The notes under the pieces were generated by a model, which saw only the letters and a program-made list of their open reading frames with translations, was not told the DNA's origin and ran no database searches. Shown here piece by piece: positions 1 through 64,000 of a DNA stretch of 64,000 nucleotides. Origin of the DNA: Halobacteriovoraceae bacterium (lineage in GTDB: Bacteria; Bdellovibrionota; Bacteriovoracia; Bacteriovoracales; Bacteriovoracaceae); contig PASN01000013.1 in the NCBI GenBank assembly GCA_002711995.1, positions 248,001 to 312,000 of the forward strand. The letters run 5' to 3'. Made by a program: the position numbers and the translations under genes. The number at the start of each line of letters is the position of its first letter. Position 1 is the first letter of the stretch.

Positions 1-2
1 CT

Positions 3-236
3 TTGGTTGAAGAGATTGTGGCATTGAACCCTGAAGCCTCTAAGATCTTTAAAGAAAGAACTGCGCAAAAAGAAGAGCTTAAGGCGCTTCTTCCTAATAT
101 CGAGATTTCCAAAAACTCTCTTTCTAATCTTAAAAGAGAAGTGAGAGAGGTTAATAAAGACCTTGTTAAAACAAATAGGCCATCGATCGCTAATCGTTTA
201 AGTTCCATTTTAAACACGACTATCTTTGAATTTTAA
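3..236 (+). CDS. C-terminal fragment of an unidentified protein (cut by window start)
   Basis: The reading frame is open from the first bases of the window and stops at TAA 234-236, so this is the 3' end of a longer gene. The visible 77 residues are highly charged and predicted helical (many K, E, R), with no motif I recognise. Its stop codon overlaps by 4 bases the stop of the convergent TonB-like gene on the other strand. No product can be named from this fragment. Confidence 0.55.
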   Translation: MVEEIVALNPEASKIFKERTAQKEELKALLPNIEISKNSLSNLKREVREVNKDLVKTNRPSIANRLSSILNTTIFEF

Positions 237-1105
237 CCATTCACTGTAAGTGAGTAATAGACGTGAAACTCCCCATCCTTGATGATTATCTCAGGTGGGT
301 TGGGAAGCGTGTTCATGTTCTTTAGAACCTGTAGGAAAAAGTCTTGAAGCTTTTTCTTATTGGTCCACCTAAGCATCTTTATACGAACAATATCGCCTTT
401 TTCATCGTAGGTTATTCTACCAGTCATTGATTCTTTGTCCTCTGTTAGAGGGAATCTTAAGTGGGGATTCGCCCGTTGGAAATCATTGAGCTCATTATAA
501 AAAGCATTGATGTAATTTAGGGCCGTTCTCTTTCTGAAGCTGTAAAACACAAGCTCATACTTATTAAGCTCATCTTCAGGCACTCCCTTTGGAACTTCCA
601 TCTCGACCATGACATCAGATTCTCCGAATGCCTTGGCATATTCGCCGGCCGCACCTGCATTGGGGGTGCTTTGCATAAAGTTTTGAACACTTTTATTGTC
701 TAGACTCAAGGCCTGAATTGGTTTGGTTCCCACTTCCTTTGCTTGTTTTACTGGATTGGTAGGGGGTGTCACCTTTGAAGGTTTAGCACTTAGATCGGCA
801 AGACTTAGCTCTTTTCCTTTGGGAGCTTGTTTCTTTTTTATTGGATCCTTGGTTTTGATCTGTTTAGGAATGTGAACCATGTTCTTGTTTTTCTTTTCAG
901 GTTCGCCCACAGTTCTAATTGAATTGACTCTGAATTGGTGAGGCTTTTGAGAAACTTCGGATTTTGAGTCAGCGGGACCTTTAGGCCAAATGATGGCCAT
1001 GTGAACAATAAAACTTATTGTTAGCGCTAATAGTAGTATTCCTTTACGCGATCTTATGTCATGCCTCCTCAACGCAAGGTTACATTTGATTATATAACAG
1101 GACAA
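233..1105 (-). CDS. TonB-like protein with single N-terminal membrane anchor
   Basis: About 290 residues. One hydrophobic segment near residues 23-41 is followed by a long linker rich in Lys and Pro (about 45-130), the usual layout of a periplasm-spanning TonB-type protein. The C-terminal 80 residues resemble the TonB C-terminal fold: GRITYDEKGDIVRIKML, then a helix and an LPNPPE ending. TonB proteins couple the proton gradient to outer-membrane receptors through ExbB/ExbD, but no exbBD or receptor gene is visible here, so the role is inferred from architecture only. The start is uncertain: a GAGGAGG lies inside the proposed N-terminus, about 15 codons after the listed ATG. Confidence 0.6.
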   Translation of the reverse strand: MSCYIIKCNLALRRHDIRSRKGILLLALTISFIVHMAIIWPKGPADSKSEVSQKPHQFRVNSIRTVGEPEKKNKNMVHIPKQIKTKDPIKKKQAPKGKELSLADLSAKPSKVTPPTNPVKQAKEVGTKPIQALSLDNKSVQNFMQSTPNAGAAGEYAKAFGESDVMVEMEVPKGVPEDELNKYELVFYSFRKRTALNYINAFYNELNDFQRANPHLRFPLTEDKESMTGRITYDEKGDIVRIKMLRWTNKKKLQDFFLQVLKNMNTLPNPPEIIIKDGEFHVYYSLTVNG

Positions 1106-1209
1106 GATCCTAAGGGTTTGATTAAGGCCGTAAATGTAAAATCTATATAAATAAAGTCATTTTTTGTGTTGGTAAGTGCTTAAAAATACATAGCAAAACT
1201 TTCCCTTCC

Positions 1210-1239
1210 TTGACGTTTGTTTACGTGTATTGGAATAAT
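1210..1239 (+). promoter_or_regulatory. sigma-70-like promoter for the gene at 1290
   Basis: TTGACG at 1210-1215 (5 of 6 matches to the -35 consensus), an 18-base spacer, and AATAAT at 1234-1239 (5 of 6 to the -10). Transcription would start near 1246, 44 bases before the ATG, leaving room for the GAGG ribosome site at about 1281. Confidence 0.5.
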
Positions 1240-1289
1240 GAATTGAAGCCGTTTGGTCGGCTGGCCAATTAATAATTTCAGAGGTTTAA

Positions 1290-2681
1290 ATGAAAAGTTT
1301 TATCGCTTCAAGGAAGAATGTGATGATGTCAGTTTTGGCGTGCGCCATGCTTATTGTGCCCTTTGGGCTTTCAGAGTTTACTGGCTCAAAAATTAGTTCA
1401 ACAAGAAACTTAAACGAAGGCTCTTCAACTTGTTTTGCTAGAGTTGGACAAACGTTTACTGCGTTGATGATTAAAGACTTTTCTTCACCATATTTAAAAA
1501 GCTCATTCATGTCGATGACTGGCGAATGTTTTGCTCAGCTCAATAAAAGCTTTGAGTCTCTTTATGGAGCAAGTTATGCAGCTGCGGGAAAGCCACTTAA
1601 CAAATTAAACTCTGATTTATTTTGGTTTCATGAAAAAACGCAAAAGCTTATGGAGATGGCGCAGAGTGGGAAGATTCAACTTACTGTTGGCTCCAATATT
1701 CTTACTAAGTTTTCTGAGCTTGAAACGCTAAACTTTCAACTACAAGAAAAACTAAATACAAAAATTGAATCATTAAATCTTTGGAAAAATATTTGGCTTG
1801 GACTTGCTATTCTTGGGACCCTGTTCATCACAGGACTAAACCTTTTTGTTTCCAGAGAGCGGCAAAGAGAGAAAAACTTCTTTAAGGATTTGAATGACCA
1901 AGCAAAAGATACTCTGGAGAACTTCAATGACCTAGAGATGTCCAGCATCAGGACTCAAAGATTGATGGAAAAAGCTTTTAGAAAGCTTCAAGCTCCTTTT
2001 TGTTTTGAGCTTTTCAACCAAGTTCAAACAGACCTTCTTGAGAGTAGAAGCACTCACTTATCTAAAATGGGTAGGTTTGAAGAGAAGGGCGAGGTTGTTT
2101 CCGCAGAAAAAAGTCAACCTGAAAACGAAGTTGAAGAAGATGTTGAAAAGGTGGAATTCAATACTAAGGCAAGAGCAATTATCGATAGGATGAGCGCAAA
2201 GATCTTCTCTGAAGGGATTGCGATAGAAGAGAGTCTCGAGGAAGAAATTTTCGTGAAAGGAAATGACGAAGGACTTGAGCAGCTTCTTTACAACCTTTTT
2301 TCATTCGCCGTTGAGAAGTCTTCCTCTAGTGAAGGAAAAAGAAAAATCAATATTCGCTCCAAAGCGCTTGGGGGTATTTCATATTGCAAAGTTAGAATCG
2401 CGGACTTGGTTCTTAATTCTGAAGAAATGGAGTTTTTCCATAGTTCGGATGACTCTGAAAGCGCCAATGTTAACCTTAAGCTTTTAAAAGAGCTTGCTAC
2501 TGATATGGAGGCAACTCTTGGTGCGAAAAATATTCTAAACAGCAATGGAAACTTCTCTGGAGCAGAAATAGAGCTTGTGTTTAAGAGATTAAAGCCGCAA
2601 CAGAAGAAGCAATCTGGACTTAGAACGCTGATGAAAGGTTCTAAGAGGGATATACTCAAGGCCATGCAGTCAGAGGCCTAA
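1290..2681 (+). CDS. Two-TM membrane protein with a degenerate histidine-kinase-like ATPase domain
   Basis: 463 residues. TM1 is at about 10-30, an extracytoplasmic region at 31-165, TM2 at about 168-188, then a cytoplasmic part with a coiled segment and an acidic linker (about 262-290). Residues 290-435 follow the plan of a HATPase_c domain: an N-box-like helix (LEQLLYNLFSFAVEKS, 329-344) and a final GAEIELVFKRL strand. The catalytic Asn of the N box is missing, no phospho-acceptor H box is visible, and the G boxes are replaced (NVNLKLLKELA near 393-403). It is therefore probably a pseudokinase or sensor scaffold and not an active kinase. It stands alone, with a promoter upstream and a terminator just after it. 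Confidence 0.6.
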   Translation: MKSFIASRKNVMMSVLACAMLIVPFGLSEFTGSKISSTRNLNEGSSTCFARVGQTFTALMIKDFSSPYLKSSFMSMTGECFAQLNKSFESLYGASYAAAGKPLNKLNSDLFWFHEKTQKLMEMAQSGKIQLTVGSNILTKFSELETLNFQLQEKLNTKIESLNLWKNIWLGLAILGTLFITGLNLFVSRERQREKNFFKDLNDQAKDTLENFNDLEMSSIRTQRLMEKAFRKLQAPFCFELFNQVQTDLLESRSTHLSKMGRFEEKGEVVSAEKSQPENEVEEDVEKVEFNTKARAIIDRMSAKIFSEGIAIEESLEEEIFVKGNDEGLEQLLYNLFSFAVEKSSSSEGKRKINIRSKALGGISYCKVRIADLVLNSEEMEFFHSSDDSESANVNLKLLKELATDMEATLGAKNILNSNGNFSGAEIELVFKRLKPQQKKQSGLRTLMKGSKRDILKAMQSEA

Positions 2682-2698
2682 AACCGTAGTGAATCAAG

Positions 2699-2725
2699 AT
2701 CCCGGCCTAGGCTGGGATTTTTTTT
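2699..2725 (+). terminator. Intrinsic terminator after the pseudo-histidine-kinase gene
   Basis: An ATCCC-g-GCC stem pairs with GGC-t-GGGAT around a TA loop, followed by a run of eight T. It lies between the end of the plus-strand gene (2681) and the end of the convergent dtd gene (2728). Confidence 0.8.
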
Positions 2726-2727
2726 GT

Positions 2728-3165
2728 CTAAAATGAAAGATGAAAAGTGACAGGGCCATCATTGATGGAAGAGACTTTCATATCAGCGCCAAATTCACCT
2801 GTTTCCAAATGAATGTCCTTATCGACAAGCTTCTTGTTAAAGACCTCGTAAAACTCTTTTGCTTTTGATGGCTCCATTGAGCGGTCAAAGCTTGGGCGGT
2901 GGCCCTTGCGCCCATCCCATGAAAGAGTGAACTGACTGATTGATAGGATCGAGCCTTGAACATCTAAAATGCTTTTGTTCATTCTTCCTTTCTCGTCCTC
3001 AAAAATTCTAAGCTTGGATATCTTTTCACAGGCGGTTTGCACAGAATCAAGGTTATCGTCCGTCTCAAAACAAACATACAACAGGAGACCTTTGCCAATC
3101 TGACCGGCGATTTCTTTGTTTATTTCAACTTTTGCTTCGAGCACTCTCTGGATTACAACCTTCAT
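2728..3165 (-). CDS. dtd: D-aminoacyl-tRNA deacylase
   Basis: 145 residues, the usual family length. It hydrolyses D-amino acids wrongly attached to tRNA (D-Tyr and others, and Gly-tRNA-Ala), a cytosolic proofreading step. Family motifs are clear: start MKVVIQRV, SISQFTLSWDGRKGHRPSF in the middle (SQFTL), and FGADMKVSSINDGPVTF at the end, which holds the NDGPVT active-site loop with the cross-subunit Gly-Pro. The ATG overlaps the TAA of the upstream ChaN-like gene by one base (TAATG), so the two are translationally coupled. Confidence 0.95.
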   Translation of the reverse strand: MKVVIQRVLEAKVEINKEIAGQIGKGLLLYVCFETDDNLDSVQTACEKISKLRIFEDEKGRMNKSILDVQGSILSISQFTLSWDGRKGHRPSFDRSMEPSKAKEFYEVFNKKLVDKDIHLETGEFGADMKVSSINDGPVTFHLSF

Positions 3166-4760
3166 TAGAAATACCTCTTCTTGTGGGATTTATAGTCAAG
3201 GCCATCCAAAAGGGTTTTTCTTATTTGTTCAAAACTTTTGGTTTCGTAGCCTTTATCTAAAAAGTCCGTTTGAAGTTTTAATTCGTTTTCTTCCATATGA
3301 AAGAGACGAAGATAAATATATTCCCCAAAAATATGCCCAACATATTGAGCAACTTGGTGAATCTCGAAAAGGGATAGAGATTTAATTGTAGTGGTTAGAT
3401 CTTCTCCATCCAGAACTTGCAATGAGGCCTTAACTGTTTTGTCACCCCTTGCATTAAATACCCTTTTTAAGTTCCAATACATTTCGCACTTTCTGTGTGG
3501 GTTCATAATCTTTGAGAAGAAAAAAGCGTACATGTTTTCAAGTATAAATAAGGATGCCGTCTGGGATGGCTCCTTGTTTATTACTGGGCTAGATTGATTC
3601 TTATCTTCCAACTTCAAGTAGCTATGGAAGATATGAATTCCGGCCAGATAGGAAATTCTATTCATTGAATAGCTGGAGCAATAGAAAACATTGTCGGAAG
3701 GAAGTCTAAAAGACTGTCCTGTGGCAATTAGGTTTTGATAGAAGGCAAGGAGTTCTTGGTCTTCCAAGTTTTCTATCTTCTCCTCAATAAATTCAAGGCC
3801 TGTGTGGTCGTGAAGATTGAAGTCTTCCAATTCTTCTTCGGAAATATCAACCTTGGCCGTTTCCACCAATTCAAGGCATATCCCAAGAAAGTTTTCATGA
3901 GTGTCTTCACTAAAAATCTTTTTACCTTTCTCAATGATATATTCGTGGATATCAAAGTCTGGGTCACTGTCCAGGTTTTCGTACCAATAAATCATACTCT
4001 CGTACTTTACCCAGGGTGGGGCAGAGTTTATGCAGAACTCCCTTTCGCTAAAAGCAATAATAGGGTCATTTGCGCTCTCTTCTTTCATCGTCCAGTAAAC
4101 TTCATCCAGGTTTTGGTGGACAATAGTTTGAATTGTGCCTGGACGCCTAGAGCTCAGGAGTTTAGGTATCTTGTTCGGAGAAATATGAAGCTCTCCATAC
4201 ACCACGAGGATATGAGTGGATGGCTCCTTCTCAAGAGTTTGAGCGAGAACATTGGCGGCAAACACATCACGCTCTGTTAGTCCGCCTGTCGTATTAATTC
4301 CTAGAATTCTTGCTCCTGTCTCTTTGGCAAGCTCAAATATAAGCTTGTAGTGAGTCCAAGGAAATCGCCACGATTCGTGGTATTGAACGCTTTCTAGAAA
4401 CTCCAGTTCCGTTAAGTGTCCTTCCATATAGGCATCGATGCAGTACTGAAATTTTGCGTCCACCATCTCTAGAGCAATTATGCATTTTCTATTCTCTTGG
4501 GCCGCGACTCTTAGGATCCTCAGCACATTTCGTATGTTCTGGTCAAAGGTGTGAAAGTCTCCAAGGTACACAACATTGGAGGTTAAAACGCTTTTTTTAA
4601 GATCTTCGATATTTGAAGAGGAAAATGGACGTTGGGAATAGGAAAGTTGATCTTCTCGGTAGGACTTTAATTCTTCCGAGACCGAGCCTTCCAAAGAATA
4701 AGCTTTTTGTTTAAGATTGCGATAAATTTTTCGACGCAGATCGTTTAATTGCTCTTTCAA
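3165..4760 (-). CDS. ChaN-like (haem-binding uptake / DUF399) domain protein
   Basis: 531 residues. Residues about 62-260 match the ChaN/DUF399 fold: VVYLGDFHTF (His 70), a following IIALEMVDAKFQ stretch, an SWRFPWTHY segment, and a later VVYGELHISP motif. Known ChaN is an iron-regulated haem-binding lipoprotein, but no signal peptide or lipobox is seen here, so this one is probably cytosolic and may be an enzyme related to the TraB/EreA superfamily. The C-terminal 270 residues are not recognised. It is co-transcribed with dtd through a one-base stop/start overlap. Confidence 0.65.
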   Translation of the reverse strand: MKEQLNDLRRKIYRNLKQKAYSLEGSVSEELKSYREDQLSYSQRPFSSSNIEDLKKSVLTSNVVYLGDFHTFDQNIRNVLRILRVAAQENRKCIIALEMVDAKFQYCIDAYMEGHLTELEFLESVQYHESWRFPWTHYKLIFELAKETGARILGINTTGGLTERDVFAANVLAQTLEKEPSTHILVVYGELHISPNKIPKLLSSRRPGTIQTIVHQNLDEVYWTMKEESANDPIIAFSEREFCINSAPPWVKYESMIYWYENLDSDPDFDIHEYIIEKGKKIFSEDTHENFLGICLELVETAKVDISEEELEDFNLHDHTGLEFIEEKIENLEDQELLAFYQNLIATGQSFRLPSDNVFYCSSYSMNRISYLAGIHIFHSYLKLEDKNQSSPVINKEPSQTASLFILENMYAFFFSKIMNPHRKCEMYWNLKRVFNARGDKTVKASLQVLDGEDLTTTIKSLSLFEIHQVAQYVGHIFGEYIYLRLFHMEENELKLQTDFLDKGYETKSFEQIRKTLLDGLDYKSHKKRYF

Positions 4761-4825
4761 AGAAAACCCTTAAATTGCTTTAAATTAGTTTAAGAGGGAA
4801 TGCTTTAAAAGTTAAGGTAAAAAAA

Positions 4826-7672
4826 TTAGCCGCGGGCAATCGATTGATTAATCAATGTGCTGTAAAGCTTTGGAATTTTCTCTTTGATCTCTTCCAATGT
4901 CTGTCTAAGTGTGTTGAATCCTGAGATGATGGATTTTAGATCATCTAGTCTTGGAACTGACACTCCTTGAAGGAGCTGGGAAACTGGGATGCCTTTAAGA
5001 TTGTCTAAGATAAACTGAAGAAACGCGATCATTTCCTCATCTGAGTATAGACTGATTATTGGATGATCCTGAACATATAGTTTTAGGCATGTTGATTCAA
5101 CGCCTTCAAGCACTTCAACCTTCTTCTTTACTTTTTGAAGAGGTGAGTGGATCAAGTTCATAGGTCCTTCATTGTCAAAATTAACAAAGATATCCTCATT
5201 CTCTGGGTAGATTGAATAAGTCTTAGAAAGAACCAGTGGAGTCTTCAATATTGGATTATTGAAGTTTATGGCCCTATGGGCCCCATCGTCGTTTCCTAGC
5301 ATATCTAGCGCGCGAGTAAGGGATCTTTTAAACCCTGATAGCTTATCCAAGGCCGCGCAAGGGTAGTTCTTGGCAACTTCACCCAAAAACTTTTCTATTG
5401 ATGAAAATTGCTCTTTTACCAGGCTAGGTCTCATCTCTAAGATGTCTTCTGAGCTTGCAGATAAAAGAGAAAGTCCAGTGGATATGTGATCTGGAAGCTC
5501 TTTATATTGATAGAAAAACTTTGGAAGTAAAAGTTTGCTTAAGCTTGCTTTTACTTTCTTCAACTCGCTTGTAAATGTTAAATCAATAATTTGCTCACCG
5601 ATTGGAGAGTCAAAAAAGTCTCTTACAGCGTCAATGCTAAGCTTTGGCCATTTTGGGTAAGCCCCAAAGTAAAAACACATGGAATGCCCATACTCATAGG
5701 ATTTTACCTCAAGAGAGCTTGATAAAATGATCTCTAGGCGAACTTTCTCTTTTCTTCTTTGGTCTACGATGATTACAAATGGCGCTTGATTTGAGCTATT
5801 AGCGTGGGAGTACTCAAATAAAGGGTCTTCATCTTTGTGAGAGTTATTGAAGTCTATGTTTTGAATATCAAAAAAGAAATCAAGCGGCATGCAGTTCTTT
5901 AGAAGATTGTTAAAAAACTGCGGGTGCGTAATCTTGTTAGCGTCTTTTGATGAAGAGTGAATAAGTCTGCCGTTTACAATCGCATCTTGGAAGAATTCAA
6001 ACTTCGCCTGGTTGAAACTCTTTTGGTACAACGCAGGAGCATCACCTAAGTTTGAAATAAAAAAGTCTTGGATCAGTTTGGTTAGTTGAGAGTAGTGCTG
6101 AAATGTATTTAAATTGGCACTTAGTCTAAAAGTAAAACAAGTCTGCTTCTTAGGATTGTTGAAGGTGTTGCTCTGCTTTGAGAGTATGTAGATGTATGAG
6201 CCTACTTCGCCCTTTCCTTTAACATCCTCAAGGTTGAAAATACCTTCCAATCTAAACTGTTTTAACAGTCCTTCTACCTTGTTTTTCTGGCTAGGAACGA
6301 AAAGCTTTTTAGAGCTTATGACAAAGAGAAAGCCGTCTTCTTTAAGAAACGTGCCTTGTTCCTGAATCTTTCCAAGCATAAAGTGCTGAGAGTTGTTCTT
6401 AGGATACTCTGTTAGATTCAAAGTAATTCTGTCGTAGGTTGAGTGGTTCAATGAAATGTCATTGATCATCAAACTCTTTTGCCCAACACTGGAGTTCTTT
6501 CTGTTTCTTAGGTGTCCACCTGCAACATGACTTACGAAAGTTACTGGCTCTTTTCCCTTGTCTCTAGCAATTTTTGCTAAGAAGGTAAGAAACTGAAGTT
6601 CGTTTACGATTTTCCAATATTGGCCTGCCTCAAAGTCATTTCTTTTAAAGTCAGGGCAAAGAATCTGGTCCCACTTCTCATTCTTATTCGCCTCTTGTGC
6701 AAGCCAGTGAGAAAGCGCCATCGATTCAATGTAGTCTCCTGCAAACTTGCAGCTAATGACTTCCATATCTTGTGAACTTGTTTTTAGGCCATTGAATGGT
6801 CTATTGCTTTGGGTGTTTAGCCAAAGAGGGAAGTTGATAAACAATGAGTTTAAAAACAGTCCAAAATTCTTATGAGATAAAGCATGAGAGTAGAGAGGGT
6901 TGGTTTTAAGTAACTCCTCCGACTTCATTGAAATATTTTTAATTATCTCTGTTACATTTAAACTAAAGGAAGTTCTTTGAAGGTCTCCCAATAGAGACTG
7001 ACATCTTTCAGAGGGACGGTACCAACTGTAAATATTCTGCTCAAGCGCCTTTGACTTAAGCTCGCTGCTTCCACCTTTTTTAAAAACACTGGTTAAAAAA
7101 GAGTTTGGATAAAGAAGCTTTTTTGGGTCAGAATCAATCGCCGTTTGCTCCATTAGGACACTTATGAACCTAATCTTTAAAATATAAATTACAGAAACTC
7201 TAAAGCTGAAGATGTTGATGAATTCATCGAGAAGTTCTCTGTATTTTGAATCCGGGTTTTCGATCTCTCTCCAAAACACAGTGTAATCATCCATCTCTGA
7301 ACAAATACAGGTTTTGAACTCCACATATGAAATAAACTCTTCATAAATTGAGATGCGAAGCTTTCTATTGAAATTGTTTCTTTTCAAAAGATTTGTTTTT
7401 GCGTCTTTGTAAAAGACATCAAGAAGTTCTTTGAACCTTTTTACTTCTTTGGAGATTAGAGAGTCACCCTTCCAGCCTGGAATAAAGTATTTCTGCAAGC
7501 TGCTTTCTGACTCCATGTCAGACTTAGGCACAAATGGAGATAGAGCGTTCTTAACCGTTTCAGACATGTCGGCACTCTGATCAATATTGTCAGAGACTTT
7601 CCTTTCTGAATGTTCTGATCTATCTGACTCCTTTAGGAACCAGTGACCAGCGTGAAACGATCTTTTATTCAA
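4826..7672 (-). CDS. Large protein with a degenerate N6-DNA-methylase-like region
   Basis: 948 residues, starting at TTG 7672 with GAGG a few bases upstream. Residues about 400-500 resemble the C-terminal half of HsdM-type N6 methylases: a STYDRITLNL segment where DxxxxNPPF would lie, then FLKEDGFLFVISSKKLF and a final GSYIYILSK strand (the usual LKPGGR..VVP..LF pattern). The catalytic NPP(F/Y) tetrapeptide is absent (LNLT instead) and no DPxCGxG SAM motif is visible, so methylation activity is unlikely. The first 300 and last 440 residues are unrecognised and mostly helical or charged. No restriction or specificity subunit lies nearby. Its function is unknown. Confidence 0.55.
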   Translation of the reverse strand: MNKRSFHAGHWFLKESDRSEHSERKVSDNIDQSADMSETVKNALSPFVPKSDMESESSLQKYFIPGWKGDSLISKEVKRFKELLDVFYKDAKTNLLKRNNFNRKLRISIYEEFISYVEFKTCICSEMDDYTVFWREIENPDSKYRELLDEFINIFSFRVSVIYILKIRFISVLMEQTAIDSDPKKLLYPNSFLTSVFKKGGSSELKSKALEQNIYSWYRPSERCQSLLGDLQRTSFSLNVTEIIKNISMKSEELLKTNPLYSHALSHKNFGLFLNSLFINFPLWLNTQSNRPFNGLKTSSQDMEVISCKFAGDYIESMALSHWLAQEANKNEKWDQILCPDFKRNDFEAGQYWKIVNELQFLTFLAKIARDKGKEPVTFVSHVAGGHLRNRKNSSVGQKSLMINDISLNHSTYDRITLNLTEYPKNNSQHFMLGKIQEQGTFLKEDGFLFVISSKKLFVPSQKNKVEGLLKQFRLEGIFNLEDVKGKGEVGSYIYILSKQSNTFNNPKKQTCFTFRLSANLNTFQHYSQLTKLIQDFFISNLGDAPALYQKSFNQAKFEFFQDAIVNGRLIHSSSKDANKITHPQFFNNLLKNCMPLDFFFDIQNIDFNNSHKDEDPLFEYSHANSSNQAPFVIIVDQRRKEKVRLEIILSSSLEVKSYEYGHSMCFYFGAYPKWPKLSIDAVRDFFDSPIGEQIIDLTFTSELKKVKASLSKLLLPKFFYQYKELPDHISTGLSLLSASSEDILEMRPSLVKEQFSSIEKFLGEVAKNYPCAALDKLSGFKRSLTRALDMLGNDDGAHRAINFNNPILKTPLVLSKTYSIYPENEDIFVNFDNEGPMNLIHSPLQKVKKKVEVLEGVESTCLKLYVQDHPIISLYSDEEMIAFLQFILDNLKGIPVSQLLQGVSVPRLDDLKSIISGFNTLRQTLEEIKEKIPKLYSTLINQSIARG

Positions 7673-7890
7673 GCGTCCTCTCTCTCTCTTTAGACTTTCA
7701 ATAAAATTAGTTGCTTGCGTGGTTTTTTGTGAGCAGAATTTGTATCCAACTAGGCAAGTTTTGTCATCATAATTTAGGAAAGTAAGAGAAAGTTTTTTTT
7801 CTTAAAGCTCAACCAGACCGAAGTCGAGAAGAAATTATATAGTCGGTGGACAACCGCTTGGAATATGGACAATGGACACAGGAGAAGCAC

Positions 7891-8520
7891 ATGGAAAAGG
7901 GCTTTAATGATGATGAACTAGCAGACATCATGAACGAAATTGAATCATTGGAAAAAGAATTTGCGCATGACGACAAAGCCGAAGAGGCGGAAACTGTTGA
8001 AATGCAAGCACCTGAGGAAACAGAAAATGTTGAGACGCAGGTAGCTGAGGAAGTGGAAAGCATTGAACCACATGCTGAGCAGCAAGAAGTGCAAGAGCCT
8101 GTGGCCGAAGAAGTTGTAGCTGAAGAAGTAAGCGCAGCTCACGAGGAAGAAGAGCCATTGAAAGAAATGGCACCTATTCAAGAAGTTAAAGAAGAAATGC
8201 AAGAGGTTCTAGGAGAACTAAGCGATATGCCTGTTGAGGACATTGTTCCCACAGCTGTAGATCATGCTGAGCATGATGAAAACGTACATCACATCAAAGA
8301 GAGGGAAACTGTGAGTCATAATCACCAAAATCAAGCAAAAGGACACACTGCGATGAGCTTTCATGTCGAAGGTGACATGAAGTTTGAGCTTTCATTTCAT
8401 ATTTCAGGAAAGTTTGTAGGACTAACTGTTACAGAAGAAGGCCTTGAGATCGGCCTTGATGGCGGAGCGAAGTTCACAATTCCTGTAGAGCACGGCGCAG
8501 AGCAAAAGAAAGCGTCCTAA
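7891..8520 (+). CDS. Highly acidic repetitive-linker protein, function unknown
   Basis: 209 residues from ATG 7891, chosen because AGGAGA lies 7 bases upstream; an in-frame ATG at 7846 has no such site. Residues about 10-150 are very rich in Glu, Ala and Val with irregular EEV/VAEE repeats. The last 65 residues form a compact beta-like domain (MSFHVEGDMKFELSFHISG, then GLTVTEEGLEIGLDGGAKF). There is no signal peptide. Its stop is 5 bases before rsmD, so it probably shares that operon. I do not recognise the family. Confidence 0.7.
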   Translation: MEKGFNDDELADIMNEIESLEKEFAHDDKAEEAETVEMQAPEETENVETQVAEEVESIEPHAEQQEVQEPVAEEVVAEEVSAAHEEEEPLKEMAPIQEVKEEMQEVLGELSDMPVEDIVPTAVDHAEHDENVHHIKERETVSHNHQNQAKGHTAMSFHVEGDMKFELSFHISGKFVGLTVTEEGLEIGLDGGAKFTIPVEHGAEQKKAS

Positions 8521-8525
8521 GCTCA

Positions 8526-9095
8526 ATGTCCATTTCCATATTGGGGGGAGTTGCCAAGGGCGCAAAGCTCGCGACTCCCAGTTCCCATCACACTCGTCCC
8601 ACTTCAGTACTTTTAAAAAGAAGACTTTTTGACTCCCACCAGTCATTCGAAGGCGTTCATTTTTACGACGTCTGTGCAGGCAGCGGGTCTATGGGTCTTG
8701 AGGCAATGTCTAGAGGGGCAAGTGAAGTCACTTTTGTGGAATCCAATCCAAAGGTTATATCGCTTGCAAAAAAGAACTTCTCAGAACTAAAAAGAAAATA
8801 CTCTTTAAGCGCAGAGGCGACGTTTATCAAGACAGACGCTTTGAAGTTCTTAAAACAACTGTCGGAGGACGGCTCAGAAAAGATTCTTTTCTTTGACCCA
8901 CCATATGAAGATAAAAAGCTCTATATGTCACTCGGGGAGCTACTCAAAGAAAGGCCAAAACTCTTCACAAAAGTCATTGTGGAGTTTTGCAGGCAAAAAA
9001 CAGCGCCTGAAAGTGAAGTTCAAGGATGGCTAGGCAAACCTGACAAATCTTATCGGCAAGGTACTAGTTTTCTCTACATTTATGATTTCAGATAA
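8526..9095 (+). CDS. rsmD: 16S rRNA (guanine966-N2)-methyltransferase RsmD
   Basis: 189 residues. It methylates G966 of 16S rRNA using SAM. Family signatures are present: GGVAKGAKLATP and TRPTS near the N-terminus (the usual KG..L..P....TRPT), SAM motif DVCAGSGSMGLEA (48-60), acidic VESNP after it, and the catalytic FFDPPY (122-127). The gene sits directly before coaD, a common pairing in many bacteria, with a 32-base gap. Confidence 0.93.
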   Translation: MSISILGGVAKGAKLATPSSHHTRPTSVLLKRRLFDSHQSFEGVHFYDVCAGSGSMGLEAMSRGASEVTFVESNPKVISLAKKNFSELKRKYSLSAEATFIKTDALKFLKQLSEDGSEKILFFDPPYEDKKLYMSLGELLKERPKLFTKVIVEFCRQKTAPESEVQGWLGKPDKSYRQGTSFLYIYDFR

Positions 9096-9127
9096 ATGAT
9101 CTATACTAATATGCAAGGAGATCATAT

Positions 9128-9610
9128 ATGAAAAAGAAAGCGCTTTACGCTGGATCTTTTGATCCGTTTACTAACGGGCACCTTGATATTGTTAAGCGAG
9201 CTTTAAGTATTTTCGATGAAATATACATCGTCATAGCGGTCTCTCCTTCAAAGAAAGCTTTTCTTGAAAGACCTCTTAGAAAAGAGCTTTTGCAAAAGAT
9301 CTTTGCAGATGAGCCAAGGATTAAAGTCGACACATGGGATGGACTACTAGTGGACTATGCCCGTGAAAATGAAATAAAATCAATTGTAAGAGGCCTGCGT
9401 CCTACAGGGGATTTTGAGTTTGAATTTCAAATGGCCTCTATGAATAGAAAACTGAACTCTGAATGTGAGACAGTGTTTTTCGCAACAGGGGAAAAGCTGT
9501 ATTATATCTCGTCCACTTTGGTTAGAGAAGTCTTTAATCATGGGGGAGACATATCGGAATTTGTTCCGAAAATTGTTCAAGAAGAAATGGAAAAGAAACG
9601 GAGTAGTTAA
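9128..9610 (+). CDS. coaD: Phosphopantetheine adenylyltransferase
   Basis: 160 residues, full length. It transfers AMP from ATP to 4'-phosphopantetheine, the penultimate step of coenzyme A synthesis. The nucleotidyltransferase signature GSFDPFTNGHLDI (9-21) carries the T/HxGH site, and YISSTLVREV near residue 127 is the ISSTxVR motif. An AAGGAGA ribosome site lies 7 bases upstream. The stop TAA shares its final A with the ATG of the next gene. Confidence 0.96.
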   Translation: MKKKALYAGSFDPFTNGHLDIVKRALSIFDEIYIVIAVSPSKKAFLERPLRKELLQKIFADEPRIKVDTWDGLLVDYARENEIKSIVRGLRPTGDFEFEFQMASMNRKLNSECETVFFATGEKLYYISSTLVREVFNHGGDISEFVPKIVQEEMEKKRSS

Positions 9611-10830
9611 TGTTTTTGAGCTCAAGGGTGCTCGATCTAAGTGAAAGCGTTACCTTAAAAATAAACGAAAAAGTTGCAAAGCTATCCTCATCAGGACAGC
9701 ACGTCTACAATCTGACGGCAGGCCAGCTTCCTTTTAAACCTTCACCTGAGTTCATCCACTCGCTTGAAAGACAATTAAACTTTTTAAAAAGCTACCAATA
9801 CAGCCCGAATGCTGGTTTTGAAAAACTTCGCTCAAAGGTTATAGAGAAAACCGCACAAAAAAGAGACATAAAGTTTCCTAAAGGTGAGTTTGACTGTGTT
9901 TTAAGCAACGGTTCAAAGCAGTCTATTTATAATGTTCTAGGCGCTTTGATTAACCCTGGTGATGAAGTGGTTGTTATAACTCCTTACTGGGTTTCATATC
10001 CAGAGATGGTGAAACTTTGGGGTGGTGTGTGCACGTTTGTAAAATCCAAAACTTTTGACAACTACACCCCAGCTCTTGAAGAGATTGAGAAGGCCTTAAC
10101 ACCAAAAACAAAAGCAATCATAGTTAACAGTCCTAACAATCCCGCAGGTATCCACTACCCAGAAGAGTGGATGATTGGATTTGCTAAGCTTTTAAAAAAA
10201 TATCCTGACCTTGTGGTCATATCAGATGAACTATACTCCGAAGTAAGCTACTTTGACCCAAGACCAAGCTACTTCTACCAACATGATCCAGAGCTTCTTT
10301 CACAGACAGTGATAGTGGATGGAATAAGCAAAACCTTTGCTTGTACTGGACTAAGGATAGGGCATTGTATTGCGCCTAAGAAAATAACAAAGGCTGTTGC
10401 CAAAATCCAAAGCCAAACAACCTCTGCTCCAAATAGTTTGACTCAAAGAGCTTTGGAGGATTTTGACTTTGATCTTCTTCAAAACTTTTTTGACCCAGTT
10501 AAGCAACAACTTAGAACTTGCGCACAGATTTTAAGGGAAAAGTTTAGAGATCACGGCCTTTCCCATTGTTGGTATCAAACAACGTCGGCCTTTTACTGTC
10601 TTATAGACTTTTCGAGAATGCCTTTCTTTGAGTCATTTGAAGCAGAAAACAGTAAAGACAAGTCTGAAGAGATCGTTGAAGCAATATTTGACCAAATTGG
10701 TGTGGCCCTAGTTCCGGGCACGGCCTTTGGGCATCCTAATAGCGCAAGAATGAGTATGACTCTTGAAATTGCTCCTTTTGAAGAGGCGATGGATAGATTA
10801 GTAGGCTTTATGGCCAAAAAGAGTTCTTAA
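9610..10830 (+). CDS. PLP-dependent class I aminotransferase (aspartate aminotransferase-like)
   Basis: 406 residues, fold type I aminotransferase. Visible are NSPNNPAG (173-180), SDELYS (205-210, Asp of the pyridine-N contact), the PLP lysine in ISKTFACTGLRIGH (Lys 241) and Arg 249. The pattern is nearest to the bacterial I-gamma aspartate/aromatic group, so aspartate or a related amino acid is the probable donor, but the substrate cannot be fixed by eye. It overlaps coaD by one base and is the last gene of the rsmD-coaD operon. Confidence 0.85.
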   Translation: MFLSSRVLDLSESVTLKINEKVAKLSSSGQHVYNLTAGQLPFKPSPEFIHSLERQLNFLKSYQYSPNAGFEKLRSKVIEKTAQKRDIKFPKGEFDCVLSNGSKQSIYNVLGALINPGDEVVVITPYWVSYPEMVKLWGGVCTFVKSKTFDNYTPALEEIEKALTPKTKAIIVNSPNNPAGIHYPEEWMIGFAKLLKKYPDLVVISDELYSEVSYFDPRPSYFYQHDPELLSQTVIVDGISKTFACTGLRIGHCIAPKKITKAVAKIQSQTTSAPNSLTQRALEDFDFDLLQNFFDPVKQQLRTCAQILREKFRDHGLSHCWYQTTSAFYCLIDFSRMPFFESFEAENSKDKSEEIVEAIFDQIGVALVPGTAFGHPNSARMSMTLEIAPFEEAMDRLVGFMAKKSS

Positions 10831-10894
10831 GGGGCAAATGTTGCGAGGTTAAGTCCTCTCTATCTCTCCGGTATAATTAGTGCTGGAGGGGTGT

Positions 10895-11872
10895 GTGTTA
10901 AAATTATTCCCAATTTTATGTCTACTTTTTCTTGTCTCATGCGCAAAGACAGATGAGCAAGTTCTAGACTCTGCAAAGCAGGAAGCAAAGTACTATCTTA
11001 GCGATAACAATTGCGCCAAGGCCAAAAAGGTTTTGGATGATGCTGGCTTTGAAAACGATGATGCGGAGTATGTGTCTCTCTATGCTTCTGTTTACGCATG
11101 CCAAGCAGGATACTCTGAATTTGATCTATTAGGTGAGGTCTCAACTATTGCAGCCGCGAGCAATCAACTTTTAGGCTCTCTAACCACACTCGCTTCCAGC
11201 AACGAAACAGCCCCAGACTCAACTAACTACACTAGTATAATGAGTGCTATTGATGTCATTTTAAATTCGGCCGGAACAACTCCAAGCGCTGCCGCAAGAG
11301 AAGCAAAGTTTGGAGTTACGGGTGCTACCAATCTAAGCTTCCAGGCTCTATACTTGATTCTTGTTGAGTTCGGAAAGTTTATGCAGCTTTATGGAAACAC
11401 TGATGCAGCTGGAGACAAGTCAGATGGAAGTTTTACAAACACTTGTATTTTCACTTACACGCAATCAGATGCTGCTAATTATGTGAATGGCGTTCTTCCC
11501 ACGTGCAATAGTGCTGGAGGGGATGAGGGGAGTGACTTTCTCGAGTCTCCTGTGACAGATGATGAGATCGATGCAAGACTTTGCGAGGGTATCTACCTAT
11601 TCAATAATCTTAGAGATATTTTAACCAACGTTACCATTGGCGACAGCAGCACCTTTGGCTCATTAAAAGATGTCGGAGACGTTTTAAATACAATGATATC
11701 CGATGCTGAAGCTGCTGAAAGTGGTGGACTCAATGGAGAAGTTGCCTATCAAGACTCAATTCAGATGATTAAAGATATTACCAGTAAAAGTGATTGCGAG
11801 GCCCTTCCTAGACAAAGACTAGAGAAGTGGTATGCGATTATCTTTGAAACAGGCCTGCCGGATAACGACTAA
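10895..11872 (+). CDS. Lipoprotein of unknown function
   Basis: About 325 residues from GTG 10895, preferred over the GTG at 10880 because GGAGGG (10884-10889) lies 5 bases upstream. The leader has a lipobox LVSC (cleavage before Cys), so it is a membrane-attached lipoprotein. The mature part is mostly Ala/Ser/Asp-rich helix and has several Cys residues (NNCAKAKK, YACQAG, NTCIFT, LPTCNS, RLCEG, SDCEAL) that may form disulfides. It shares one base with the next gene, an outer-membrane beta-barrel candidate, so the two products likely act together at the outer membrane. Confidence 0.75.
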   Translation: MLKLFPILCLLFLVSCAKTDEQVLDSAKQEAKYYLSDNNCAKAKKVLDDAGFENDDAEYVSLYASVYACQAGYSEFDLLGEVSTIAAASNQLLGSLTTLASSNETAPDSTNYTSIMSAIDVILNSAGTTPSAAAREAKFGVTGATNLSFQALYLILVEFGKFMQLYGNTDAAGDKSDGSFTNTCIFTYTQSDAANYVNGVLPTCNSAGGDEGSDFLESPVTDDEIDARLCEGIYLFNNLRDILTNVTIGDSSTFGSLKDVGDVLNTMISDAEAAESGGLNGEVAYQDSIQMIKDITSKSDCEALPRQRLEKWYAIIFETGLPDND

Positions 11873-12954
11873 TGAAAATACTCGCGGCAATAATCCTATT
11901 CATCACATGCGCTCAGGCAAGAGAGGAAAGATACCTTGGTAGGAGCGCTCGTGGTGTGCTGATGGGGGATGCATATACTGCAGTTGCCGATGATGAATAT
12001 ACTCTTTTTTATAATCCAGCTATCTTGGGAAGACATGAAGGTTTTTCCTTTTGGCCAATCGATCCATCGATTACTGTTACCAATCCAATGAAAGTGGACT
12101 TGGACAGCTTTAGCAACCTTGGATCAGACCCTAGCGATATTGCTGGAGCACTAATGGATGTGCCCATTCATATTGGCTTTGGAGCTGCTCCTGGATTTAA
12201 AATGGGCAGGTTTGGATTAAACGCTATTGTAAATTATAACTCGAACTTAAACCTTCAAAACCAAGTCACTCCTATGCTTGATATTGATTATCGCTATGAT
12301 AGGGGCTTTATTATGGGATACGGATTCCCTTTAAAAAAAGGGCTCTCGGTCGGCTTCGCAACAAAATATCTTAAGCGTGAATCAATTTTTGGAACATACA
12401 ATCTCACAAGTCCCACTGTAATCGATGCGTTTGCGTCAGGAGAAATCCAAGACATTTTCTCCGCCTTGGGCAAGGTCAATGCTGATGGATGGGGATTTGA
12501 TTTTGGATTGGATTACCAAGAAAAGTCAGGCCCTCAAACTTTCAGTTTTGGTCTTGCAATGTTGGATGTGTACACCAAACTATCCACCGAAAGCAATCCC
12601 GATGATAGGGAAGTCCAACCTCAGCCAATGCAAGTAAATCTAGGTGGAGCTTGGAATGTGGAAGTTGGTCCAGGGATTGATTTTACACTCTCAGGAGACT
12701 TAAGAAATCTTGAACAGCAAATGGATTTCATGAGAAGGGTCAGGCTCGGGGTCGAATTTGGGCTTACCCCTGCGCTGTCAGTCATGGGTGGGCTGAACGC
12801 TGGCCAATATAGCTATGGCCTAAAGCTTAATTCAGGGATTATGAAGATATACGCAGGGATCTACTCCTATGATATTGGCGAAACTTTAGGTCAGCAAAAA
12901 TCAGAGAGAGCAGTCATTTATCTGAGTATGTTGGACTTTACATTTGATGGTTAA
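11872..12954 (+). CDS. Outer-membrane beta-barrel protein (UPF0164/PorV-like)
   Basis: 360 residues. There is a cleavable signal peptide (residues 1 to about 16, ending AQA). The mature start RYLGRSARGVLMGDAYTAVA, followed by YTLFYNPAILG, is typical of the FadL-related UPF0164/PorV group in which the first strand precedes NPA. The rest shows alternating hydrophobic/polar strands with Gly-rich turns (FGLNAIVNYNSNLNLQN, GWGFDFGLDYQEKSG), fitting a barrel of about 14 strands. It overlaps the upstream lipoprotein gene by one base. The transported substrate is unknown. Confidence 0.7.
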   Translation: MKILAAIILFITCAQAREERYLGRSARGVLMGDAYTAVADDEYTLFYNPAILGRHEGFSFWPIDPSITVTNPMKVDLDSFSNLGSDPSDIAGALMDVPIHIGFGAAPGFKMGRFGLNAIVNYNSNLNLQNQVTPMLDIDYRYDRGFIMGYGFPLKKGLSVGFATKYLKRESIFGTYNLTSPTVIDAFASGEIQDIFSALGKVNADGWGFDFGLDYQEKSGPQTFSFGLAMLDVYTKLSTESNPDDREVQPQPMQVNLGGAWNVEVGPGIDFTLSGDLRNLEQQMDFMRRVRLGVEFGLTPALSVMGGLNAGQYSYGLKLNSGIMKIYAGIYSYDIGETLGQQKSERAVIYLSMLDFTFDG

Positions 12955-13005
12955 ACTTTTCTGACTTACAATGAATTAACGTTCACCAGTTCTGGAGGAA
13001 ATTCA

Positions 13006-14325
13006 TTGGCAACACCAAAAACCTTTATTCTTGACACAAATGTTCTACTATTTGACACATCTGCAATTAATAAGTTTGGAGAAAACAAAGTTTTCATTCC
13101 TCTTGTTGTTATTGAAGAACTGGACCGGTTCAAAAAAGATCAAAACGAAAACGGAAGAAACGCTCGTTACTTTGCAAGGTTAGTAGACGAGCTGAGAGAA
13201 GAAGGATCATTGGTTAAGGGTGTTAAGCTTGCCAATGGTGGAACTCTTCAAATAAGCATTCTTAGAGAGCCTGCTACAAAGCATGCAGGGATCGACCTTA
13301 GTATTAATGACAACCTCATTTTGGCCAACGCTTTATATCTTAAAGAGCAGGGTGAGGAGTGTGTTGTTATTAGTAAAGATATTAACTTAAGACTTAAAGG
13401 TGATGCTCTAGGGCTTAAAGCCGAAGACTATGAGACAAGTGAAATCACAATTGAAGAGTTGTACTCAGGTCAAAGAAACTTTGAAGTAGATGCCCAAAGG
13501 CTTACGGACTTTGAACAAAATAGGTTCTTGGAGCTAAGTGAAGAAGAACAAAAACAATTCTATCCAAATGAATACATGATTGTTCATGAAGAGAACAACC
13601 CTCAAAGAAGACAGCTTGGAAGGTACTTTGCCAAAAAGGGAGGGATCGTTCCTCTTATAAAATCTAGAGAGGGTGTTTGGGGAATTTATCCAAAAAATGT
13701 CGAGCAACAATTTGCTTTTGACGCTCTAATGAATAATGAAATTAAGCTTGTAAGTCTTGTAGGGAAGGCCGGAACTGGTAAAACACTATTAGCAATTGCA
13801 GCAGGTCTTGAGTGTGCAATTACACAACAGCAGTTTTCAAGAGTGCTAGTCTCAAGACCTATTGTTCCAATGGGAAGAGACCTTGGATTTCTTCCTGGAG
13901 ATGTTAATGAAAAACTAGGCCCTTGGATGCAGCCAATTTTTGACAATATTGACTTTCTTTTTGGGGGCCAAAGAGCAAATAATCAGGCCACTTCTTGGGA
14001 TGAGCTAATCAATGAAGGGCTTTTACATGTTGAGCCTCTAACATATATTAGAGGTCGCTCCCTTCCTAATCAGTACATGATTGTGGATGAGGCCCAAAAC
14101 CTTACTCCGCATGAGATCAAAACTATCATTACTAGAGCGGGTGAGGGAACGAAGATCGTTCTGACCGGTGACAGTGAGCAAATCGACAATCCTTATCTCG
14201 ACTCATTAAATAACGGTTTGGTTTATTCAATCGATAAGCTTAAAAACGTGGACATTGTGGCCCACACTAAGCTTCAGCAAGGTGAGAGATCTCCATTATC
14301 AGAGATCGCCAGCGAATTGCTTTAA
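13006..14325 (+). CDS. PIN domain - PhoH ATPase fusion (YlaK/PhoH2 type)
   Basis: 439 residues from a TTG start with GGAGGA seven bases upstream. The N-terminal PIN nuclease domain (about 6-145) has FILDTNVLLFD (Asp 10), VVIEELD and a later acidic IDLSINDN motif. The C-terminal PhoH domain has Walker A GKAGTGKT (253-260), Walker B YMIVDEAQN (357-365) and the SRPIVPMGRDLGFLPG signature. Proteins of this type act as ATP-dependent RNA helicase/ribonucleases in other bacteria; that activity is assigned from the family. Both active sites look intact. Confidence 0.9.
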   Translation: MATPKTFILDTNVLLFDTSAINKFGENKVFIPLVVIEELDRFKKDQNENGRNARYFARLVDELREEGSLVKGVKLANGGTLQISILREPATKHAGIDLSINDNLILANALYLKEQGEECVVISKDINLRLKGDALGLKAEDYETSEITIEELYSGQRNFEVDAQRLTDFEQNRFLELSEEEQKQFYPNEYMIVHEENNPQRRQLGRYFAKKGGIVPLIKSREGVWGIYPKNVEQQFAFDALMNNEIKLVSLVGKAGTGKTLLAIAAGLECAITQQQFSRVLVSRPIVPMGRDLGFLPGDVNEKLGPWMQPIFDNIDFLFGGQRANNQATSWDELINEGLLHVEPLTYIRGRSLPNQYMIVDEAQNLTPHEIKTIITRAGEGTKIVLTGDSEQIDNPYLDSLNNGLVYSIDKLKNVDIVAHTKLQQGERSPLSEIASELL

Positions 14326-14332
14326 TTGGAAA

Positions 14333-14908
14333 ATGATAACTGAAAGGGACTACCAAAGAAAACACCTAAGGGCGCCGTTTAAAAACAGCGTCCTCTATGT
14401 TGATGACAACTTTGCTTTCAAGGCAAGAGCTGTGAACATATCAGAGGGTGGAATGCTCTTGGATCAAGTCCCTCACTTTCCAGAGCCTGGCCACTCAGCT
14501 CCTTTAATGATCTCTCTTCCTCAGTATCCATTATTTAAAAATTTTTCACTTGAAAGACTCAAGTCATTCAACGACGAAATCTTAAGGCCAAAGGTTATAA
14601 GACTAAACTGTGAAGTGATAAGAAAGTTTGGAGAGTCGAATGCAATTGATGAAGTATTTTCGACAAAGGTCGGGGCCAAGTTTTTAGATCTTAATACTGC
14701 GACTAAAAAAGTAATATCCTCTTATGTGGATGTGTTTGCTGGCAATTTGATTTACCTACAAATCCTACTTGATAACATGAACTCCGATGATGAAGGTCTT
14801 GAGAAGGTGAGGGAGCTTTCTAAGATCTTAAGCTACGACCCCGACATGAAAATCTCACAACTTAGAAAAGAAATTCACCACGACTATAAGTCACTGCAAT
14901 GGCTTTAA
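14333..14908 (+). CDS. PilZ domain protein, probable c-di-GMP receptor
   Basis: 191 residues from ATG 14333, seven bases after the phoH-like stop. Both c-di-GMP-binding motifs of PilZ are present: RKHLR (RxxxR, near residue 9) and NISEGG (N/DxSxxG, near residue 37). The rest is a small beta domain and a helical C-terminus. PilZ proteins bind cyclic di-GMP and control motility, secretion or surface change, but the output here is unknown. The close spacing to the PIN-PhoH gene suggests one transcript. Confidence 0.8.
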   Translation: MITERDYQRKHLRAPFKNSVLYVDDNFAFKARAVNISEGGMLLDQVPHFPEPGHSAPLMISLPQYPLFKNFSLERLKSFNDEILRPKVIRLNCEVIRKFGESNAIDEVFSTKVGAKFLDLNTATKKVISSYVDVFAGNLIYLQILLDNMNSDDEGLEKVRELSKILSYDPDMKISQLRKEIHHDYKSLQWL

Positions 14909-15019
14909 GATTCTAAGAGCTACAACTATAGAAGTTTTACATTGTTTGTTGTGCGTAGTGTTGTCTTGCTGTACTTAATAAGGCCTGAATATTTCAATGA
15001 AAATATATTGGAGCAAGTT

Positions 15020-15532
15020 ATGAAAGTAGCACTTTTTCTTATGGCATTGCCATTTTTGAGTTTTGGACAGGAGAGTGGGGATTATCGTGTAAACTATTTC
15101 GACATTGTAGGTGATATGCTTGCTGATAGTCAGGTTCCTGCTATTGAGGATTTACTGAGTAGTCATCAGGTTGGACGTTGTTTCAGTAGGTCTGATCGGG
15201 ATTCAGTCTCTGGAGGTGTCATAAGCTTTAGTAAAGTTGATTTAGATGTTGGGCCTATCGGCGATAAGTATCCGAAGTATGTTTTTAGATGGGGACTCGA
15301 TGAGAGTTCTAACAAATATGATGATGTTCCATTTGATAATCTGAATTTTGACTACGTTTACGATTATGTACCTCAGATTGGTGAAGGTCATTACACTTCA
15401 AATGTAGAAGATGATCGAGTTAAACTTGGTATCCATGGGGAGTACTTATTACTCGAGAATAATATTGAAGGGGTGGATGAAATCCGGTGCTATTTTTTTA
15501 ATCCTGGATTTAGTTCAAGCACTCCATTTTAA
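15020..15532 (+). CDS. Small secreted protein of unknown function
   Basis: 170 residues from ATG 15020 (TTGGAG six bases upstream); an open frame back to 14942 lacks a ribosome site. The N-terminus MKVALFLMALPFLSFGQ is a signal peptide. The mature protein is acidic, rich in Asp, Tyr and Ser, with two Cys (CFSRSD and RCYFF) that could pair. Its codon use is more AT-rich than its neighbours. A bidirectional terminator follows. I recognise no family. Confidence 0.65.
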   Translation: MKVALFLMALPFLSFGQESGDYRVNYFDIVGDMLADSQVPAIEDLLSSHQVGRCFSRSDRDSVSGGVISFSKVDLDVGPIGDKYPKYVFRWGLDESSNKYDDVPFDNLNFDYVYDYVPQIGEGHYTSNVEDDRVKLGIHGEYLLLENNIEGVDEIRCYFFNPGFSSSTPF

Positions 15533-15548
15533 GTTCAAAAAAAAAATT

Positions 15549-15575
15549 GGCCCTCAGCACGAGGGCCTTTCTTTT
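15549..15575. terminator. Bidirectional intrinsic terminator
   Basis: GGCCCTC (15549-15555), loop AGCAC, GAGGGCC (15561-15567) and a T-rich tail on the plus strand. The left flank is a run of A, giving a U tract on the minus strand too. It separates convergent genes ending at 15532 (+) and 15638 (-). Confidence 0.85.
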
Positions 15576-15637
15576 GCCAATCAAGTTATTGATACCATCT
15601 AGCAATCTTACTTAGTAATTTAATTATGAGGAATTAG

Positions 15638-15820
15638 TTAATACTGGTTGTCTTCTAGAATGTTTTTGATTAGTTCTTTTTGATAGTCCAGAAACTCGCC
15701 ATAGTCGGCGAGCTTGTCTTTGATGTCTTCACCTTTATCAAGTGATTCAAGGATGATTTTTTGAAGGATTTCCAGTCTTAAACAATTGTTTGTGAAATCA
15801 TGTTTAAGCCTGGCCTTCAT
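15638..15820 (-). CDS. Small helical protein, possible histidine-phosphotransfer-like fragment
   Basis: 60 residues. The only motif is LKHDFTNNCLRLEIL at 5-19, which recalls the H-D-x-x-N core of the dimerisation/phospho-acceptor helix of histidine kinases and of ChpT-type phosphotransferases. There is no ATPase domain. The start follows the stop of the upstream gene by 5 bases and has no ribosome site of its own, so translation is probably coupled. The family link is a visual resemblance only. Confidence 0.45.
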   Translation of the reverse strand: MKARLKHDFTNNCLRLEILQKIILESLDKGEDIKDKLADYGEFLDYQKELIKNILEDNQY

Positions 15821-15825
15821 TTGAA

Positions 15826-16119
15826 TTAGTGCAGAAGTGGTGAGTCGTCCACTTTGGATTTCAAATTGTCCGCAAAAGTGCTGATTTGCTCTGACATGCT
15901 TTGTTCGTTAACTCTATTTGCCAACTCTTCCATAAGCATTGCGCCTTTTAGAAGAAACTCATCATCAAGGTTTTCGTCTTTCATTCTCTCGATGATGTAG
16001 TTGGCCTCATGGCGAAGTTCGCCAATCTTAAGCTTTCCAAGGTAGCTTTTAAATTCGCCCTCTTTTCGCTTGAAGTAGATCTCTTCTCTTTTCTCCGCAA
16101 GTGAAACAACTTTTTTCAT
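15826..16119 (-). CDS. Small helical protein of unknown function
   Basis: 97 residues from ATG 16119, chosen because GGGAG lies 4-5 bases upstream (an open frame extends to 16257 without such a site). It is all-helical and charged, with an ELRHEANYIIERM segment near the middle. It is the first gene of a two-gene unit with the 60-residue helical protein downstream. No family recognised. Confidence 0.55.
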   Translation of the reverse strand: MKKVVSLAEKREEIYFKRKEGEFKSYLGKLKIGELRHEANYIIERMKDENLDDEFLLKGAMLMEELANRVNEQSMSEQISTFADNLKSKVDDSPLLH

Positions 16120-16308
16120 GATACTCCCAATAGCCTTATGGCCTCTTCCCCTCAATATAAAGCAATGATCGTGCCAATTCCCTAATAAAGGCACATGCTT
16201 TTTTTCCCTTAAAGCAAGCCATTTATAGGTGTTGGAATACGCTTGTTCAAGGAGCAAAGCTCGTATTTTCAGGGCATTGTAATCTTTACTGTTAATAAGG
16301 CGCGAAAA

Positions 16309-16422
16309 ATGAATAAAAATTACATCGTCACTGTGTCACCAGCAAATAATGCCGGAGCTAAATTGTCCCCGGTTTCAGTGATGAAAGGCACTTGGCCGTC
16401 TAAGATATATCGATTGACATAA
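16309..16422 (+). CDS. Candidate 37-residue small protein in the clpP upstream region
   Basis: In the 300-base gap before clpP, an ATG at 16309 opens a 37-codon frame ending TAA 16420-16422. A weak AAGG lies six bases upstream. The product starts MNKNYIVTVSP and is basic. There is no similarity I can name, and the frame may be fortuitous. Confidence 0.2.
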   Translation: MNKNYIVTVSPANNAGAKLSPVSVMKGTWPSKIYRLT

Positions 16423-16461
16423 ACTCGATATAAGTTATTAATTTAGTTATGTTTTAGAACG

Positions 16462-16482
16462 AAAAAAAGCTCTCATCAGAGC
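16462..16482 (-). terminator. Minus-strand hairpin with U tract upstream of clpP
   Basis: GCTCT (16469-16473), loop CATC, AGAGC (16478-16482), preceded on the plus strand by seven A, so read on the minus strand it is a short hairpin followed by seven U. It would stop minus-strand transcription coming from clpP before it reaches the small genes at 15.6-16.1 kb. The stem is only 5 bp. Confidence 0.35.
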
Positions 16483-16507
16483 GAAATATTACTCAAGTTT
16501 ATCACTA

Positions 16508-16513
16508 TATAAT
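16508..16513 (+). promoter_or_regulatory. -10 element (TATAAT) upstream of clpP
   Basis: A perfect TATAAT lies 48 bases before the clpP ATG. I see no good -35 at 16-18 bases upstream (the region reads AATATT), so this may be an activator-dependent or alternative promoter. Confidence 0.4.
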
Positions 16514-16560
16514 CCGAATAATACGATTGAAATAACCATACAAATGAAAATGAGGTATCA

Positions 16561-17187
16561 ATGACAGCCCCTAAAATGTACATCCCTAATCCTGTAGTTA
16601 TTGAGCAAACGGCTAGAGGAGAGCGTCAATACGACATTTACTCTAGATTGTTGCTAGATAGAATTATCTTTTTAGGAACAGAAGTTAACGATACCGTGGC
16701 AAACCTTTTGATTGCCCAAATGTTGTTCTTGGAGCAAAACGATTCTGAAGCTCCAATCCACTTCTATATTAACAGTCCTGGTGGAAGCGTTTACGCAGGC
16801 CTTGGGATTTACGATATTATGCAACACATCTCTTGTCCTGTTTACACTTACTGTGTAGGTCTTGCGGCCTCAATGGGATCGCTTCTATTGGCGGCAGGGG
16901 AGAAGGACAACAGATACGCTCTTCCTCACAGTAGAATCATGATTCACCAACCACTTGGTGGAGCTAGAGGACAGGCATCTGACATTGAGATCCAAGCTAA
17001 AGAGATTCTAGACCTTAAGAAACAATTGACTCAAATCTATGTGGATCACACTTCAACAGGCAAAAGCTTTGAAGAGTATGAATTGGCAATGGATAGAGAC
17101 CGTTATTTGAATCCAGGCCTTGCTAAAGAAATGGGCTTAATAGATAACATCATTCAGCCGAAGGGCAAAAGTAAGTCGAAAGATTAG
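16561..17187 (+). CDS. clpP: ATP-dependent Clp protease proteolytic subunit
   Basis: 208 residues. Serine peptidase of the S14 family; it forms tetradecamers and degrades substrates fed by ClpX or ClpA. The catalytic triad is readable: Ser 104 in GLAASMGS, His 129 in MIHQPLGG and Asp 180 in DRDRYL. The oxyanion-hole segment [11 protein letters not shown] (70-80) and the handle helix region are normal. It lies 31 bases before clpX, the standard clpP-clpX order. Confidence 0.98.
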
Positions 17188-17218
17188 ACTAAAATATTGA
17201 GATACTTGAAGGAAGCTT

Positions 17219-18535
17219 ATGAGTAACAAAAAAGAGAGCGGAAGCTACGGAACATTACACTGCAATTTTTGCGGCAAATCTCAAAAAGAGGTTAAAAAGC
17301 TGATTGCTGGGCCTGGAGTCTACATCTGCGACGAGTGTATCGAGCTGTGTAATGACATTATTTATGAGGATTCAGTAAAGTCTGTTTCCAAGACTTCTCT
17401 GGACAATGTTCCAAAGCCACATGAGATTAAGGAGCACCTTGATCAATATGTAATTGGGCAAGATAGAGCTAAGAAAATTATTTCTGTTGCGGTTCACAAC
17501 CACTATAAGAGAATCACTCACCGTCCTGCAAAAGGCGATGAGGTTGAGTTGGCAAAATCAAACATTCTACTTGCGGGACCTACAGGTTCTGGTAAGACGC
17601 TTCTAGCACAGTCTTTGGCGAAGTATCTGAATGTTCCTTTTGCTATCGCAGACGCAACTTCTCTTACTGAGGCGGGTTACGTGGGCGAGGATGTTGAAAA
17701 CATTATTCTTCATCTTCTTCAAAACTGTGACTACGACATCGAAAGAGCTCAAAGAGGCATCGTTTATATTGACGAGATCGACAAGATCGCTAAAAAGTCT
17801 GAAAACCCTTCTATCACTAGAGATGTTTCAGGTGAGGGTGTTCAGCAAGCACTTCTAAAGCTTATTGAGGGAACTATCGCAAGTGTTCCGCCAAAAGGTG
17901 GAAGAAAGCATCCACAACAAGAGTTCTTACAAGTAGACACTGGAAATATCCTGTTTATTGTGGCAGGAGCGTTTGTTGGCCTTGATAAAGTTATCGAGCA
18001 AAGACAAAACAAAAAGCCAGCTCTAGGGCTTGCAGCTTCTACCAAAAAAGAAGAAAAAGTTGAAAAGTCAGCTATTGAGCAAATGGGTGGAATTGAGCCG
18101 GAAGACCTTTCAAAATACGGACTTATCCCTGAATTTATTGGCCGTTTGCCGGTAAATGCCATGCTTCAAGAGCTTGATGAGGATGCCTTAATGCAAATCC
18201 TTACCGAGCCTAAGAACGCCATTACAAAGCAGTATAAGAAGCTGTTTGACTTTGATGGACTTGAGCTTGAATTTGAAGAGGAAGCGCTTAGAGAGGTTGC
18301 TAAAACGGCAATTAGCAAGAAAACGGGCGCAAGGGGACTTCGTTCCATTCTCGAGCAAACCATGCTTGATGTAATGTACGAAATTCCAGCAAATGAGAAG
18401 ATTGGAAAATGTGTTGTTACTAAGGATTCTATCCTTGGAAAAGAGCGACCAAAATTAATTGAAGGCGAAAGAAAAAAAACTGAACCGAGTAAGTCATCAA
18501 TCAAGTCGGCCAAAGACATTGAAAATGCGTCGTAA
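17219..18535 (+). CDS. clpX: ATP-dependent Clp protease ATP-binding subunit ClpX
   Basis: 438 residues. AAA+ unfoldase that recognises tagged proteins and threads them into ClpP. The N-terminal C4 zinc-binding domain has Cys 15, 18, 37 and 40. Walker A is GPTGSGKT (120-127), Walker [10 protein letters not shown] (181-189), then the [18 protein letters not shown] pore/sensor region; the ClpP-contacting IGF-type loop lies in a longer Lys/Glu-rich insertion. An AAGGAAGC site precedes the ATG. A strong terminator follows. Confidence 0.98.
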
Positions 18536-18583
18536 AGCCTGAATAATTTACCGAATATCTTCGTACTGTAAGATTAAATAAGG

Positions 18584-18615
18584 GCCTAGGAGTTATTTTC
18601 CTAGGCTTTTTTTTT
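18584..18615 (+). terminator. Intrinsic terminator of the clpP-clpX operon
   Basis: Perfect 8-bp stem GCCTAGGA (18584-18591) with TCCTAGGC (18599-18606), 7-base loop, then nine T. Confidence 0.92.
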
Positions 18616-18642
18616 GACCTGCATTCCCTTTTAGGTCACAAT
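18614..18642 (+). promoter_or_regulatory. Probable promoter for lon
   Basis: TTGACC (18614-18619, 5 of 6), 17-base spacer, CACAAT (18637-18642, 4 of 6). It begins in the T tract of the clpX terminator. Transcription would start near 18650, just before the hairpin at 18654. No CIRCE inverted repeat is seen. Confidence 0.45.
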
Positions 18643-18653
18643 AAATATAAGTC

Positions 18654-18681
18654 GCCGGTTTAGTCCATAGCCGGCTTTTTT
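18654..18681 (+). terminator. Hairpin with U tract in the lon leader
   Basis: GCCGG (18654-18658) and CCGGC (18671-18675) form a short GC stem around a 12-base loop, followed by six T. It is 27 bases before the lon ATG and lies after the probable lon promoter, so it may be either a second clpX terminator or an early-termination (attenuation) element for lon. Confidence 0.6.
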
Positions 18682-18707
18682 GTAGAAGATCATGCGCAGG
18701 AGGTGCT

Positions 18708-21134
18708 ATGACGGACAAGAAGTCATCGAACACAAAAAACTATCCCTTATTGCCATTGCGGGATGTAATTATCTTTCCACATATGGTGGTTCCACTATTT
18801 GTTGGCAGAGAGAAGTCCATCGCGGCACTGGAAAAGGCTGCTAAAAACGGAAACGAACTGTTTCTAGTTACCCAAAAAGATGCAAGCGTTCTTAACCCTG
18901 AAAGGGAAGACGTTTATGATATCGGCACAGTAGTCAATATCATTCAAATGCTTAGACTTCCGGACAATACTGTAAAAGTGTTGATTGAAGGAAAGCACAG
19001 AGCAAAAATCAAAGATTTCGAATGCAAGACAGAAGGCTACTTTGCTGACGTTGAGCAATGCCCAGACGAAGCAATGGACGAGGTTGAACTTGAGGCCGTT
19101 GTTAGAAGTGTGAAGAACATCTTTGAGTCTTACGTAAAACTTAACAAGAGAATCCCGCCAGAGCTTTTAATGAGCATCTCTTCAATCACGGATCCTTCAA
19201 GACTAGCTGACATCATTGTCGCTCACTTGACTATGAAGATTCCTGAGAAGCAAGAGATTTTGGACGCGACAAACGTTCAAAAAAGACTTCAGCTTCTTTT
19301 AGAGAAGATGCAAGGCGAGATCGAAGTAATAAATGTAGAAAAGAAAATCCGCTCACGCGTAAAGCAGCAGATGGAAAAATCTCAAAAAGAGTACTATCTG
19401 AACGAGCAAATGAACGCCATCCAAAAAGAGCTTGGAAACAAGGATGATGGCAAAGGCGAGCTTGGCGATATGGAAGATAAACTTGCCAAAAAGAACATGC
19501 CTCAAGAAGCAAAAGAGAAAGTTGCCAAAGAGATTAAGAAGCTTAAATCAATGTCTCCAATGTCAGCGGAAAGCGCTGTTGTTAGAAACTACGTTGATTG
19601 GATGCTTAATCTTCCATGGGACGAGTACACTGAAGACGACAATAGTGTGAAACACGCCAAAAAGGTTTTGGACGACGAGCACTTTGGTCTTGAGGACGTA
19701 AAAGAAAGAATTTTAGAATACATGGCCGTAAGGTCACTTGTTGAAGATCCTGAAAAAGGCAACGGAACAATCCTTTGTCTTGCAGGGCCTCCAGGTGTTG
19801 GTAAAACATCTATCTGTAAGTCACTTGCAGAGTCCATGAATAGAAAGTTCGTAAGAATTTCTCTAGGTGGTGTAAGAGATGAAGCCGAGATTAGAGGTCA
19901 CAGAAGAACATACGTAGGCGCTATGCCAGGAAAGATCATCCAAGCGATGAAAAAAGCTGGAAGCGGAAACCCAGTAGTTCTTTTGGATGAGATCGACAAG
20001 ATGAGCAATGACTTTAGAGGTGATCCAGCTTCAGCAATGCTAGAAGTATTGGATCCAGCTCAGAACAAAAACTTTGCAGACCACTATGTGGAAGTTGAGT
20101 ATGACCTGTCTAAAGTAATGTTTGTTATGACAGCTAACGATATCTCTAAGATCCCAGGACCTCTAAGAGATAGAATGGAGATCATCCACCTTGCTGGATA
20201 CACTCCACACGAGAAGCTTCAGATTGCTAAGAAGTACTTAATCAAGAAAGCGGTTGATAACCACGGACTTGGAAAGTACCCAGTAAATATCTCTGACAAC
20301 GTGTTTATGCACGTAATCCGTTCTTACACTAAAGAAGCGGGTGTTAGAGAGCTTGAAAGACTTGCAAACACGATCGCTAGAAAGATCGCCACAGATGTTG
20401 TTACAAACGATGTGGAGCAGGGGAAGAAGTACAACGTGACTATGAAGTCTGTTGAGAAATACTTAGGTCCTTGGAAGTATGAGAGCAAGTCAGTAGAGGA
20501 AGAAGCTCAAATTGGTCTTGTTAACGGACTTGCTTGGACAAGTGTCGGTGGCGAGATCTTGAATATTGAAGTTGTAACTGTTCCAGGCAACGGAAAGATT
20601 CAGGTTACTGGAAAGCTTGGTGAAGTAATGCAAGAATCTGCAAAAGCTGCACTAAGCTATGTAAGAAGCATCAGCGACAGACTTCAAGTAGACCATGAAT
20701 GGTACAACAAAAATGATATCCATATCCACGTTCCAGAGGGGGCAACTCCAAAGGATGGGCCAAGTGCGGGTATCACTATGGCAACAGCTTTAACCAGCGC
20801 CATTACAGACATCCCTGTAAGACAGGATGTGGCAATGACTGGTGAGATAACGCTAAGAGGGAGAGTTCTTCCAATTGGCGGCCTAAAAGAGAAACTTTTA
20901 GCTGCTAAGCAATCTGGAATTCAAACTGTGATCATCCCAGAGAAGAATGCAAAAGATCTTGTTAAAGTTCCAGACGAGATCAAGCAGGGTCTAAATATCC
21001 ACCCGGTGGATCAGGCCGAAAAAGTTCTTAAGATCGCTCTAGATCTTAAGAAACCAGAGGACTTCATGAAAGAAAGAGCTTTCAAAGTGCTTGATGGTGA
21101 AAATGAGGATTCTAGACAGCATGTTGCCAACTAG
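18708..21134 (+). CDS. lon: Endopeptidase La (Lon protease)
   Basis: 808 residues. ATP-dependent Ser-Lys protease for damaged and regulatory proteins. The N-terminal LON substrate domain is about 10-210, followed by a coiled segment. The AAA+ domain carries Walker A GPPGVGKT (360-367) and Walker B VVLLDEID (423-430). The C-terminal protease domain has the catalytic Ser 686 in PKDGPSAGIT and Lys 729 in GGLKEKLLAA; their 43-residue spacing equals that in E. coli Lon. AGGAGG lies 6 bases before the ATG. The gene appears to be its own transcript between two terminators. Confidence 0.98.
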   Translation: MTDKKSSNTKNYPLLPLRDVIIFPHMVVPLFVGREKSIAALEKAAKNGNELFLVTQKDASVLNPEREDVYDIGTVVNIIQMLRLPDNTVKVLIEGKHRAKIKDFECKTEGYFADVEQCPDEAMDEVELEAVVRSVKNIFESYVKLNKRIPPELLMSISSITDPSRLADIIVAHLTMKIPEKQEILDATNVQKRLQLLLEKMQGEIEVINVEKKIRSRVKQQMEKSQKEYYLNEQMNAIQKELGNKDDGKGELGDMEDKLAKKNMPQEAKEKVAKEIKKLKSMSPMSAESAVVRNYVDWMLNLPWDEYTEDDNSVKHAKKVLDDEHFGLEDVKERILEYMAVRSLVEDPEKGNGTILCLAGPPGVGKTSICKSLAESMNRKFVRISLGGVRDEAEIRGHRRTYVGAMPGKIIQAMKKAGSGNPVVLLDEIDKMSNDFRGDPASAMLEVLDPAQNKNFADHYVEVEYDLSKVMFVMTANDISKIPGPLRDRMEIIHLAGYTPHEKLQIAKKYLIKKAVDNHGLGKYPVNISDNVFMHVIRSYTKEAGVRELERLANTIARKIATDVVTNDVEQGKKYNVTMKSVEKYLGPWKYESKSVEEEAQIGLVNGLAWTSVGGEILNIEVVTVPGNGKIQVTGKLGEVMQESAKAALSYVRSISDRLQVDHEWYNKNDIHIHVPEGATPKDGPSAGITMATALTSAITDIPVRQDVAMTGEITLRGRVLPIGGLKEKLLAAKQSGIQTVIIPEKNAKDLVKVPDEIKQGLNIHPVDQAEKVLKIALDLKKPEDFMKERAFKVLDGENEDSRQHVAN

Positions 21135-21165
21135 GCCTTAAAATATTCGATGACTTATGGACATT

Positions 21166-21195
21166 AGGGGAGGCGTTGGCCTCCCCTTTTTTTTT
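21166..21195 (+). terminator. Intrinsic terminator of lon
   Basis: Perfect 9-bp stem AGGGGAGGC (21166-21174) with GCCTCCCCT (21179-21187), GTTG loop, then a long T run to 21195. Confidence 0.95.
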
Positions 21196-21216
21196 CAAAA
21201 AAACTAAAAAAACGCA

Positions 21217-21245
21217 TTGACAGCAAGAGACTATTTCTCTAAATT
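21217..21245 (+). promoter_or_regulatory. Promoter of tRNA-Val
   Basis: Perfect -35 TTGACA (21217-21222), 17-base spacer, -10-like TAAATT (21240-21245). The predicted start is about 12 bases before the mature tRNA 5' end. Confidence 0.6.
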
Positions 21246-21263
21246 ATAGGCTCTTAACGAAGT

Positions 21264-21339
21264 GGGCGTTTAGCTCAGCTGGGAGAGCGCCACCCTTACA
21301 AGGTGGATGTCGGCGGTTCGATCCCGTCAACGCCCACCA
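21264..21339 (+). tRNA. tRNA-Val (anticodon TAC)
   Basis: 76 bases. The acceptor stem GGGCGTT pairs with AACGCCC. The anticodon arm is CCACC-CTTACAA-GGTGG, with TAC at the centre of the loop, reading GTA and other GTN valine codons. The T loop has GTTCGATCC, and the 3' ACCA is encoded. Confidence 0.97.
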
Positions 21340-21366
21340 CTTCTTTAAACAATAAATCAAACATTT

Positions 21367-22743
21367 TTAGATACTACCACCATCATTGATGGTCCAGCTA
21401 TCGCTTATTAGGTTCGCTCTTGCTGTAGCAGCAGCTCCACCACTTGTATATTGAGAAGAGCCTGCGTGTAGAAACCCTCCAGAACCAGCGGTGGCGTCCA
21501 GCTGAATAAGTAAGTTGTCATAATTGGTTGTTGATATTGAAACGCCCTCGAACATTCCGACCATTAGTATTACATTTGTAAATTCCCAGTCAGACATATC
21601 TGGGTCTGCATTTGTGGCGTCCTTAAACATTTCATTCATATTAGTTACACTTGAAGTGTCCCAGTTGCTTGTATTTGGGTTTGCCGCAAAAGCATCTCTA
21701 AACATTCCACTCATGTCAGTAACATTTGAGGTATCCCAATTTATTGTGTTTGGTTGTGCGACATTTGCATGATCAAACATTTCTCTCATGCTGGTCACAT
21801 TTGAAGTGTCCCAATTGGTTGTGTCCGGATTTGCATCATAGGCATCTTTAAACATTTCAGTCATATCTGTTACACTGGAGGTGTCCCAATTGCTTGTGTC
21901 TGGTGTTGCATTATCTGCCCGTCTGAACATTTCACTCATGTCAGTTACATTGGAAGTGTCCCAGTTGGCTGTATGGGGAGTTGCTAAACTTGCTTCATAA
22001 AACATAGCTGACATATTGGTGACATTGGAAGTGTCACCACCGGATACAGTTGTTAAGTTGTCACAACCGTCAAAAGCATTTTCGAAACTTTTCCAACCAA
22101 CAGTTCCTAGCTCTGAAATTGAAATAATCTTCTCCCTGTCTCCTGAGAAGTTAAAATACCAGGCCTCAACGAGTCCTGAGATTGTGACTGTGTAATCTCC
22201 TGCTACGGCATAGGTGTGATCGATGTCAGGATCATTGTAAGAAGTTACTTCAGCTGTATTTCCATCACCCCAGTCCACTGTGAAGTCATAGTTAAAACCA
22301 CTTCTTAGTGGCAGCTCCACTGTTAGGTCAGGGCTTGATACTCGCCAGGTAGATACGAAAGGGACAATGTTTTTCACAGTTAAGTCTGCGCTTCCTGTGT
22401 CAGACGTTGTAGAGTCTCTGACAGTATAAGAAAAACTAGCACTACCTACTCCTGAAGGAGTGAGTCCTACTGTGCATTCTCCAGCTGTGCAAGAGCATGG
22501 TGTAGCTATAGAAAGTCCTACAGGATCAGACACACTACAGCTGGTTGGATTTGACACCTCTGAACTGTCATAAATTAGTGTTACTGTTTGTTCCGCTCCA
22601 TCAATAAGATTGGCAGAAGTACTGCTGCCTTCAGGTAGAGGACTATCTGGTAAAGCCCTTAGCTCGGAAACAATATCGCTAGTGGCCTTGCCACAGCCTG
22701 AAAAAATAAGACTCAATAGAATTAATAAACTAGCTACTTTCAT
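21367..22743 (-). CDS. Surface lipoprotein with PKD-like domain and six BspA/DUF285 repeats
   Basis: 458 residues. Lipobox SGC near residue 17. The N-terminal domain has four conserved Cys (CSVSDP and TPCSCTAGECTVG). A PKD-like beta domain (about 132-200) shows VDWGDGN, DHTYAVAGDYTVTISG. Residues 238-387 are six 25-residue repeats of the type TSNVTDMSEMF, ending PDTSNWD, the BspA/DUF285 leucine-rich-like repeat used for surface adhesion in other bacteria. A capping block YDNLLIQLDATA ending ARANLISDSWTINDGGSI closes the protein. It is the third and shortest of three tandem paralogues. A role in attachment is inferred from the family. Confidence 0.88.
   Translation of the reverse strand: MKVASLLILLSLIFSGCGKATSDIVSELRALPDSPLPEGSSTSANLIDGAEQTVTLIYDSSEVSNPTSCSVSDPVGLSIATPCSCTAGECTVGLTPSGVGSASFSYTVRDSTTSDTGSADLTVKNIVPFVSTWRVSSPDLTVELPLRSGFNYDFTVDWGDGNTAEVTSYNDPDIDHTYAVAGDYTVTISGLVEAWYFNFSGDREKIISISELGTVGWKSFENAFDGCDNLTTVSGGDTSNVTNMSAMFYEASLATPHTANWDTSNVTDMSEMFRRADNATPDTSNWDTSSVTDMTEMFKDAYDANPDTTNWDTSNVTSMREMFDHANVAQPNTINWDTSNVTDMSGMFRDAFAANPNTSNWDTSSVTNMNEMFKDATNADPDMSDWEFTNVILMVGMFEGVSISTTNYDNLLIQLDATAGSGGFLHAGSSQYTSGGAAATARANLISDSWTINDGGSI
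21583..22032 (-). repeat. Six 75-bp coding repeats (BspA/DUF285 type)
   Basis: Exactly 450 bases = 6 x 75 with no length variation, encoding residues 238-387 of the lipoprotein above. Each unit starts with T-S-(N/S)-V-T and ends N-W-D/E. A seventh, altered unit precedes the C-terminal cap. Confidence 0.88.
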
Positions 22744-22766
22744 ATTGTTTACTCTAACCTCATACC

Positions 22767-22779
22767 AATCTAGTCGGAA
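22767..22779 (-). promoter_or_regulatory. Upstream motif shared by two repeat-lipoprotein genes
   Basis: On the minus strand TTCCGACTAGATT, matching TTCCGTGTAGATT upstream of the 760-residue paralogue (25201-25213) at a similar distance (about 17-24 bases) from the start. TAGATT could serve as a -10 element. The third paralogue does not have it. Confidence 0.35.
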
Positions 22780-22901
22780 AAGGTTTAAAAATCTTTAATT
22801 TAAAACGTTAACCACTTGAAAGTACGCACTCTCGAAGAGGTTGGACCAGAAATCGATTCGAGCTACTTGGTTCAGTGGCGGAAGTTATTGGCACTTAGTG
22901 A

Positions 22902-25184
22902 CTAAATACTTCCATTATCGGTAAATACCCAGCCATCGGTTTCAAGTTGTGCCTTCGCTGCAGATGATGCACCTGAATGTTGTAGAGTACCTACATTAAT
23001 CTCTGCAGTTGTGGTGGCCGTAGCGTTTAGACTTATTAAAAGGTTGTCATAATTCGTAGTAGATAGGCCCGAACCTTGAAACATTTCACCTCTTGCATAG
23101 GATAGATCAAAGCGTGTAACACTTGAAAAGTCCCATGTACTAGTATCAGGATCTGCGTTTGTTGCATTAGTAAACATGCCACTCATATCGGTTACACTAG
23201 AAGTGACCCATCCACTCGTGTTCGGGTTTGCACTTGTTGCACCATTGAACATATCTGACATATTCGTAACATTAGATGTGTTCCAGCTACTGGTGATTGG
23301 GTTTGCATTCGTTGCGCCACTGAACATTGCAGACATATTTGTTACACTAGAAGTATTCCAACTACTGGTGTTGGGGGTTGCCGCAGACGCATTTAAAAAC
23401 ATGCCACTCATATTGGTAACGCTTGAAAGGTTCCAACTGCTCACATCTGGGTTGGCATTATTTGTCGCTGCAAACATAAAATTCATATCCGTAACGTTGG
23501 AGGTGTTCCAACCGCTCACGTTAGGGTTGGCCATTGTTGCGTCATAAAATAGCCTTCTCATGCTTGTAACATTAGATGTATTCCAACTAGTTGTATTCGG
23601 TGTGGCCGAGTGGGCACTTTCAAACATTGAAGACATTGTTGTAACCTTAGAAGTGTCCCAGCCACTTGTATCTGGATTGGCATCAAATGCCCTGTAAAAC
23701 ATGTTACTCATATTGGTTACGTTGGAAGTGTTCCATCCGCTTGTGTTTGGTGTTGCAACTTCCGCATAATAAAACATGGACGCCATATTGGTTACCTGTG
23801 ATGTGTCCAAACCACTTGTGTCTGGCCTTGCTAAACGAGCTTGCTGAAACATGTAACTCATATTTGTCACATTTGATGTGTCCCAACCACTAGTGTTTGG
23901 GTTGGCTACACTTGCACCATAGAACATCCTCCCCATATCAGTTACGCTAGAGGTGTCCCAACCACTAGTATCGGGTGTTGCTGATACTGCACCCGAGAAC
24001 ATGGAGGACATATCAGTTACTTTGGAGGTGTTCCATCCGCTGGTATCGGGGTTGGCCAAATCGGCTAACAAAAACATTGATGACATGTCTGTGACATTAG
24101 ATGTGTTCCATCCGTTAGTGTCGGGAGTCGCAGCATCTGCATCGTAGAACATTGAATTCATATCTGTAACTTTAGATGTGTCCCAACCACTGGTGTCAGG
24201 ATTCGCGAGGTCTGCACCAGTGAACATGCCACTCATGTTAGTAACATTTGAAGTATCCCAATTGCTGGTGTCTGGAGTTGCAGCATCCGCATTCCAAAAC
24301 ATGTTAAGCATGCTAGTAACTTTGGAAGTGTCCCAGCCGCTAGTGTCTGGATTTGCCTGACTTGCGAACATAAACATCGTGGCCATATTTGTAACATTTG
24401 ATGTATCCCAGCCACTTGTATCAGGGGTTACAAGGGAAGCATTGGTGAACATCATTAACATAGTTGTGACGTTCGAAGTTTCACCACCCGAAACCGTGGT
24501 TAATTGACTGCATCCATGGAAGGCACGCTCAAAGCTTTTCCATCCAACAGTACCTAGTTCCGAAATTGAAATTATCTTATTTCTGTCTCCCGATGAATTG
24601 AAATACCATGCTTCAACAAGTCCAGAAATTGTAATGACTTTGTCTCCCGCTGAACCATATGTATGAGTAATATCTGGATCGTTATAAGAGGTTACTTCGT
24701 CCGTATTTCCATCACCCCAATCAACAGTGAAGTTATAATTAAACCCATTCCTTAGAGGTAGTTCAACCGTTAGGTCTCCAGGTGTGACCCTCCAAGTTGA
24801 AACAAAGGGAACCATATTAGTAACTGTTATGTCGGATTCTCCAGAAGCGACTCCTTCTGTTCCAGAAATTGTGTAATCAAAACTAGCACTGCCTGTTTCA
24901 GTTGGTGTTACTCCAACTGTGCAGACTCCAGCAGTACAAGAACATGGGGTAGTGATAGCAATTCCAACAGGGTCAACTATGCTACAGCTAGTTGGATTTG
25001 AGATTGTTGAGCTGTCGTAATTTAATGTGACAGTTTGTTCATGAGCATCAATAAGAGTCACAATCGTTTTGCTACCTTCCACAAGGTCTCTCAACTGGTT
25101 TGTCACATCGCTTGTGGCACCACCACAGCTGGTTAATATGAATGAACTAATAATTAAAAAAGTGTTGGTAAATTTCATGAACAT
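22902..25184 (-). CDS. Large surface lipoprotein with PKD-like domain and 18 BspA/DUF285 repeats
   Basis: 760 residues (or 758 from the second ATG at 25178; GGGG lies 7 bases before the first). Lipobox TSC at about 18-20. The N-terminal Cys-containing domain and PKD-like domain (about 130-200, VDWGDGN and HTYGSAGD) are nearly identical in layout to the flanking paralogues. Residues 236-685 are 18 perfect-length 25-residue repeats with hydrophobic V, M and F positions at fixed sites. A degenerate 19th unit leads into the C-terminal cap (STTNYDNLLISLNATA to the end). Probably a cell-surface adhesin or ligand-binding stalk; this is inferred from the BspA family. Confidence 0.88.
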   Translation of the reverse strand: MFMKFTNTFLIISSFILTSCGGATSDVTNQLRDLVEGSKTIVTLIDAHEQTVTLNYDSSTISNPTSCSIVDPVGIAITTPCSCTAGVCTVGVTPTETGSASFDYTISGTEGVASGESDITVTNMVPFVSTWRVTPGDLTVELPLRNGFNYNFTVDWGDGNTDEVTSYNDPDITHTYGSAGDKVITISGLVEAWYFNSSGDRNKIISISELGTVGWKSFERAFHGCSQLTTVSGGETSNVTTMLMMFTNASLVTPDTSGWDTSNVTNMATMFMFASQANPDTSGWDTSKVTSMLNMFWNADAATPDTSNWDTSNVTNMSGMFTGADLANPDTSGWDTSKVTDMNSMFYDADAATPDTNGWNTSNVTDMSSMFLLADLANPDTSGWNTSKVTDMSSMFSGAVSATPDTSGWDTSSVTDMGRMFYGASVANPNTSGWDTSNVTNMSYMFQQARLARPDTSGLDTSQVTNMASMFYYAEVATPNTSGWNTSNVTNMSNMFYRAFDANPDTSGWDTSKVTTMSSMFESAHSATPNTTSWNTSNVTSMRRLFYDATMANPNVSGWNTSNVTDMNFMFAATNNANPDVSSWNLSSVTNMSGMFLNASAATPNTSSWNTSSVTNMSAMFSGATNANPITSSWNTSNVTNMSDMFNGATSANPNTSGWVTSSVTDMSGMFTNATNADPDTSTWDFSSVTRFDLSYARGEMFQGSGLSTTNYDNLLISLNATATTTAEINVGTLQHSGASSAAKAQLETDGWVFTDNGSI
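23130..24479 (-). repeat. Eighteen 75-bp coding repeats with a higher-order 150-bp pattern
   Basis: 1350 bases = 18 x 75 exactly. Consecutive units alternate between an ANP and an ATP triplet before DTSGWD (units 2-8 and 10-13), and TSNV with TSKV in units 2-7, so the array grew at least partly by duplication of two-unit (50-residue) blocks. Confidence 0.85.
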
Positions 25185-25200
25185 ATCTTAACCCCGTTAT

Positions 25201-25213
25201 AATCTACACGGAA
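25201..25213 (-). promoter_or_regulatory. Second copy of the shared upstream motif
   Basis: Minus strand TTCCGTGTAGATT, paired with the copy at 22767-22779. It lies 16 bases before the first ATG of the 760-residue lipoprotein gene. Confidence 0.35.
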
Positions 25214-25326
25214 TCAATTAAGAAAATCTTAACTTAAAAATGCTAAAGTATTGTAATCTAGTGAACTCTAAAACTGGAAAATTAAAATCATAAAGGCTGA
25301 TGGCAAGGTTTTGTGCCATAATTGGC

Positions 25327-26856
25327 CTAGATTGAGCCACCATCAGTGATTGCCCAACCATTGGCTATTAAGTTCGATCTGGCAGCCTCAGCTGCACCGC
25401 CTACATTATATTGAGTAGAGCCAACATCAAGACTTAGAGCAGAACCAAGAGCTGTGGCTTCTAGACTTATTAGCATGTTGTCGTAATTGACTGTGGATAA
25501 CGCCGCCCCAGTAAACATGTTTGATAAGGCAGTCACACTCGAAAAGTCGCATCCTGACATATCTGGATCGGCTAAGCTCGCATTATTAAACATACCCATC
25601 ATGTTGGTGACACTCGAAGTGTTCCAAGCACTAGTATTAGGGTTGGCCGCATGGGCGTTGTTAAACATTTGGGACATGCTTGTCACATTAGAAGTATCCC
25701 ATCCAGATGTGTCTGGATTGGCAATGTTTGCGTAAGCGAACATATGGCTCATGTTTGTAACATTAAAAGTGTTCCAATTTGTTGTATCTGGATTTGCTGC
25801 TGGTGCATTATAGAACATATCGCTCATGTCTGTAACATTAGAGGTATTCCAGCCACTCGTGTCAGGGGTTGCCGAAGTAGCACCCCGAAACATGTAGTTC
25901 ATATCAGTCACATTGGATGTGTTCCAATTACTTGTGTCTGGATTTGCGGACGTTGCACCGTAAAACATTGTGTTCATATCTGTGACAGATGATGTGTCCC
26001 ATGTGCTGGTATTTGGATTGGCAGAACTTGCTAAAGCAAATACTCCGGCCATATTGCTGATGTTGGATGTATTCCATCCGCTAGTGTCAGGATCTACTAA
26101 AGGTGCGTTATAAAACATGTAACTTATGTCAGTGACACTTGAGCTTACATCACCCGATACAGCTCCAAGATTACTGCAACCAAAAAAAGCGTAGTTAAAA
26201 CTTAACCAACCAACGTGGCCTAGATCGTTAATAGAAATCAGCTTATCTTTGTCTCCAATATTATTGAAGTACCATGTCTCAACTAGACCAGAAATTGTAA
26301 TGGTATAGTCCCCAGCAGAAGCGTAGCTATGATCAATATCTACATCGTTGTAGGCAGTCACTTCCGCTGTGTTCCCATCACCCCAATCAACAGTAAAGTT
26401 GTAATTAAAACCACTTCTAAGAGGCAGGGTAACTGTGAGGTCACCATCCCCGTAAGAAACATCTCCCACACGCCAAGTTGATACAAACGGAGGAGGAGAT
26501 ACGATATTAAAAATTCCTGACGCTGTATTGGAGCTTTTTCCATTTGAGAAATATCGATAATCAAAGCTTGCCACGCCGATGTAGTTTACGGTTCCAGTCA
26601 GGCCTACTGTGCATCTGCCGGCGTTGCAGGTGCAAGGTGTTGTTTCTGTAACATTTTGAAGATTTAAAACTTCACATGAAGTGGCGGACGAACCCATGAT
26701 CGGGAGGTTAATTAACTTTTCTGTTTCTTTTATTACACTTGGCCCATTGTAGTTTTGGGCGTACCTACCTGGAGCAATGTACGTCTCACCAGGAAGCACA
26801 TTGCAGCCAACTAAGATAAATATTGTGAATATTAGAAGTATGCGGATACCTGACAT
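25327..26856 (-). CDS. Surface lipoprotein with PKD-like domain and eight BspA/DUF285 repeats
   Basis: 509 residues, lipobox LVGC (Cys 18). The N-terminal domain is more diverged from the other two but keeps the CTCNAGRCTVGL element. The PKD-like domain (about 125-200) has VDWGDGN and DHSYASAGDYTITISG. Residues 238-437 are eight 25-residue repeats, then an altered repeat and a C-terminal cap very close to that of the 458-residue paralogue (ending AITDGGSI). It is the 5'-most of the three tandem genes on the minus strand. No clear ribosome site precedes the ATG. Confidence 0.86.
   Translation of the reverse strand: MSGIRILLIFTIFILVGCNVLPGETYIAPGRYAQNYNGPSVIKETEKLINLPIMGSSATSCEVLNLQNVTETTPCTCNAGRCTVGLTGTVNYIGVASFDYRYFSNGKSSNTASGIFNIVSPPPFVSTWRVGDVSYGDGDLTVTLPLRSGFNYNFTVDWGDGNTAEVTAYNDVDIDHSYASAGDYTITISGLVETWYFNNIGDKDKLISINDLGHVGWLSFNYAFFGCSNLGAVSGDVSSSVTDISYMFYNAPLVDPDTSGWNTSNISNMAGVFALASSANPNTSTWDTSSVTDMNTMFYGATSANPDTSNWNTSNVTDMNYMFRGATSATPDTSGWNTSNVTDMSDMFYNAPAANPDTTNWNTFNVTNMSHMFAYANIANPDTSGWDTSNVTSMSQMFNNAHAANPNTSAWNTSSVTNMMGMFNNASLADPDMSGCDFSSVTALSNMFTGAALSTVNYDNMLISLEATALGSALSLDVGSTQYNVGGAAEAARSNLIANGWAITDGGSI
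25546..26145 (-). repeat. Eight 75-bp coding repeats (BspA/DUF285 type)
   Basis: 600 bases = 8 x 75, residues 238-437 of the 509-residue lipoprotein. The unit phase and the starting residue (238) are the same as in the 458-residue paralogue, so the array boundaries are conserved while copy number differs. Confidence 0.85.
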
Positions 26857-26975
26857 TGGTTATTTATCGGTTGGGTATACGGGGTTCTTAAGTGGCCTTA
26901 GGTTTAAATTTCTAGATAGTAAGGGAGTTTAGTTAGAGGACTAAAGGGAGAAAATGTTTAGACTTTCTTAACAGG

Positions 26976-27641
26976 TTAGTTCGTCGGTATTAACCAGTTT
27001 GCTAATGATTTTAGGACTGCCATCGTTAATGAGTCACCAGAAGGCGATCCTGGTTCGATATTTATTTGTTGGAGCCTTTCTAAAGTGCTCATTAGGAACT
27101 GAGTGTTGTCAGGCAAATCTTGTTCAATTTGTGATAGAACTTGGGATGCTTTTAAAAAGGCCATCGAATGTTGTGAGGGAGTTGTTCCAGCTATTGCGTA
27201 GGAAGATGCAATCTCTTTAAGAAGTGTTTTAAGTTTAATTAGCTTTTTATGTTCAAGCTCTGGAACTCTATCGACGTTATCGAACGCCCAAGCTTTTATT
27301 TCTTCTAAGTAGGACTCATAGGCATAGAAAGTTGTTACTGAATCTAGCTCATAGCCCCATCTGCTTTTTTTTACATTTACGCCTTGGCACACCACTTTTA
27401 TTGCATCTTCCAGAGGACTATTAATTAGCACCTCTGACTTTTCAGTTATTTGTTCTTCACCATTGTTTCCGATGCAAATGTATTTGCATGTGAACTTGAC
27501 CGTCTTTGGATAGGCCGCTTCAAAGTTTGAAGTCAAATACCGCTTGGAGAAGGGCTCTGCTTCACAATGCCCATAGGTCTGGGCATAGATTGAGGTGGTA
27601 GCGCTAATTGCAAGCAGGATGAATATCTTTACTTTGTTCAT
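26976..27641 (-). CDS. Secreted protein of unknown function
   Basis: 221 residues from ATG 27641, chosen because the signal peptide MNKVKIFILLAISATTSIYAQ starts there; an open frame extends 15 codons upstream. The mature N-terminus has Cys-rich spacing (GHCEAEPF, KFTCKYICIG, VVCQGV) suggesting disulfides, and the C-terminal half is helical. No family recognised. Confidence 0.65.
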   Translation of the reverse strand: MNKVKIFILLAISATTSIYAQTYGHCEAEPFSKRYLTSNFEAAYPKTVKFTCKYICIGNNGEEQITEKSEVLINSPLEDAIKVVCQGVNVKKSRWGYELDSVTTFYAYESYLEEIKAWAFDNVDRVPELEHKKLIKLKTLLKEIASSYAIAGTTPSQHSMAFLKASQVLSQIEQDLPDNTQFLMSTLERLQQINIEPGSPSGDSLTMAVLKSLANWLIPTN

Positions 27642-27755
27642 ACTTTCTAGTTTCTGGATTAAAAATAAATGAGCTGTCCCACTCAAAACATTTAATAGCC
27701 TTTTGGGTCAAGTCTGTGCTTGGAGCCTCCACCATTGTTGGCACGTCCTCAGTTT

Positions 27756-28367
27756 TTAAAATACATGTCTTAAATTTTTTAAAGAGGTATTCGATGAGTA
27801 GAAACCATTTAACTCCGGGTAGTGCTCATAGAATGCAGTGCTTGGCATGTCTCTAATGTAGAGCTGGTTATGTGGAGGAGTTTCCTCATAAAAGTAGTTC
27901 TCTGTTGAATGGTGTGTGCTGTCTTTGACTGTGTTCCATCTGTACAGGCCATGACGATCTTGTTCATGTGAGTTGTAAACTGGATCCGCATCTACTGAGT
28001 CGATTACCCATTCAGTATGTTTAAAGGGAACAATCTCATCAAAAAACTCTCTAACTATGCCTTCAGCGATAAGGCCTTGCCCATGTTTTTCAATATATTG
28101 AAACCTGCAGCCCTTAATGTATTGAACAATTACGAAGTCTCTTAGATATTCAGGTGAAGTTGTTTCATAGATCGCGTGCATCTTGGTGCCTAGATTAAAC
28201 TTGCCGTCACTTAGATTTACCCTGTAGTCGCTAACTTTTATTTTAAACTCTTTGAGCTTTTCGCTTTCGGTAGGTTTAAAACTTTCAGACTTAATAAGTT
28301 TGGATGTTACGCTCCCAGCAAGAGAGTAGGTGGAAGCTAAAGCAGTGGCGAGCAAAATGATCTTCAT
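27756..28367 (-). CDS. Secreted protein of unknown function
   Basis: 203 residues with a signal peptide (MKIILLATALASTYSLAG) and AAGGAG seven bases before the ATG. The mature part is rich in His and Tyr in the last third (HHSTENYFYEE, HYPELNGFY). A single Cys is present (KGCRFQY). No family recognised. It lies 114 bases upstream of the 221-residue secreted protein in the same direction. Confidence 0.65.
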   Translation of the reverse strand: MKIILLATALASTYSLAGSVTSKLIKSESFKPTESEKLKEFKIKVSDYRVNLSDGKFNLGTKMHAIYETTSPEYLRDFVIVQYIKGCRFQYIEKHGQGLIAEGIVREFFDEIVPFKHTEWVIDSVDADPVYNSHEQDRHGLYRWNTVKDSTHHSTENYFYEETPPHNQLYIRDMPSTAFYEHYPELNGFYSSNTSLKNLRHVF

Positions 28368-28473
28368 CTGGACTCCTTTGAAGTTCAGACAATCTCATTG
28401 TTTTGAATCCACAGCAAATGAATCGTCTAGAGTCTGTAAGGAATATACTGGTAGCCCGTGTAATAATTACATA

Positions 28474-28932
28474 TTAAATATAGGGACGATTCCACGTGTC
28501 CTCTTCCATATCCTCAAGCTCTTCCTCAATAAGGTGCTCATCCTCTTTGGATAGAAGCTCTTTTGCAAAGTCAAAGATTTCGTCCTCTTCTTCGTCAAAG
28601 TGGGCCTCTATGATTTCTTTGAAGTCCTCTAAGTTTTTTAAGAACAAGTCGCTGTCCATAGATGTGTTTTTTAGAGTCTCAAGTTTTTCATTGGCCTGAT
28701 CATGCTCTTTTCTAGATTTTCTAACCTGCGCTCTTGCTTCCTTGTCATTAGTTTCTGAAAGAACTTGGTAAAGGGTTTGTTCCTCTGAGTTGGTGTGGGA
28801 AACTAGAAGCCTTTCAAGCTCCTTTAACATCCTCATTCTCTTTTCAATTTGAGAGTTGTCCGTCTCCATTAGTTCTTCGATTGTGTCCCTGATGTTGTGG
28901 TGATCATCCAAGATCTTTTCGTAAATATCCAT
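28474..28932 (-). CDS. Hemerythrin HHE cation-binding domain protein
   Basis: 152 residues from ATG 28932 (AAGGAGG upstream). A four-helix hemerythrin-type fold with metal ligands at the expected places: DDHHNIRD near residue 10, SHTNSEEQTLY in helix 2, RKEHDQAN in helix 3 and AHFDEEEDEIF in helix 4. Such proteins bind a di-iron centre and act in oxygen or nitric-oxide sensing, or in iron and stress handling. The C-terminus is an unusually acidic tail (EEELEDMEED). Confidence 0.85.
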   Translation of the reverse strand: MDIYEKILDDHHNIRDTIEELMETDNSQIEKRMRMLKELERLLVSHTNSEEQTLYQVLSETNDKEARAQVRKSRKEHDQANEKLETLKNTSMDSDLFLKNLEDFKEIIEAHFDEEEDEIFDFAKELLSKEDEHLIEEELEDMEEDTWNRPYI

Positions 28933-29121
28933 GGCCCCTCCTTGTATAAACAATCTCAAAGTTCAAGATCTTCCATTGATCTTTAGGGGAGGTCTTTTGC
29001 AACCAAGAGGCCAACTTTTTTGCTTTTAAATCTTACTGCTTTGCAATGTTTTTTAATGTTGCACTTTGTCATGACTAATTTTCTTAATGTGCATTGCGGC
29101 AAGCTTGAATTTAAACTTTTA

Positions 29122-29149
29122 AAGCCTGACAAAAGTTAAGAACAGGCTT
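29122..29149. other. Hairpin in the 358-base gap before the large lipoprotein gene
   Basis: AAGCCTG (29122-29128) pairs with CAGGCTT (29143-29149) around a 14-base loop, without a T tract. A second small stem, GAAAC/GTTTC, follows at about 29,190-29,205. The gap from 28933 to 29290 otherwise holds only the divergent promoter regions of the hemerythrin and lipoprotein genes; I see no gene in it. Confidence 0.3.
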
Positions 29150-29290
29150 GAAAGAACATGATAAGATTATTTATAAGGCTATACCTATGTGAAACAGTCT
29201 GGTTTCAGCCGGAAAGTTTTGGTAGGGTTTGTATGAAGGCCTCAAGTGGTAAACTGTACTAGGATACTACTTGATAACGAGAGAGAACAC

Positions 29291-31681
29291 ATGAAAAACT
29301 TTATAGGTCTGGGATTGACCCTTTTATTGATCACAGGATGTGGCGACTTATTTATGGGAGACAAGGAAGATAAATCTATTTCCTTGGAAGCATTCTCCTG
29401 CGATCTGGATACCAAAGCTTTCTCAAAAATTCTTGAGCACAATATTAAAGGCGACATCATTTGCCTTCAGGAAAAGATCCAGGCGTTCATCGATTTGGTA
29501 AAGACCGATAGGCCTGGTTACATTTCTGAAAAAACCCTGGTTAACTTTGTTGAAAATGGCCCTTTGGATTTAGGTGATGAAGATTTGTCTCCAGTTATTG
29601 AGGCGATCTTTGATCTTACACATCTAATACTTGGAGGTGACAGGGGATACATCTCTAGAGCTGACTTTGATAGAATTGTTGCCTTTCTAATTGAGTTCAA
29701 TAAAAACATCTTTCCAGTTTACGATATCTTTTCCAATGAGAACGAACTTGATTGGGGAGACTATGATCGAAATAGAAAGATCGTTAGAAAGTATTTCGTT
29801 ATTATCTCCCAAGAAATAAGACACCTTTTAAACTTAAATAGAAGAGGGGTGTATCGAATTGATATTCACCAATTCCTAGATCGCTTTTTCACTGAAGAGC
29901 CTGAGATTGCTGACAAAATAAAGTCAATGATGTGGCTAAAGAGAACCTTTCTTGGTGGACAAAGCGATGCCCTCACACATATTGAGCTGGACAATGCTCT
30001 CGTGAAACTCCCTGAGTTGGGCGAAGTGGCCTATGACCTGGTGAAGTTTGGAAGCTTTGGATTTAAAGATGACGCTCAATCTATGATTGATGATGTTTAT
30101 CTCAAAGATCTTCAAACCATCAAAAGAAACCTCCACTTTGGAAGAGACAGCTACGAGGCCTTGTTTACCGTAACAGATGTTCTTGACTCAATAGGCAAAC
30201 TCGAAGTTGATATAGGCTTTGACCTCACTCAATACCCTCAAGAGATTATGAAACTCAAAGGAACTTTACTTGGAAGCAATGGTGAGTTCTTTAGTTCTGT
30301 TGAAGTGGTTAACCTTTTAGACCATCTTTCAAATATACTAGAAGAGGGAAGCTTCTTCTTTAGAGTATATGCAATGTATGAGGAGGAGCTAAACTCCACA
30401 GCTCCTGTTACAAATGACTTCTCTGACTTTCCTGTTGATACCTCTTTAGAAGAGCAGTACCTGGAGAATTTCTCCAAAATAGCTAATCAGTATAGGTTTT
30501 TTAAAGGTGACTATCGAGCTCCTTACTTCAGCTTTGAACATTATAGAAACCCACTTGCGATTCTTGAAATCTCAGCTTTGGAATACTTAGTGAAGATCGT
30601 CATGAAAGAGTACGGTGCTCCAAGTGAAGGCGCTCGCGGTGGCTACCACATGACTCTTGAGGAAACTATAGCCCTAATGCAGGACTATAGAAGATTTTTA
30701 AGAGATCAAGGAATTGTGACTATTGGAAAAGTAATGGGCGGGGAAGTTGTTGGAGCTGCTGAGAACTTAGTTCTAATGTCCACACTTTTCCAGTATCAAT
30801 CCAATGGCTGTGACGATTACGTTTGCATGGAGGTTCCGGAGATCACTGAATTTCTTGTAACTCTATTTACGGCGTTAAGTGTAAAAGACTTCTTCACTGA
30901 AGAGATGCAAAAAGTTTGCTCTGACGAGGTTGATGAATACAACAGAATATACCCAGACTGCTTTAGAAGAAACTTTGTGAATGTGCTTGAGACACCCAAT
31001 CCTGAGGATGAATTCAGATCGCTGTCTGACTATATGCCGCTTCTTTCTTCATACATCGTTGAGCTTACCGACGACCTTCCTGCAGGGACTCCTCCTACAG
31101 AGTCAGAAGGGTATATGAAGTTTTTAACTGAAACAGAGTCGTTTACAAGAACTTGTAGATACTATGACGAGGGCGAAACTGAACCAGTTCCAATGAAGGC
31201 CAATGACGCATTTGCGGTTTTTGCTGGAATGCTTAATGTTGAAAGCACTCTTTTAAAATTTGATAAAAACCAGAACAACAAGCTCGATGGCTTTGGCAGA
31301 AATAACGAGGTGCTTGAAGCTTACTACAGCACTTACCAAGGCGCGATTGAGGCCTTGGTTGCGGAGCAGGGTGGACCTCTCCTAACCAAACTTTCGAGAC
31401 AAATTTTTCAATATCTAATTAAATATGGAAAAGTTCCTGAGACTGACAACATTGGGTCTATTAAAGACTTCGTGAAATTCTTGTTTAGCCGCTACAAGAA
31501 TGCAGATGCCACAAGAACCACGATCTCCACAATTTTAAAAGTTTTGGGAGAGCAAAACGCTGGTGAAAATTATTTTAAATGTGAAGAGTGTATGAGAGAT
31601 CCGAACACTGAATGTGTTCCGGTCAGCGGTTACACTGACCAAAATGGCGAAGTCGTCTGTGAAGATGATCCTTGGGAGTAA
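29291..31681 (+). CDS. Large lipoprotein with EF-hand-like loop, function unknown
   Basis: 796 residues from ATG 29291 (GAGAGA upstream). The leader has a lipobox ITGC (GLTLLLITGCGD), so the protein is membrane-anchored. The body is helical and strongly acidic. FDKNQNNKLDGFG near the C-terminal third resembles a calcium EF-hand loop (D-x-N-x-N-x-x-L-D), but lacks the final Glu. The last 40 residues are Cys-containing (KCEECMRDPNTECVP) and end in a Cys-Glu-Asp-Asp tail. The whole is not a family I recognise. It converges with the gene at 31685 with a 3-base gap. Confidence 0.75.
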   Translation: MKNFIGLGLTLLLITGCGDLFMGDKEDKSISLEAFSCDLDTKAFSKILEHNIKGDIICLQEKIQAFIDLVKTDRPGYISEKTLVNFVENGPLDLGDEDLSPVIEAIFDLTHLILGGDRGYISRADFDRIVAFLIEFNKNIFPVYDIFSNENELDWGDYDRNRKIVRKYFVIISQEIRHLLNLNRRGVYRIDIHQFLDRFFTEEPEIADKIKSMMWLKRTFLGGQSDALTHIELDNALVKLPELGEVAYDLVKFGSFGFKDDAQSMIDDVYLKDLQTIKRNLHFGRDSYEALFTVTDVLDSIGKLEVDIGFDLTQYPQEIMKLKGTLLGSNGEFFSSVEVVNLLDHLSNILEEGSFFFRVYAMYEEELNSTAPVTNDFSDFPVDTSLEEQYLENFSKIANQYRFFKGDYRAPYFSFEHYRNPLAILEISALEYLVKIVMKEYGAPSEGARGGYHMTLEETIALMQDYRRFLRDQGIVTIGKVMGGEVVGAAENLVLMSTLFQYQSNGCDDYVCMEVPEITEFLVTLFTALSVKDFFTEEMQKVCSDEVDEYNRIYPDCFRRNFVNVLETPNPEDEFRSLSDYMPLLSSYIVELTDDLPAGTPPTESEGYMKFLTETESFTRTCRYYDEGETEPVPMKANDAFAVFAGMLNVESTLLKFDKNQNNKLDGFGRNNEVLEAYYSTYQGAIEALVAEQGGPLLTKLSRQIFQYLIKYGKVPETDNIGSIKDFVKFLFSRYKNADATRTTISTILKVLGEQNAGENYFKCEECMRDPNTECVPVSGYTDQNGEVVCEDDPWE

Positions 31682-31684
31682 CTT

Positions 31685-31963
31685 CTACTGAAGTTGCTCC
31701 TCAAACATCGTTTCTGAAACAAAAGTTGGAGCTGGAAGATCTTCTTCCAAAGCGGTTTTAAAAGAGGCCGGAACCTGAATTGCTTTGTACTTTTTGCCGT
31801 TGCTTAGTCTTATCCAATAGCCTTCAACAACTTTCTGGTCATTTGTGGTCATTCTTATCGGCTTAATAGATACAATATGGTCTGGGTTGATTAGCATATC
31901 AACCACTTCGCTTCTTTGGTGTGCTTCGCTATGATTCATGATCATAAATTTTTGAAAAGTCAT
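31685..31963 (-). CDS. Small protein with FlbD-like segment
   Basis: 92 residues, AGAGGT before the ATG. The middle (LINPDHIVSIKPIR followed by YWIRLSNGKKYKAI) resembles the short FlbD-type pattern in which an IN..HI.SI strand is followed by a NGK(K/R)Y strand, seen in small flagellar-cluster proteins. There is no flagellar gene next to it, so the link is only a resemblance; a generic small beta protein is the alternative. Confidence 0.55.
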   Translation of the reverse strand: MTFQKFMIMNHSEAHQRSEVVDMLINPDHIVSIKPIRMTTNDQKVVEGYWIRLSNGKKYKAIQVPASFKTALEEDLPAPTFVSETMFEEQLQ

Positions 31964-32139
31964 CTAGTACCTCTTTAGTTTTCTGAAGAGAGTATAGCAA
32001 TGTCTTTTGTGCGCTGCAGTTGGTTTGTAAAATTTTCAGAATTTGGCTAATAGTTCACCTTTTCTAGAGAGGAGAGGACCTTGGCCGTGAGCTTGTTGTT
32101 TGTATTTTCCGACTGAATTAAAGGGTTGGGAAGTTAAAA

Positions 32140-32253
32140 GTGTTTGAATTTAAATGCGCCAAGGTCTCTGAACTGGCCCATGAACACAGTGGTTTCGTTA
32201 GTGTCAAAAAAATCGACACTGTGGTTAAATATTTCATAACGTTCCATCCTTGA
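32140..32253 (+). CDS. Candidate 37-residue small protein in the 344-base gap
   Basis: In the gap 31964-32307 a GTG at 32140 (GGGAAG nine bases upstream) opens a frame to TGA 32251-32253. The product reads VFEFKCAKVSELAHEHSG and continues basic and hydrophobic. The codon pattern looks plausible but there is no known match; an open frame on the opposite strand (32118-32333) is the competing reading. I see nothing else in the gap. Confidence 0.25.
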   Translation: MFEFKCAKVSELAHEHSGFVSVKKIDTVVKYFITFHP

Positions 32254-32307
32254 TACGTCGTGCCGCTTTTTAGCGCTATTTTAAAAGTATAAGGTAAAAT
32301 TAATGCT

Positions 32308-32934
32308 ATGAAAAATTTTGACCCCAAGGCCATGAAATCTCCAAAGAACTACTTGAACCTGGTTTCAAAAGAGACTGGTCTTCCAAACGCCCTTGAAAGA
32401 AGAAAAAACATTGTTGAACAAATGTCAGAGCTCAATTCTAAAGGCCTTGATTGCTTCAGCTGCTCTGGCATGTGTTGCACACATCAATACAACTCAATGC
32501 AGGTGGACCCTGTTCAGGCCTTGGAGCTTTTGGCATGGCTTGAGAGTGAAGGCCGACTCAATGATGAACTTATAGAAGATCTAGAAGAGGTCATACTTGA
32601 ATATCGCTTAAACAAAGACTTTATGATTGGACGAAACAGAGAGTTTCGAAGAAAGTACACCTGCCCATTTTTCATGAAGAAAAGTCAGGGCTGCTCGATA
32701 AGCCGCGCGGTAAAGCCCTATGGCTGCCTAGCATTTAACCCTCTAGAGAAAAATGTCTCCACCGAGGGCAAGTGCGCATCCAACTTGGATGTTCTAATTG
32801 AAAGAGAAAATAAAAACTTAGAGACTGAAGAACGGGCAAATGAATTGATATCAAACGAGCTTGGGCTTTATTGGAAAAAGAAGAGTATGCCTTTTGCTTT
32901 GCACGAAATAATTAAGGCACTCTTGAAACCATAA
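32308..32934 (+). CDS. YkgJ-family (CxxCxxxCC cluster) protein
   Basis: 208 residues. The Cys cluster CFSCSGMCC (Cys 49, 52, 56, 57), then YTCPFF, GCSIS, YGCLAF and GKCAS, is the pattern of the YkgJ/zinc- or iron-chelating Cys-rich family. The bound metal is debated in this family. It is probably cytosolic and its function is unknown. It sits alone ahead of glnN; an AAGGT lies upstream of the ATG. Confidence 0.75.
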   Translation: MKNFDPKAMKSPKNYLNLVSKETGLPNALERRKNIVEQMSELNSKGLDCFSCSGMCCTHQYNSMQVDPVQALELLAWLESEGRLNDELIEDLEEVILEYRLNKDFMIGRNREFRRKYTCPFFMKKSQGCSISRAVKPYGCLAFNPLEKNVSTEGKCASNLDVLIERENKNLETEERANELISNELGLYWKKKSMPFALHEIIKALLKP

Positions 32935-32979
32935 GAAATTTACCAAATGTTAAAAAAATGCACACAAAAATTCATATGT

Positions 32980-32988
32980 TGTTATAAT
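32980..32988 (+). promoter_or_regulatory. Extended -10 promoter for glnN
   Basis: TGTTATAAT: a perfect TATAAT (32983-32988) with TG one base before it. The -35 position (GCACAC) is poor, as is common for extended -10 promoters. It lies 30 bases before the glnN ATG. Confidence 0.55.
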
Positions 32989-33017
32989 CAGCCTAACAAC
33001 ATCCTAAGGAGTAACTA

Positions 33018-35216
33018 ATGACTAGAAAAGTAAGGGCGGCTGCCAAGCTAAACAATTACAAATCTCCAACAAGAACTTTTGACGTTCCTTCAGACGTAAA
33101 CGGAAACCCTCTAAGAGTAAGCGAGTACTTTGGAGAGAGCGTATTTGACTACCAAAAGTCTGACATTCTTACCAAGCAGGATAAAAAGGATATTCAGGAT
33201 ATTATTAGCAAGAATAAAGACCTTACAAAGGATATGGCGGACAAGTTTGCAAATGCTGTTCTTAACTGGGCAACTGCAAAGGGCGCAACTCACTTTACTC
33301 ACTGGTTTCAGCCTCTGACAGGATCAACTGCTGAAAAGCACGACGCTTTCTTTTCTATTGAAAACGGTCAACCAGTAGAGAGACTAAGCGCTTCACAGCT
33401 TATTCAAGGTGAACCAGACGCCTCCTCATTTCCTCACGGTGGCTCAAGATCTACTTTTGAGGCGAGAGGGTACACTTCTTGGGACTTTTCTTCTCCAATC
33501 TTTTTGAGAAGCAATGAAAACGGAAAGACTCTTTGTATTCCTACAGCGTTTGTTTCCTACCATGGCGAAGCGCTTGATATTAAAACGCCGCTTTTGAGAT
33601 CAATCACACAACTTTCAAATATTGCAACTAAGTTTTGCAACCTAGTTGATAAGTCTGAAAAGAAAGAAGATTTTGAATACGTTGAAGTCACAGCTGGATG
33701 TGAACAGGAATACTTCTTGGTGGACAAAGGACTCTTCTTTGAAAGACCTGACCTCGTTATGGGGGGAAGAACTCTTTTTGGAGCGATCACTTCAAGAAAC
33801 CAGCAATTGGAAGATCACTATTTTGGAACTGTTCCTGATAGAGTTATGGCCTTTATGCAAGAGGTTGAAGTTGAGCTTTACAAGCTTGGCGTTCCTGCAA
33901 AGACAAGACACAACGAAGTTGCTCCAGGGCAGTTTGAAATTGCGCCTATATTTAACAGAGCAAACGTAGCTGCCGATCAAAACCAAATTATTATGGCAAC
34001 TATGCAATCAGTTGCAATAAGACACGGATTTGTGTGCCTTCTACATGAAAAGCCATTTGGCGGAATCAATGGATCAGGAAAGCATTTAAACTGGTCAATG
34101 TCTGACTCTAGAGGAAAGAACCTTCTTGAGCCTACAGACAATCCCCACACAAACTACAGATTCCTTGCGGTAGTTGCAATGATTTGTGAAGCGATTAACA
34201 GACACGGAGCAAATCTAAGAACGGCCATTGCAGGACATGGCAATGACCATAGACTTGGCGCCAATGAAGCCCCTCCAAGCATCATCTCGATTTTCTTGGG
34301 AGACACTCTTACAGCTATCTTTGAGGCCTACAGCAAAGGTGAAAATTACTCTAAAGAAGGCGAGGACTTCCTTGACCTAAGAGCTGATCAACTTGCAAGA
34401 CTTGTAAAAGACAACACTGATAGAAATAGAACTTCACCGTTTGCTTTTACTGGAAACAAATTCGAATTTAGAGCAGTTGGATCATCTGCCAACGTTGGTA
34501 TTCCTATGACAATTCTTAACTCTGCTGTGGCGGACGTTATGAATGACATGAACGTAAGAATTGAAAAAGAGCTTGATGAAGGCAAAGAAGTTGATGACAT
34601 CTTAAAAGGCATCATTAAAGACCTTTACACCAACTCCAGCAAAGTTGTTTTCAATGGTGACGGTTACTCTAAAGATTGGGAAATTGAAGCTGAGAAAAGA
34701 GGCCTTCCAAATCTTAGAACCACTGCGGACGCTTTAAGCGTTATTGCAGATCCAAAGAGCAACGAGTTTCTAACCAAGCTTGGTGTTTACACTTCAGCGG
34801 AGCTTGAGACTAGATACAATGTAAGAGTTGAAAGGTATGTGAAGCATAGACAAATTGAGTTCAACACTCTTATCAATATGGTTAACAAAGATATTCTTCC
34901 AGCTGCGATTGAGTATAAGAAGCAGCTTGCCGAATCCATTAACATGCAAAAGCAAGTTGGAGTTGAGGCCAAGGTGGATATGTCCATATTAAAAGAAATC
35001 AACGAGAAAGTTGAAGCGCTCAAGGCCGACAATGAAAAACTTGATTCCATGCTTGAAACAATGGGAGAGGAGGACATTAAAGCGGCTGAGAAAATTGCCA
35101 AAGAGATGATGCCTCTTTCTGAAAAAATGGCCGACACTATCGCCTATCTTGAGGAGAATGTGTCTGAAGAGCTTTGGTCATTGCCAACCTATTACGATAT
35201 GCTATTTATCAGATAA
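33018..35216 (+). CDS. glnN: Glutamine synthetase type III
   Basis: 732 residues, the length of GSIII (about 700-730) and much longer than GSI/GSII. It makes glutamine from glutamate, ammonia and ATP. Visible are the active-site stretches GCEQEYFLVD, the KPFGGINGSGKHLNWSM segment and NRTSPFAFTGNKFEFRAVGSS. The last 150 residues form a coiled-coil-like C-terminal extension typical of GSIII. AAGGAG lies before the ATG. No other nitrogen gene is nearby; GSIII may be the main or an auxiliary enzyme. Confidence 0.97.
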   Translation: MTRKVRAAAKLNNYKSPTRTFDVPSDVNGNPLRVSEYFGESVFDYQKSDILTKQDKKDIQDIISKNKDLTKDMADKFANAVLNWATAKGATHFTHWFQPLTGSTAEKHDAFFSIENGQPVERLSASQLIQGEPDASSFPHGGSRSTFEARGYTSWDFSSPIFLRSNENGKTLCIPTAFVSYHGEALDIKTPLLRSITQLSNIATKFCNLVDKSEKKEDFEYVEVTAGCEQEYFLVDKGLFFERPDLVMGGRTLFGAITSRNQQLEDHYFGTVPDRVMAFMQEVEVELYKLGVPAKTRHNEVAPGQFEIAPIFNRANVAADQNQIIMATMQSVAIRHGFVCLLHEKPFGGINGSGKHLNWSMSDSRGKNLLEPTDNPHTNYRFLAVVAMICEAINRHGANLRTAIAGHGNDHRLGANEAPPSIISIFLGDTLTAIFEAYSKGENYSKEGEDFLDLRADQLARLVKDNTDRNRTSPFAFTGNKFEFRAVGSSANVGIPMTILNSAVADVMNDMNVRIEKELDEGKEVDDILKGIIKDLYTNSSKVVFNGDGYSKDWEIEAEKRGLPNLRTTADALSVIADPKSNEFLTKLGVYTSAELETRYNVRVERYVKHRQIEFNTLINMVNKDILPAAIEYKKQLAESINMQKQVGVEAKVDMSILKEINEKVEALKADNEKLDSMLETMGEEDIKAAEKIAKEMMPLSEKMADTIAYLEENVSEELWSLPTYYDMLFIR

Positions 35217-35230
35217 TTTCGCTTTTAAAG

Positions 35231-35251
35231 GGGTCCCATCTCTTGGGACCC
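35231..35251 (+). terminator. Probable terminator after glnN
   Basis: 8-bp stem GGGTCCCA (35231-35238) with TGGGACCC (35244-35251) and a 5-base loop, followed by a weak T-rich tail. Confidence 0.65.
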
Positions 35252-35383
35252 TTCAAAATTTATTTCCCTACAAAATCACTCTCATAAAAATCATTACATA
35301 ATAGGACTTATCCGCGGCTAATTAGGATATTTTAGTTGGTACTCTTTTTGCTTCGTTGTGAGCAACTATCAAAGGAGTATTAA

Positions 35384-36295
35384 ATGAAAAGACTACTATT
35401 TCTATTCACTTTACTTTTAAGTTTTTCCTTGTTTGCCAGCGAAACAGTAAAAACTAATATCTATAATCTGCTTGATCCACAGAGCGGGGACACTGAGTAT
35501 GTTCTCTTTGCATCCAATGGGTTTGTTTACGGAATCCCTGCTCAGGACCAAGGGCTTGCAGATAAAGCAAGGGAGGCCGTGGCCGGTGGCTTTCCTATTG
35601 AGTTAGTTCTTCTTGAGCAAACCGAGGAGGAGATTAAAAACAATGAAAGAGCCTCAGTAAAAGACATCAATGTTCTTGTGAATGAAACTCCATTCGCATC
35701 CCATTTTATGCCAAGAATGGAAGCACCTGCTTTTGTTGATCCTGAAACCTACATTACACCTATGAGCAATTTTTCCGTAACGAGGATTTCTCAGTCTCAG
35801 GCCAACAGTTTGTTCCGCTCTATGAGAAACGACCTAAGAAGCAAGTCCCAATGTTATAACCGAGCGCACGTTTGGAGTTGGGAGATCTATAACAAATATA
35901 GATACAACACTGGCAAGATGTTTCTCTTCTTCACTAGAAAGTATATCAATGAGTACCGGTATAAGTGGTGGTTCCACGTGGCGCCATTCATTAGCACAAC
36001 CGGCAGAAGCCAATACGTGGTTCTCGACAGACAGTATTTCTCAAGCCCAAGGGTTATGCATAGCTGGACAGACGCCTTTATGAAAAATAATGCACATTGC
36101 CCTGTCTTAACAAGATATTCAGCTTATAGTAGAAATCAATATAAAGAATACTGCTACCTGATTCCAGCATCAATGTATTATTGGCAGCCATGGAATTTAG
36201 ATTACTTGGAGAGATACCGTCAAACAAGAAGATCTTTTTACCAGCGAGACATCAACCACGCCTATAGAGACGCCCGTGGATGGTGGCCTTGGTAA
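35384..36295 (+). CDS. Secreted protein-glutaminase-like enzyme
   Basis: 303 residues with a clear signal peptide (1 to about 18) and AAAGGAG before the ATG. The C-terminal half matches the protein glutaminase (protein-glutamine deamidase) fold: catalytic Cys 157 in SQCYNRAHVWSW, His 198 in WWFHVAPF and Asp 215 in YVVLDRQYF, in the order and spacing of that family's Cys-His-Asp triad. Residues 20-130 look like a pro-region, as in the known zymogen enzymes. It would deamidate Gln side chains of outside proteins. In a predatory bacterium a prey-directed role is possible but is inference. Confidence 0.8.
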   Translation: MKRLLFLFTLLLSFSLFASETVKTNIYNLLDPQSGDTEYVLFASNGFVYGIPAQDQGLADKAREAVAGGFPIELVLLEQTEEEIKNNERASVKDINVLVNETPFASHFMPRMEAPAFVDPETYITPMSNFSVTRISQSQANSLFRSMRNDLRSKSQCYNRAHVWSWEIYNKYRYNTGKMFLFFTRKYINEYRYKWWFHVAPFISTTGRSQYVVLDRQYFSSPRVMHSWTDAFMKNNAHCPVLTRYSAYSRNQYKEYCYLIPASMYYWQPWNLDYLERYRQTRRSFYQRDINHAYRDARGWWPW

Positions 36296-36296
36296 T

Positions 36297-36875
36297 GTGT
36301 TAAAAAAATTAAGCTTAATTGCATTAATGACTATAATCGCCTCCTGTGGATCACCCGCTGGAGGCGATCCAGTTGACGGGGTTGCGACTGGAGATCACCG
36401 CATATTTGTAACTTCTCAAAAAAACTCTGGGAATTTCGGCGGATTGGCCTCCGCAGACAGTTTTTGTCAAACGGCGGCTTTAAATGCGGGACTCTCTCGA
36501 ACTTACAAGGCAATAATGAGCGATGCCACAAATAGCGCCAAAGACAGACTCACTTTGCTTGGGGCCGTCTATATTTTTGAATCAGCAACAAACAGGTCTA
36601 AAGTCGTTGATCTAGGTGTGGATCTTTGGAGCTCTACTCTTCTTAGGCCTATTGATAGGGATGAAAACTTCAATACTTACACCGGCCAAGTGTGGACAGG
36701 GACCCAGTCCGAAGGAACCACAGGCATTGCTTCCAGCTGCAGCTCATGGACTTCTGACTCTTCAGGGGACTCCGGAACTGTGGGGGACACAGCATTCTCA
36801 GATGACAGATATATAGAGCTTGGCATGGATCAGCCTTGCGATGAACTTAAACCAATCTACTGTATCAGCCAGTAA
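36297..36875 (+). CDS. Lipoprotein with DUF1554-like domain
   Basis: 192 residues from GTG 36297, just after the stop of the previous gene. The leader ends ALMTIIASC (lipobox ASC). The mature domain (about 25-190) has the DUF1554 pattern known from Leptospira lipoproteins: IFVTSQKNSGNFGGLASADSF, then YKAIMSDATNSAKDR, a W-T-G-T segment, a SSCSSWTS segment and a terminal PIYCISQ, giving two likely disulfides. It may form a two-gene unit with the glutaminase-like enzyme. Confidence 0.75.
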   Translation: MLKKLSLIALMTIIASCGSPAGGDPVDGVATGDHRIFVTSQKNSGNFGGLASADSFCQTAALNAGLSRTYKAIMSDATNSAKDRLTLLGAVYIFESATNRSKVVDLGVDLWSSTLLRPIDRDENFNTYTGQVWTGTQSEGTTGIASSCSSWTSDSSGDSGTVGDTAFSDDRYIELGMDQPCDELKPIYCISQ

Positions 36876-37061
36876 TTTCTACATTTTTTTAAAAAAAACA
36901 AAAAAAATACTTTATTTTTTAATCATCCTTAGGTAATTACTTTTTCCGAAATGAACATTCTTTAAATATAAGGGAGCTCGTTTGAGATTTTGAACTGAAT
37001 CTGTAACTATCAGATTTACTAGAATCGATCTCGAATTAGTTATCCTACAAGTTTTGGTTAG

Positions 37062-37090
37062 GCCCTCCTTTTTGGAGGGCTTTTTTTTTT
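37062..37090 (+). terminator. Strong intrinsic terminator
   Basis: GCCCTCC (37062-37068), TTTTT loop, GGAGGGC (37074-37080), then ten T. It is 187 bases after the DUF1554 gene; the AT-rich stretch 36876-37061 has no gene I can support and could hold an untranslated tail or a small RNA. Confidence 0.9.
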
Positions 37091-38380
37091 CTAAAAACTA
37101 ACTTCTTTCTTCTCAATAATAGAACTTAAAGGAAGCTCAGAGTAAAGGTGAGGGAAGCCGCTCTCGATACGTAGATCCCAATCAGATGATGGCTGTATTT
37201 CCAGTAAAATTAAGTCCTTTGATCCTTTGAAAAAGCGCTCACCAGTTTCTTTTACCTGATGCTCAAAGGATAAATGAATAAATCCCTCACTCTTCAAAGA
37301 AGGTGGCGCGTAAGTGCCAGTTGATAACGCCTTTTCAAAAAGACCTTTCTCCGCAATGTGAAATAGCTTTCCACTTACAGTGGATGCAACTTTGGATACT
37401 GGAATATCTAGGGAGCACTTAAAGTGTCCAAGCGGACACTCTTTTTTTCCGTGAAGTCCACATGGTTGACACTCCAGTCGAGGAGTTCTGGTCACCACAA
37501 TGGAATCTTCGGCCAGTGGAGTGTACCCAAACTCCGGTATGGTGGAGCAAAAAATTGCTGTTGTTTTTGCGTTCACGCTGGATGCAAGGTGCAGGGGAGC
37601 GGAGTCATTAACGAAAACTCTGTCAGCATCCTTCATCAATCTTGCTGACTCTGGAAGAGATAGTTTTCCAGCAACATTGTGGCAATTGGAGACCCCATCG
37701 ATTATTTTATCAATATTTTCTTTATCGGAAGGCGCACCTATGAAAAATAGCTGAAAGTCTTTGGATAAGCTTTTTGCAAGCTCTGTCCACTTCCCAAAAG
37801 ACCACTGTTTTGTGAACCAAACGCTTGTGGGGGCGAGCACAATGTAAGGTGTTTTCTCTTTAGTTAGCTCAGCTATCTTTCTATTGATTTTCTCATTAAA
37901 GTAAAGCTTAGGTCTAACCACATCTGAAGGATTAAGCTCTTCTATGGCCGGAACCAATAACTGAGCGTTTCTTTGCACTTCGTGATAAGGGCCAGTGGCC
38001 GTTGAATGTGGAATCTTATGATCTATTTTATGGGTAAACAGAAAACTTGCGGGGTTTTGTTTAAAGCCTATTTTGTGCTTCGCTTTTGAAAGGCCTGTGG
38101 CCAGTCCACTATTTAAAAATCTTTGTATGTTAAAAACCGCAAAGTAATCATTATTTCTAATTTGTTTAATATTTTGAATTAGGCTTGAAAGTTTTCTCTT
38201 TTTGTTCCAAATAAGGACTTCATTAATATATGGATTGTTTTGTAGAAGGGACTCGTTTCCCTTTCGGACAAGTATATCGATTTTCCAGGCAGGCCGATGC
38301 TTGTGTATGGACTCAATCATTGAAGTCGCAAGGATGACATCACCGATAAATGCCGTCTGAATGACAAGAACTCGTTTCAT
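37091..38380 (-). CDS. Heptosyltransferase (GT9, WaaF-like) fused to a C-terminal DUF952 domain
   Basis: 429 residues. Residues 1-335 are a glycosyltransferase family 9 heptosyltransferase: start MKRVLVIQTAFIGDVILATS, acceptor-side LAPTSVWFTKQW, and the donor loop DADRVFVNDSAPLHLA with the VNDSAP motif. It would add L-glycero-D-manno-heptose from ADP-heptose to the LPS inner core at the inner membrane. Residues 339-425 are a complete DUF952 domain: LFHIAEKGLFEKAL, Y-A-P-P-S, EGFIHLSFEHQV, FPHLYSELPLSSI. This fusion is unusual. The start overlaps the stop of the upstream GT2 gene in an ATGA. Confidence 0.88.
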   Translation of the reverse strand: MKRVLVIQTAFIGDVILATSMIESIHKHRPAWKIDILVRKGNESLLQNNPYINEVLIWNKKRKLSSLIQNIKQIRNNDYFAVFNIQRFLNSGLATGLSKAKHKIGFKQNPASFLFTHKIDHKIPHSTATGPYHEVQRNAQLLVPAIEELNPSDVVRPKLYFNEKINRKIAELTKEKTPYIVLAPTSVWFTKQWSFGKWTELAKSLSKDFQLFFIGAPSDKENIDKIIDGVSNCHNVAGKLSLPESARLMKDADRVFVNDSAPLHLASSVNAKTTAIFCSTIPEFGYTPLAEDSIVVTRTPRLECQPCGLHGKKECPLGHFKCSLDIPVSKVASTVSGKLFHIAEKGLFEKALSTGTYAPPSLKSEGFIHLSFEHQVKETGERFFKGSKDLILLEIQPSSDWDLRIESGFPHLYSELPLSSIIEKKEVSF

Positions 38381-39165
38381 TTTTTCTGTAGCTGCTCTGG
38401 GAAGGTTTCCCCCGCATGCATTCTCATTACTTTTACATTCCTAATAAATACATTCCACGCGCCAAAGCATGAGATTATGAATCCAGGCCTTCCGTCCAAG
38501 AAGCCTTTTTGAAGGACGTATCTTTTAAGAAAAGCAAAGAATGGCTTAATTAGAAGGTGGTAGGCAGTGACCTTTTTTATTTTATTCACTCTATCCAGAG
38601 CGGCCCATGTGGTGTATCTCTCACCCTTTCTAAGGTGTGAGATGAGACCCTTGCCTTTATAAGTGTCGTGGATGAGCTTGTTCTTTAGTCTACCTATAGG
38701 GCCATCAGCCTCAATTTCAGCGTGAACGTGCTTGTCTTGGTATTTGCATTTGCTCTTTCTAAATAAGCGAATAACAGCATCGCCTTTCCAAACATGTTTA
38801 AGCTCTTGATCCATGAAGTAGTTGGTCCTTCCAATCCAGAAGGCAACTTCTTTAGGATTTGAGGCCACAGTATCTTTGATTTCTTTTACTGTCTCAGGAA
38901 GGGTTCTTTCATCGGCATCTAAAAGAAAGATCCAGTCATGTTGGGCCTGGGGAATTGTCCAGTTTTTCTGCGCTGCGCTGTGCACATATTCATGTTCTAA
39001 AAGCTTCACATGAGGAAAACTCTTTATAATTTCGACTGTTCTATCAGTGCTAAAAGAATCAACACAGATTATTTCATCTGCGAATTCGCATGATTTGATT
39101 GCGTCAGCGATATTACGCTCTTCATTAAAACAGGGGATGATTGCAGTGATTTTTTCCATAAGCAT
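38377..39165 (-). CDS. GT2 glycosyltransferase of LPS core (WaaE/KdtX-like)
   Basis: 262 residues. GT-A fold with TAIIPCFNEERNI at the N-terminus, VDSFSTDRT, and the DLDADERTLP segment (the DxD donor site). The LPS-core WaaE/KdtX group has this size and the LRKGERYTTWAA and KPFFAFLKRYVLQKGFLDG C-terminal segments, which are visible here. The first gene of a two-gene LPS-core unit with the GT9 enzyme (ATGA overlap). An in-frame ATG at 39159 is an alternative start; neither has a clear ribosome site. Confidence 0.82.
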   Translation of the reverse strand: MLMEKITAIIPCFNEERNIADAIKSCEFADEIICVDSFSTDRTVEIIKSFPHVKLLEHEYVHSAAQKNWTIPQAQHDWIFLLDADERTLPETVKEIKDTVASNPKEVAFWIGRTNYFMDQELKHVWKGDAVIRLFRKSKCKYQDKHVHAEIEADGPIGRLKNKLIHDTYKGKGLISHLRKGERYTTWAALDRVNKIKKVTAYHLLIKPFFAFLKRYVLQKGFLDGRPGFIISCFGAWNVFIRNVKVMRMHAGETFPEQLQKK

Positions 39166-39284
39166 ATATATACATCCTATAAAGGCATTTGTAATCCTTA
39201 AAAGGCGATGTGCAACATCAATGATTTCAATAGACTATTGCGACTAGTGGATGGAAAGAGTATCATTATATTGTTGGAAAAAAG

Positions 39285-39372
39285 TGGTGCTCGGGACGAG
39301 ACTTGAACTCGTACGGGCCATAAGCCCACAGGATTTTAAATCCTGGGTGTCTACCAATTCCACCACCCGAGC
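39285..39372 (-). tRNA. tRNA-Leu (anticodon TAA)
   Basis: 88 bases on the minus strand, a class II tRNA with a long variable arm. Acceptor GCTCGGG pairs with CCCGAGC, with ACCA encoded at the 3' end. The anticodon arm is CAGGA-TTTAAAA-TCCTG with TAA in the loop, reading TTA. The T arm carries GAGTTCAAGTC. Confidence 0.96.
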
Positions 39373-39388
39373 GTTTTGGTGAGAATTA

Positions 39389-39417
39389 ATAGTTAAATAA
39401 ATGAAAGGAATCGTCAA
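39389..39417 (-). promoter_or_regulatory. Probable promoter of tRNA-Leu
   Basis: On the minus strand TTGACG (39417-39412), a 17-base spacer and AACTAT (39394-39389). It overlaps the leader of the divergent lipoprotein gene at 39423. The -10 is weak. Confidence 0.4.
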
Positions 39418-39422
39418 TACAA

Positions 39423-40919
39423 ATGCATAAATTAAATATACTCAAGATCGGATTTCTTATTATTTCTATTCTCACACTTAATTCTTGCTCTAGTGGAGAT
39501 TTAGAGGAAGGTGAGGTTAGCGCTTACGGGTCTAAGGAGTATGCTGAGTCACTAGTGAGTTCAATTCCTGCAAGATGGTTTGAAACCGTGGATAGATTTA
39601 GTCTTAAAGACTCCAAGGGAGCTCCATTGCCTCACTTGTTTTTTGACACATTTGCCAGGGTAAACCCTAAAGAGAAAACACTTAATTTTATCGCTGTTAC
39701 TCCGCAAAACCATCCAACTGAACAAGGACTTGATCTGGCCTCTGGACAGCTTTACTTAAAAAGAAAATATTGTGCGCATAGTGATGCTTGGGGGAAATAT
39801 GAGGGAGAAATAAATCGACCGCCATTTACATTGGGGATCGTGCCCAGGGTCCTTGATCAACTAAACACCCCTCAAAAAATCATAGTTTTTGGACAAGGTG
39901 GCTATTACCAAAAATATTTTAAGCAAAACTATTTTGATGCGCGAGTCGTGGGCGCCTATGTTGAGCAAGAGTGTCCAAGGGGAGCTTGTGTGAATAAAGG
40001 CTCATGGCTTTCGAGACTTGTCTTGGTAGGCGTGCAAAAAAATAATAAGAAGTATAAAGACGTAAAAAATGTTCAAGACCTTAAACAATTAGTGAATTGG
40101 CCGGCAGTAAAGGCTTTTATAGAGAATGGACAGGGACAAAACCTCATTGTAAGCAAGTTTTATCCATCAGTGCGAATGGGCGCCGTGGTAGACGCCTCCC
40201 AAGCATTCAGGTTTCTAAAGGACTATTCCCACTTCTTTACAAACAAGAAGTTAAAAAAAATGAGGATTGGCTGCTACAAAATGTATGACTACCTTTGGAA
40301 AGACTTTAGCGCCGCTCTTGCGCAAGATAAAACATTGATTAAGAAAAAGAGCTCCCTGAAGGATAAAAGTATTATTCTCGTAGAGGGAGAGGACAGCTCT
40401 AATAAAGAAAGTATTTTTCACAAAAAGTTCTATCGCAACTTCAAACGTTTCCATGAACGATACAAGACTTGCTCTAAATATGTTCTTCCTAGTAGTGTAA
40501 ACGCTGATGCAAAGAGACATTGGTTCTTTAGCTATCTTACGGGCTATCATAAACTGCACGAGCTCGGTTATTACTTTGACTGTAAAAGAGGCTCTTGGGC
40601 ATCGAATCCTTATATTGCCAAAAAAGAAAAAGTTGTTCCTTTGGAAAGACAGTTTAGGGGATGTTCCGCAAAGTCTTTGAATAGAGCAATGAAAACGCTA
40701 CCCATTTTCTTTGAGAATCTGAAAGAGAGATCCAAGCAGGCGTTCAGGTACGTTGACTATGACAGCGGTGCCTTGGGAACCCATTCCAAGCTCTACTCTT
40801 GGGTTGAGCATGACAACAAAATCTTAAGTTGTTCAAAAGACCAAAATAAAAAATACTTCAAGCACAAACTGCCAACCTTTCCTAAAGATATTCGTTGGGA
40901 AGAAATTGGAAATAATTAG
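39423..40919 (+). CDS. Lipoprotein of unknown function
   Basis: 498 residues. Leader with lipobox LNSC. The mature part is basic and aromatic-rich, with several Cys (YCAHSD, ECPRGACV, IGCYKMYDYLW, KTCSKYV, FDCKRG, RGCSAKS) that suggest disulfides, and no catalytic motif I recognise. It is encoded two bases before the NuoB-like gene, so it heads the same probable operon as the NuoB/CD/I-like set. Confidence 0.7.
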   Translation: MHKLNILKIGFLIISILTLNSCSSGDLEEGEVSAYGSKEYAESLVSSIPARWFETVDRFSLKDSKGAPLPHLFFDTFARVNPKEKTLNFIAVTPQNHPTEQGLDLASGQLYLKRKYCAHSDAWGKYEGEINRPPFTLGIVPRVLDQLNTPQKIIVFGQGGYYQKYFKQNYFDARVVGAYVEQECPRGACVNKGSWLSRLVLVGVQKNNKKYKDVKNVQDLKQLVNWPAVKAFIENGQGQNLIVSKFYPSVRMGAVVDASQAFRFLKDYSHFFTNKKLKKMRIGCYKMYDYLWKDFSAALAQDKTLIKKKSSLKDKSIILVEGEDSSNKESIFHKKFYRNFKRFHERYKTCSKYVLPSSVNADAKRHWFFSYLTGYHKLHELGYYFDCKRGSWASNPYIAKKEKVVPLERQFRGCSAKSLNRAMKTLPIFFENLKERSKQAFRYVDYDSGALGTHSKLYSWVEHDNKILSCSKDQNKKYFKHKLPTFPKDIRWEEIGNN

Positions 40920-40921
40920 CA

Positions 40922-41317
40922 ATGTCATTTTTAAATAAAAATCGTAAAGAAACCTCAGAAACTATTTTCAGGCCAATGGTTGTCGGGGATGAGCACCTGG
41001 CCTATCGTCTCCAAGTGCACTTCCTAGAGCGTGAGGATCTAAATGTTGATCCTCTTTCATACATCGAGAACACCTGGAGACCAAACTTATACATTGTAGT
41101 TGGGCCAGCGAATGACAAACTGCTGGATAAGGTGGAAAAGACGCTCAAAAAAAATGATGAGTACCGCTTGATTTACGCTTGCTCAACGCTTACTGACGAG
41201 GGCCAAAAGAAAGCAGAGAAAGTGGCGTCCAAGTTAAACGCAGACATATCCATTATCAAAAGATTTGTGGGTGTTGAGGATGTTGGAGAGGCCATAAAAA
41301 GGTTAGCGAATGTTTGA
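40922..41317 (+). CDS. Small NuoB-like protein lacking the cluster cysteines (tentative)
   Basis: 131 residues. Alone it is not obvious, but in line with NuoB the segment RPNLYIVVGPANDKLLDKVE matches the ADL(M/I)VV-G...K position, LIYACSTLTDEG matches the ISMGACANSGG position, and the C-terminal ISIIKRFVGVEDVGEAIKRL matches the PVDVY.PGCPPRP helix. All four N2-cluster Cys of NuoB are absent (only one Cys remains). Its place directly before a NuoCD-like gene supports the reading. Any fold-level claim needs a structure comparison. Confidence 0.45.
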   Translation: MSFLNKNRKETSETIFRPMVVGDEHLAYRLQVHFLEREDLNVDPLSYIENTWRPNLYIVVGPANDKLLDKVEKTLKKNDEYRLIYACSTLTDEGQKKAEKVASKLNADISIIKRFVGVEDVGEAIKRLANV

Positions 41318-42854
41318 TATGGAAAAGCTCGTTCAAGAATTGAACGCCCGGGTTCTCCTAGAAGAGGATCAATTGATAATACTTGAAACTTCAAAAGAGA
41401 GGCTTGAGTCAACTGCCGTCTATCTTAAGAATCACATGGGTTTTGTTTTCCTGAAACTTGTTAATACTTCAGGAAACGCAGACTCGAGAAAGGTTTGGTA
41501 CTGGTTTGAAAATATCGAGACAGGCGCTGCATTAGGACTTTTTCTTTTTTCCCAGGAGGAGGGGATTCCATCTCTCTCTTCTGTATTTAAAAATGCTAAA
41601 CACCTAGAGCAGATGTGTTTTGAGGAAATCCTAGAGTCAGACTATTTATCAAGAAGCGATGAATTGCCTCCTACAAAAAAGTCAGTTGAAGCGGCCTTTG
41701 TTAATCCCTCTGTAAGGGAGGTGTTCAATCCTTCTTCCTTTTTGAGTGTGGATGGAGAGCTGGAGACTGGAGTTGTCACAATTGATGAAGCGGTTCAATA
41801 TTGCAAAGTATTCTCAGGCCGTTATCATAGCGGGTTTGAAAAGCAGATAAGCGGCAAGCACTTTGATGAGGTCGCGAAGGATTTGCTAACGTATGATGGC
41901 TATCAGGGCATTGTATGGAGCAACTTATTCCTACAGGCACTTGAGAAGAGAAATCATATTGCGATACCAGATAAAGCCCAGGCAATTCGGATTATATTTA
42001 TTGAATTTGCTAGGATGCAGGAGCATCTACAATTTCTTGCAAACATTGCTCAAGAGGCCAAGGCCAAGTCTTTCCATCTCACTATATTAAAGTGGAGTCT
42101 GGTCCTTGAAAGACTGTTGAGACAATACACTGGCAACTCCTTAAACCTTGGAATTTTAACTTTAGGGGGAGTGAATAGGGTTCCCCCAGTTAACTGGCTA
42201 TCAACATGTATTCAAGAATTGGCCAAGGTTGGCAAAGAGGGGTCCGAATTTGTTGAAAAACTTTCAAAGAGCTCTTTCTGGAGACAGCTTGATGAGGTTG
42301 CTCCATTGCAACCAAAGCTTCTTATTGACTGGTCTATTCAAGGTCCTGCACTAAGGGCCTCTGGCATAAACTTTGACCTAAGAAAAAGAAGGCCGACCTA
42401 TCTTTACGATGAATTGGAATTTCAAACACCCATAGGAGTCAATGGGTCTCTCTACGACAGGTTTTTAGTGAGGTTCGAAGAAATAGCTCAATCTATTTCA
42501 ATTATTTCACAACTTTTGGACAACTTGCCAACAGATGGAGTGGTGGCAAAAGGTGTTCCGCACTTTTCACATCTTTCCTCCGATATTGAAAATAATGAAG
42601 AGTCCTATGAAGCAAGTATTCTTAAAAGTATGAAACTTAAGGACGGGGAATATTATAGTTCTATGGAGGCCGCCTCTGGAAGCATACAAATTTTCTTCTC
42701 TTTAGTGGATAACAAAGTTTATGACTTAAAACTTGGAACAGACTACTTGAGTAAACTATTGTGCTTGGAAGAGGTTTCTTTTGGAATCACTTACGAAAAC
42801 TTAGGTCTTTTGCTAAAATCAATGCATATAAATCAAAAAGCTTTGGAAAAATAG
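41310..42854 (+). CDS. NuoC-NuoD (30 kDa + 49 kDa) fusion-like protein, divergent
   Basis: 514 residues, starting 8 bases inside the upstream gene. Residues about 1-112 resemble NuoC (GFVFLKLV, GIPSLSSVFKNAKHLEQ). Residues about 140-514 resemble NuoD: RYHSGFEK for the HRG-EK site, IPDKAQAIRIIFIEFARMQEHL for the P-RA..IR...EL-RI.SH helix, and PALRASGINFDLRKRRPTYLYDE with GSLYDRFLVRFEEIAQSISII for the GP-LRASG-DLRK block. The GPQHPA.HG loop of NuoD, with its quinone-site His, is not visible, and no NiFe CxxC pair is present. Thus it is a complex-I-derived protein of unknown redox role, not a hydrogenase. Confidence 0.72.
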   Translation: MFDMEKLVQELNARVLLEEDQLIILETSKERLESTAVYLKNHMGFVFLKLVNTSGNADSRKVWYWFENIETGAALGLFLFSQEEGIPSLSSVFKNAKHLEQMCFEEILESDYLSRSDELPPTKKSVEAAFVNPSVREVFNPSSFLSVDGELETGVVTIDEAVQYCKVFSGRYHSGFEKQISGKHFDEVAKDLLTYDGYQGIVWSNLFLQALEKRNHIAIPDKAQAIRIIFIEFARMQEHLQFLANIAQEAKAKSFHLTILKWSLVLERLLRQYTGNSLNLGILTLGGVNRVPPVNWLSTCIQELAKVGKEGSEFVEKLSKSSFWRQLDEVAPLQPKLLIDWSIQGPALRASGINFDLRKRRPTYLYDELEFQTPIGVNGSLYDRFLVRFEEIAQSISIISQLLDNLPTDGVVAKGVPHFSHLSSDIENNEESYEASILKSMKLKDGEYYSSMEAASGSIQIFFSLVDNKVYDLKLGTDYLSKLLCLEEVSFGITYENLGLLLKSMHINQKALEK

Positions 42855-42856
42855 TT

Positions 42857-43225
42857 ATGATACTACCCTTAAGACTTTACCGTGAACACAGCATCTTTAA
42901 GTCAATGAAACTTGTTGTGTCATCTGCGACACTCAAGCTGGTTGGAGTATTCGGTATGAGGCCATCGTTCGAGGCCGGCTATTCAAAGCAGTATCCAGTT
43001 CTCAAAAGAAATGAGCAAGGAGTTCCTGAATGTGTTTCTTGTGGGCTATGCGTAGAGATATGCCCAACAAAAGCTATAAAAATTGAAGTTGATAAAAAGA
43101 TACAAATTCCCAAAACTCTAACTTCAGGCCCGGCCCCTAAGATGTTTGAAGTCGATCATGCATTGTGTGTGCAATGCTCTCTTTGTGAGCAGGTTTGTCC
43201 TGTGGATGCTATAACTGTAATCTAA
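42857..43225 (+). CDS. NuoI-like 2x[4Fe-4S] ferredoxin
   Basis: 122 residues from ATG 42857, two bases after the NuoCD-like stop. Two perfect ferredoxin motifs: CVSCGLCVEICP (Cys 59, 62, 65, 69) and CVQCSLCEQVCP (Cys 104, 107, 110, 114), as in the NuoI/TYKY subunit. The N-terminus (about 1-45) contains an amphipathic segment like the membrane-contacting helix of NuoI. It would carry electrons in the same complex as the preceding two genes. Confidence 0.82.
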   Translation: MILPLRLYREHSIFKSMKLVVSSATLKLVGVFGMRPSFEAGYSKQYPVLKRNEQGVPECVSCGLCVEICPTKAIKIEVDKKIQIPKTLTSGPAPKMFEVDHALCVQCSLCEQVCPVDAITVI

Positions 43226-43327
43226 AGTGATTTTTTCCTAAGTCATTGTAAAGTGGCGATTGAGCAAACCAGCTGTTGAAGGTGCCTTGTCCATAGGATA
43301 CCATGGCGGTTCAGGAGAAAAGTACTT

Positions 43328-44413
43328 ATGATCAAAAGCATTCTAAAAACATCAGTGATTCTTGCATCTGCTTATTTAGGAGTCACTTATTTAATCGAAA
43401 CATTCATCGGATCAAATGGTTTTGCTGGAACTGTTTGGCAAGAAAACTCTGTCATAAAGTTTGTGGCATACGCCGTGATTATGACCCACGTTACTATTAC
43501 TTCAATGAGCATTTCATTTCACCGCTTCCACACCCACAAGGGTGTTGTGGTAAATAAATTTGTGGACACCTTGATGCAACTAAACCTATGGCTTGTAGGT
43601 GGAATGTCTAAATTGGACTGGGTCTCCGTCCATGTTTACCACCATGCTCACTCGGACCAACCAAAAGATCCACACAGTCCTGTGCAGAAAGGACTGATGC
43701 ACATTCTATTTCTTGGCGTGTTTGACTATACCAAAGCAAAAAACAGCGAACCTATTCTTAAGATTAGAAAGACTTTGAAGAGAAACAAGTTGGAGCAGTT
43801 CATTGCAGACCACACTTTATTGGGCCTTGTTCTAACCACTCTTTTTAATTTGGTTCTTTTTGGGCCATTTTATGGAAGCATTATTTCTCTTATTAATTTC
43901 TCGATCTCTCCAATTTTTGCTGTGGGTGGGGTTAACGGATTCGCTCACTGGTTTGGTTACAAAAACCACGCCTATAAAGACAATAGTCGAAATTTAGGTT
44001 TTTTATTTCCTTTGAACTTTTTAATTTGCGGGGAGTTGGACCATAACAATCACCACGCACATCCAAAGTCGTGCTCCTTCAGACATAGATGGTTTGAGTT
44101 TGACTGGGGCTATTTCTACATCAAGCTTATGCATTCGACAGGCCTTGCCAAGATCAAGAATGCTTACACACCAAAGACCTTGAAGAAAGACCTCAGCGTG
44201 AAGCTAACAGCGCTGATGGAGAAAGACTACAGGTTTAGAAAAAAGCTTGAGGAACTGGCGGATGAGCTAAATACCAACGCCGATGAGCTTTTCACTATGA
44301 TTAAAGACTATGTGGAAGGTAAAAAAGTTGATCTAACAAAAGATGTTAAAGCTCTAATTAGCGAAGCGAGAAGAACTCTTTACGCTAACTACAGATTGAA
44401 TCTTTCTTATTAA
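43328..44413 (+). CDS. Membrane fatty-acid desaturase (delta-9 acyl-lipid/acyl-CoA type)
   Basis: 361 residues with four hydrophobic segments. Three His boxes bind the di-iron centre: HRFHTH (65-70), HVYHHAHSD (102-110) and DHNNHHAHP (238-246). The GGVNGFAHWFGY segment is also typical. It inserts a cis double bond in acyl chains using oxygen and electrons. The C-terminal 70 residues add a charged tail not seen in minimal desaturases. It is 102 bases after the NuoI-like ferredoxin gene, which could be its electron donor (inference). Confidence 0.88.
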   Translation: MIKSILKTSVILASAYLGVTYLIETFIGSNGFAGTVWQENSVIKFVAYAVIMTHVTITSMSISFHRFHTHKGVVVNKFVDTLMQLNLWLVGGMSKLDWVSVHVYHHAHSDQPKDPHSPVQKGLMHILFLGVFDYTKAKNSEPILKIRKTLKRNKLEQFIADHTLLGLVLTTLFNLVLFGPFYGSIISLINFSISPIFAVGGVNGFAHWFGYKNHAYKDNSRNLGFLFPLNFLICGELDHNNHHAHPKSCSFRHRWFEFDWGYFYIKLMHSTGLAKIKNAYTPKTLKKDLSVKLTALMEKDYRFRKKLEELADELNTNADELFTMIKDYVEGKKVDLTKDVKALISEARRTLYANYRLNLSY

Positions 44414-45072
44414 GATCCAAATATATCCCCTCTGGGGCGACTGGTATCAAGTCGCTCCAACATTTTCATAAATTCATCTCGGGGTATTTCCTCTCCACCC
44501 AAAGACTCAACCACTGGTGTAACCATTTGAGTGTCCAAGAACCGAAGTCCCGCTTCTTTTAAAGTTTCCACTAGATGTGCTAGGCAGGCCTTTGATGCGT
44601 TAGTTTTACTGTGAAACATCGATTCACCTGAAATTATTTCTCCTATGCAAACTCCATAAAGACCACCGACAAGCTCTCCATCTAGATATGCTTCTACTCT
44701 ATAGGCCTTCCCTTTGTGAAATAATTTTTTATATCCTTCGATAATTTCAGAGTTGATCCAAGTACCGGCCTCATGCTTCCTTTTTTGTTGGGCGCAACTG
44801 TAAATTACTGCTTCAAAATCTTGATTGAAGCTCATTTGGAAAGGTTTCTTTTTTAGAAATTTTCCAAGGGATCGGGGGATATGGAAATTCTTGAGTTTTA
44901 TTAGACCTCGAGGATCTGGAGCAAACCAAGTTAGAGGCAGCTCCTTACTTACTGGCCAAGGAAATATGCCATGTGTGTACGCCTCAATCAATACTTCCGG
45001 CTCGAGAGAGCCCCCAACGGCCAAAAGTCCGTCCTCGCTTGCAAACTTAACGTCAGGAAACTTTACTGGCAT
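44410..45072 (-). CDS. aat: Leucyl/phenylalanyl-tRNA--protein transferase
   Basis: 220 residues. It adds Leu or Phe to N-terminal Arg or Lys of proteins, making them N-degron substrates for ClpAP/ClpS. Family features: GLLAVGGSLEPEVLIEAYTHGIFPW near the N-terminus, LTWFAPDPRGLI, and the later ESMFHSKTNASKACLAHLV block with a final LDTQMVTPVVESLGG. Converges with the desaturase gene (4-base stop overlap) and its start overlaps the upstream ureohydrolase stop by 10 bases. Confidence 0.95.
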   Translation of the reverse strand: MPVKFPDVKFASEDGLLAVGGSLEPEVLIEAYTHGIFPWPVSKELPLTWFAPDPRGLIKLKNFHIPRSLGKFLKKKPFQMSFNQDFEAVIYSCAQQKRKHEAGTWINSEIIEGYKKLFHKGKAYRVEAYLDGELVGGLYGVCIGEIISGESMFHSKTNASKACLAHLVETLKEAGLRFLDTQMVTPVVESLGGEEIPRDEFMKMLERLDTSRPRGDIFGS

Positions 45073-46160
45073 TGTCTTTGAGCAATCTCAATAAACTTGG
45101 TGACTATAGACTTGGCACTTTGAAGAGTTGTGTGAGGCTCAAGTGACTTTGGGTCCTTCATATAACTGGAAACGAATGGAGCTACCTCCACCAAGTCTGC
45201 ACCAGTTACTTTGAATTTTTCACCAATGGCCTCTATTAAGGCGATGCCTTCATGAGGCGCAAGCCCTCCAGACTCTGGAGTTCCTGTGCTGGAAGCGTAC
45301 GCGGCATCTAGGAAATCTATATCAAAGCTTATATAAACTTCATCGATTTCTCTTTTTTTAAGGTAGCTCATCGTTTCATCTATAATGGCGCCGAGGCCTT
45401 TCGATTTAAAGTCTTGCGCCCAGTACTGCTGAATGCCAAGCTTTTCTGTCCAAAACTCTTTTGGCCTGCCTGAGGATCTTATTCCGTATTGAAGAAGGTC
45501 AGAAGGGGAGTCAAGGTGCTCAATCATATGATAGGCCCATGAGGCAAAGCATATGTCCACTCCAAGTCTTTTATCCATCAGATCTGTATGCGCGTCGAAG
45601 TGGATGATGCCCACTTTCTTGCCTTGCTCTTTTTTTGCTTTGATCCAAGATTTCACAAGAGGGTAGCTTACGGAGTGATCTCCACCAAGACTGATTAGTG
45701 CTCGCTCAGGAAAGTTTTTAAAAAACTCATATGAAAAGTCTTCGGCAATGCTCAGAGCGCTAACCGGAAGATCTTTGCCATTATAGAGCTCCTGCTGGCA
45801 CTGTTTTAAGGTTTCTTTGTTTAGGTATTTGTCATGGAGAAAGTGTGGAATGGTTTTAGTGTCGCCAAGGTCGATGACCTTATCAAGTTCCAGTTCGCTT
45901 CTTATAAAAAGAGGCCCCCAGTTTGCTCCACGCTGAATTCCACCTCCGATATCTGATGTGATTCCAAAAAGGGCAGGACAATTGTTGGATTCTAGATTTT
46001 TAAAACTTTCTTTCCATTTGGCCTTTACTTCTTTGGCCTCGGTAGTGTTGTAAAGAGATTGATGGTAGTTGTCCTTTAGAACCTTTGCCGTGTGGACTGT
46101 GTAAACTCCGTTTCCTGGAGGGCATAGATATTCTTTTGCCTTTTGAATTAAGTCTGACAT
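45063..46160 (-). CDS. Ureohydrolase (arginase/agmatinase/formiminoglutamase family)
   Basis: 365 residues. Mn-binding motifs of the family are intact: GGDHSVSYPL, FDAHTDL (DAHTD) and SFDIDFLDAAYA (DIDFLD). The N-terminal 60 residues extend beyond the minimal enzyme. It hydrolyses a guanidino-type substrate; the closest general pattern is the formiminoglutamase/HutG-like branch, but no his-utilisation gene is nearby so the substrate is open. AGGAAT lies before the ATG. It is 10 bases downstream of the 2-hydroxyacid dehydrogenase gene, and aat follows, so the three form one unit. Confidence 0.82.
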   Translation of the reverse strand: MSDLIQKAKEYLCPPGNGVYTVHTAKVLKDNYHQSLYNTTEAKEVKAKWKESFKNLESNNCPALFGITSDIGGGIQRGANWGPLFIRSELELDKVIDLGDTKTIPHFLHDKYLNKETLKQCQQELYNGKDLPVSALSIAEDFSYEFFKNFPERALISLGGDHSVSYPLVKSWIKAKKEQGKKVGIIHFDAHTDLMDKRLGVDICFASWAYHMIEHLDSPSDLLQYGIRSSGRPKEFWTEKLGIQQYWAQDFKSKGLGAIIDETMSYLKKREIDEVYISFDIDFLDAAYASSTGTPESGGLAPHEGIALIEAIGEKFKVTGADLVEVAPFVSSYMKDPKSLEPHTTLQSAKSIVTKFIEIAQRQCQ

Positions 46161-46169
46161 GTATGATTC

Positions 46170-47147
46170 CTATAAGTAATTTATTGATTTCCCGGTCAAT
46201 ACAATATTCTTGTTTTTATCCAAGAATTTTTCAACTTCTCCCTTGGAGTGACTTTGAATAAACTCAGAAACGATCTTCTTTTCAAACTTAACGATATCCT
46301 CGTTAAGGTAATCATAAACTCCGGCAATGTGGGAAGTCTTGTTCACATTTTCCATGTCTAACATATATCCGGGAGAAAAGGGCTCTTGGTTAAAGACATC
46401 AAGGTATGCACTGGACTTTTCATTCTTTTTCATCCAATTGATCAGATCTTCCTCATTTATGATTTCACCTCTGGCAGCGTTAATGATAGTGGCGCTGCTT
46501 GAGATCTTTTTAAGAAAGTTTTGATCGATCAAAGATCGGCTCGATTTGGTTAAAGAAGCTGCAACAATAATGATATTTTTATCTTTGATTAAATTATCAC
46601 TTAATTTATTAAAAACGTTTTTAGCACTCGTTTTAACGAAAGGGTCAAAGACTTGGACCTCGGAACAGAGTGGCAGAAGACTTTGATAAATGAGGTTCCC
46701 TATTTCTCCGTAACCAAGAATTAAAACCTTTTGGTCTCTCAGAAGACCTCTGTCCCATTTCCTGTCGCTTGACCAGTGGGAGTGGTTTTTAATGGGTGTA
46801 AATTTATGAAATATTGAACTTAGGGTGTACTCGGCCACAGCATTCGATCTTATGGGATTTCCAACGATTATCGGGAAATCCACATTTTCTACAAAGGTTT
46901 TAGGAAAATTGTCATGTCCGCTATTGGGGTGGATCATTAAGACTGTTTTGTCTAATAGGGTGAGGGGCAGCTCTGTTGGCTCTGTATGGGTATTGCTAAT
47001 GAGAACAAATGGGTCACTTTCATTGGCCTCTGTTAAGCTTTTAAGATACTTGACCCCAGGAACGGATTCAAGCTCCTCTTTCTCCATTTTAAAGAAATTG
47101 CTGTCTTGGTAACTTGATGAATTTGTTCGGTATATTTGTATTTGCAT
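46170..47147 (-). CDS. D-2-hydroxyacid dehydrogenase-like NAD(P) protein
   Basis: About 325 residues, starting at ATG 47147 (a TTG at 47153 is the alternative). The Rossmann motif LILGYGEIGNLIYQSLL is followed by the catalytic Arg region INAARGEIINEEDL, an acidic YLDVFNQEPF, and a His in TSHIAGVYDY. These are the features of the D-lactate/3-phosphoglycerate/formate dehydrogenase family. The substrate is not evident. It heads the aat-ureohydrolase unit. Confidence 0.82.
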   Translation of the reverse strand: MQIQIYRTNSSSYQDSNFFKMEKEELESVPGVKYLKSLTEANESDPFVLISNTHTEPTELPLTLLDKTVLMIHPNSGHDNFPKTFVENVDFPIIVGNPIRSNAVAEYTLSSIFHKFTPIKNHSHWSSDRKWDRGLLRDQKVLILGYGEIGNLIYQSLLPLCSEVQVFDPFVKTSAKNVFNKLSDNLIKDKNIIIVAASLTKSSRSLIDQNFLKKISSSATIINAARGEIINEEDLINWMKKNEKSSAYLDVFNQEPFSPGYMLDMENVNKTSHIAGVYDYLNEDIVKFEKKIVSEFIQSHSKGEVEKFLDKNKNIVLTGKSINYL

Positions 47148-47284
47148 GCCCAAATTTTAATTTAAAAATAAGGTTGAGACCAGCAATAGATTTGAGATGG
47201 TATGGTACAGCAAGTCAAATCCGCACAATACTGGCTAAAATAGGAGAAAACGTGTAGGATGCCCATAAAATTACAGGAGAAAAG

Positions 47285-48064
47285 ATGATTTCAATTAAGT
47301 CCTCAAGAGAAGTAGAAATTATGAAAGAATCTTGTCAACTTGCGGCAAGGACTCTGAATTTCATAGAAAAAAAGCTAAAGGTTGGAATGACAACGGAAGA
47401 AGTTAACCAGCTTTGTCATGACTTTATTACCGACGCTGGAGCTTATCCTTCGCCTTTGAACTATCATGGATTTCCAAAGTCCGTATGCACCTCTTTAAAT
47501 GAAGTAATCTGTCATGGGATTCCTAGCGAAAAAGATGTTCTCAAAGATGGAGATCTATTGAATATTGACGTTACGACTTTCTACAAAAAGTTTCATGGTG
47601 ACACAAATAGAACATTCTATATTGGCAATGTAAGTGAAGAGAAGAAAAAACTTGTTCGCACAACTTACGAATGCATGATGGCCGGCATCGGTGTTTGTAA
47701 ACCAGGTGCAAGACTTGGCGATGTTGGGGCGATTATTGAAGAGATTGCTCACGACAATGGATACAGTGTTGTTCATGAGTACTGTGGGCATGGAATTGGA
47801 AGAGAGTTTCATGAAGATCCTCAGGTTCTTCACTACGGTAAGAAAGGAACTGGGGTTGAACTTAAACCAGGAATGACTTTTACTATTGAACCAATGATTA
47901 ATATGGGTAAAAGACACTGCAAGCTTTTAAAGGATGACTGGACTGTCATTACTAAAGATGGAAAGCCTTCTGCCCAGTTTGAGCACACAATTCTTATAAC
48001 TGATGATGGATATGAGATTCTAACTCTTGATCCAGACGGCCGACAGGAGCCGGCATTAGATTAA
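47285..48064 (+). CDS. map: Methionine aminopeptidase, type I
   Basis: 259 residues. Removes initiator Met from nascent proteins. The five metal ligands are present in order: Asp in LLNIDVTTF, Asp in HGDTNRTF, His in YCGHGIGREFHEDP, Glu in FTIEPMI and Glu in QFEHTILIT. The SVCTSLNEVICHGIP segment with the active-site His is intact. AGGAG lies before the ATG. Confidence 0.97.
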   Translation: MISIKSSREVEIMKESCQLAARTLNFIEKKLKVGMTTEEVNQLCHDFITDAGAYPSPLNYHGFPKSVCTSLNEVICHGIPSEKDVLKDGDLLNIDVTTFYKKFHGDTNRTFYIGNVSEEKKKLVRTTYECMMAGIGVCKPGARLGDVGAIIEEIAHDNGYSVVHEYCGHGIGREFHEDPQVLHYGKKGTGVELKPGMTFTIEPMINMGKRHCKLLKDDWTVITKDGKPSAQFEHTILITDDGYEILTLDPDGRQEPALD

Positions 48065-48070
48065 AATATT

Positions 48071-48781
48071 ATGAATAACCGTCCATCAGTGGAGACTGAC
48101 AGTTTTGCGCTTGAGGTCTTCATTGACTCCACCGACACTCTATATAAAGTTAAATACACGGCCAAGGATTCTTCTTACGAAGGACTTGGCTCGTCCTTAG
48201 ACACCTTAGAAAATAGAAATATCAATGAAGTGATTGAGTTGGGGACTAATGATGTTTTTTCACCTTCATCGTTGCCCGCTGATTGGATTCTATACTCTGT
48301 AAAGGAACTCATTAAGGCCCATCAGGGTAGTGATATAACCAAACTTGACACTGAAAATGTTAACATCGATGAACTTGTTTGCAGGTGTAAATTTCTAGAC
48401 AAAAAGTCTATTCAGGATTCGTTTATCGAGGCCAGGGGAGACTTTAAGAAAGCGATTCTCAAAACTAACGCCTCATTGATCTGTTCATCTTGTTCTAGCG
48501 ATGTAAGGCAGATATTTGAAGAACTAGATTTTCCTGAGGAAAAAGAAAGAGTTGAGAAAATAAAACAAAACATCACTGAAGGCCTAAAGGACTTCGCCAT
48601 GTTTAGCCCTGCGGAATACGCTCAAACAACCTTAGAGGTGGCGAGTGTTAAGGGTGATACAGTCAAAATAAAAGTGAACAATCGTCCCGAAGGACTTAAT
48701 AGAAAGCAGATTAAGGAAACCTTGGAGAACTACCTAGGTCCTAAGGCCCTTGAGGGGATTAAGCTATCTGTTTTTTATTAA
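48071..48781 (+). CDS. BFD-like [2Fe-2S] protein with NifU-like ends
   Basis: 236 residues. The centre has the BFD/NifU-middle [2Fe-2S] motif: LVCRCKFLDKKSI with Cys 104 and 106, then ICSSCSSDVRQ with Cys 138 and 141 (C-x-C...C-x-x-C). The N-terminal 90 residues loosely resemble the NifU scaffold domain but its cluster Cys are missing. The C-terminal part may be a small alpha/beta domain. A role in Fe-S storage or electron transfer is inferred. It starts 6 bases after map. Confidence 0.7.
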   Translation: MNNRPSVETDSFALEVFIDSTDTLYKVKYTAKDSSYEGLGSSLDTLENRNINEVIELGTNDVFSPSSLPADWILYSVKELIKAHQGSDITKLDTENVNIDELVCRCKFLDKKSIQDSFIEARGDFKKAILKTNASLICSSCSSDVRQIFEELDFPEEKERVEKIKQNITEGLKDFAMFSPAEYAQTTLEVASVKGDTVKIKVNNRPEGLNRKQIKETLENYLGPKALEGIKLSVFY

Positions 48782-48792
48782 ACACCTTCAAT

Positions 48793-49464
48793 CTACCAAC
48801 CTACAGCTTTCGTAGAGTTTAACTTCTCAGGTGTTGTCGATGAGGGCTCTTCTTGCGGTTTCGACTCTCTTTCCCCTTGATAAATATGCACTGCTGCTCT
48901 TCCCGCTCTACCATCAGAAACCCAATCTCTAGCTCCAACATCCAGTTGATTTAGTTCTCCTGAATGAAACCTGGCCTTGGGACCAAAAATTTCTCGAAGA
49001 TCCCCAACAGTTAGGTGCCTATCTAGAACCCCGCTTTCACAAGTGACAACAAGGTCACCATCTATTGAGTCGAATTCCACAAGTCCAATCTGAGCGTAGT
49101 CGCGATCATAGAAAAATGATTTTAAAGAATTCCAAAATTTGTTTTTGTCCCAACTTATTCCACCAAAAGAACCTGAAAGCTTCAATCTGTATTTTTTAGC
49201 AAGGACCTTTCCTTCTTCAATGACATCTTTGTCTAATGCAAGAACTCGGCAGTAAGGATTAACTGGCCAGTCTATAATTTTGCCTTTTGATATCCACAAC
49301 CCCCCCTTGAAGGAGGTACTAATTGGAAGTGGGATTTCCATGGTCATTTCTGATATCTCAGTTACAGGAGTTTTATCTATAATGGTCTTCACCTTTTCTG
49401 CATAAGCGGTTGAACATAAGCTGCAGAAAACAATAGTGGTGAAGCAGATTTTGCCGAACGTCAT
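48793..49464 (-). CDS. Secreted protein of unknown function
   Basis: 223 residues with a signal peptide (cleaves after about residue 22, AYA). A beta-rich central region includes YCRVLALDKD and LVVTCESGVLDRHLTVGDLREIFGP, with a likely Cys pair. The C-terminus ends in a Pro/Ser/Glu-rich tail. No family recognised. It converges with the BFD gene 11 bases away. Confidence 0.65.
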   Translation of the reverse strand: MTFGKICFTTIVFCSLCSTAYAEKVKTIIDKTPVTEISEMTMEIPLPISTSFKGGLWISKGKIIDWPVNPYCRVLALDKDVIEEGKVLAKKYRLKLSGSFGGISWDKNKFWNSLKSFFYDRDYAQIGLVEFDSIDGDLVVTCESGVLDRHLTVGDLREIFGPKARFHSGELNQLDVGARDWVSDGRAGRAAVHIYQGERESKPQEEPSSTTPEKLNSTKAVGW

Positions 49465-49531
49465 TGAATGCTCCTAAAAAGTTATCTAGAATCTTATCGG
49501 ATTTAAATCAGAATAATTTAGAGATATACTT

Positions 49532-50113
49532 TTAGCATTTAATTTGTTTAGGGTTAAGTTTCTGAAGCTTCATGAATACTTTCTTCGGCTCTTTAATGCT
49601 GTCCATCACTCTTTTTATCCCAACATCCTGCAATATATATTGCATTTGCTCAAAAAACGGGGCGAGTTCTGGAATTTCCTTTTGAATACAATTGGCCTTT
49701 GGCAAGGACGCCTGAATATGAGTGACAAACTTAATGAATAAAGTTGCACTGTGCTCTCTAAGCTCGTCTAGATTGGATTGGTCAATGGCGAACTTTCTTG
49801 GAGACCTAAGCTTGGAGTATTTAGATGTGAAAACCTGCTCTCCTGTCATTAGATATTCAAGTATTTTGATGGAAGGGTGTTGAGAGGAGCACACGGAATT
49901 GACGTATTTTTTGTCCATTTCAATTGATTCTCTCAATTGAACAAGGGCTCCAATAATATCCTGATTAAGCTTATAGACATAGCCGCCTATCTTGTTCTTA
50001 TGAAATCTCGCTTCCTCCTGACCAAGACACAACATGAACTTCTTGGGTTTAGAGTGTGCTGTGGAAGCGAATAAAACAACAGAGAGGGTTAAAATCAGTT
50101 TATGCATATTCAA
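49532..50113 (-). CDS. Secreted helical protein of unknown function
   Basis: 193 residues with a signal peptide (cleaves after about residue 21, AHS); the second ATG at 50107 is an alternative start. The mature protein is helical and basic, with four Cys. The C-terminal MQYILQDVGIKRVMDSI segment is amphipathic. No family recognised. It is 67 bases upstream of the other secreted protein in the same direction. Confidence 0.65.
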   Translation of the reverse strand: MNMHKLILTLSVVLFASTAHSKPKKFMLCLGQEEARFHKNKIGGYVYKLNQDIIGALVQLRESIEMDKKYVNSVCSSQHPSIKILEYLMTGEQVFTSKYSKLRSPRKFAIDQSNLDELREHSATLFIKFVTHIQASLPKANCIQKEIPELAPFFEQMQYILQDVGIKRVMDSIKEPKKVFMKLQKLNPKQIKC

Positions 50114-50198
50114 ATGCTAGCAAAGCACTCCCTTTTTGACTATTGGGCAATGCTTCCTCCTTTTAAAACCGTAAAATAAAGGTTATATACCTGTTGTT

Positions 50199-50939
50199 AT
50201 GAAAGAGATGTCACTTACAGACCATTTAACCGAACTTCGAGTTAGACTCATTAGAATCGCTGTCATTCTGATCTTGGCGTTTGGAGTCTGCTACTCTCAA
50301 GGGGAGCTGATTCAAACTCTACTTCTAGACCCATTAAGAGATGCTCTTGGAAGTGAGGGAAAGGTTGTTTTTATTGGTTTGCTGGACAAAGTACTAACTC
50401 AGTTCCAGTTGGCCTTTTGGGCCTCAATAATATTTTCTTCACCTCTGTGGTTTAGAGAGCTATGGCTGTTTATTAGGCCAGGGCTTTACGACAAGGAAGT
50501 GAAGATCATTCTTCCATTCGTATTTGTTGGATTCCTGTTATTCTGGGCCGGCATATGCTTTGGGTACTTCATTGTATTCCCTTACACATTTGGGACCATT
50601 CTTGGGTTTGGAGTTCAAAACATCGAGGCAACCCTCAATTTGAAGGACTACATTGTCCTTGCCAGCAAGGTTCTTGTGTTCCTTGGCGTTCTCTTTCAAC
50701 TGCCGAATGTAATGCTGATTCTTGGCTTCATGGGCCTTGTTAATAAACACAATCTGGCACCTGCTCATAGGTACGTAATTGCTGGTTTTGCCGCTCTGAG
50801 CGCTATCATGACTCCTCCCGATGTCATTACTATGATGGCCTTGTGGGTGCCTATGGTGGCATTGTACGGCATTGGAGTTTTGGGCATTTATGTCATTGTG
50901 GAACCATTTAGGAAGAAGCGAGAGCCGACCTTCAACTAG
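50199..50939 (+). CDS. tatC: Twin-arginine translocase subunit TatC
   Basis: 246 residues, six transmembrane segments as expected. TatC binds the twin-arginine signal of folded exported proteins. Visible are the N-terminal MSLTDHLTELRVRLIR, the PLWFRELWLFIRPGLYDKE segment with the usual conserved Glu, and FQLPNVMLILG and SAIMTPPD in later helices. No tatA/B gene is in this window. The first ATG (50199) and the fourth codon (50208) are both possible starts. Confidence 0.96.
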   Translation: MKEMSLTDHLTELRVRLIRIAVILILAFGVCYSQGELIQTLLLDPLRDALGSEGKVVFIGLLDKVLTQFQLAFWASIIFSSPLWFRELWLFIRPGLYDKEVKIILPFVFVGFLLFWAGICFGYFIVFPYTFGTILGFGVQNIEATLNLKDYIVLASKVLVFLGVLFQLPNVMLILGFMGLVNKHNLAPAHRYVIAGFAALSAIMTPPDVITMMALWVPMVALYGIGVLGIYVIVEPFRKKREPTFN

Positions 50940-50995
50940 CCCCCTATACCATTTAAGAAAAGTCAGCCGTTCACCGACAAGTAGGTGAGGTTGAG

Positions 50996-51676
50996 ATGAT
51001 CATTGAAGCAATAAATGTAGTTTATAGGGTGCCAAATGGACAAACCGTCTACGAAGGCCTGAGTCTGCAGGTGAGACCTGGTGAATTTTTGGGCATTCTA
51101 GGACGCAATGGTGCGGGAAAAACCACCCTAATGGATCTCCTCACAGGCTATAGACCGATTTCTGGGGGATCCCTTAAAGTAATGGGTGAAGAGCCAATCT
51201 CCTCTCATAGGAGAAATAAAGACCAAATCTTTGTTCTTTCACATGATATCCAAATACAACAAAGCCATAAAGTTTCCAATTACTTGGAGTTCACTTCATT
51301 CTTTTATCCACTTTACGATAAAAAGCTCGAAGGAGAGTTGGTGGAATACTTCGACCTTGACCCTAGCGCCAAGTTTGGATCGCTCTCCACTGGGCAAAAG
51401 GTTAAGGCGCAAATAGTTGCAGCATTTTCATGTATGCCTAATTTGATTTTAATGGATGAGGTAACCGCAGTGCTTGATCCAGAGTCTAGAAAGAAGTTTT
51501 TTGATCTCTTGAGAACAGTAAAGAGAAGACAAGAGTGTTCGGTCGTAATGGCGACAAATATCGCTGAGGATCTCAATGGGATTGTGGACAAGGTGCTGTT
51601 TATTGATCGAAGAAAGGCAACAGTGCACAAGGTTGATGAAATCAGACACTTGTTTAATTTGGAAGACGCCGCATGA
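50996..51676 (+). CDS. ABC transporter ATP-binding protein
   Basis: 226 residues. Walker A GRNGAGKT (36-43), signature LSTGQ (130-134), Walker B LILMDE (150-155) and the switch His region. It resembles the short ABC-2 type ATPases of export systems. AGGTTGAG precedes the ATG. Its stop overlaps the start of the next gene in ATGA, so the partner is that permease-like protein. Confidence 0.92.
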
Positions 51677-53052
51677 AAACCTATCTCCATTTTTTAAAGT
51701 CAAATCTTCTATACAACAAGGTTGAACTAAGCTTTTCTTACGGCCTCACAGGCCTTGTGTTTTGCTTTTACTTTTACCTTCGAGAGGTTGGCAGCGAAGC
51801 AATGACAGGCATGAACTTTGTGTCGATCGCTTTTTACGCCCTTTTATATGCCTTCTTTTCTAATAAAAAGAAGTTCAATTTGAAATATCTTGTGTCACTG
51901 CCAATGCCAAAAGCTCAAATGCTAATGGTTAAAACATGTTCAGATATTGTGTTCTTCGCTCCATTTATTTGTTTGGGGTTTGCTGGCGGCATCCTCTCAA
52001 AGTTGGAAGTCCACCCTTTAGCTTTGTTTGTTCTTTTAGTGCAAGCTGCCATACTCGCATCTTTGGTCTTATTCGACAGTGACGTTGAACAGCCTAGAGT
52101 TGAGAATACCAAGGCCAGTTTTGTGAATCGTTTAGTGTTTATTCGCAATAAACTCGACTTCCTATTTTCACTTGGAATCGTAGGAGGAATTGCCGCAGTT
52201 GTTTTTATCTCAAAAATTGATGAAGTGGCTGCAGGGCTAATTCTAGTGACAATAGGCTTTTTAGGAATTGGTCTAAAGTATTATCAGAGTCTCAGACTGT
52301 TAAAAGACGAATCCCTTTCATACTTTATAGTGAAGCGAGACATGCTTAAGATGGGTCTAAAGGCCTCCCTTATTGCTGCTCCGGTTGTATTTATGCATCT
52401 AAACAGTGATAAATTAAATTCTCCATTTGGATCAAATAAAGTCTTTGAGTCCATTCTCAAAAATGATTTGGGGACCCTTGAAAAATATGTAGAAACTGGA
52501 GAGCTGCCTGTTAGCAAAGGCTATACTCCTTTGTTGGTGGCCGGCAGGGTTGGAAATGTTGAAGCATTCAATCTTATCTATAGCAAGGCTGAATCAAGCA
52601 TAGACGACGTTGTGAGCGGTAAGAAGTTTTTTGGGTATGGCGTGGCACACCTTTCAGCTCTTTCGAACAACTTGAGTATGATGGAGCGGGTATTGTCAAT
52701 CAGACCTGACGCCTTGGATATGAAAACCTCTCAAAACAAAACCCCACTTATGGTTGCCGCCTCAAACTGCAAAGCAGAAATGGTGGACTATCTTTTGCAT
52801 AAAGGAGCAAATCCAAATATTCAAACAGCTAAGGGGGAAACAGCTTTAATTCTTGCTGCGAAAAGAAGCTGTATTGCAAGCACAGCTCTTCTTCTGGAGT
52901 ACAATGCCAATCCTTTAGTTAAGGATAAAAAGGGAAAGATGGCCTTGGATTATTTTGGTGAAAATAGCAAATTAAAGTATTTGTTTAAAAGAAAAATGCC
53001 TAAGGAGCACTTTGAGGCCAAAAGAGCATTGGCCTCAGAGGAAAAATTATAA
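51673..53052 (+). CDS. ABC permease-like membrane protein fused to C-terminal ankyrin repeats
   Basis: 459 residues. Residues about 20-243 contain six to seven hydrophobic segments (about 21-37, 47-63, 92-110, 116-134, 162-180, 185-203, 229-243), the right number for an ABC-2 permease half. Residues about 255-430 hold ankyrin repeats: [38 protein letters not shown] with [39 protein letters not shown] permease carrying its own protein-binding tail is rare. ATGA overlap with the ATPase gene shows they act together. Confidence 0.78.
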
Positions 53053-53053
53053 C

Positions 53054-53560
53054 TTAGTTTGATCCGGCTAAAATATTGGCCAGAACCTCAACCGCCAAGG
53101 CGGCTCCACCAACAAGAATGGCGGTGTTGGCCTTCTCATCATCGATAGTTTCTGTATAGGCCTCGCTTCTGTATTTTCCACCTTTAGGTATATACCTTAC
53201 TGCTGAGAGCCTATCGTCGTAAACAGACATGTTTTCATTGAGATCTTTAAGGGAGAGTGGGTCAATCTTGTTCACTTGAAATGCCATAATAAACTGACTT
53301 TCCCCTGCCTTTGCTTTTTCAAACTCTGCCTTGCCATAGATCTTGGCGTATTTTCCAACCATGTTTTCGAGTTTCTTTTTTCCAACTTTGGACTCAGATG
53401 AAAGAGGGTAGGCAAAGTCTTTTCCGTCTTCTTTGAAATAAACAAAGTACTCATGCCCATAGGTTTCTTTTTTGGTTTTTACAATCTGTCCCCAAATGGA
53501 TGGAGAAGACTGTGCGAGCACTGAAAAGCTAAAAATAAACAATGATAAAAGAATCTTCAC
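53054..53560 (-). CDS. Small secreted protein of unknown function
   Basis: 168 residues from GTG 53560 (GGAGG six bases upstream; the GTG shares a base with the upstream agmatinase stop). Signal peptide at residues 1 to about 16 (VLAQ). The mature domain has a beta-like GHEYFVYFKEDGKDFAYPL stretch and a C-terminal hydrophobic helix (TAILVGGAALAVEVLANILA). It is the last gene of the speE-agmatinase operon. Function unknown. Confidence 0.6.
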   Translation of the reverse strand: MKILLSLFIFSFSVLAQSSPSIWGQIVKTKKETYGHEYFVYFKEDGKDFAYPLSSESKVGKKKLENMVGKYAKIYGKAEFEKAKAGESQFIMAFQVNKIDPLSLKDLNENMSVYDDRLSAVRYIPKGGKYRSEAYTETIDDEKANTAILVGGAALAVEVLANILAGSN

Positions 53561-54453
53561 TAGTTTCCTCCCTGCATGGCCAATAGAGTCTCTCTTACTA
53601 CTTTGGAAGCGAACGCGCTTGAATTGCCTGTCGCATCCAGCATTGGAGCAAGCTCTACAATATCAGCTCCAACCAAGTTTTTTCTATTCAATATTTTCAT
53701 GATCTTCACAAAGCTGTGGAAGTTTTCACCTCCAGCCTCTGGCGTTCCCGTTCCCGGAAAAAATGCTGGGTCAAAAAAGTCCAAGTCCAGAGTCATGTAG
53801 ACTGGCCTTGTTGAATCAATTTTTTCAAGCCTTTCGCAAAGGGAATCAATTGAAGTTTCCAAAGTGCCTTTATCTTTCATGAAGTCAAACTCCTGCTTAG
53901 TGCCGGAGCGTATCCCATATTGTATCAACTCGTTCTTATCATTCATATGATCATACATACGTCTAATAATTGAAGCATGGGAGAACTTCTCTTCCAAGTA
54001 TCCATCTCTTAGATCTGCGTGAGCGTCCAAGTGGAGAAGGACTAGATCGTCATAGTTGTCTAAGCAAAGTCTAATTGGTCCATAAGATATGGAATGTTCC
54101 CCACCTAGAACTAGCAATTTAATATTGTCATCTTTTAGCTTTAAGTCTTTGGTGGCCCCATGAAAGTAATCATTGGTAAGGCGCCAATTGCTTGGATAAA
54201 TTGGTAAGTTTCCACAATCTAAAATCGTATAATCTTCAATATCCTTATTAAGGTAAGGTGAGTAGGTTTCCAGACCAAATGAAGCGTCTCTGATTGCGTC
54301 TGGCCCAAACCTTGCTCCCGGACGAAAAGAAGTAGTGCCGTCAAAGCAAAAGCCAATAAGGTGAGTGGAGTTTTTATTGATTGATTCAAGATACTCGGTA
54401 CCTATAAAAGGTTTGGATTGCTCCATCTCTGTAAGTTTTTGAACTGTTTTCAT
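53560..54453 (-). CDS. speB: Agmatinase/arginase-family ureohydrolase (SpeB-like)
   Basis: 297 residues from ATG 54453 (GGAGAG six bases upstream); the open frame upstream to 54501 lacks such a site. Mn-binding motifs are complete: LGGEHSISYGP, HLDAHADLRDGY and LDLDFFDPAFFPGTGTPEAGG. In the speE context the likely reaction is agmatine to putrescine and urea, feeding SpeE. The speE stop and this start share ATGA, so the two enzymes are made together. The substrate (agmatine vs arginine) is inferred from the neighbour. Confidence 0.85.
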   Translation of the reverse strand: MKTVQKLTEMEQSKPFIGTEYLESINKNSTHLIGFCFDGTTSFRPGARFGPDAIRDASFGLETYSPYLNKDIEDYTILDCGNLPIYPSNWRLTNDYFHGATKDLKLKDDNIKLLVLGGEHSISYGPIRLCLDNYDDLVLLHLDAHADLRDGYLEEKFSHASIIRRMYDHMNDKNELIQYGIRSGTKQEFDFMKDKGTLETSIDSLCERLEKIDSTRPVYMTLDLDFFDPAFFPGTGTPEAGGENFHSFVKIMKILNRKNLVGADIVELAPMLDATGNSSAFASKVVRETLLAMQGGN

Positions 54454-55307
54454 AGCTCTCCAATCATTCTCTTGTGGAAGTTGCCGTTTGCAAAAGCGCA
54501 TCTATGCCACTCCATGTTGTACCACTGAAGGTCTCTTTCAAGTGCGGCCATCTCTTGTCTTTTGGACGGATTAAGGTCAGTCGCTTTTCTGGATTTAGAG
54601 CTAAAGCCAAATGTCCAATAAACACCAGGGTAAATAAGCATAGGAGCGTTGAATGACTGAACAAAAGGGAAGGCCTTTCTCATGTTTTGATAAATCTTTT
54701 TAATTCCGTATTCATCAAGAAATGGGTTTTCCGTTTGGTTCATCATGATCCCATCTTCTGTGAGAGCGTTGTGAACGTCTTGGTAAAAGTCTGTTGAGAA
54801 AAGTCCAGATGCAAAGTCCTCTGGATCAGTGGAGTCAACGACGATGATATCGTATTCGTTCTTTTTTGATTTAATAAAGGCAAAGCCATCCTGAGCTAGA
54901 ACATTGACTCTTGGGTCATCAAGAGCGCTAGTGCACTGAGGGAAGTATTTTTTAGAAACCTCAACAACTCTTTCATCGATCTCTACCAGGTCAATTTGCT
55001 TAATGTCTTTGTGTTTGGCAAATTCTCTAACAACACCGCCGTCACCGCCTCCAATAATGAGTACTTTTTCACATTTTCTGCTTACCATGTAGGGAAGGTG
55101 GGCCATTACTTCATGATATACAAATTCGTCTTTCTCACTAACCATAGTTTTGCCGTCAAGAAGCAAAAGTCTTCCAACAGCTTCGGTTTCAACAACGTCA
55201 ATTTTTTGGAATTTACTCTGCTCGCTGTGGAGGACCTTTTTGAGCTTCCAGCCCATAGAAAAAGATTTAAAGTAAGATCTCTCGTGCAACCAACCATTTT
55301 CAATCAT
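54450..55307 (-). CDS. speE: Spermidine synthase
   Basis: 285 residues from ATG 55307 (GGAG with a 6-base spacer). Aminopropyltransferase: uses decarboxylated SAM and putrescine to make spermidine. Visible are VYHEVMAHLPYM, the nucleotide loop IGGGDGGVVREF, acidic LVEIDERVVEVSKKYFP, and IIVVDSTDPEDFASGLFSTDFYQ, the catalytic Asp region. First gene of speE-speB. Confidence 0.96.
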   Translation of the reverse strand: MIENGWLHERSYFKSFSMGWKLKKVLHSEQSKFQKIDVVETEAVGRLLLLDGKTMVSEKDEFVYHEVMAHLPYMVSRKCEKVLIIGGGDGGVVREFAKHKDIKQIDLVEIDERVVEVSKKYFPQCTSALDDPRVNVLAQDGFAFIKSKKNEYDIIVVDSTDPEDFASGLFSTDFYQDVHNALTEDGIMMNQTENPFLDEYGIKKIYQNMRKAFPFVQSFNAPMLIYPGVYWTFGFSSKSRKATDLNPSKRQEMAALERDLQWYNMEWHRCAFANGNFHKRMIGEL

Positions 55308-55425
55308 TCTTGACTCCAAGCGTAGCGTTTTTTTATCGATTGCATCATATCAGAATTTAAACCCTTTTTTAAAGGTTAAACTGCGTGTTATGATGCTAGG
55401 GATAACTAATATTTAGGGAGCTTAT

Positions 55426-56430
55426 ATGATCGTGGTTACAGGAGCTGCAGGCTTTATTGGCAGCTGTATAGTTAAGAAGTTAAATGATGAAGGACATACA
55501 AATATTATATGCGTAGACAGGTTTAGAGATGGCGAGAAATGGCTAAACTTAAGAGGGTTAAAATTCTATGAGTTTGCCCACGCTGACGAGTTTGTTGAAC
55601 CTGAAATTTTGAACTCTATTTTTGATGAGGGAGTAACAGCCATTTACCATATGGGCGCTTGCTCATCCACTACTGAAAAGAATGTGGATTTCCTCTGGAA
55701 AAACAATGTTGAGTTCTCTCAAATACTTTTCAGATATGCATCCGAGTATGACACTCCAATATGCTACGCTTCTAGTGCGGCAACATATGGGGCCGGCGAG
55801 AATGGCTACGATGACAATGAAGCTGAAATCTCAAAGTTAATGCCTCTTAATCCATACGGCTATTCTAAACAAGTTTTTGATGAGTGGGTTTTAAAACAAC
55901 TTCGCACTCCAAAGAAATGGTTTGGGGTAAAGTTTTTCAACGTTTATGGGCCGAATGAGTATCACAAGGGAAAGATGAGATCTGTGGTTCATCAGGCCTT
56001 TGGTCAAATCAAAGAAACTGGAAAGATGAAGTTGTTCAAAAGCTACAACCCCGACTTCAAGGATGGCGAGCAGCTTAGAGACTTTGTTTATGTAAAAGAT
56101 GTCGTAGAGGCAATGTACCAACTAATGAATGATGGACACACTGGCGCAAATGGAATTTACAACCTGGGAACCGGCAAAGCGAGAAGCTTTGTGGATCTAG
56201 TAAAGGCAACGTTTGCGGCGATGGGTGAGAAAGAAGATATTGAATTTGTGGAAATGCCTGAAAACCTCAGAGGGCAATATCAATACTTCACAGAAGCCAA
56301 AATGGACAAGCTTTACCAAGCGCTTCCAAATTTTAAGTTTCACTCTCTTGAAGAAGGCGTAAAAGACTATGTCCAAAACCACCTTCAAAAAGACAACCCT
56401 AGATTGGTTTTTAATCAGGTAGAGCGATGA
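55426..56430 (+). CDS. hldD: ADP-L-glycero-D-manno-heptose 6-epimerase
   Basis: 334 residues. Short-chain epimerase making ADP-L,D-heptose for LPS core. NAD site MIVVTGAAGFIGSCIVKKL (Rossmann GxxGxxG), DRFRDGEKWLNLRGL, and the YxxxK site in NPYGYSKQVFDEW. RDFVYVKD and a C-terminal E-epimerase tail are present. AGGGAG before the ATG. Supplies the GT9 heptosyltransferase encoded at 37-38 kb. Confidence 0.97.
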   Translation: MIVVTGAAGFIGSCIVKKLNDEGHTNIICVDRFRDGEKWLNLRGLKFYEFAHADEFVEPEILNSIFDEGVTAIYHMGACSSTTEKNVDFLWKNNVEFSQILFRYASEYDTPICYASSAATYGAGENGYDDNEAEISKLMPLNPYGYSKQVFDEWVLKQLRTPKKWFGVKFFNVYGPNEYHKGKMRSVVHQAFGQIKETGKMKLFKSYNPDFKDGEQLRDFVYVKDVVEAMYQLMNDGHTGANGIYNLGTGKARSFVDLVKATFAAMGEKEDIEFVEMPENLRGQYQYFTEAKMDKLYQALPNFKFHSLEEGVKDYVQNHLQKDNPRLVFNQVER

Positions 56431-56852
56431 AACCTAAAGGCGGAGTAAAAGAAGCCGCAAAAATGCTCCAGTGCCTTGGAGTTGATGCGGCCAAAAGATT
56501 GCTTGATGATATTAGAAAAAGAGATCCCCAGATGGCGCAAGAGCTTGAGGCGAATCTAATATCCATTGAAGATCTTCAATACTTAACCCCTGCAATGCTT
56601 GTTGGCCTTTTGAGAGACGTAAACCTAGAGACCTTTGGCCTTGCATTAAGAACCGTTGATAAGGAGATTGTGGACAAACTCATGTCGATGGTTTCCACAG
56701 GCATTAGGCTTGATATAGAAGACGGACTTAAAGGAGCTCCAAGGAAGGTGAGTGAAGTCACAGACGCACAATCAAAAGTCATTGCCATCCTTAAAGAGAA
56801 AATCGACAAAGGTCATATTGTGATCAATCCTGATGGCGATACCCTCGTTTAG
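56427..56852 (+). CDS. FliG C-terminal-domain-like protein
   Basis: 141 residues, ATGA overlap with hldD. Residues about 48-140 resemble the FliG C-terminal (torque-helix) domain: IEDLQYLTPAMLVGLLRDVN, an LALRTVD...DKLMSMVSTGIRLDIEDGL stretch and the closing SEVTDAQSKVIAILKEKIDKG. FliG normally is about 330 residues with an N and a middle domain; these are missing. Similar short FliG-like proteins may regulate motor function or act elsewhere. Placement in an LPS operon is unexpected. Confidence 0.65.
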   Translation: MKPKGGVKEAAKMLQCLGVDAAKRLLDDIRKRDPQMAQELEANLISIEDLQYLTPAMLVGLLRDVNLETFGLALRTVDKEIVDKLMSMVSTGIRLDIEDGLKGAPRKVSEVTDAQSKVIAILKEKIDKGHIVINPDGDTLV

Positions 56853-56878
56853 AACAAATTGACCCCAAAATATCTATG

Positions 56879-56930
56879 GGCCGGTGCAAAATAGGCCCCT
56901 AAGACAATATGTCCCCGGCCTCACTTTTTT
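56879..56930 (+). terminator. Terminator with an alternative competing stem after the FliG-like gene
   Basis: GGCCGG (56879-56884) pairs with CCGGCC (56915-56920), followed by TCAC and six T (56925-56930). The same 5' bases GGGCC (56878-56882) can also pair with GGCCC (56894-56898), so two mutually exclusive hairpins are possible. Confidence 0.6.
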
Positions 56931-56980
56931 AATTTCCCCTCTAATTACTTGAAATTACTTGATTCCTGAGTTGGCGCGTA

Positions 56981-57123
56981 GGTTGCTCTATACATTGGCA
57001 ACCGAGGCGAAGGAGTCGCCAAGGCCTGAACTTAGGATTAGTTCACACACACACGGAAGTAACGCCAAGATGGCGTCGGAATTAGGAAGATTCAAAGCTA
57101 ACAACCCGATACAAGGAGTTTCT
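56981..57123 (+). other. Structured leader of the dksA-like gene
   Basis: Before the dksA-like ATG three stems can be drawn: GGTTGC/GCAACC (56981-56986 with 56998-57003), GGCGA/TCGCC (57006-57010 with 57016-57020) and CGCCA/TGGCG (57063-57067 with 57071-57075). The reading frame is open through here to 56959 but the codons (CAC ACA CAC ACG, AGG) look non-coding, and AAGGAG lies just before the ATG at 57124. It may be a structured 5' untranslated region. Confidence 0.4.
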
Positions 57124-57591
57124 ATGAACAAGACAAGTGCCCAAAAGTTTATGAATCTTTTCGATGAAATGCTCATGAACAGAAATGCAATGAACGCCCA
57201 AACCTTTGACAAGACTGAGTGCAAGGATGAAATCGATCTTCTTAATGCTCATCAAGAAGAGAAGCTGTCCACTAGACTGGACCAAAGAAACCTTCTCTTT
57301 CTTAAAAAGGTAGAGGCTGCTAAGGCTAAAATCTTGGATGGGACTTATGGAACATGCGAGGACTGCGGCGATGACATATCTCAAAAAAGACTGCTTGCAA
57401 GACCTACAGCGAGTTTATGTATCGGATGCCAAGAAGCTAAAGAGAGTGTTGAAAAACATAATATAAAGCACAGAAGAGACCTTACTGTGGGGAAGGGGAA
57501 AGAAACGGAAGTTGATGGCGAGGAATTGGTTGCCAAGAAAACTTTCAGCAACGTTAAAGACATTAAGTTTGAGAGTGTTGTGGATCTTTAA
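57124..57591 (+). CDS. DksA/TraR-type zinc-finger transcription factor
   Basis: 155 residues from ATG 57124, chosen for AAGGAG seven bases upstream. A long coiled-coil-like N-terminal part (about 15-75) is followed by the C4 zinc finger GTCEDCGDDISQKRLLARPT...CIGCQ, as in DksA, which binds the RNA polymerase secondary channel and works with ppGpp. The C-terminal tail after the finger (about 45 residues) is charged. It may be DksA or a paralogue; a global stringent-response role is inferred. Confidence 0.82.
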   Translation: MNKTSAQKFMNLFDEMLMNRNAMNAQTFDKTECKDEIDLLNAHQEEKLSTRLDQRNLLFLKKVEAAKAKILDGTYGTCEDCGDDISQKRLLARPTASLCIGCQEAKESVEKHNIKHRRDLTVGKGKETEVDGEELVAKKTFSNVKDIKFESVVDL

Positions 57592-57619
57592 GGATTTACT
57601 TTAAAAAGGAAAAATTAAA

Positions 57620-57642
57620 GCCCTCGCATGAGGGCTTTTTTT
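57620..57642. terminator. Terminator between the dksA-like gene and sodC
   Basis: GCCCTC (57620-57625), GCAT loop, GAGGGC (57630-57635), seven T. The A-rich left flank may allow it to act on the minus strand for sodC as well, whose stop is at 57641. Confidence 0.85.
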
Positions 57643-58183
57643 ATTCAGCTGTGTTTTGTAAAATTGCGCAGCCAATTCTTGAACCCGCTCCGCCAGTAGG
57701 TTGAGTGGCGTAGTCATCGGCCTTGCTATGAACAATTAAAGCTCTGTTTCCAACATAATTTTTATCAGTAGGATTCATAGAAAGGTGTTTATACACTCTC
57801 GTCTCAACAATTGAACCAGTAGTGTTGGCCCTAAAGTTTCCTAGATCACCCACATGGTGTTTGCCTTCAGCTGGGTGTCCATGTTTTGTGTCGGTTGGAT
57901 TAAAATGTCCGCCAGCGCTGGTGAAGCTTCCATCACAAACTGGTTTTTCATGGATATGCATAGCGTGGAATCCTGGTTTTTTAAGTCCAGTTATATTCAC
58001 TATCATTTGCACACCTTCGCCCTTTGGCGCTTCTGTGAAAATTACCTCTCCGTCAGCTTGTCCTCGGAGCATGCCTCTAACAGCAATCTCATCCGTTTTA
58101 GTTTGATTTTCTTTTTGCATCTGCGCCGCGCACCCAACTGATAGTAAGAGTGAAAACGACAATGTGGTTAATACATTTTTCAT
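57641..58183 (-). CDS. sodC: Periplasmic Cu/Zn superoxide dismutase lipoprotein
   Basis: 180 residues from ATG 58183 with AAGGAG upstream. The leader ends LLSVGC (lipobox, Cys). Cu/Zn ligands: HAMHIHEKPVC (His-x-His and the disulfide Cys), GGHFNPTDTKHGHP (Zn loop), HVGDLGNF, and ALIVHSKADD with TGGAGSRIGCAI. Disproportionates superoxide in the periplasm. Most SodC are soluble; a lipid-anchored form is less usual but known in some bacteria. Confidence 0.93.
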   Translation of the reverse strand: MKNVLTTLSFSLLLSVGCAAQMQKENQTKTDEIAVRGMLRGQADGEVIFTEAPKGEGVQMIVNITGLKKPGFHAMHIHEKPVCDGSFTSAGGHFNPTDTKHGHPAEGKHHVGDLGNFRANTTGSIVETRVYKHLSMNPTDKNYVGNRALIVHSKADDYATQPTGGAGSRIGCAILQNTAE

Positions 58184-58324
58184 ATAAAACTCCTTTTTTA
58201 TATTCATACAAGCAAGGGATGTTCCAATCAAATAGACGGCCTGACAAAGCTTAGATTCACATGAGTTCATTTGAAGCCCCCTGTGTCAAAACGTTATAAT
58301 GGCCTTGAACAAAAAGGAGATTGT

Positions 58325-58918
58325 ATGAGTAAAAGAATTGCATTTTTAGCAACCGACGGCTTTGAGAAAAGCGAATTGGAAAAACCTTACGAGGCCTTAT
58401 CAAATGCTGGCTACGAGGTTATTGTTGTTTCTCCAACTCCTGACAAAATTCGCTCCTGGGATGAAACAGACTGGGGCAAAGAGTTTAAAGTTGATATGGA
58501 ACTTAAAGACGCCAATCCCGATAACTTTGACGCCTTAGTGTTGCCGGGGGGAGTGATCAACCCAGACAAACTTAGAAGAGATAAAAATGCTGTAAAGTTT
58601 GTAAAATCATTCTTTGAAGGCGAGACTCAAAAACCAGTTGGAGCTATTTGTCACGGTCCTTGGATGTTGGTGGAAGCCGATGTTGTGAAGAACAGAAAAG
58701 TAACTTCATTCCACTCAATTCACACAGATCTTTCTAATGCGGGTGCGCTTTGGGAAGATGAGGAAGTTGTTGTGGACAATGGACTTGTAACTTCTAGAAA
58801 GCCAGATGATATTCCGGCCTTTGTCGAGAAGTTAAAAGAAGTTATTGAACATGGAGAATTTAGAAAGCCACCACGTGCTGGAGGCTATGTTGACCATTAT
58901 GAGAATCCACCACTTTAA
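58325..58918 (+). CDS. PfpI/DJ-1 family protein
   Basis: 197 residues from ATG 58325 (AAGGAGA nine bases upstream). DJ-1/PfpI fold: IAFLATDGFEKSELEKP with the acidic residue of the active site, VLPGGVINPDKLRRD, and the nucleophile elbow AICHGPWMLVEA with the conserved Cys. Family members are stress proteins with deglycase, glyoxalase III or (PfpI) protease activity reported; which applies is unknown. Confidence 0.88.
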   Translation: MSKRIAFLATDGFEKSELEKPYEALSNAGYEVIVVSPTPDKIRSWDETDWGKEFKVDMELKDANPDNFDALVLPGGVINPDKLRRDKNAVKFVKSFFEGETQKPVGAICHGPWMLVEADVVKNRKVTSFHSIHTDLSNAGALWEDEEVVVDNGLVTSRKPDDIPAFVEKLKEVIEHGEFRKPPRAGGYVDHYENPPL

Positions 58919-58943
58919 ATTAAAGGCTGACAGGAAAAGAATA

Positions 58944-58968
58944 GGCCCTCAGTTAGAGGGCCTTTTTT
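58944..58968 (+). terminator. Intrinsic terminator after the PfpI gene
   Basis: GGCCCTC (58944-58950), 5-base loop, GAGGGCC (58956-58962), then six T. It lies between the PfpI-gene stop and the convergent htpG stop at 58977. Confidence 0.9.
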
Positions 58969-58976
58969 CTGGAGAA

Positions 58977-60905
58977 TTACAGAGCTAGGTTTGAAAGCTC
59001 TCCCATCAATTCCTGGGAAGAGTTAACAAATCTAGCTCTTTCTTTATCACTTAGACCTTCGCCAGAGATAGAGGCAAGGTCTTGAACGTAGTGGGCTATT
59101 TTCTTGGCTAAATCTTTCTTGTCATCTTTTTCCCAAAGCTTGAACGCGTTTTTGATCAAGTTGTTGGAAGGGTTTAGGACAAGAGTTTTCTTAACTGGCA
59201 TGTCAAAGTTTGCCTGACCCATGCTTTGAGTCATTTGTTGAAAGCGCTTCATGCTTTCATCAACTTTGAAGTAGGCCGCAGACTTGGCGTTTTTGAAGTT
59301 TTTAACTTCAATTTCCATTTGGCTCTTGTCGTCTTTATCTTTGCCAACAAGAATCTCTTGGAAGATGTCTTTGATTTTGCCATCTTCTTCGCTTGCGTTT
59401 TCAGTCTCAAGAATGTCTTCCATGGCGTTGTCCACAAGAGTAAACTTGAACTCTTCATCGCCTTGCTTTTTCATTTCCACATGTTGCATGAAGTGAGGAT
59501 CGATGTAGCTATCCATAGTTAAAGACTGAATGCCTTCGTCTTTTAAGTGCTGTCTTAGAGTGTCGTCACTTTTTCCTTCTTCAAAGTAAACAACTTTGCC
59601 TTTCATTTTTTCTTTGAAGTTTTCAGGCACGGCTTCTTGGTACTCGGCCAAAGTCACAAGCTTGTCGTCAGTGTTTTTGAAAAGAACTTTGTCTCTCATT
59701 AGGTCATCAAACTTAGTGTCGCTGATTACACCGTATTTAACGAATAGTGCGATATCTTCCCATACCGTTTCAAAACGCTCTCTTTCGTTTTTGTATAGTT
59801 TCTTAAGACTCTCGGCAACTTTTTTAATGATGTAGTTTGAAATCTTTTTAACATTAGGGTCGCCTTGAAGAGCAGATCTTGAAACGTTTAGAGGTATATC
59901 TTTAGAATCAATAGCTCCTTTTAGAAGAGATAGGAATTCAGGGATAACGTTCTTAACGTTGTCAGATACAAATACCTGCTTGTTGTATAGCTTGATGTTT
60001 GAATCATTCACAGGCTTTGATCTGTCTAGTTTAGGGAAGTAAAGAATCCCTTGAAGTGTGAACGGGTGATCAACGTTTAGATGGATCCAAAATAGCGGCT
60101 CTTGATCCATTGGGAACATTCTCTTATAGAAGCTTTTGTAGTCCTCGTCTTTAAGAGTGGAAGGATCTTTTTTCCATAGAGGTTCTGTGTCATTGATGAT
60201 GTCGCAAGGAATTGGTTTTTTATCTTCTTCCTTGGTTGCTTTTGCGTTTTCCTCGTTGATTCTATTGAGCTCTTCAAGATCAACAAGCTCAATCTTGTAA
60301 GGCATGAAATCACAATAGTTCACAAGAGTTTGTCTTGTTTTCCAGCTGTCTAAAAATTCTTTGCTTTCTTCATTGATGTGAAGAATTACATCAGTTCCAA
60401 CTGTTTCTTTGTCAGAGTCTGTAAATTCGTAGTCCGTCTCTCCATTACAGATCCACTTAGTAGGAGCTGAGCCTTCTTTTCTAGAGAGAGAGTTCACTTC
60501 CACTTTGTCGGCAACCATAAATGCGGAGAAGAAACCAAGTCCAAATTTCCCAATGATCTCTTGATCTTGGCCTTTGCCTTCAGTTTCTTTCATTTTCTTT
60601 ACAAACTCTTCAGCTCCAGAGAAAGCAAGCTGAGCGATATACTTCTCAACTTCGTCCTCAGTCATCCCAAGGCCGTTGTCGCGGAAGGTAATTGTTTTTT
60701 CTTCTTTGTTGATAATAACTTTTACGTCACCTGGCTGAACTTCCTGGCCTTCAGTTCTATCAAGCGTTTGACGCTTAGTGATAGCATCTGATGCGTTGGA
60801 GACAAGTTCTCTCACGAAGATGTCATGCTCAGAATAAAGCCATTTCTTAATAATAGGGAAGATGTCAGTGGTGCTAACCGAGATTTGACCTTTTTTGTTG
60901 GACAT
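58977..60905 (-). CDS. htpG: Chaperone HtpG (Hsp90)
   Basis: 642 residues, the usual length for HtpG. GHKL ATPase with FVRELVSNASDA (Glu 33, Asn 37), the DNGLGMT lid motif, GKFGLGFFSAFMV, and later domains with the NVSRSALQGD conserved segment. Helps fold client proteins at heat and other stresses. AAGGAG lies nine bases before the ATG. Confidence 0.98.
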   Translation of the reverse strand: MSNKKGQISVSTTDIFPIIKKWLYSEHDIFVRELVSNASDAITKRQTLDRTEGQEVQPGDVKVIINKEEKTITFRDNGLGMTEDEVEKYIAQLAFSGAEEFVKKMKETEGKGQDQEIIGKFGLGFFSAFMVADKVEVNSLSRKEGSAPTKWICNGETDYEFTDSDKETVGTDVILHINEESKEFLDSWKTRQTLVNYCDFMPYKIELVDLEELNRINEENAKATKEEDKKPIPCDIINDTEPLWKKDPSTLKDEDYKSFYKRMFPMDQEPLFWIHLNVDHPFTLQGILYFPKLDRSKPVNDSNIKLYNKQVFVSDNVKNVIPEFLSLLKGAIDSKDIPLNVSRSALQGDPNVKKISNYIIKKVAESLKKLYKNERERFETVWEDIALFVKYGVISDTKFDDLMRDKVLFKNTDDKLVTLAEYQEAVPENFKEKMKGKVVYFEEGKSDDTLRQHLKDEGIQSLTMDSYIDPHFMQHVEMKKQGDEEFKFTLVDNAMEDILETENASEEDGKIKDIFQEILVGKDKDDKSQMEIEVKNFKNAKSAAYFKVDESMKRFQQMTQSMGQANFDMPVKKTLVLNPSNNLIKNAFKLWEKDDKKDLAKKIAHYVQDLASISGEGLSDKERARFVNSSQELMGELSNLAL

Positions 60906-61014
60906 TGTTGTAACTCCTTGTATTTTTTACGTATCTACTTAATAAATAGTTGGCCAACCTCAATATGGTTGCGATATTGCTGGCGTCAAGGGCGAAACTT
61001 AAATTTGAGGCACT

Positions 61015-61533
61015 ATGGAGAAGAATCCAGTACAAAAAATCACTCTTTTGACCACGGGCGGCACAATTGAGAAGACATATGACGAGATTGAAGGAACTCT
61101 TTTTAATAGAGAGACCGTTGTCAGGAAGCGAATAGAGGACAGATTAAGACTGCCTTGGACTCGTATTGAGATCAGGACTCTTATGGCAAAAGACTCTCTG
61201 GACATGACTGACGAGGACAGACAATTTATCATTAGCTCCATTAAGTACGCCGCAGGGCAAGGCCATCCAATAGTAATCCTTCACGGCACAGACTCCATGC
61301 AAGACACAGCTGAACTTTGTGCTCTAAGCTACAATCCAACTGTACCAGTTGTTTTTACTGGGGCCATGAAGCCTTTAGGCTTTGAAGACTCAGACGCAAT
61401 TCAAAACGTAACTGAGGCCATGATGGTGGCCAAGATTGTTAACCCTGGTGTTTATATAAGCTTTCATAATCGTCTTTTTGAAGTCCCAGGCGCCAGAAAA
61501 AATAAGGCAAAACGCACATTTGAGGCATATTAA
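61015..61533 (+). CDS. Single-domain asparaginase-like protein (N-terminal domain only)
   Basis: 172 residues; family enzymes are about 330. The complete N-terminal domain is present with both catalytic motifs: TTGGTIEKTYDE (Thr of TGGTI) and VILHGTDSMQDTA (HGTDS, Thr-Asp). It ends with a basic tail, without the C-terminal domain that helps complete the active site at the dimer interface. The remaining gap to the next gene is 49 bases, so no split second half is encoded. Likely L-asparaginase-related; activity uncertain. GAGG precedes the ATG. Divergent to htpG. Confidence 0.78.
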   Translation: MEKNPVQKITLLTTGGTIEKTYDEIEGTLFNRETVVRKRIEDRLRLPWTRIEIRTLMAKDSLDMTDEDRQFIISSIKYAAGQGHPIVILHGTDSMQDTAELCALSYNPTVPVVFTGAMKPLGFEDSDAIQNVTEAMMVAKIVNPGVYISFHNRLFEVPGARKNKAKRTFEAY

Positions 61534-61582
61534 TCTAATCTTCAACTTGGTATTTTACTTGCCTCTAGGTTAATATCAGGCC

Positions 61583-62218
61583 ATGGAGCCTAAAAAACCT
61601 CTACTCAGGGGACATTTTCATCAATCAATGTTTTTTATCACATTGGGTGCATGCTCCTTGTTAATAGCTCAGTGTGAGAATGCTAAGCAGCTAGCGTCTT
61701 CAATTATCTATTCAATTGGGCTTCTGTCTATGTTTGGAATTAGCGCTTTGTATCACAGGATTAATTGGTCTCCAGACACGAGAGCAATTCTAAGAAAGCT
61801 AGATCACAGTGGCATCTTTATAATGATTGCGGGCTCATTCACGCCAATCACAATGTTTGCTCTTTCTTCAAGTTCGGGAATGTTTCTTTTAAAAACCATA
61901 TGGGTTGTGACTCTGCTGGGAGTGTTAAAGTCAGTTCTCTTTGCCCATCTTAATAAGAAAATAAACATGCTGTTGTACTTGATTGCTGGCTATTTAATCA
62001 TGCCTTATGTCTCCGAGATCGGAGAAAACGTGGGAAGTGTAAATGTATGGCTGCTTGTGGCCGGAGGAATTGTTTACTCTGTGGGAGCTCTCAGCTATGG
62101 ATTTAAGTTTCCTAAGTTAAGCCCGAGAGTCTTTGGCTATCATGAGCTATTTCACGTATTTGTCAGTATCGCCGCCATTATTCACTTTATAGCCATCTAT
62201 TCGATCATTCTTCACTAA
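61583..62218 (+). CDS. Hemolysin III / AdipoR-like (PAQR) membrane protein
   Basis: 211 residues with about seven hydrophobic segments. Family motifs: FGISALYHRINWS (SxLYHR), LDHSGIFIMIAGSFTP, and near the C-terminus YHELFHVFVSIAAIIHF (H-x3-H with a later His), the zinc site of the PAQR superfamily. Bacterial members are called hemolysin III; a ceramidase-like or lipid-linked function is proposed for the family. The start ATG has a weak site. Confidence 0.85.
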   Translation: MEPKKPLLRGHFHQSMFFITLGACSLLIAQCENAKQLASSIIYSIGLLSMFGISALYHRINWSPDTRAILRKLDHSGIFIMIAGSFTPITMFALSSSSGMFLLKTIWVVTLLGVLKSVLFAHLNKKINMLLYLIAGYLIMPYVSEIGENVGSVNVWLLVAGGIVYSVGALSYGFKFPKLSPRVFGYHELFHVFVSIAAIIHFIAIYSIILH

Positions 62219-62384
62219 TTTTAGTAGTGTAGAAGCCTAGCTCGACTCATTTAGTTGTCACATAGCTAAGGTTTGGCCATCTCCAGTTCTAATTATTTCA
62301 GGTGTTTAGAGTGAAAATGTCAAACTTTGCCGTGTGGGACTTTATAATTAAGTAAGGATTCTTTAATTCCGAAAAGACAATGAG

Positions 62385-64000
62385 ATGAAAAAGTTTTTAC
62401 TACTATTACTATTATTTAGCTTCTACTCCTGCGAGGACATTTCTGGCACTAGACCGCTTGAGACCTTAAAGGATGATGTCGTTGGCGACATTGGAGGAGG
62501 AGTTGGAAACGGAGCAGTTCCAGGAGATGGAGCTATAGGCAATGAAGATCCAGAGTTAGTGGAAGCAAAGGTCGAAATAAGACACCTCATTGAGCCAAAA
62601 ATTGACAACAACAGCGATGGCGGTACTTATAAAAGAAAACTCACTATACCTAAAAACTATGATGGGCTTCTTTACTTGGCAGGGATAAATATTTCCACAC
62701 TGAGCGAGAAGAACCTGAAAGTTAGATTTAAATTTGGTCTTGATTCAAGTCCAATTGATATTCCAGCTCACATTAGCACGGCACCTGGGCTGACGCCTCA
62801 AACAAGTGTTGAAGTTCTAATCATGGATATGAGAAGCGCTCCATTCGATAAAGTGCGTTTATTTTATGATCTTTTTGACTACAACGAATACGACTTTGGA
62901 AACTCAACTCCTGACCCAGGCGTTCTAAGCGAGCCTGTTCAGTTTAATAGAGATGATAAGTTGTTTTGTAGAGGACTGAGGCTTGAGCACGATCCAACTT
63001 TTAATGGAAAGCTTGCAGACGGTTGCTCGGAAGCAAACGACACTTGTAAGTTTGCTTATGCAAAAATTTTAGATAAAGGCCTTGTGAAGTCAGACTGGCT
63101 TACGGCCATTCTTCCGACAGAAAAAAATGTGGCAAGCTCCACTGGCGTCCTGTCAGATGATAGCAATGAACTGAACCTTGATCGTTGTTTGCCTGACAAT
63201 CCAAGCTCTGCCCAACATACGATTGGATCCACCACATTTCCATTCTCTGCGAGCTTTAACTCTGGTCTTTCAAAGTGGGAGATCGTTGGGGGAAGCCTTG
63301 TTGAACTTTTTGAGGGGACAACGTCTCTTGGAGAGTACTACTACCAAGGGCCATATCAAGCAATTAACCTTAATAAGTGGGAAGTTAAAGACAGTGCTCT
63401 TCTAGGGGAGAGTGGGATCTTTGGAAAATTTTTAAACCTTAACTCTGTAGCGGGCGTGGACTCCACTGAACTTCAGTTTGGGGCCCAAGCAAAGCTATTT
63501 CCACTCCAAACAAAACTAAGTCTCCCAAAAGATGTTGAGTATATGGGGAGTGCTATTCCTGGCGATCCTAAGAGTATCCAAACTATGGGATCCAATGGTG
63601 AGAGCCTTTGGATGGATGGCTGCAACGAAAGAATTAGCACAATGCTTAACGACTATAACGGTGAACATGTAGGCTCATGCAATGTCACTGCAACTGTAGA
63701 AATCGTTGCCATTGAAGATGATGGAACCGAAAAAATAATTGACGCCACCAATGAAGTTAAGCTTCAGCTTGTTAAGCCTGAGACTTTAAACACTGACGGT
63801 GAAAACGTTTTACTTTCAAGTTTCCAATCATGCTCTTCTTCTTCCCAGTGTGGATCAGATGAATGTTGTATGAACAAGCGTTGCTGGTCAAAAGACATTG
63901 TTTCTCAATGTGTTGAAGATTTGCCTACATATGGAAACAACCTACCTGGAGACAGCTGTCAAAGTGATCATGAGTGCGCAAGTCTTTGCTGTAATCAAGC
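62385..64000 (+). CDS. Lipoprotein, 3' end cut by the window (at least 538 residues)
   Basis: The frame from ATG 62385 is open to the last base. Leader MKKFLLLLLLFSFYSC has a lipobox (YSC, Cys at 16). An Asn/Gly-rich linker follows, then a beta-rich body. Near the end of the window it is strongly Cys-rich (CSSSSQCGSDECCMNKRC, then GDSCQSDHECASLCC), a spaced C-x6-C-x4-CC knot pattern repeated at least twice. Function unknown. The start lacks a strong ribosome site. Confidence 0.7.
   Translation, partial: MKKFLLLLLLFSFYSCEDISGTRPLETLKDDVVGDIGGGVGNGAVPGDGAIGNEDPELVEAKVEIRHLIEPKIDNNSDGGTYKRKLTIPKNYDGLLYLAGINISTLSEKNLKVRFKFGLDSSPIDIPAHISTAPGLTPQTSVEVLIMDMRSAPFDKVRLFYDLFDYNEYDFGNSTPDPGVLSEPVQFNRDDKLFCRGLRLEHDPTFNGKLADGCSEANDTCKFAYAKILDKGLVKSDWLTAILPTEKNVASSTGVLSDDSNELNLDRCLPDNPSSAQHTIGSTTFPFSASFNSGLSKWEIVGGSLVELFEGTTSLGEYYYQGPYQAINLNKWEVKDSALLGESGIFGKFLNLNSVAGVDSTELQFGAQAKLFPLQTKLSLPKDVEYMGSAIPGDPKSIQTMGSNGESLWMDGCNERISTMLNDYNGEHVGSCNVTATVEIVAIEDDGTEKIIDATNEVKLQLVKPETLNTDGENVLLSSFQSCSSSSQCGSDECCMNKRCWSKDIVSQCVEDLPTYGNNLPGDSCQSDHECASLCCNQ

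Follow-up and report, generated by a model that had tools for sequence, protein, structure and literature searches.

One open reading frame in the window (the whole 64,000-nucleotide stretch of Halobacteriovoraceae DNA that was analysed) encodes a protein of glycosyltransferase family 9 (GT9) that continues without interruption into a complete DUF952 domain. The likeliest reading of this arrangement is a gene fusion private to the lineage; its insertion site is well defined, and a sister species preserves the form without the insert. The GT9-DUF952 combination is new in everything that was searched, whereas both families and the placement of DUF952 in the ART clan were already known. The features of the locus are listed in Table 1.

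Table 1. Positions of the fused gene, its parts and the related features of the window.
Feature	Position	Strand	Details and basis
Fused GT9-DUF952 gene	37091..38380	-	ATG start, 429 aa, single uninterrupted frame
GT9 domain (heptosyltransferase-family)	37376..38380	-	Residues 1-335; Glyco_transf_9 (PF01075) at residues 71-308, 111.6 bits (cut-off 22) by Pfam scan; orthologue alignment
Junction SGKL, first codons of insert	37364..37375	-	Residues 336-339; DNA alignment, codon table
DUF952 domain and stop codon, predicted ART-like fold	37091..37375	-	Residues 336-429; DUF952 (PF06108) at residues 345-423, 64.1 bits (cut-off 23.7) by Pfam scan; ~275 bp insert
GT2 glycosyltransferase, upstream gene, probably same operon	38377..39165	-	PF00535, 70 bits; synteny
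Terminator-like hairpin gccctcc-aaaaa-ggagggc	37060..37090	-	Directly downstream of fused gene; by eye and G001 alignment
hldD, ADP-glyceromanno-heptose 6-epimerase	55426..56430	+	TIGR02197, 387.5 bits (cut-off 274.6)

Domain composition of the fused protein

Both domains claimed by the first-pass annotation were confirmed in one protein, since each scored above its Pfam cut-off within the same frame. Both domains were complete, with a spacing of approximately 3 residues between them. The score of the DUF952 match rules out that the domain lacks a profile match, and the landmarks that had been read for it (FHI, SEGFIHLS and FPHLYS-LPL) were all found in the sequence. The genome had five GT9 matches in total, while a whole-genome search showed that the fused copy (67.8 bits, stop-free) was its sole DUF952.

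The description of residues 1-335 as a normal GT9 enzyme also held. The GT9 part aligned over its full length with eight unfused orthologues at 41-67% identity and reached their usual C-terminus, and the conserved positions of a nine-orthologue alignment were kept (GD 13-14, NDS 258-260 and the C-terminal cysteines). The protein therefore resembles the GT9 LPS heptosyltransferases WaaC, WaaF and WaaQ (PF01075) in its full-length family match, GD and C-terminal Cys motif, but it differs from them in carrying an extra C-terminal domain and in scoring below every trusted cut-off of the WaaC/WaaF/WaaQ NCBIfam equivalogs (best TIGR02201, 118.3 vs 170.2). The unfused sister GT9 missed these trusted cut-offs likewise. 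With the GT9 half below all of the cut-offs, its name stops at heptosyltransferase-family, short of an acceptor position.

The fused GT9, which has close unfused orthologues within the family, adjoins the GT2 gene; the latter shares 4 bp with the start of the GT9 gene and showed 90% identity to the GT2 of the sister species. The presence of hldD in the window makes it very likely that ADP-heptose is made by this genome.

Distribution of the GT9-DUF952 architecture

A second GT9-DUF952 join was not found among 369 Bdellovibrionota genomes (129 of the family), 65 of which carried DUF952. The other DUF952 frames of the phylum were at most 384 codons long and the long ones were read individually; the 384-codon frame of G206 contained no DUF952 protein by motif filter and had no GT9 profile match. 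DUF952 was found in 34 of 195 Myxococcota genomes. Five of these had DUF952 frames longer than 330 codons, which were read and showed GT9 in none; frames of up to 330 codons are too short for a GT9 (~335 aa) plus DUF952.

For a wider survey, genomes from 84,980 species were scanned with a three-sequence DUF952 alignment as query and 80 loci were kept, with no GT9 fused or adjacent in their flanks (mostly 1.5-3 kb). The GT9 profile was also run over 121 DUF952 loci, where the only match was the window's own locus. A genome-contig scan with a single DUF952 sequence as query gave no confirmed match, and no relative was found in viral contigs (DUF952 and GT9 alignments as queries) or in phage records. 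Plasmid records produced GT9s and DUF952s as separate matches only, with one Cupriavidus GT9 match reaching residue 368 (21% identity). The range of the architecture, which had been proposed for checking, was thus this genome only among the genomes searched; it is unique within that set, in which the sampling of Pseudomonadota and other phyla consisted of the 80 loci alone. The literature search found no paper on GT9-DUF952 or on DUF952 function; solved structures of DUF952 exist, with no activity reported in the literature searched.

Origin of the fusion

Comparison with G001, a genome of the same genus, showed that the near-side gene order matched that of the window, including the glutamine synthetase III, Gln_deamidase_2 and DUF1554 genes. 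Beyond the DUF1554 gene, a GT9 and then a GT2 were found on the opposite strand, as in the window, and in G002 the conserved gene order extended past the GT2. The GT9 of G001 (67% identity) terminates in ...EQVASTVK*, followed by a terminator and intergenic DNA near-identical to those of the window. At the same site the window reads ...SKVASTVSGK-LFHIAEKG..., with approximately 275 bp of DUF952-coding DNA where G001 has its stop. Unfused close orthologues were found in ten family members, namely G001 at the identity given above, and G002 and eight others at 41-57%.

According to the proposed course of events, a segment encoding the whole DUF952 would have entered an ordinary GT9 gene at its 3' end, after the last codons and ahead of the terminator, with loss of the GT9 stop codon. 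Relative-rate counts of private changes in the fused GT9 and in the sister were 14/21, 20/18 and 24/20 with three outgroups; by these counts the evolution of the fused GT9 has not accelerated relative to its unfused counterpart in the sister. In codon usage (z -0.65) and in GC, the inserted part was ordinary for the window, and the insert is therefore not visibly fresh foreign DNA. In a DUF952 tree made to trace the donor, the fused domain was on a long branch and tended to join a Myxococcaceae sequence (94/83). Grouping of the fused domain with the family's own DUF952 clade (p 0.136) or with the G002 copy (p 0.268) was not rejected by the AU test.

Relocation of a DUF952 native to the genus was considered as a source and dropped, as the apparent stand-alone copy of G001 is probably contamination and the neighbour of the G002 copy is absent from G000. 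The G001 copy is on a 4.9-kb contig (G001:C216, L053) with thioesterase and DUF952 genes; over 3273 bp this contig shared 99.97% identity with G090, a genome of another genus. This contig probably represents binning contamination, which would leave no basis for a native stand-alone DUF952 in G001.

The Gln_deamidase_2 protein of the window has a 478-aa relative in G002 (L052:4975-6411; 35% identity), where a stand-alone DUF952 gene adjoins it. In the window, the Gln_deamidase_2 gene (35384-36295) is located two genes from the fused DUF952. The shared proximity to Gln_deamidase_2 is probably a coincidence because the G002 neighbour gene, tested as a 490-aa ORF, was absent from G000. Also in G002, an AlkB-like ORF (L051:9314-9946) and the unfused GT9 gene are convergent, with the ORF facing the GT9 3' end; the ORF is absent from this position in the window and in G001.

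Conserved residues and predicted fold of DUF952

All residues that were invariant in a 16-row DUF952 alignment were kept in the fused domain (H341, Y357, G366, F367, H369, S371, Q375, E406, F409, P410, H411 and Y413). The residues F367, H369, S371, Q375, F409, P410, H411 and Y413 were also invariant in a 54-row alignment, where H341 occurred in at least 90%. CC0527 and a Rhizobium relative carry Lys in place of H341. Identity of the fused DUF952 to the relatives compared was 29-45%. Retention of all invariant residues at this identity is consistent with selection on the DUF952 domain, as judged from the relatives, with the fusion itself known from one genome. The loop before FPHLY was shorter in the fused domain than in the relatives.

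Structure prediction, which had been suggested as a check, produced a confident and ART-like model of the DUF952 domain (AF2 with 53 relatives, pLDDT 97.5). The full-length protein model had a pLDDT of 60, and its GT9 part was modelled poorly because only DUF952 relatives served as alignment rows. The best fold match of the DUF952 model was CC0527 of Caulobacter (Z 15.2, rmsd 1.3 over 93 residues), and the next best was the C-terminal NAD+ lobe of the archaeal tRNA 2'-phosphotransferase Tpt1/KptA (Z 9.8). Overall, Tpt1/KptA matches had Z 8-10 over 79-87 residues and other ART chains Z 7-9. The model thus indicates that DUF952 has an ART-like fold. DUF952 is assigned to the ART clan in Pfam (PMC7955679), and SCOP places CC0527-like proteins at d.166.1.7, among the ADPRT codes (PMC3000352).

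In Tpt1, the His of the HGT motif contacts the adenosine ribose (PMC6333775). Going by the aligned ranges of the model, H341 in the first strand of DUF952 would fall at this His. Among the conserved DUF952 residues, nothing corresponded to the HGT Thr or to the three-Arg phosphate cage of Tpt1. When PDB sequences were searched by profile for ART enzymes, CC0527 alone was returned, with no sequence-level match to Tpt1. In comparison, the window domain is like the DUF952/CC0527-like proteins (PF06108; PDB 2O0Q, 2O0P and 2JQN) in Pfam match, invariant residues and fold, but it is located C-terminal to a glycosyltransferase whereas theirs is usually stand-alone or on other enzymes. Its likeness to Tpt1/KptA and other ART-fold enzymes consists of the next best fold match and the predicted position of H341, while it differs from Tpt1/KptA in having no RNA lobe and no conserved counterpart of the HGT Thr or the Arg cage.

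Fusion partners of DUF952

Pfam scans of other fused DUF952 proteins identified ArsC, GNAT (three cases), methyltransferase, GST, GIY-YIG and DJ-1/PfpI as partners, with DUF952 in either N- or C-terminal position. One further DUF952 protein had a thioredoxin-like ferredoxin match below the cut-off, and in one family lineage a thioesterase gene overlaps the DUF952 gene. Like the window protein, these fusions (DUF952-GNAT, -methyltransferase, -ArsC and -DJ-1/PfpI; GST-DUF952; GIY-YIG-DUF952) consist of one intact DUF952 and an unrelated enzyme; the window protein differs in that its partner is a GT9, and no other GT9 partner was found. DUF952 was frequent in Nocardia, Mycobacterium, Bacillus and cyanobacteria. 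Nocardia, Mycobacterium and Bacillus are bacteria without LPS. Taken together, the diverse partners, the LPS-free carriers and the N- or C-terminal placement argue for a general, self-contained activity of DUF952 and not for heptose chemistry.

Such fusions are among the few leads on DUF952, and GT9 adds a partner to them. The diversity of partners is too wide for DUF952 to be read as a sugar domain and its role is presumably more general. The finding is a modest one that mainly teaches how promiscuous DUF952 is as a fusion partner. The locus is a clean example of domain gain in that the sister species preserves the site lacking the insert.

Possible function of the fusion

The reading that we favour, and hold to be reasonably probable, is a private fusion of a working GT9 with an intact ART-like module that does its own NAD+/ADP-ribose-type job. 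On this reading, GT9 would still add a heptose-type sugar to the LPS core. DUF952 would work autonomously on an ADP-containing ligand of the NAD+/ADP-ribose type, either as an enzyme or as a binding module. DUF952 would then be merely tethered to and co-expressed with GT9, as it is with unrelated enzymes elsewhere. Against this autonomy, the kept DUF952 residues could reflect coupling to GT9, and a linker of three residues is short if the tethered domain is to move freely.

The first-pass annotation had proposed that DUF952 acts on heptose or a nucleotide-sugar, or that it regulates the GT9. This heptose-related or regulatory interpretation is weakly supported and finds no backing among related sequences, as the other fusion partners are unrelated to it, the domain is frequent in the bacteria named above and no GT9 was found in the flanks of the other DUF952 loci that were read. 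A weaker form of the claim stands, because the ART-like fold makes an ADP-carrying ligand plausible, and ADP-heptose would be one such ligand in this cell. Coupling in which DUF952 binds, hydrolyses or senses ADP-heptose or ADP, or ADP-ribosylates GT9, and thereby regulates core-heptose transfer, is a possible but unlikely explanation. The ADP half is common to the ADP-heptose donor and NAD+, and the predicted ART-like fold, the hldD gene in the window and the minimal linker between DUF952 and GT9 all fit with it. So does G035 (L004:2-1839), with an hldD-like epimerase, a DksA/TraR-like zinc-finger gene and a stand-alone DUF952 in this order, but this neighbourhood is a single case. Moreover, the ten close GT9 orthologues are without DUF952, no GT9 was located near any other DUF952 locus that was read, and the domain is frequent in LPS-free bacteria with partners unrelated to sugars. 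If coupling is true, NAD+/ADP-ribose-type chemistry would be linked to LPS core assembly. A role of DUF952 in sensing or processing ADP-heptose or the ADP product, or in modifying the transferase via NAD+, is in itself improbable; if true, this protein would be the first GT9 to carry an ADP-ribosyl-type control module of its own and would provide the first functional handle on DUF952. Apart from the G035 locus, no DUF952 gene was noticed beside a gene of the heptose pathway.

It is also doubtful, and quite improbable in our judgement, that the domain is a neutral or decaying tail, in which loss of the stop codon would have extended translation into a DUF952 copy of no remaining importance. The occurrence of the fusion in one genome only, the patchy distribution of DUF952 in the phylum (65/369 genomes, hence dispensable) and the shortened loop before FPHLY would agree with such a tail; however, all family-invariant residues and a very confident predicted fold were kept despite identities of at most 45% to the relatives compared, which speaks against such a tail.

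The codon table of the junction showed no in-frame ATG, GTG or TTG between the GT9 end and the first DUF952 strand, and DUF952 as written could therefore be produced only as a fusion. The frameshift artefact against which the first-pass annotation had cautioned, in which adjacent overlapping GT9 and DUF952 genes were joined by a one-base indel in assembly or sequencing, was kept because some alterations of a single base at the junction would yield a pair of overlapping ORFs, with a start codon a little ahead of the first strand of DUF952. The artefact is very unlikely because the remaining genes of the region are intact, full-length and collinear with orthologues in two sister genomes, and in addition the frame runs through the conserved GT9 C-terminus VASTV directly into DUF952 and a clear ribosome-binding site before the hypothetical DUF952 start was not seen by eye.

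Other observations

Inspection by eye of DUF952 proteins at four loci (L070, L071, L073 and L078) showed an apparent N-terminal signal peptide, and LysR-type-looking regulators were found beside three of them. These proteins are possible exported forms of the ART-like domain. Finally, three consecutive lipoprotein-like genes consisting of repeated DTSNVTDMSxMF units (BspA/DUF285-like repeats) were identified elsewhere in the window, at 21367-26856 on the reverse strand.

Follow-up and report, generated by a model that had tools for sequence, protein, structure and literature searches.

A second, strongly reduced complex I in Bacteriovoracaceae, probably retained as a non-respiratory membrane assembly

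In the usual view, complex I is a pump driven by redox reactions, and its parts have a purpose only in connection with electron transfer. Three overlapping plus-strand genes from a Halobacteriovoraceae bacterium raise the question of what such parts may do once the redox residues are gone. They lie in a stretch of 64,000 nucleotides (contig PASN01000013.1, positions 248,001 to 312,000), hereafter the window, to which all coordinates refer unless another record is named. The original prediction described them as a stripped-down Q-module in the nuoB-CD-I order, possibly a soluble electron-transfer complex linked to a neighbouring lipoprotein or desaturase. The three genes are present in the list of open reading frames, in a closely packed plus-strand run of four:

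39423-40919, plus strand: lipoprotein of 498 aa with the lipobox LNSC (AlphaFold, Foldseek, invariant cysteines)
40922-41317, plus strand: NuoB-like protein of 131 aa with none of the four N2 cysteines (leave-genus-out HMM, AlphaFold/Foldseek, alignment columns)
41310-42854, plus strand: NuoC-NuoD fusion of 514 aa without CxxC, its quinone-site His and Tyr being lost (PF00346, profile against solved NuoCD, residue check)
42857-43225, plus strand: NuoI-like two-cluster ferredoxin with eight of eight cysteines (TIGR01971, alignment)

The run is followed by a DesA-type fatty acid desaturase (43328-44413), then by aat, after which the locus is named here, and by an arginase-like gene. Elsewhere in the window, an ORF with a signal-like start at 35384-36295 matches Gln_deamidase_2 (PF18626, E=9e-10), without link to the Nuo-like genes.

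The three genes encode homologues of NuoB, NuoCD and NuoI. The 514-aa protein matches PF00346 (E=2.9e-36), with a weak, sub-threshold match to PF00329; its best NCBIfam matches are NuoD models, and the family profile of these fusions matches solved NuoCD with E=2.4e-125, which provides the relationship to NuoC/NuoD that had been proposed. On the alignment, the quinone-site His (GPxHP) and Tyr (DRLNY) of NuoD are replaced by F and G; the GPQHP loop had already been reported as not visible. A NiFe hydrogenase, which the original prediction had also discarded, is rejected because the protein contains no CxxC and its family profile scores far more weakly against the corresponding PDB entries. The NuoI-like protein (TIGR01971, E=9.8e-16), which from the ORF listing probably starts at the ATG at 42857 and not at the GTG at 42761, retains in the alignment the eight cluster cysteines seen before.

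The NuoB-like protein is the most divergent of the three: it has no meaningful Pfam match, and its sequence alone retrieves nothing among the PDB sequences. A NuoB profile built without its own genus ranks it first among the window ORFs (E=7.9e-6), as does a profile made only of four-cysteine NuoBs (E=0.0038). The best PDB match of its AlphaFold model (pLDDT 82) in Foldseek is E. coli NuoB (E=8e-3, probability 1.00), a modest match with receiver domains of response regulators close behind; mammalian NuoB homologues are also among the structural matches. The NuoB identity, initially an inference, is supported by both lines of evidence. In the alignment, the four N2 positions are occupied by H, L, L and R, without a single Cys, as had been suspected. 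With the N2 cysteines and the quinone-site His and Tyr all absent on proper alignment, the view that this Q-module does not belong to a normal complex I is upheld.

The expected lack of NADH-side subunits also holds at this locus, where E, F and G are absent. Searches of the rest of the genome found no second NuoD, and no NuoH, NuoE or Pfam-detectable NuoB. The same genome encodes one NQR2/RnfD-family protein and, in a cluster resembling an Mrp operon by gene size and order, two Proton_antipo_M proteins; a Na+-NQR has been reported for Bacteriovorax marinus (PMC4014512).

The predicted absence of membrane subunits is true of the aat locus only. One relative (G015, record L113) carries two membrane arms, A1-N1 and then A2-N2, back to back beside mfd. 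In the family members read at mfd, the slot bounded by N1 (or by mfd) on one side and by a TPR protein of about 1000 aa, usually followed by serS, on the other contains either extra membrane ORFs, seven in most cases, or none, and it is filled in most f1 genomes. The second arm has canonical size in some relatives and is degenerate in others. NuoH is detectable in intermediate arms (E=5e-40 in G023, E=2e-10 in G018), the N subunit of the G036 second arm matches PF00361 (E=1e-8), and in profile comparisons the degenerate H and N match NuoH (92%) and NuoN (97%); the same comparisons did not resolve the degenerate A, J, K, L and M against their canonical counterparts. In several relatives this second arm is therefore homologous to that of complex I. 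Since L, M and N are confused with one another in the iterated HMM chain, the one-to-one assignment of these paralogues in degenerate genomes follows gene order. The pump motif K....PFHxW, a pattern that does not fit L, occurs without exception in the 19 first-arm M and N subunits examined; among second arms, G015 has it, G021 and G036 have it in part (with R in N and in M, respectively), and the others lack it. Charged residues in hydrophobic segments did not separate reduced from ordinary arms.

The genome under study has a candidate arm on another contig:

L133:9569-14452 (G000:C18): seven membrane ORFs in A-H-J-K-L-M-N order

These ORFs encode 97, 272, 141, 89, 294, 346 and 407 aa, with 3, 7, 4, 2, 7, 9 and 10 hydrophobic segments in a simple hydropathy count. 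They have no convincing match in Pfam, and the putative M and N subunits do not contain the pump motif. When two relatives, G001 and G002, were added to support the profile comparisons, the J and K ORFs each found their own counterpart (75% and 77%, respectively), both weakly, while A, H, L, M and N are not recognisable by sequence. As most of these ORFs are thus unreadable, it is their synteny, order, size and hydrophobic segments, together with the weak J and K matches, that point to this genome's arm. For the family as a whole there is good support for a complex I identity; for this particular arm, the assignment depends mainly on synteny. The adjacent TPR protein (L133:14449-17541, G000:C18) begins with a weakly GYF_2-like region and contains a single hydrophobic segment, and it stays beside the slot even in genomes without an arm (G008, G019).

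The comparison of relatives reveals a graded series of states. At the aat locus, two genomes (G015, G032) have a full lipoprotein-B-CD-E-F-G-I operon, and a third (G007) has lipoprotein-B-CD together with E, F, G and I in shortened form, the GRGGAGFP motif of its NuoF not being seen in the stretch examined. E, F and G are missing at most loci: most relatives, this genome included, have lipoprotein-B-CD-I, and four (G013, G016, G020, G026) have the lipoprotein and CD. Quinone-site His and Tyr are kept together in 5 of 17 sequences (G010, G015, G021, G029, G032). All four N2 cysteines are present in 12 genomes, three in G003 and G017, and none or one in nine others; on the Mfd tree, these losses correspond to at least four changes if partial sets are counted as lost; if the remaining states are treated separately, well-supported branches force five changes for the N2-lost group. 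The NuoI clusters are intact in most relatives and broken in five (G006, G017, G022, G025, G036), with a CPxC...CxxC pattern still left in G022 and G036. From these states, and not from a formal reconstruction, a rough order of loss may be read: E, F and G, then the quinone residues and pump lysines, then N2, the NuoI clusters, B and I, and finally everything. G025 (L102), with a lipoprotein of 173 aa, no B, open CD and I and no second arm at mfd, possibly represents a late stage of this process. The simplest history is that the ancestor of the family had a second, complete complex I and that its many reductions since then took much the same course. The ordinary complex I can itself be divided: in G009 (L108, L109), it is split into B-C-D-I without E, F and G and a distant A-H-J-K-L-M-N at mfd.

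The aat and mfd loci co-occur and shrink together. Among genomes in which both are readable, 24 have arm and CD, four have neither, two have CD only (G003, G025) and none has the arm only (Fisher p=5e-4, kinship ignored). The score of CD against ordinary NuoCD correlates with that of the second-arm H against ordinary NuoH (rho 0.63, p=0.0009, n=24, kinship again ignored). Only three independent pairs are well supported; CD follows the arm in one or two of them and opposes it in none. The number of N2 cysteines does not track arm length (rho 0.15). Between this genome and G001, pN/pS is 0.37 for CD, 0.42 for I and 0.50-0.78 for the arm, against 0.21 and 0.25 for the reference genes mfd and aat; because pS is saturated, these ratios are probably overestimates. 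In each of the genes compared, conservation is highest at codon position 2. The arm genes change fast (25-44% identity in the same comparison) and their frames stay open.

The neighbours of the Nuo-like genes were considered as possible partners. The lipoprotein consists of an N-terminal pyrophosphatase fold and a cysteine-rich C-terminal part. The best 50 Foldseek matches listed for its AlphaFold model (pLDDT 87) are all family-I inorganic pyrophosphatases, headed by 6mt1_B (E=2.8e-9), and a weak sequence profile agrees. By eye, the catalytic, metal-binding Asp motif DxDPxD is replaced by an NTPQK-type sequence; eight cysteines, beyond that of the lipobox, are invariant across relatives. In the 59 genomes searched, the protein is restricted to Bacteriovoracaceae, mostly at the aat locus where its neighbours are readable. 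As to the suggested link to this lipoprotein, it is a near-constant neighbour, yet it survives without Nuo genes in G008, G019 and G031, and it is missing from G027, where B and CD are kept. With these exceptions and association values of p=0.08 with CD and p=0.02 with the arm, an obligate partnership was rejected; the lipoprotein may be a partner of the complex or merely a neighbour, and the link is suggestive. The proposed link to the desaturase did not hold. Only some relatives have this gene at the aat locus (G001, G002, G006, G019, G025, L164), and it persists in G019, where the Nuo genes are gone.

We favor, with a probability of about 0.6, a membrane assembly that descends from complex I and is retained in a non-respiratory role, with a function that we infer. 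B, CD and I would form the cytoplasmic side of this second, much reduced complex I, and the ancestral machine would have been complete in two loci, lipoprotein-B-CD-E-F-G-I by aat and A-H-J-K-L-M-N by mfd. Most members have lost the NADH module, the quinone residues and the pump lysines, and many have lost N2 as well, the remaining genes staying under constraint. CD, B and I would now assemble with the shortened membrane arm as its non-respiratory cytoplasmic cap, and the whole may serve the inner membrane as a structural scaffold or as a conduit for ions or solutes. Several observations count against this reading: the eight NuoI cysteines kept here are needless for a purely structural role, two genomes (G003, G025) have CD without an arm at mfd, N2-cysteine counts and arm length do not go together, few independent pairs underlie the association of the two loci, and A, H, L, M and N are unrecognisable here. 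A stronger version, in which a complete complex I architecture would several times independently have lost its NADH, quinone, pump and N2 residues and would now serve a new function as a membrane machine without redox activity, is put forward as tentative.

Plain decay, in which every lineage is on its way to losing the second complex I and the genes are functionless remnants of different age, would account for the graded losses, the lipoprotein-only and empty loci, the very fast arm genes and the eroded locus of G025. It is nevertheless unlikely, as it does not fit the seven open and ordered arm ORFs found in all three genomes of the genus, one of them cut by a contig end, nor pN/pS values below 1 and the conservation of codon position 2 in all genes, CD and I being clearly constrained. 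Because input, output and pump sites were lost before the internal clusters, while the genes remain open and constrained, a retained assembly is favored over such decay. Alternatively, the NuoI clusters, and N2 where it is kept, could still carry electrons between a ferredoxin-like donor and some acceptor. The intact NuoI cysteines here and in most relatives would then be explained, as would the 12 genomes with a full set of N2 cysteines, several of which have lost the quinone site or the pump motif. Yet N2 is lost here and the genome has no NuoE, five relatives have lost the NuoI clusters, and I and B are missing from other genomes that keep CD and the arm; persistent electron transfer is accordingly quite improbable. 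The soluble complex without membrane arm of the original prediction could draw on the lack of membrane subunits at the aat locus and on the two genomes with CD and no arm at mfd. It was put aside after the arm was found at mfd, and it is probably wrong, with very little likelihood left to it: CD accompanies the arm in each of the 24 genomes that have an arm and whose CD locus can be read, relatives carry a matching second arm and this genome has its own seven-ORF membrane cluster.

If the retained assembly still works, complex I can outlive its chemistry, and what its parts do without redox becomes testable. The Bacteriovoracaceae, which include predatory bacteria, would offer a natural dissection of complex I, from fully equipped through redox-stripped to almost unrecognisable, in which the membrane genes of the second arm are missed by standard annotation. 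The lipoprotein-B-CD-I arrangement also occurs in a record named as Halobacteriovorax marinus (L176) and in a MAG named as Bacteriovorax stolpii (L164), whose NuoB-like protein has neither CC nor GCP, and may therefore be reachable in culturable predators. No published account of a redox-stripped second complex I was found in the literature searched; as this search covered few subscription papers, novelty is provisional.

Among known systems, respiratory complex I with a NuoCD fusion is the closest, sharing homologous B, CD and I in the nuoB-CD-I order, with full E, F and G in G015 and G032 and an A-H-J-K-L-M-N arm in the same family. The present set differs from it by the absence of the NADH module, N2 and the quinone His and Tyr, and by a candidate arm that lies at a separate locus and is unrecognisable by Pfam. 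The 11-subunit complex-I-like enzymes likewise have no E, F and G ('C-I-like' is the term for sets missing EF or EFG, PMC12361115), but they are respiratory, whereas here the quinone-site residues and N2 are gone too. With family-I inorganic pyrophosphatases, the lipoprotein shares the fold of one part, from which its membrane-anchor type (lipobox), replaced Asp motif and additional cysteine-rich part set it apart. Group 4 NiFe hydrogenases, formate hydrogenlyase (FHL) and Mbh have subunits distantly homologous to NuoB and NuoD; in contrast to them, the fusion protein has no NiFe CxxC pairs, and its family profile matches FHL (3.6e-51) and Mbh (3.2e-48) far less well than NuoCD. Energy-converting hydrogenase-related (Ehr) complexes are relatives of complex I without NiFe ligands. 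The second complex I of the Bacteriovoracaceae would differ from these in being directly traceable to a full complex I within the same family.
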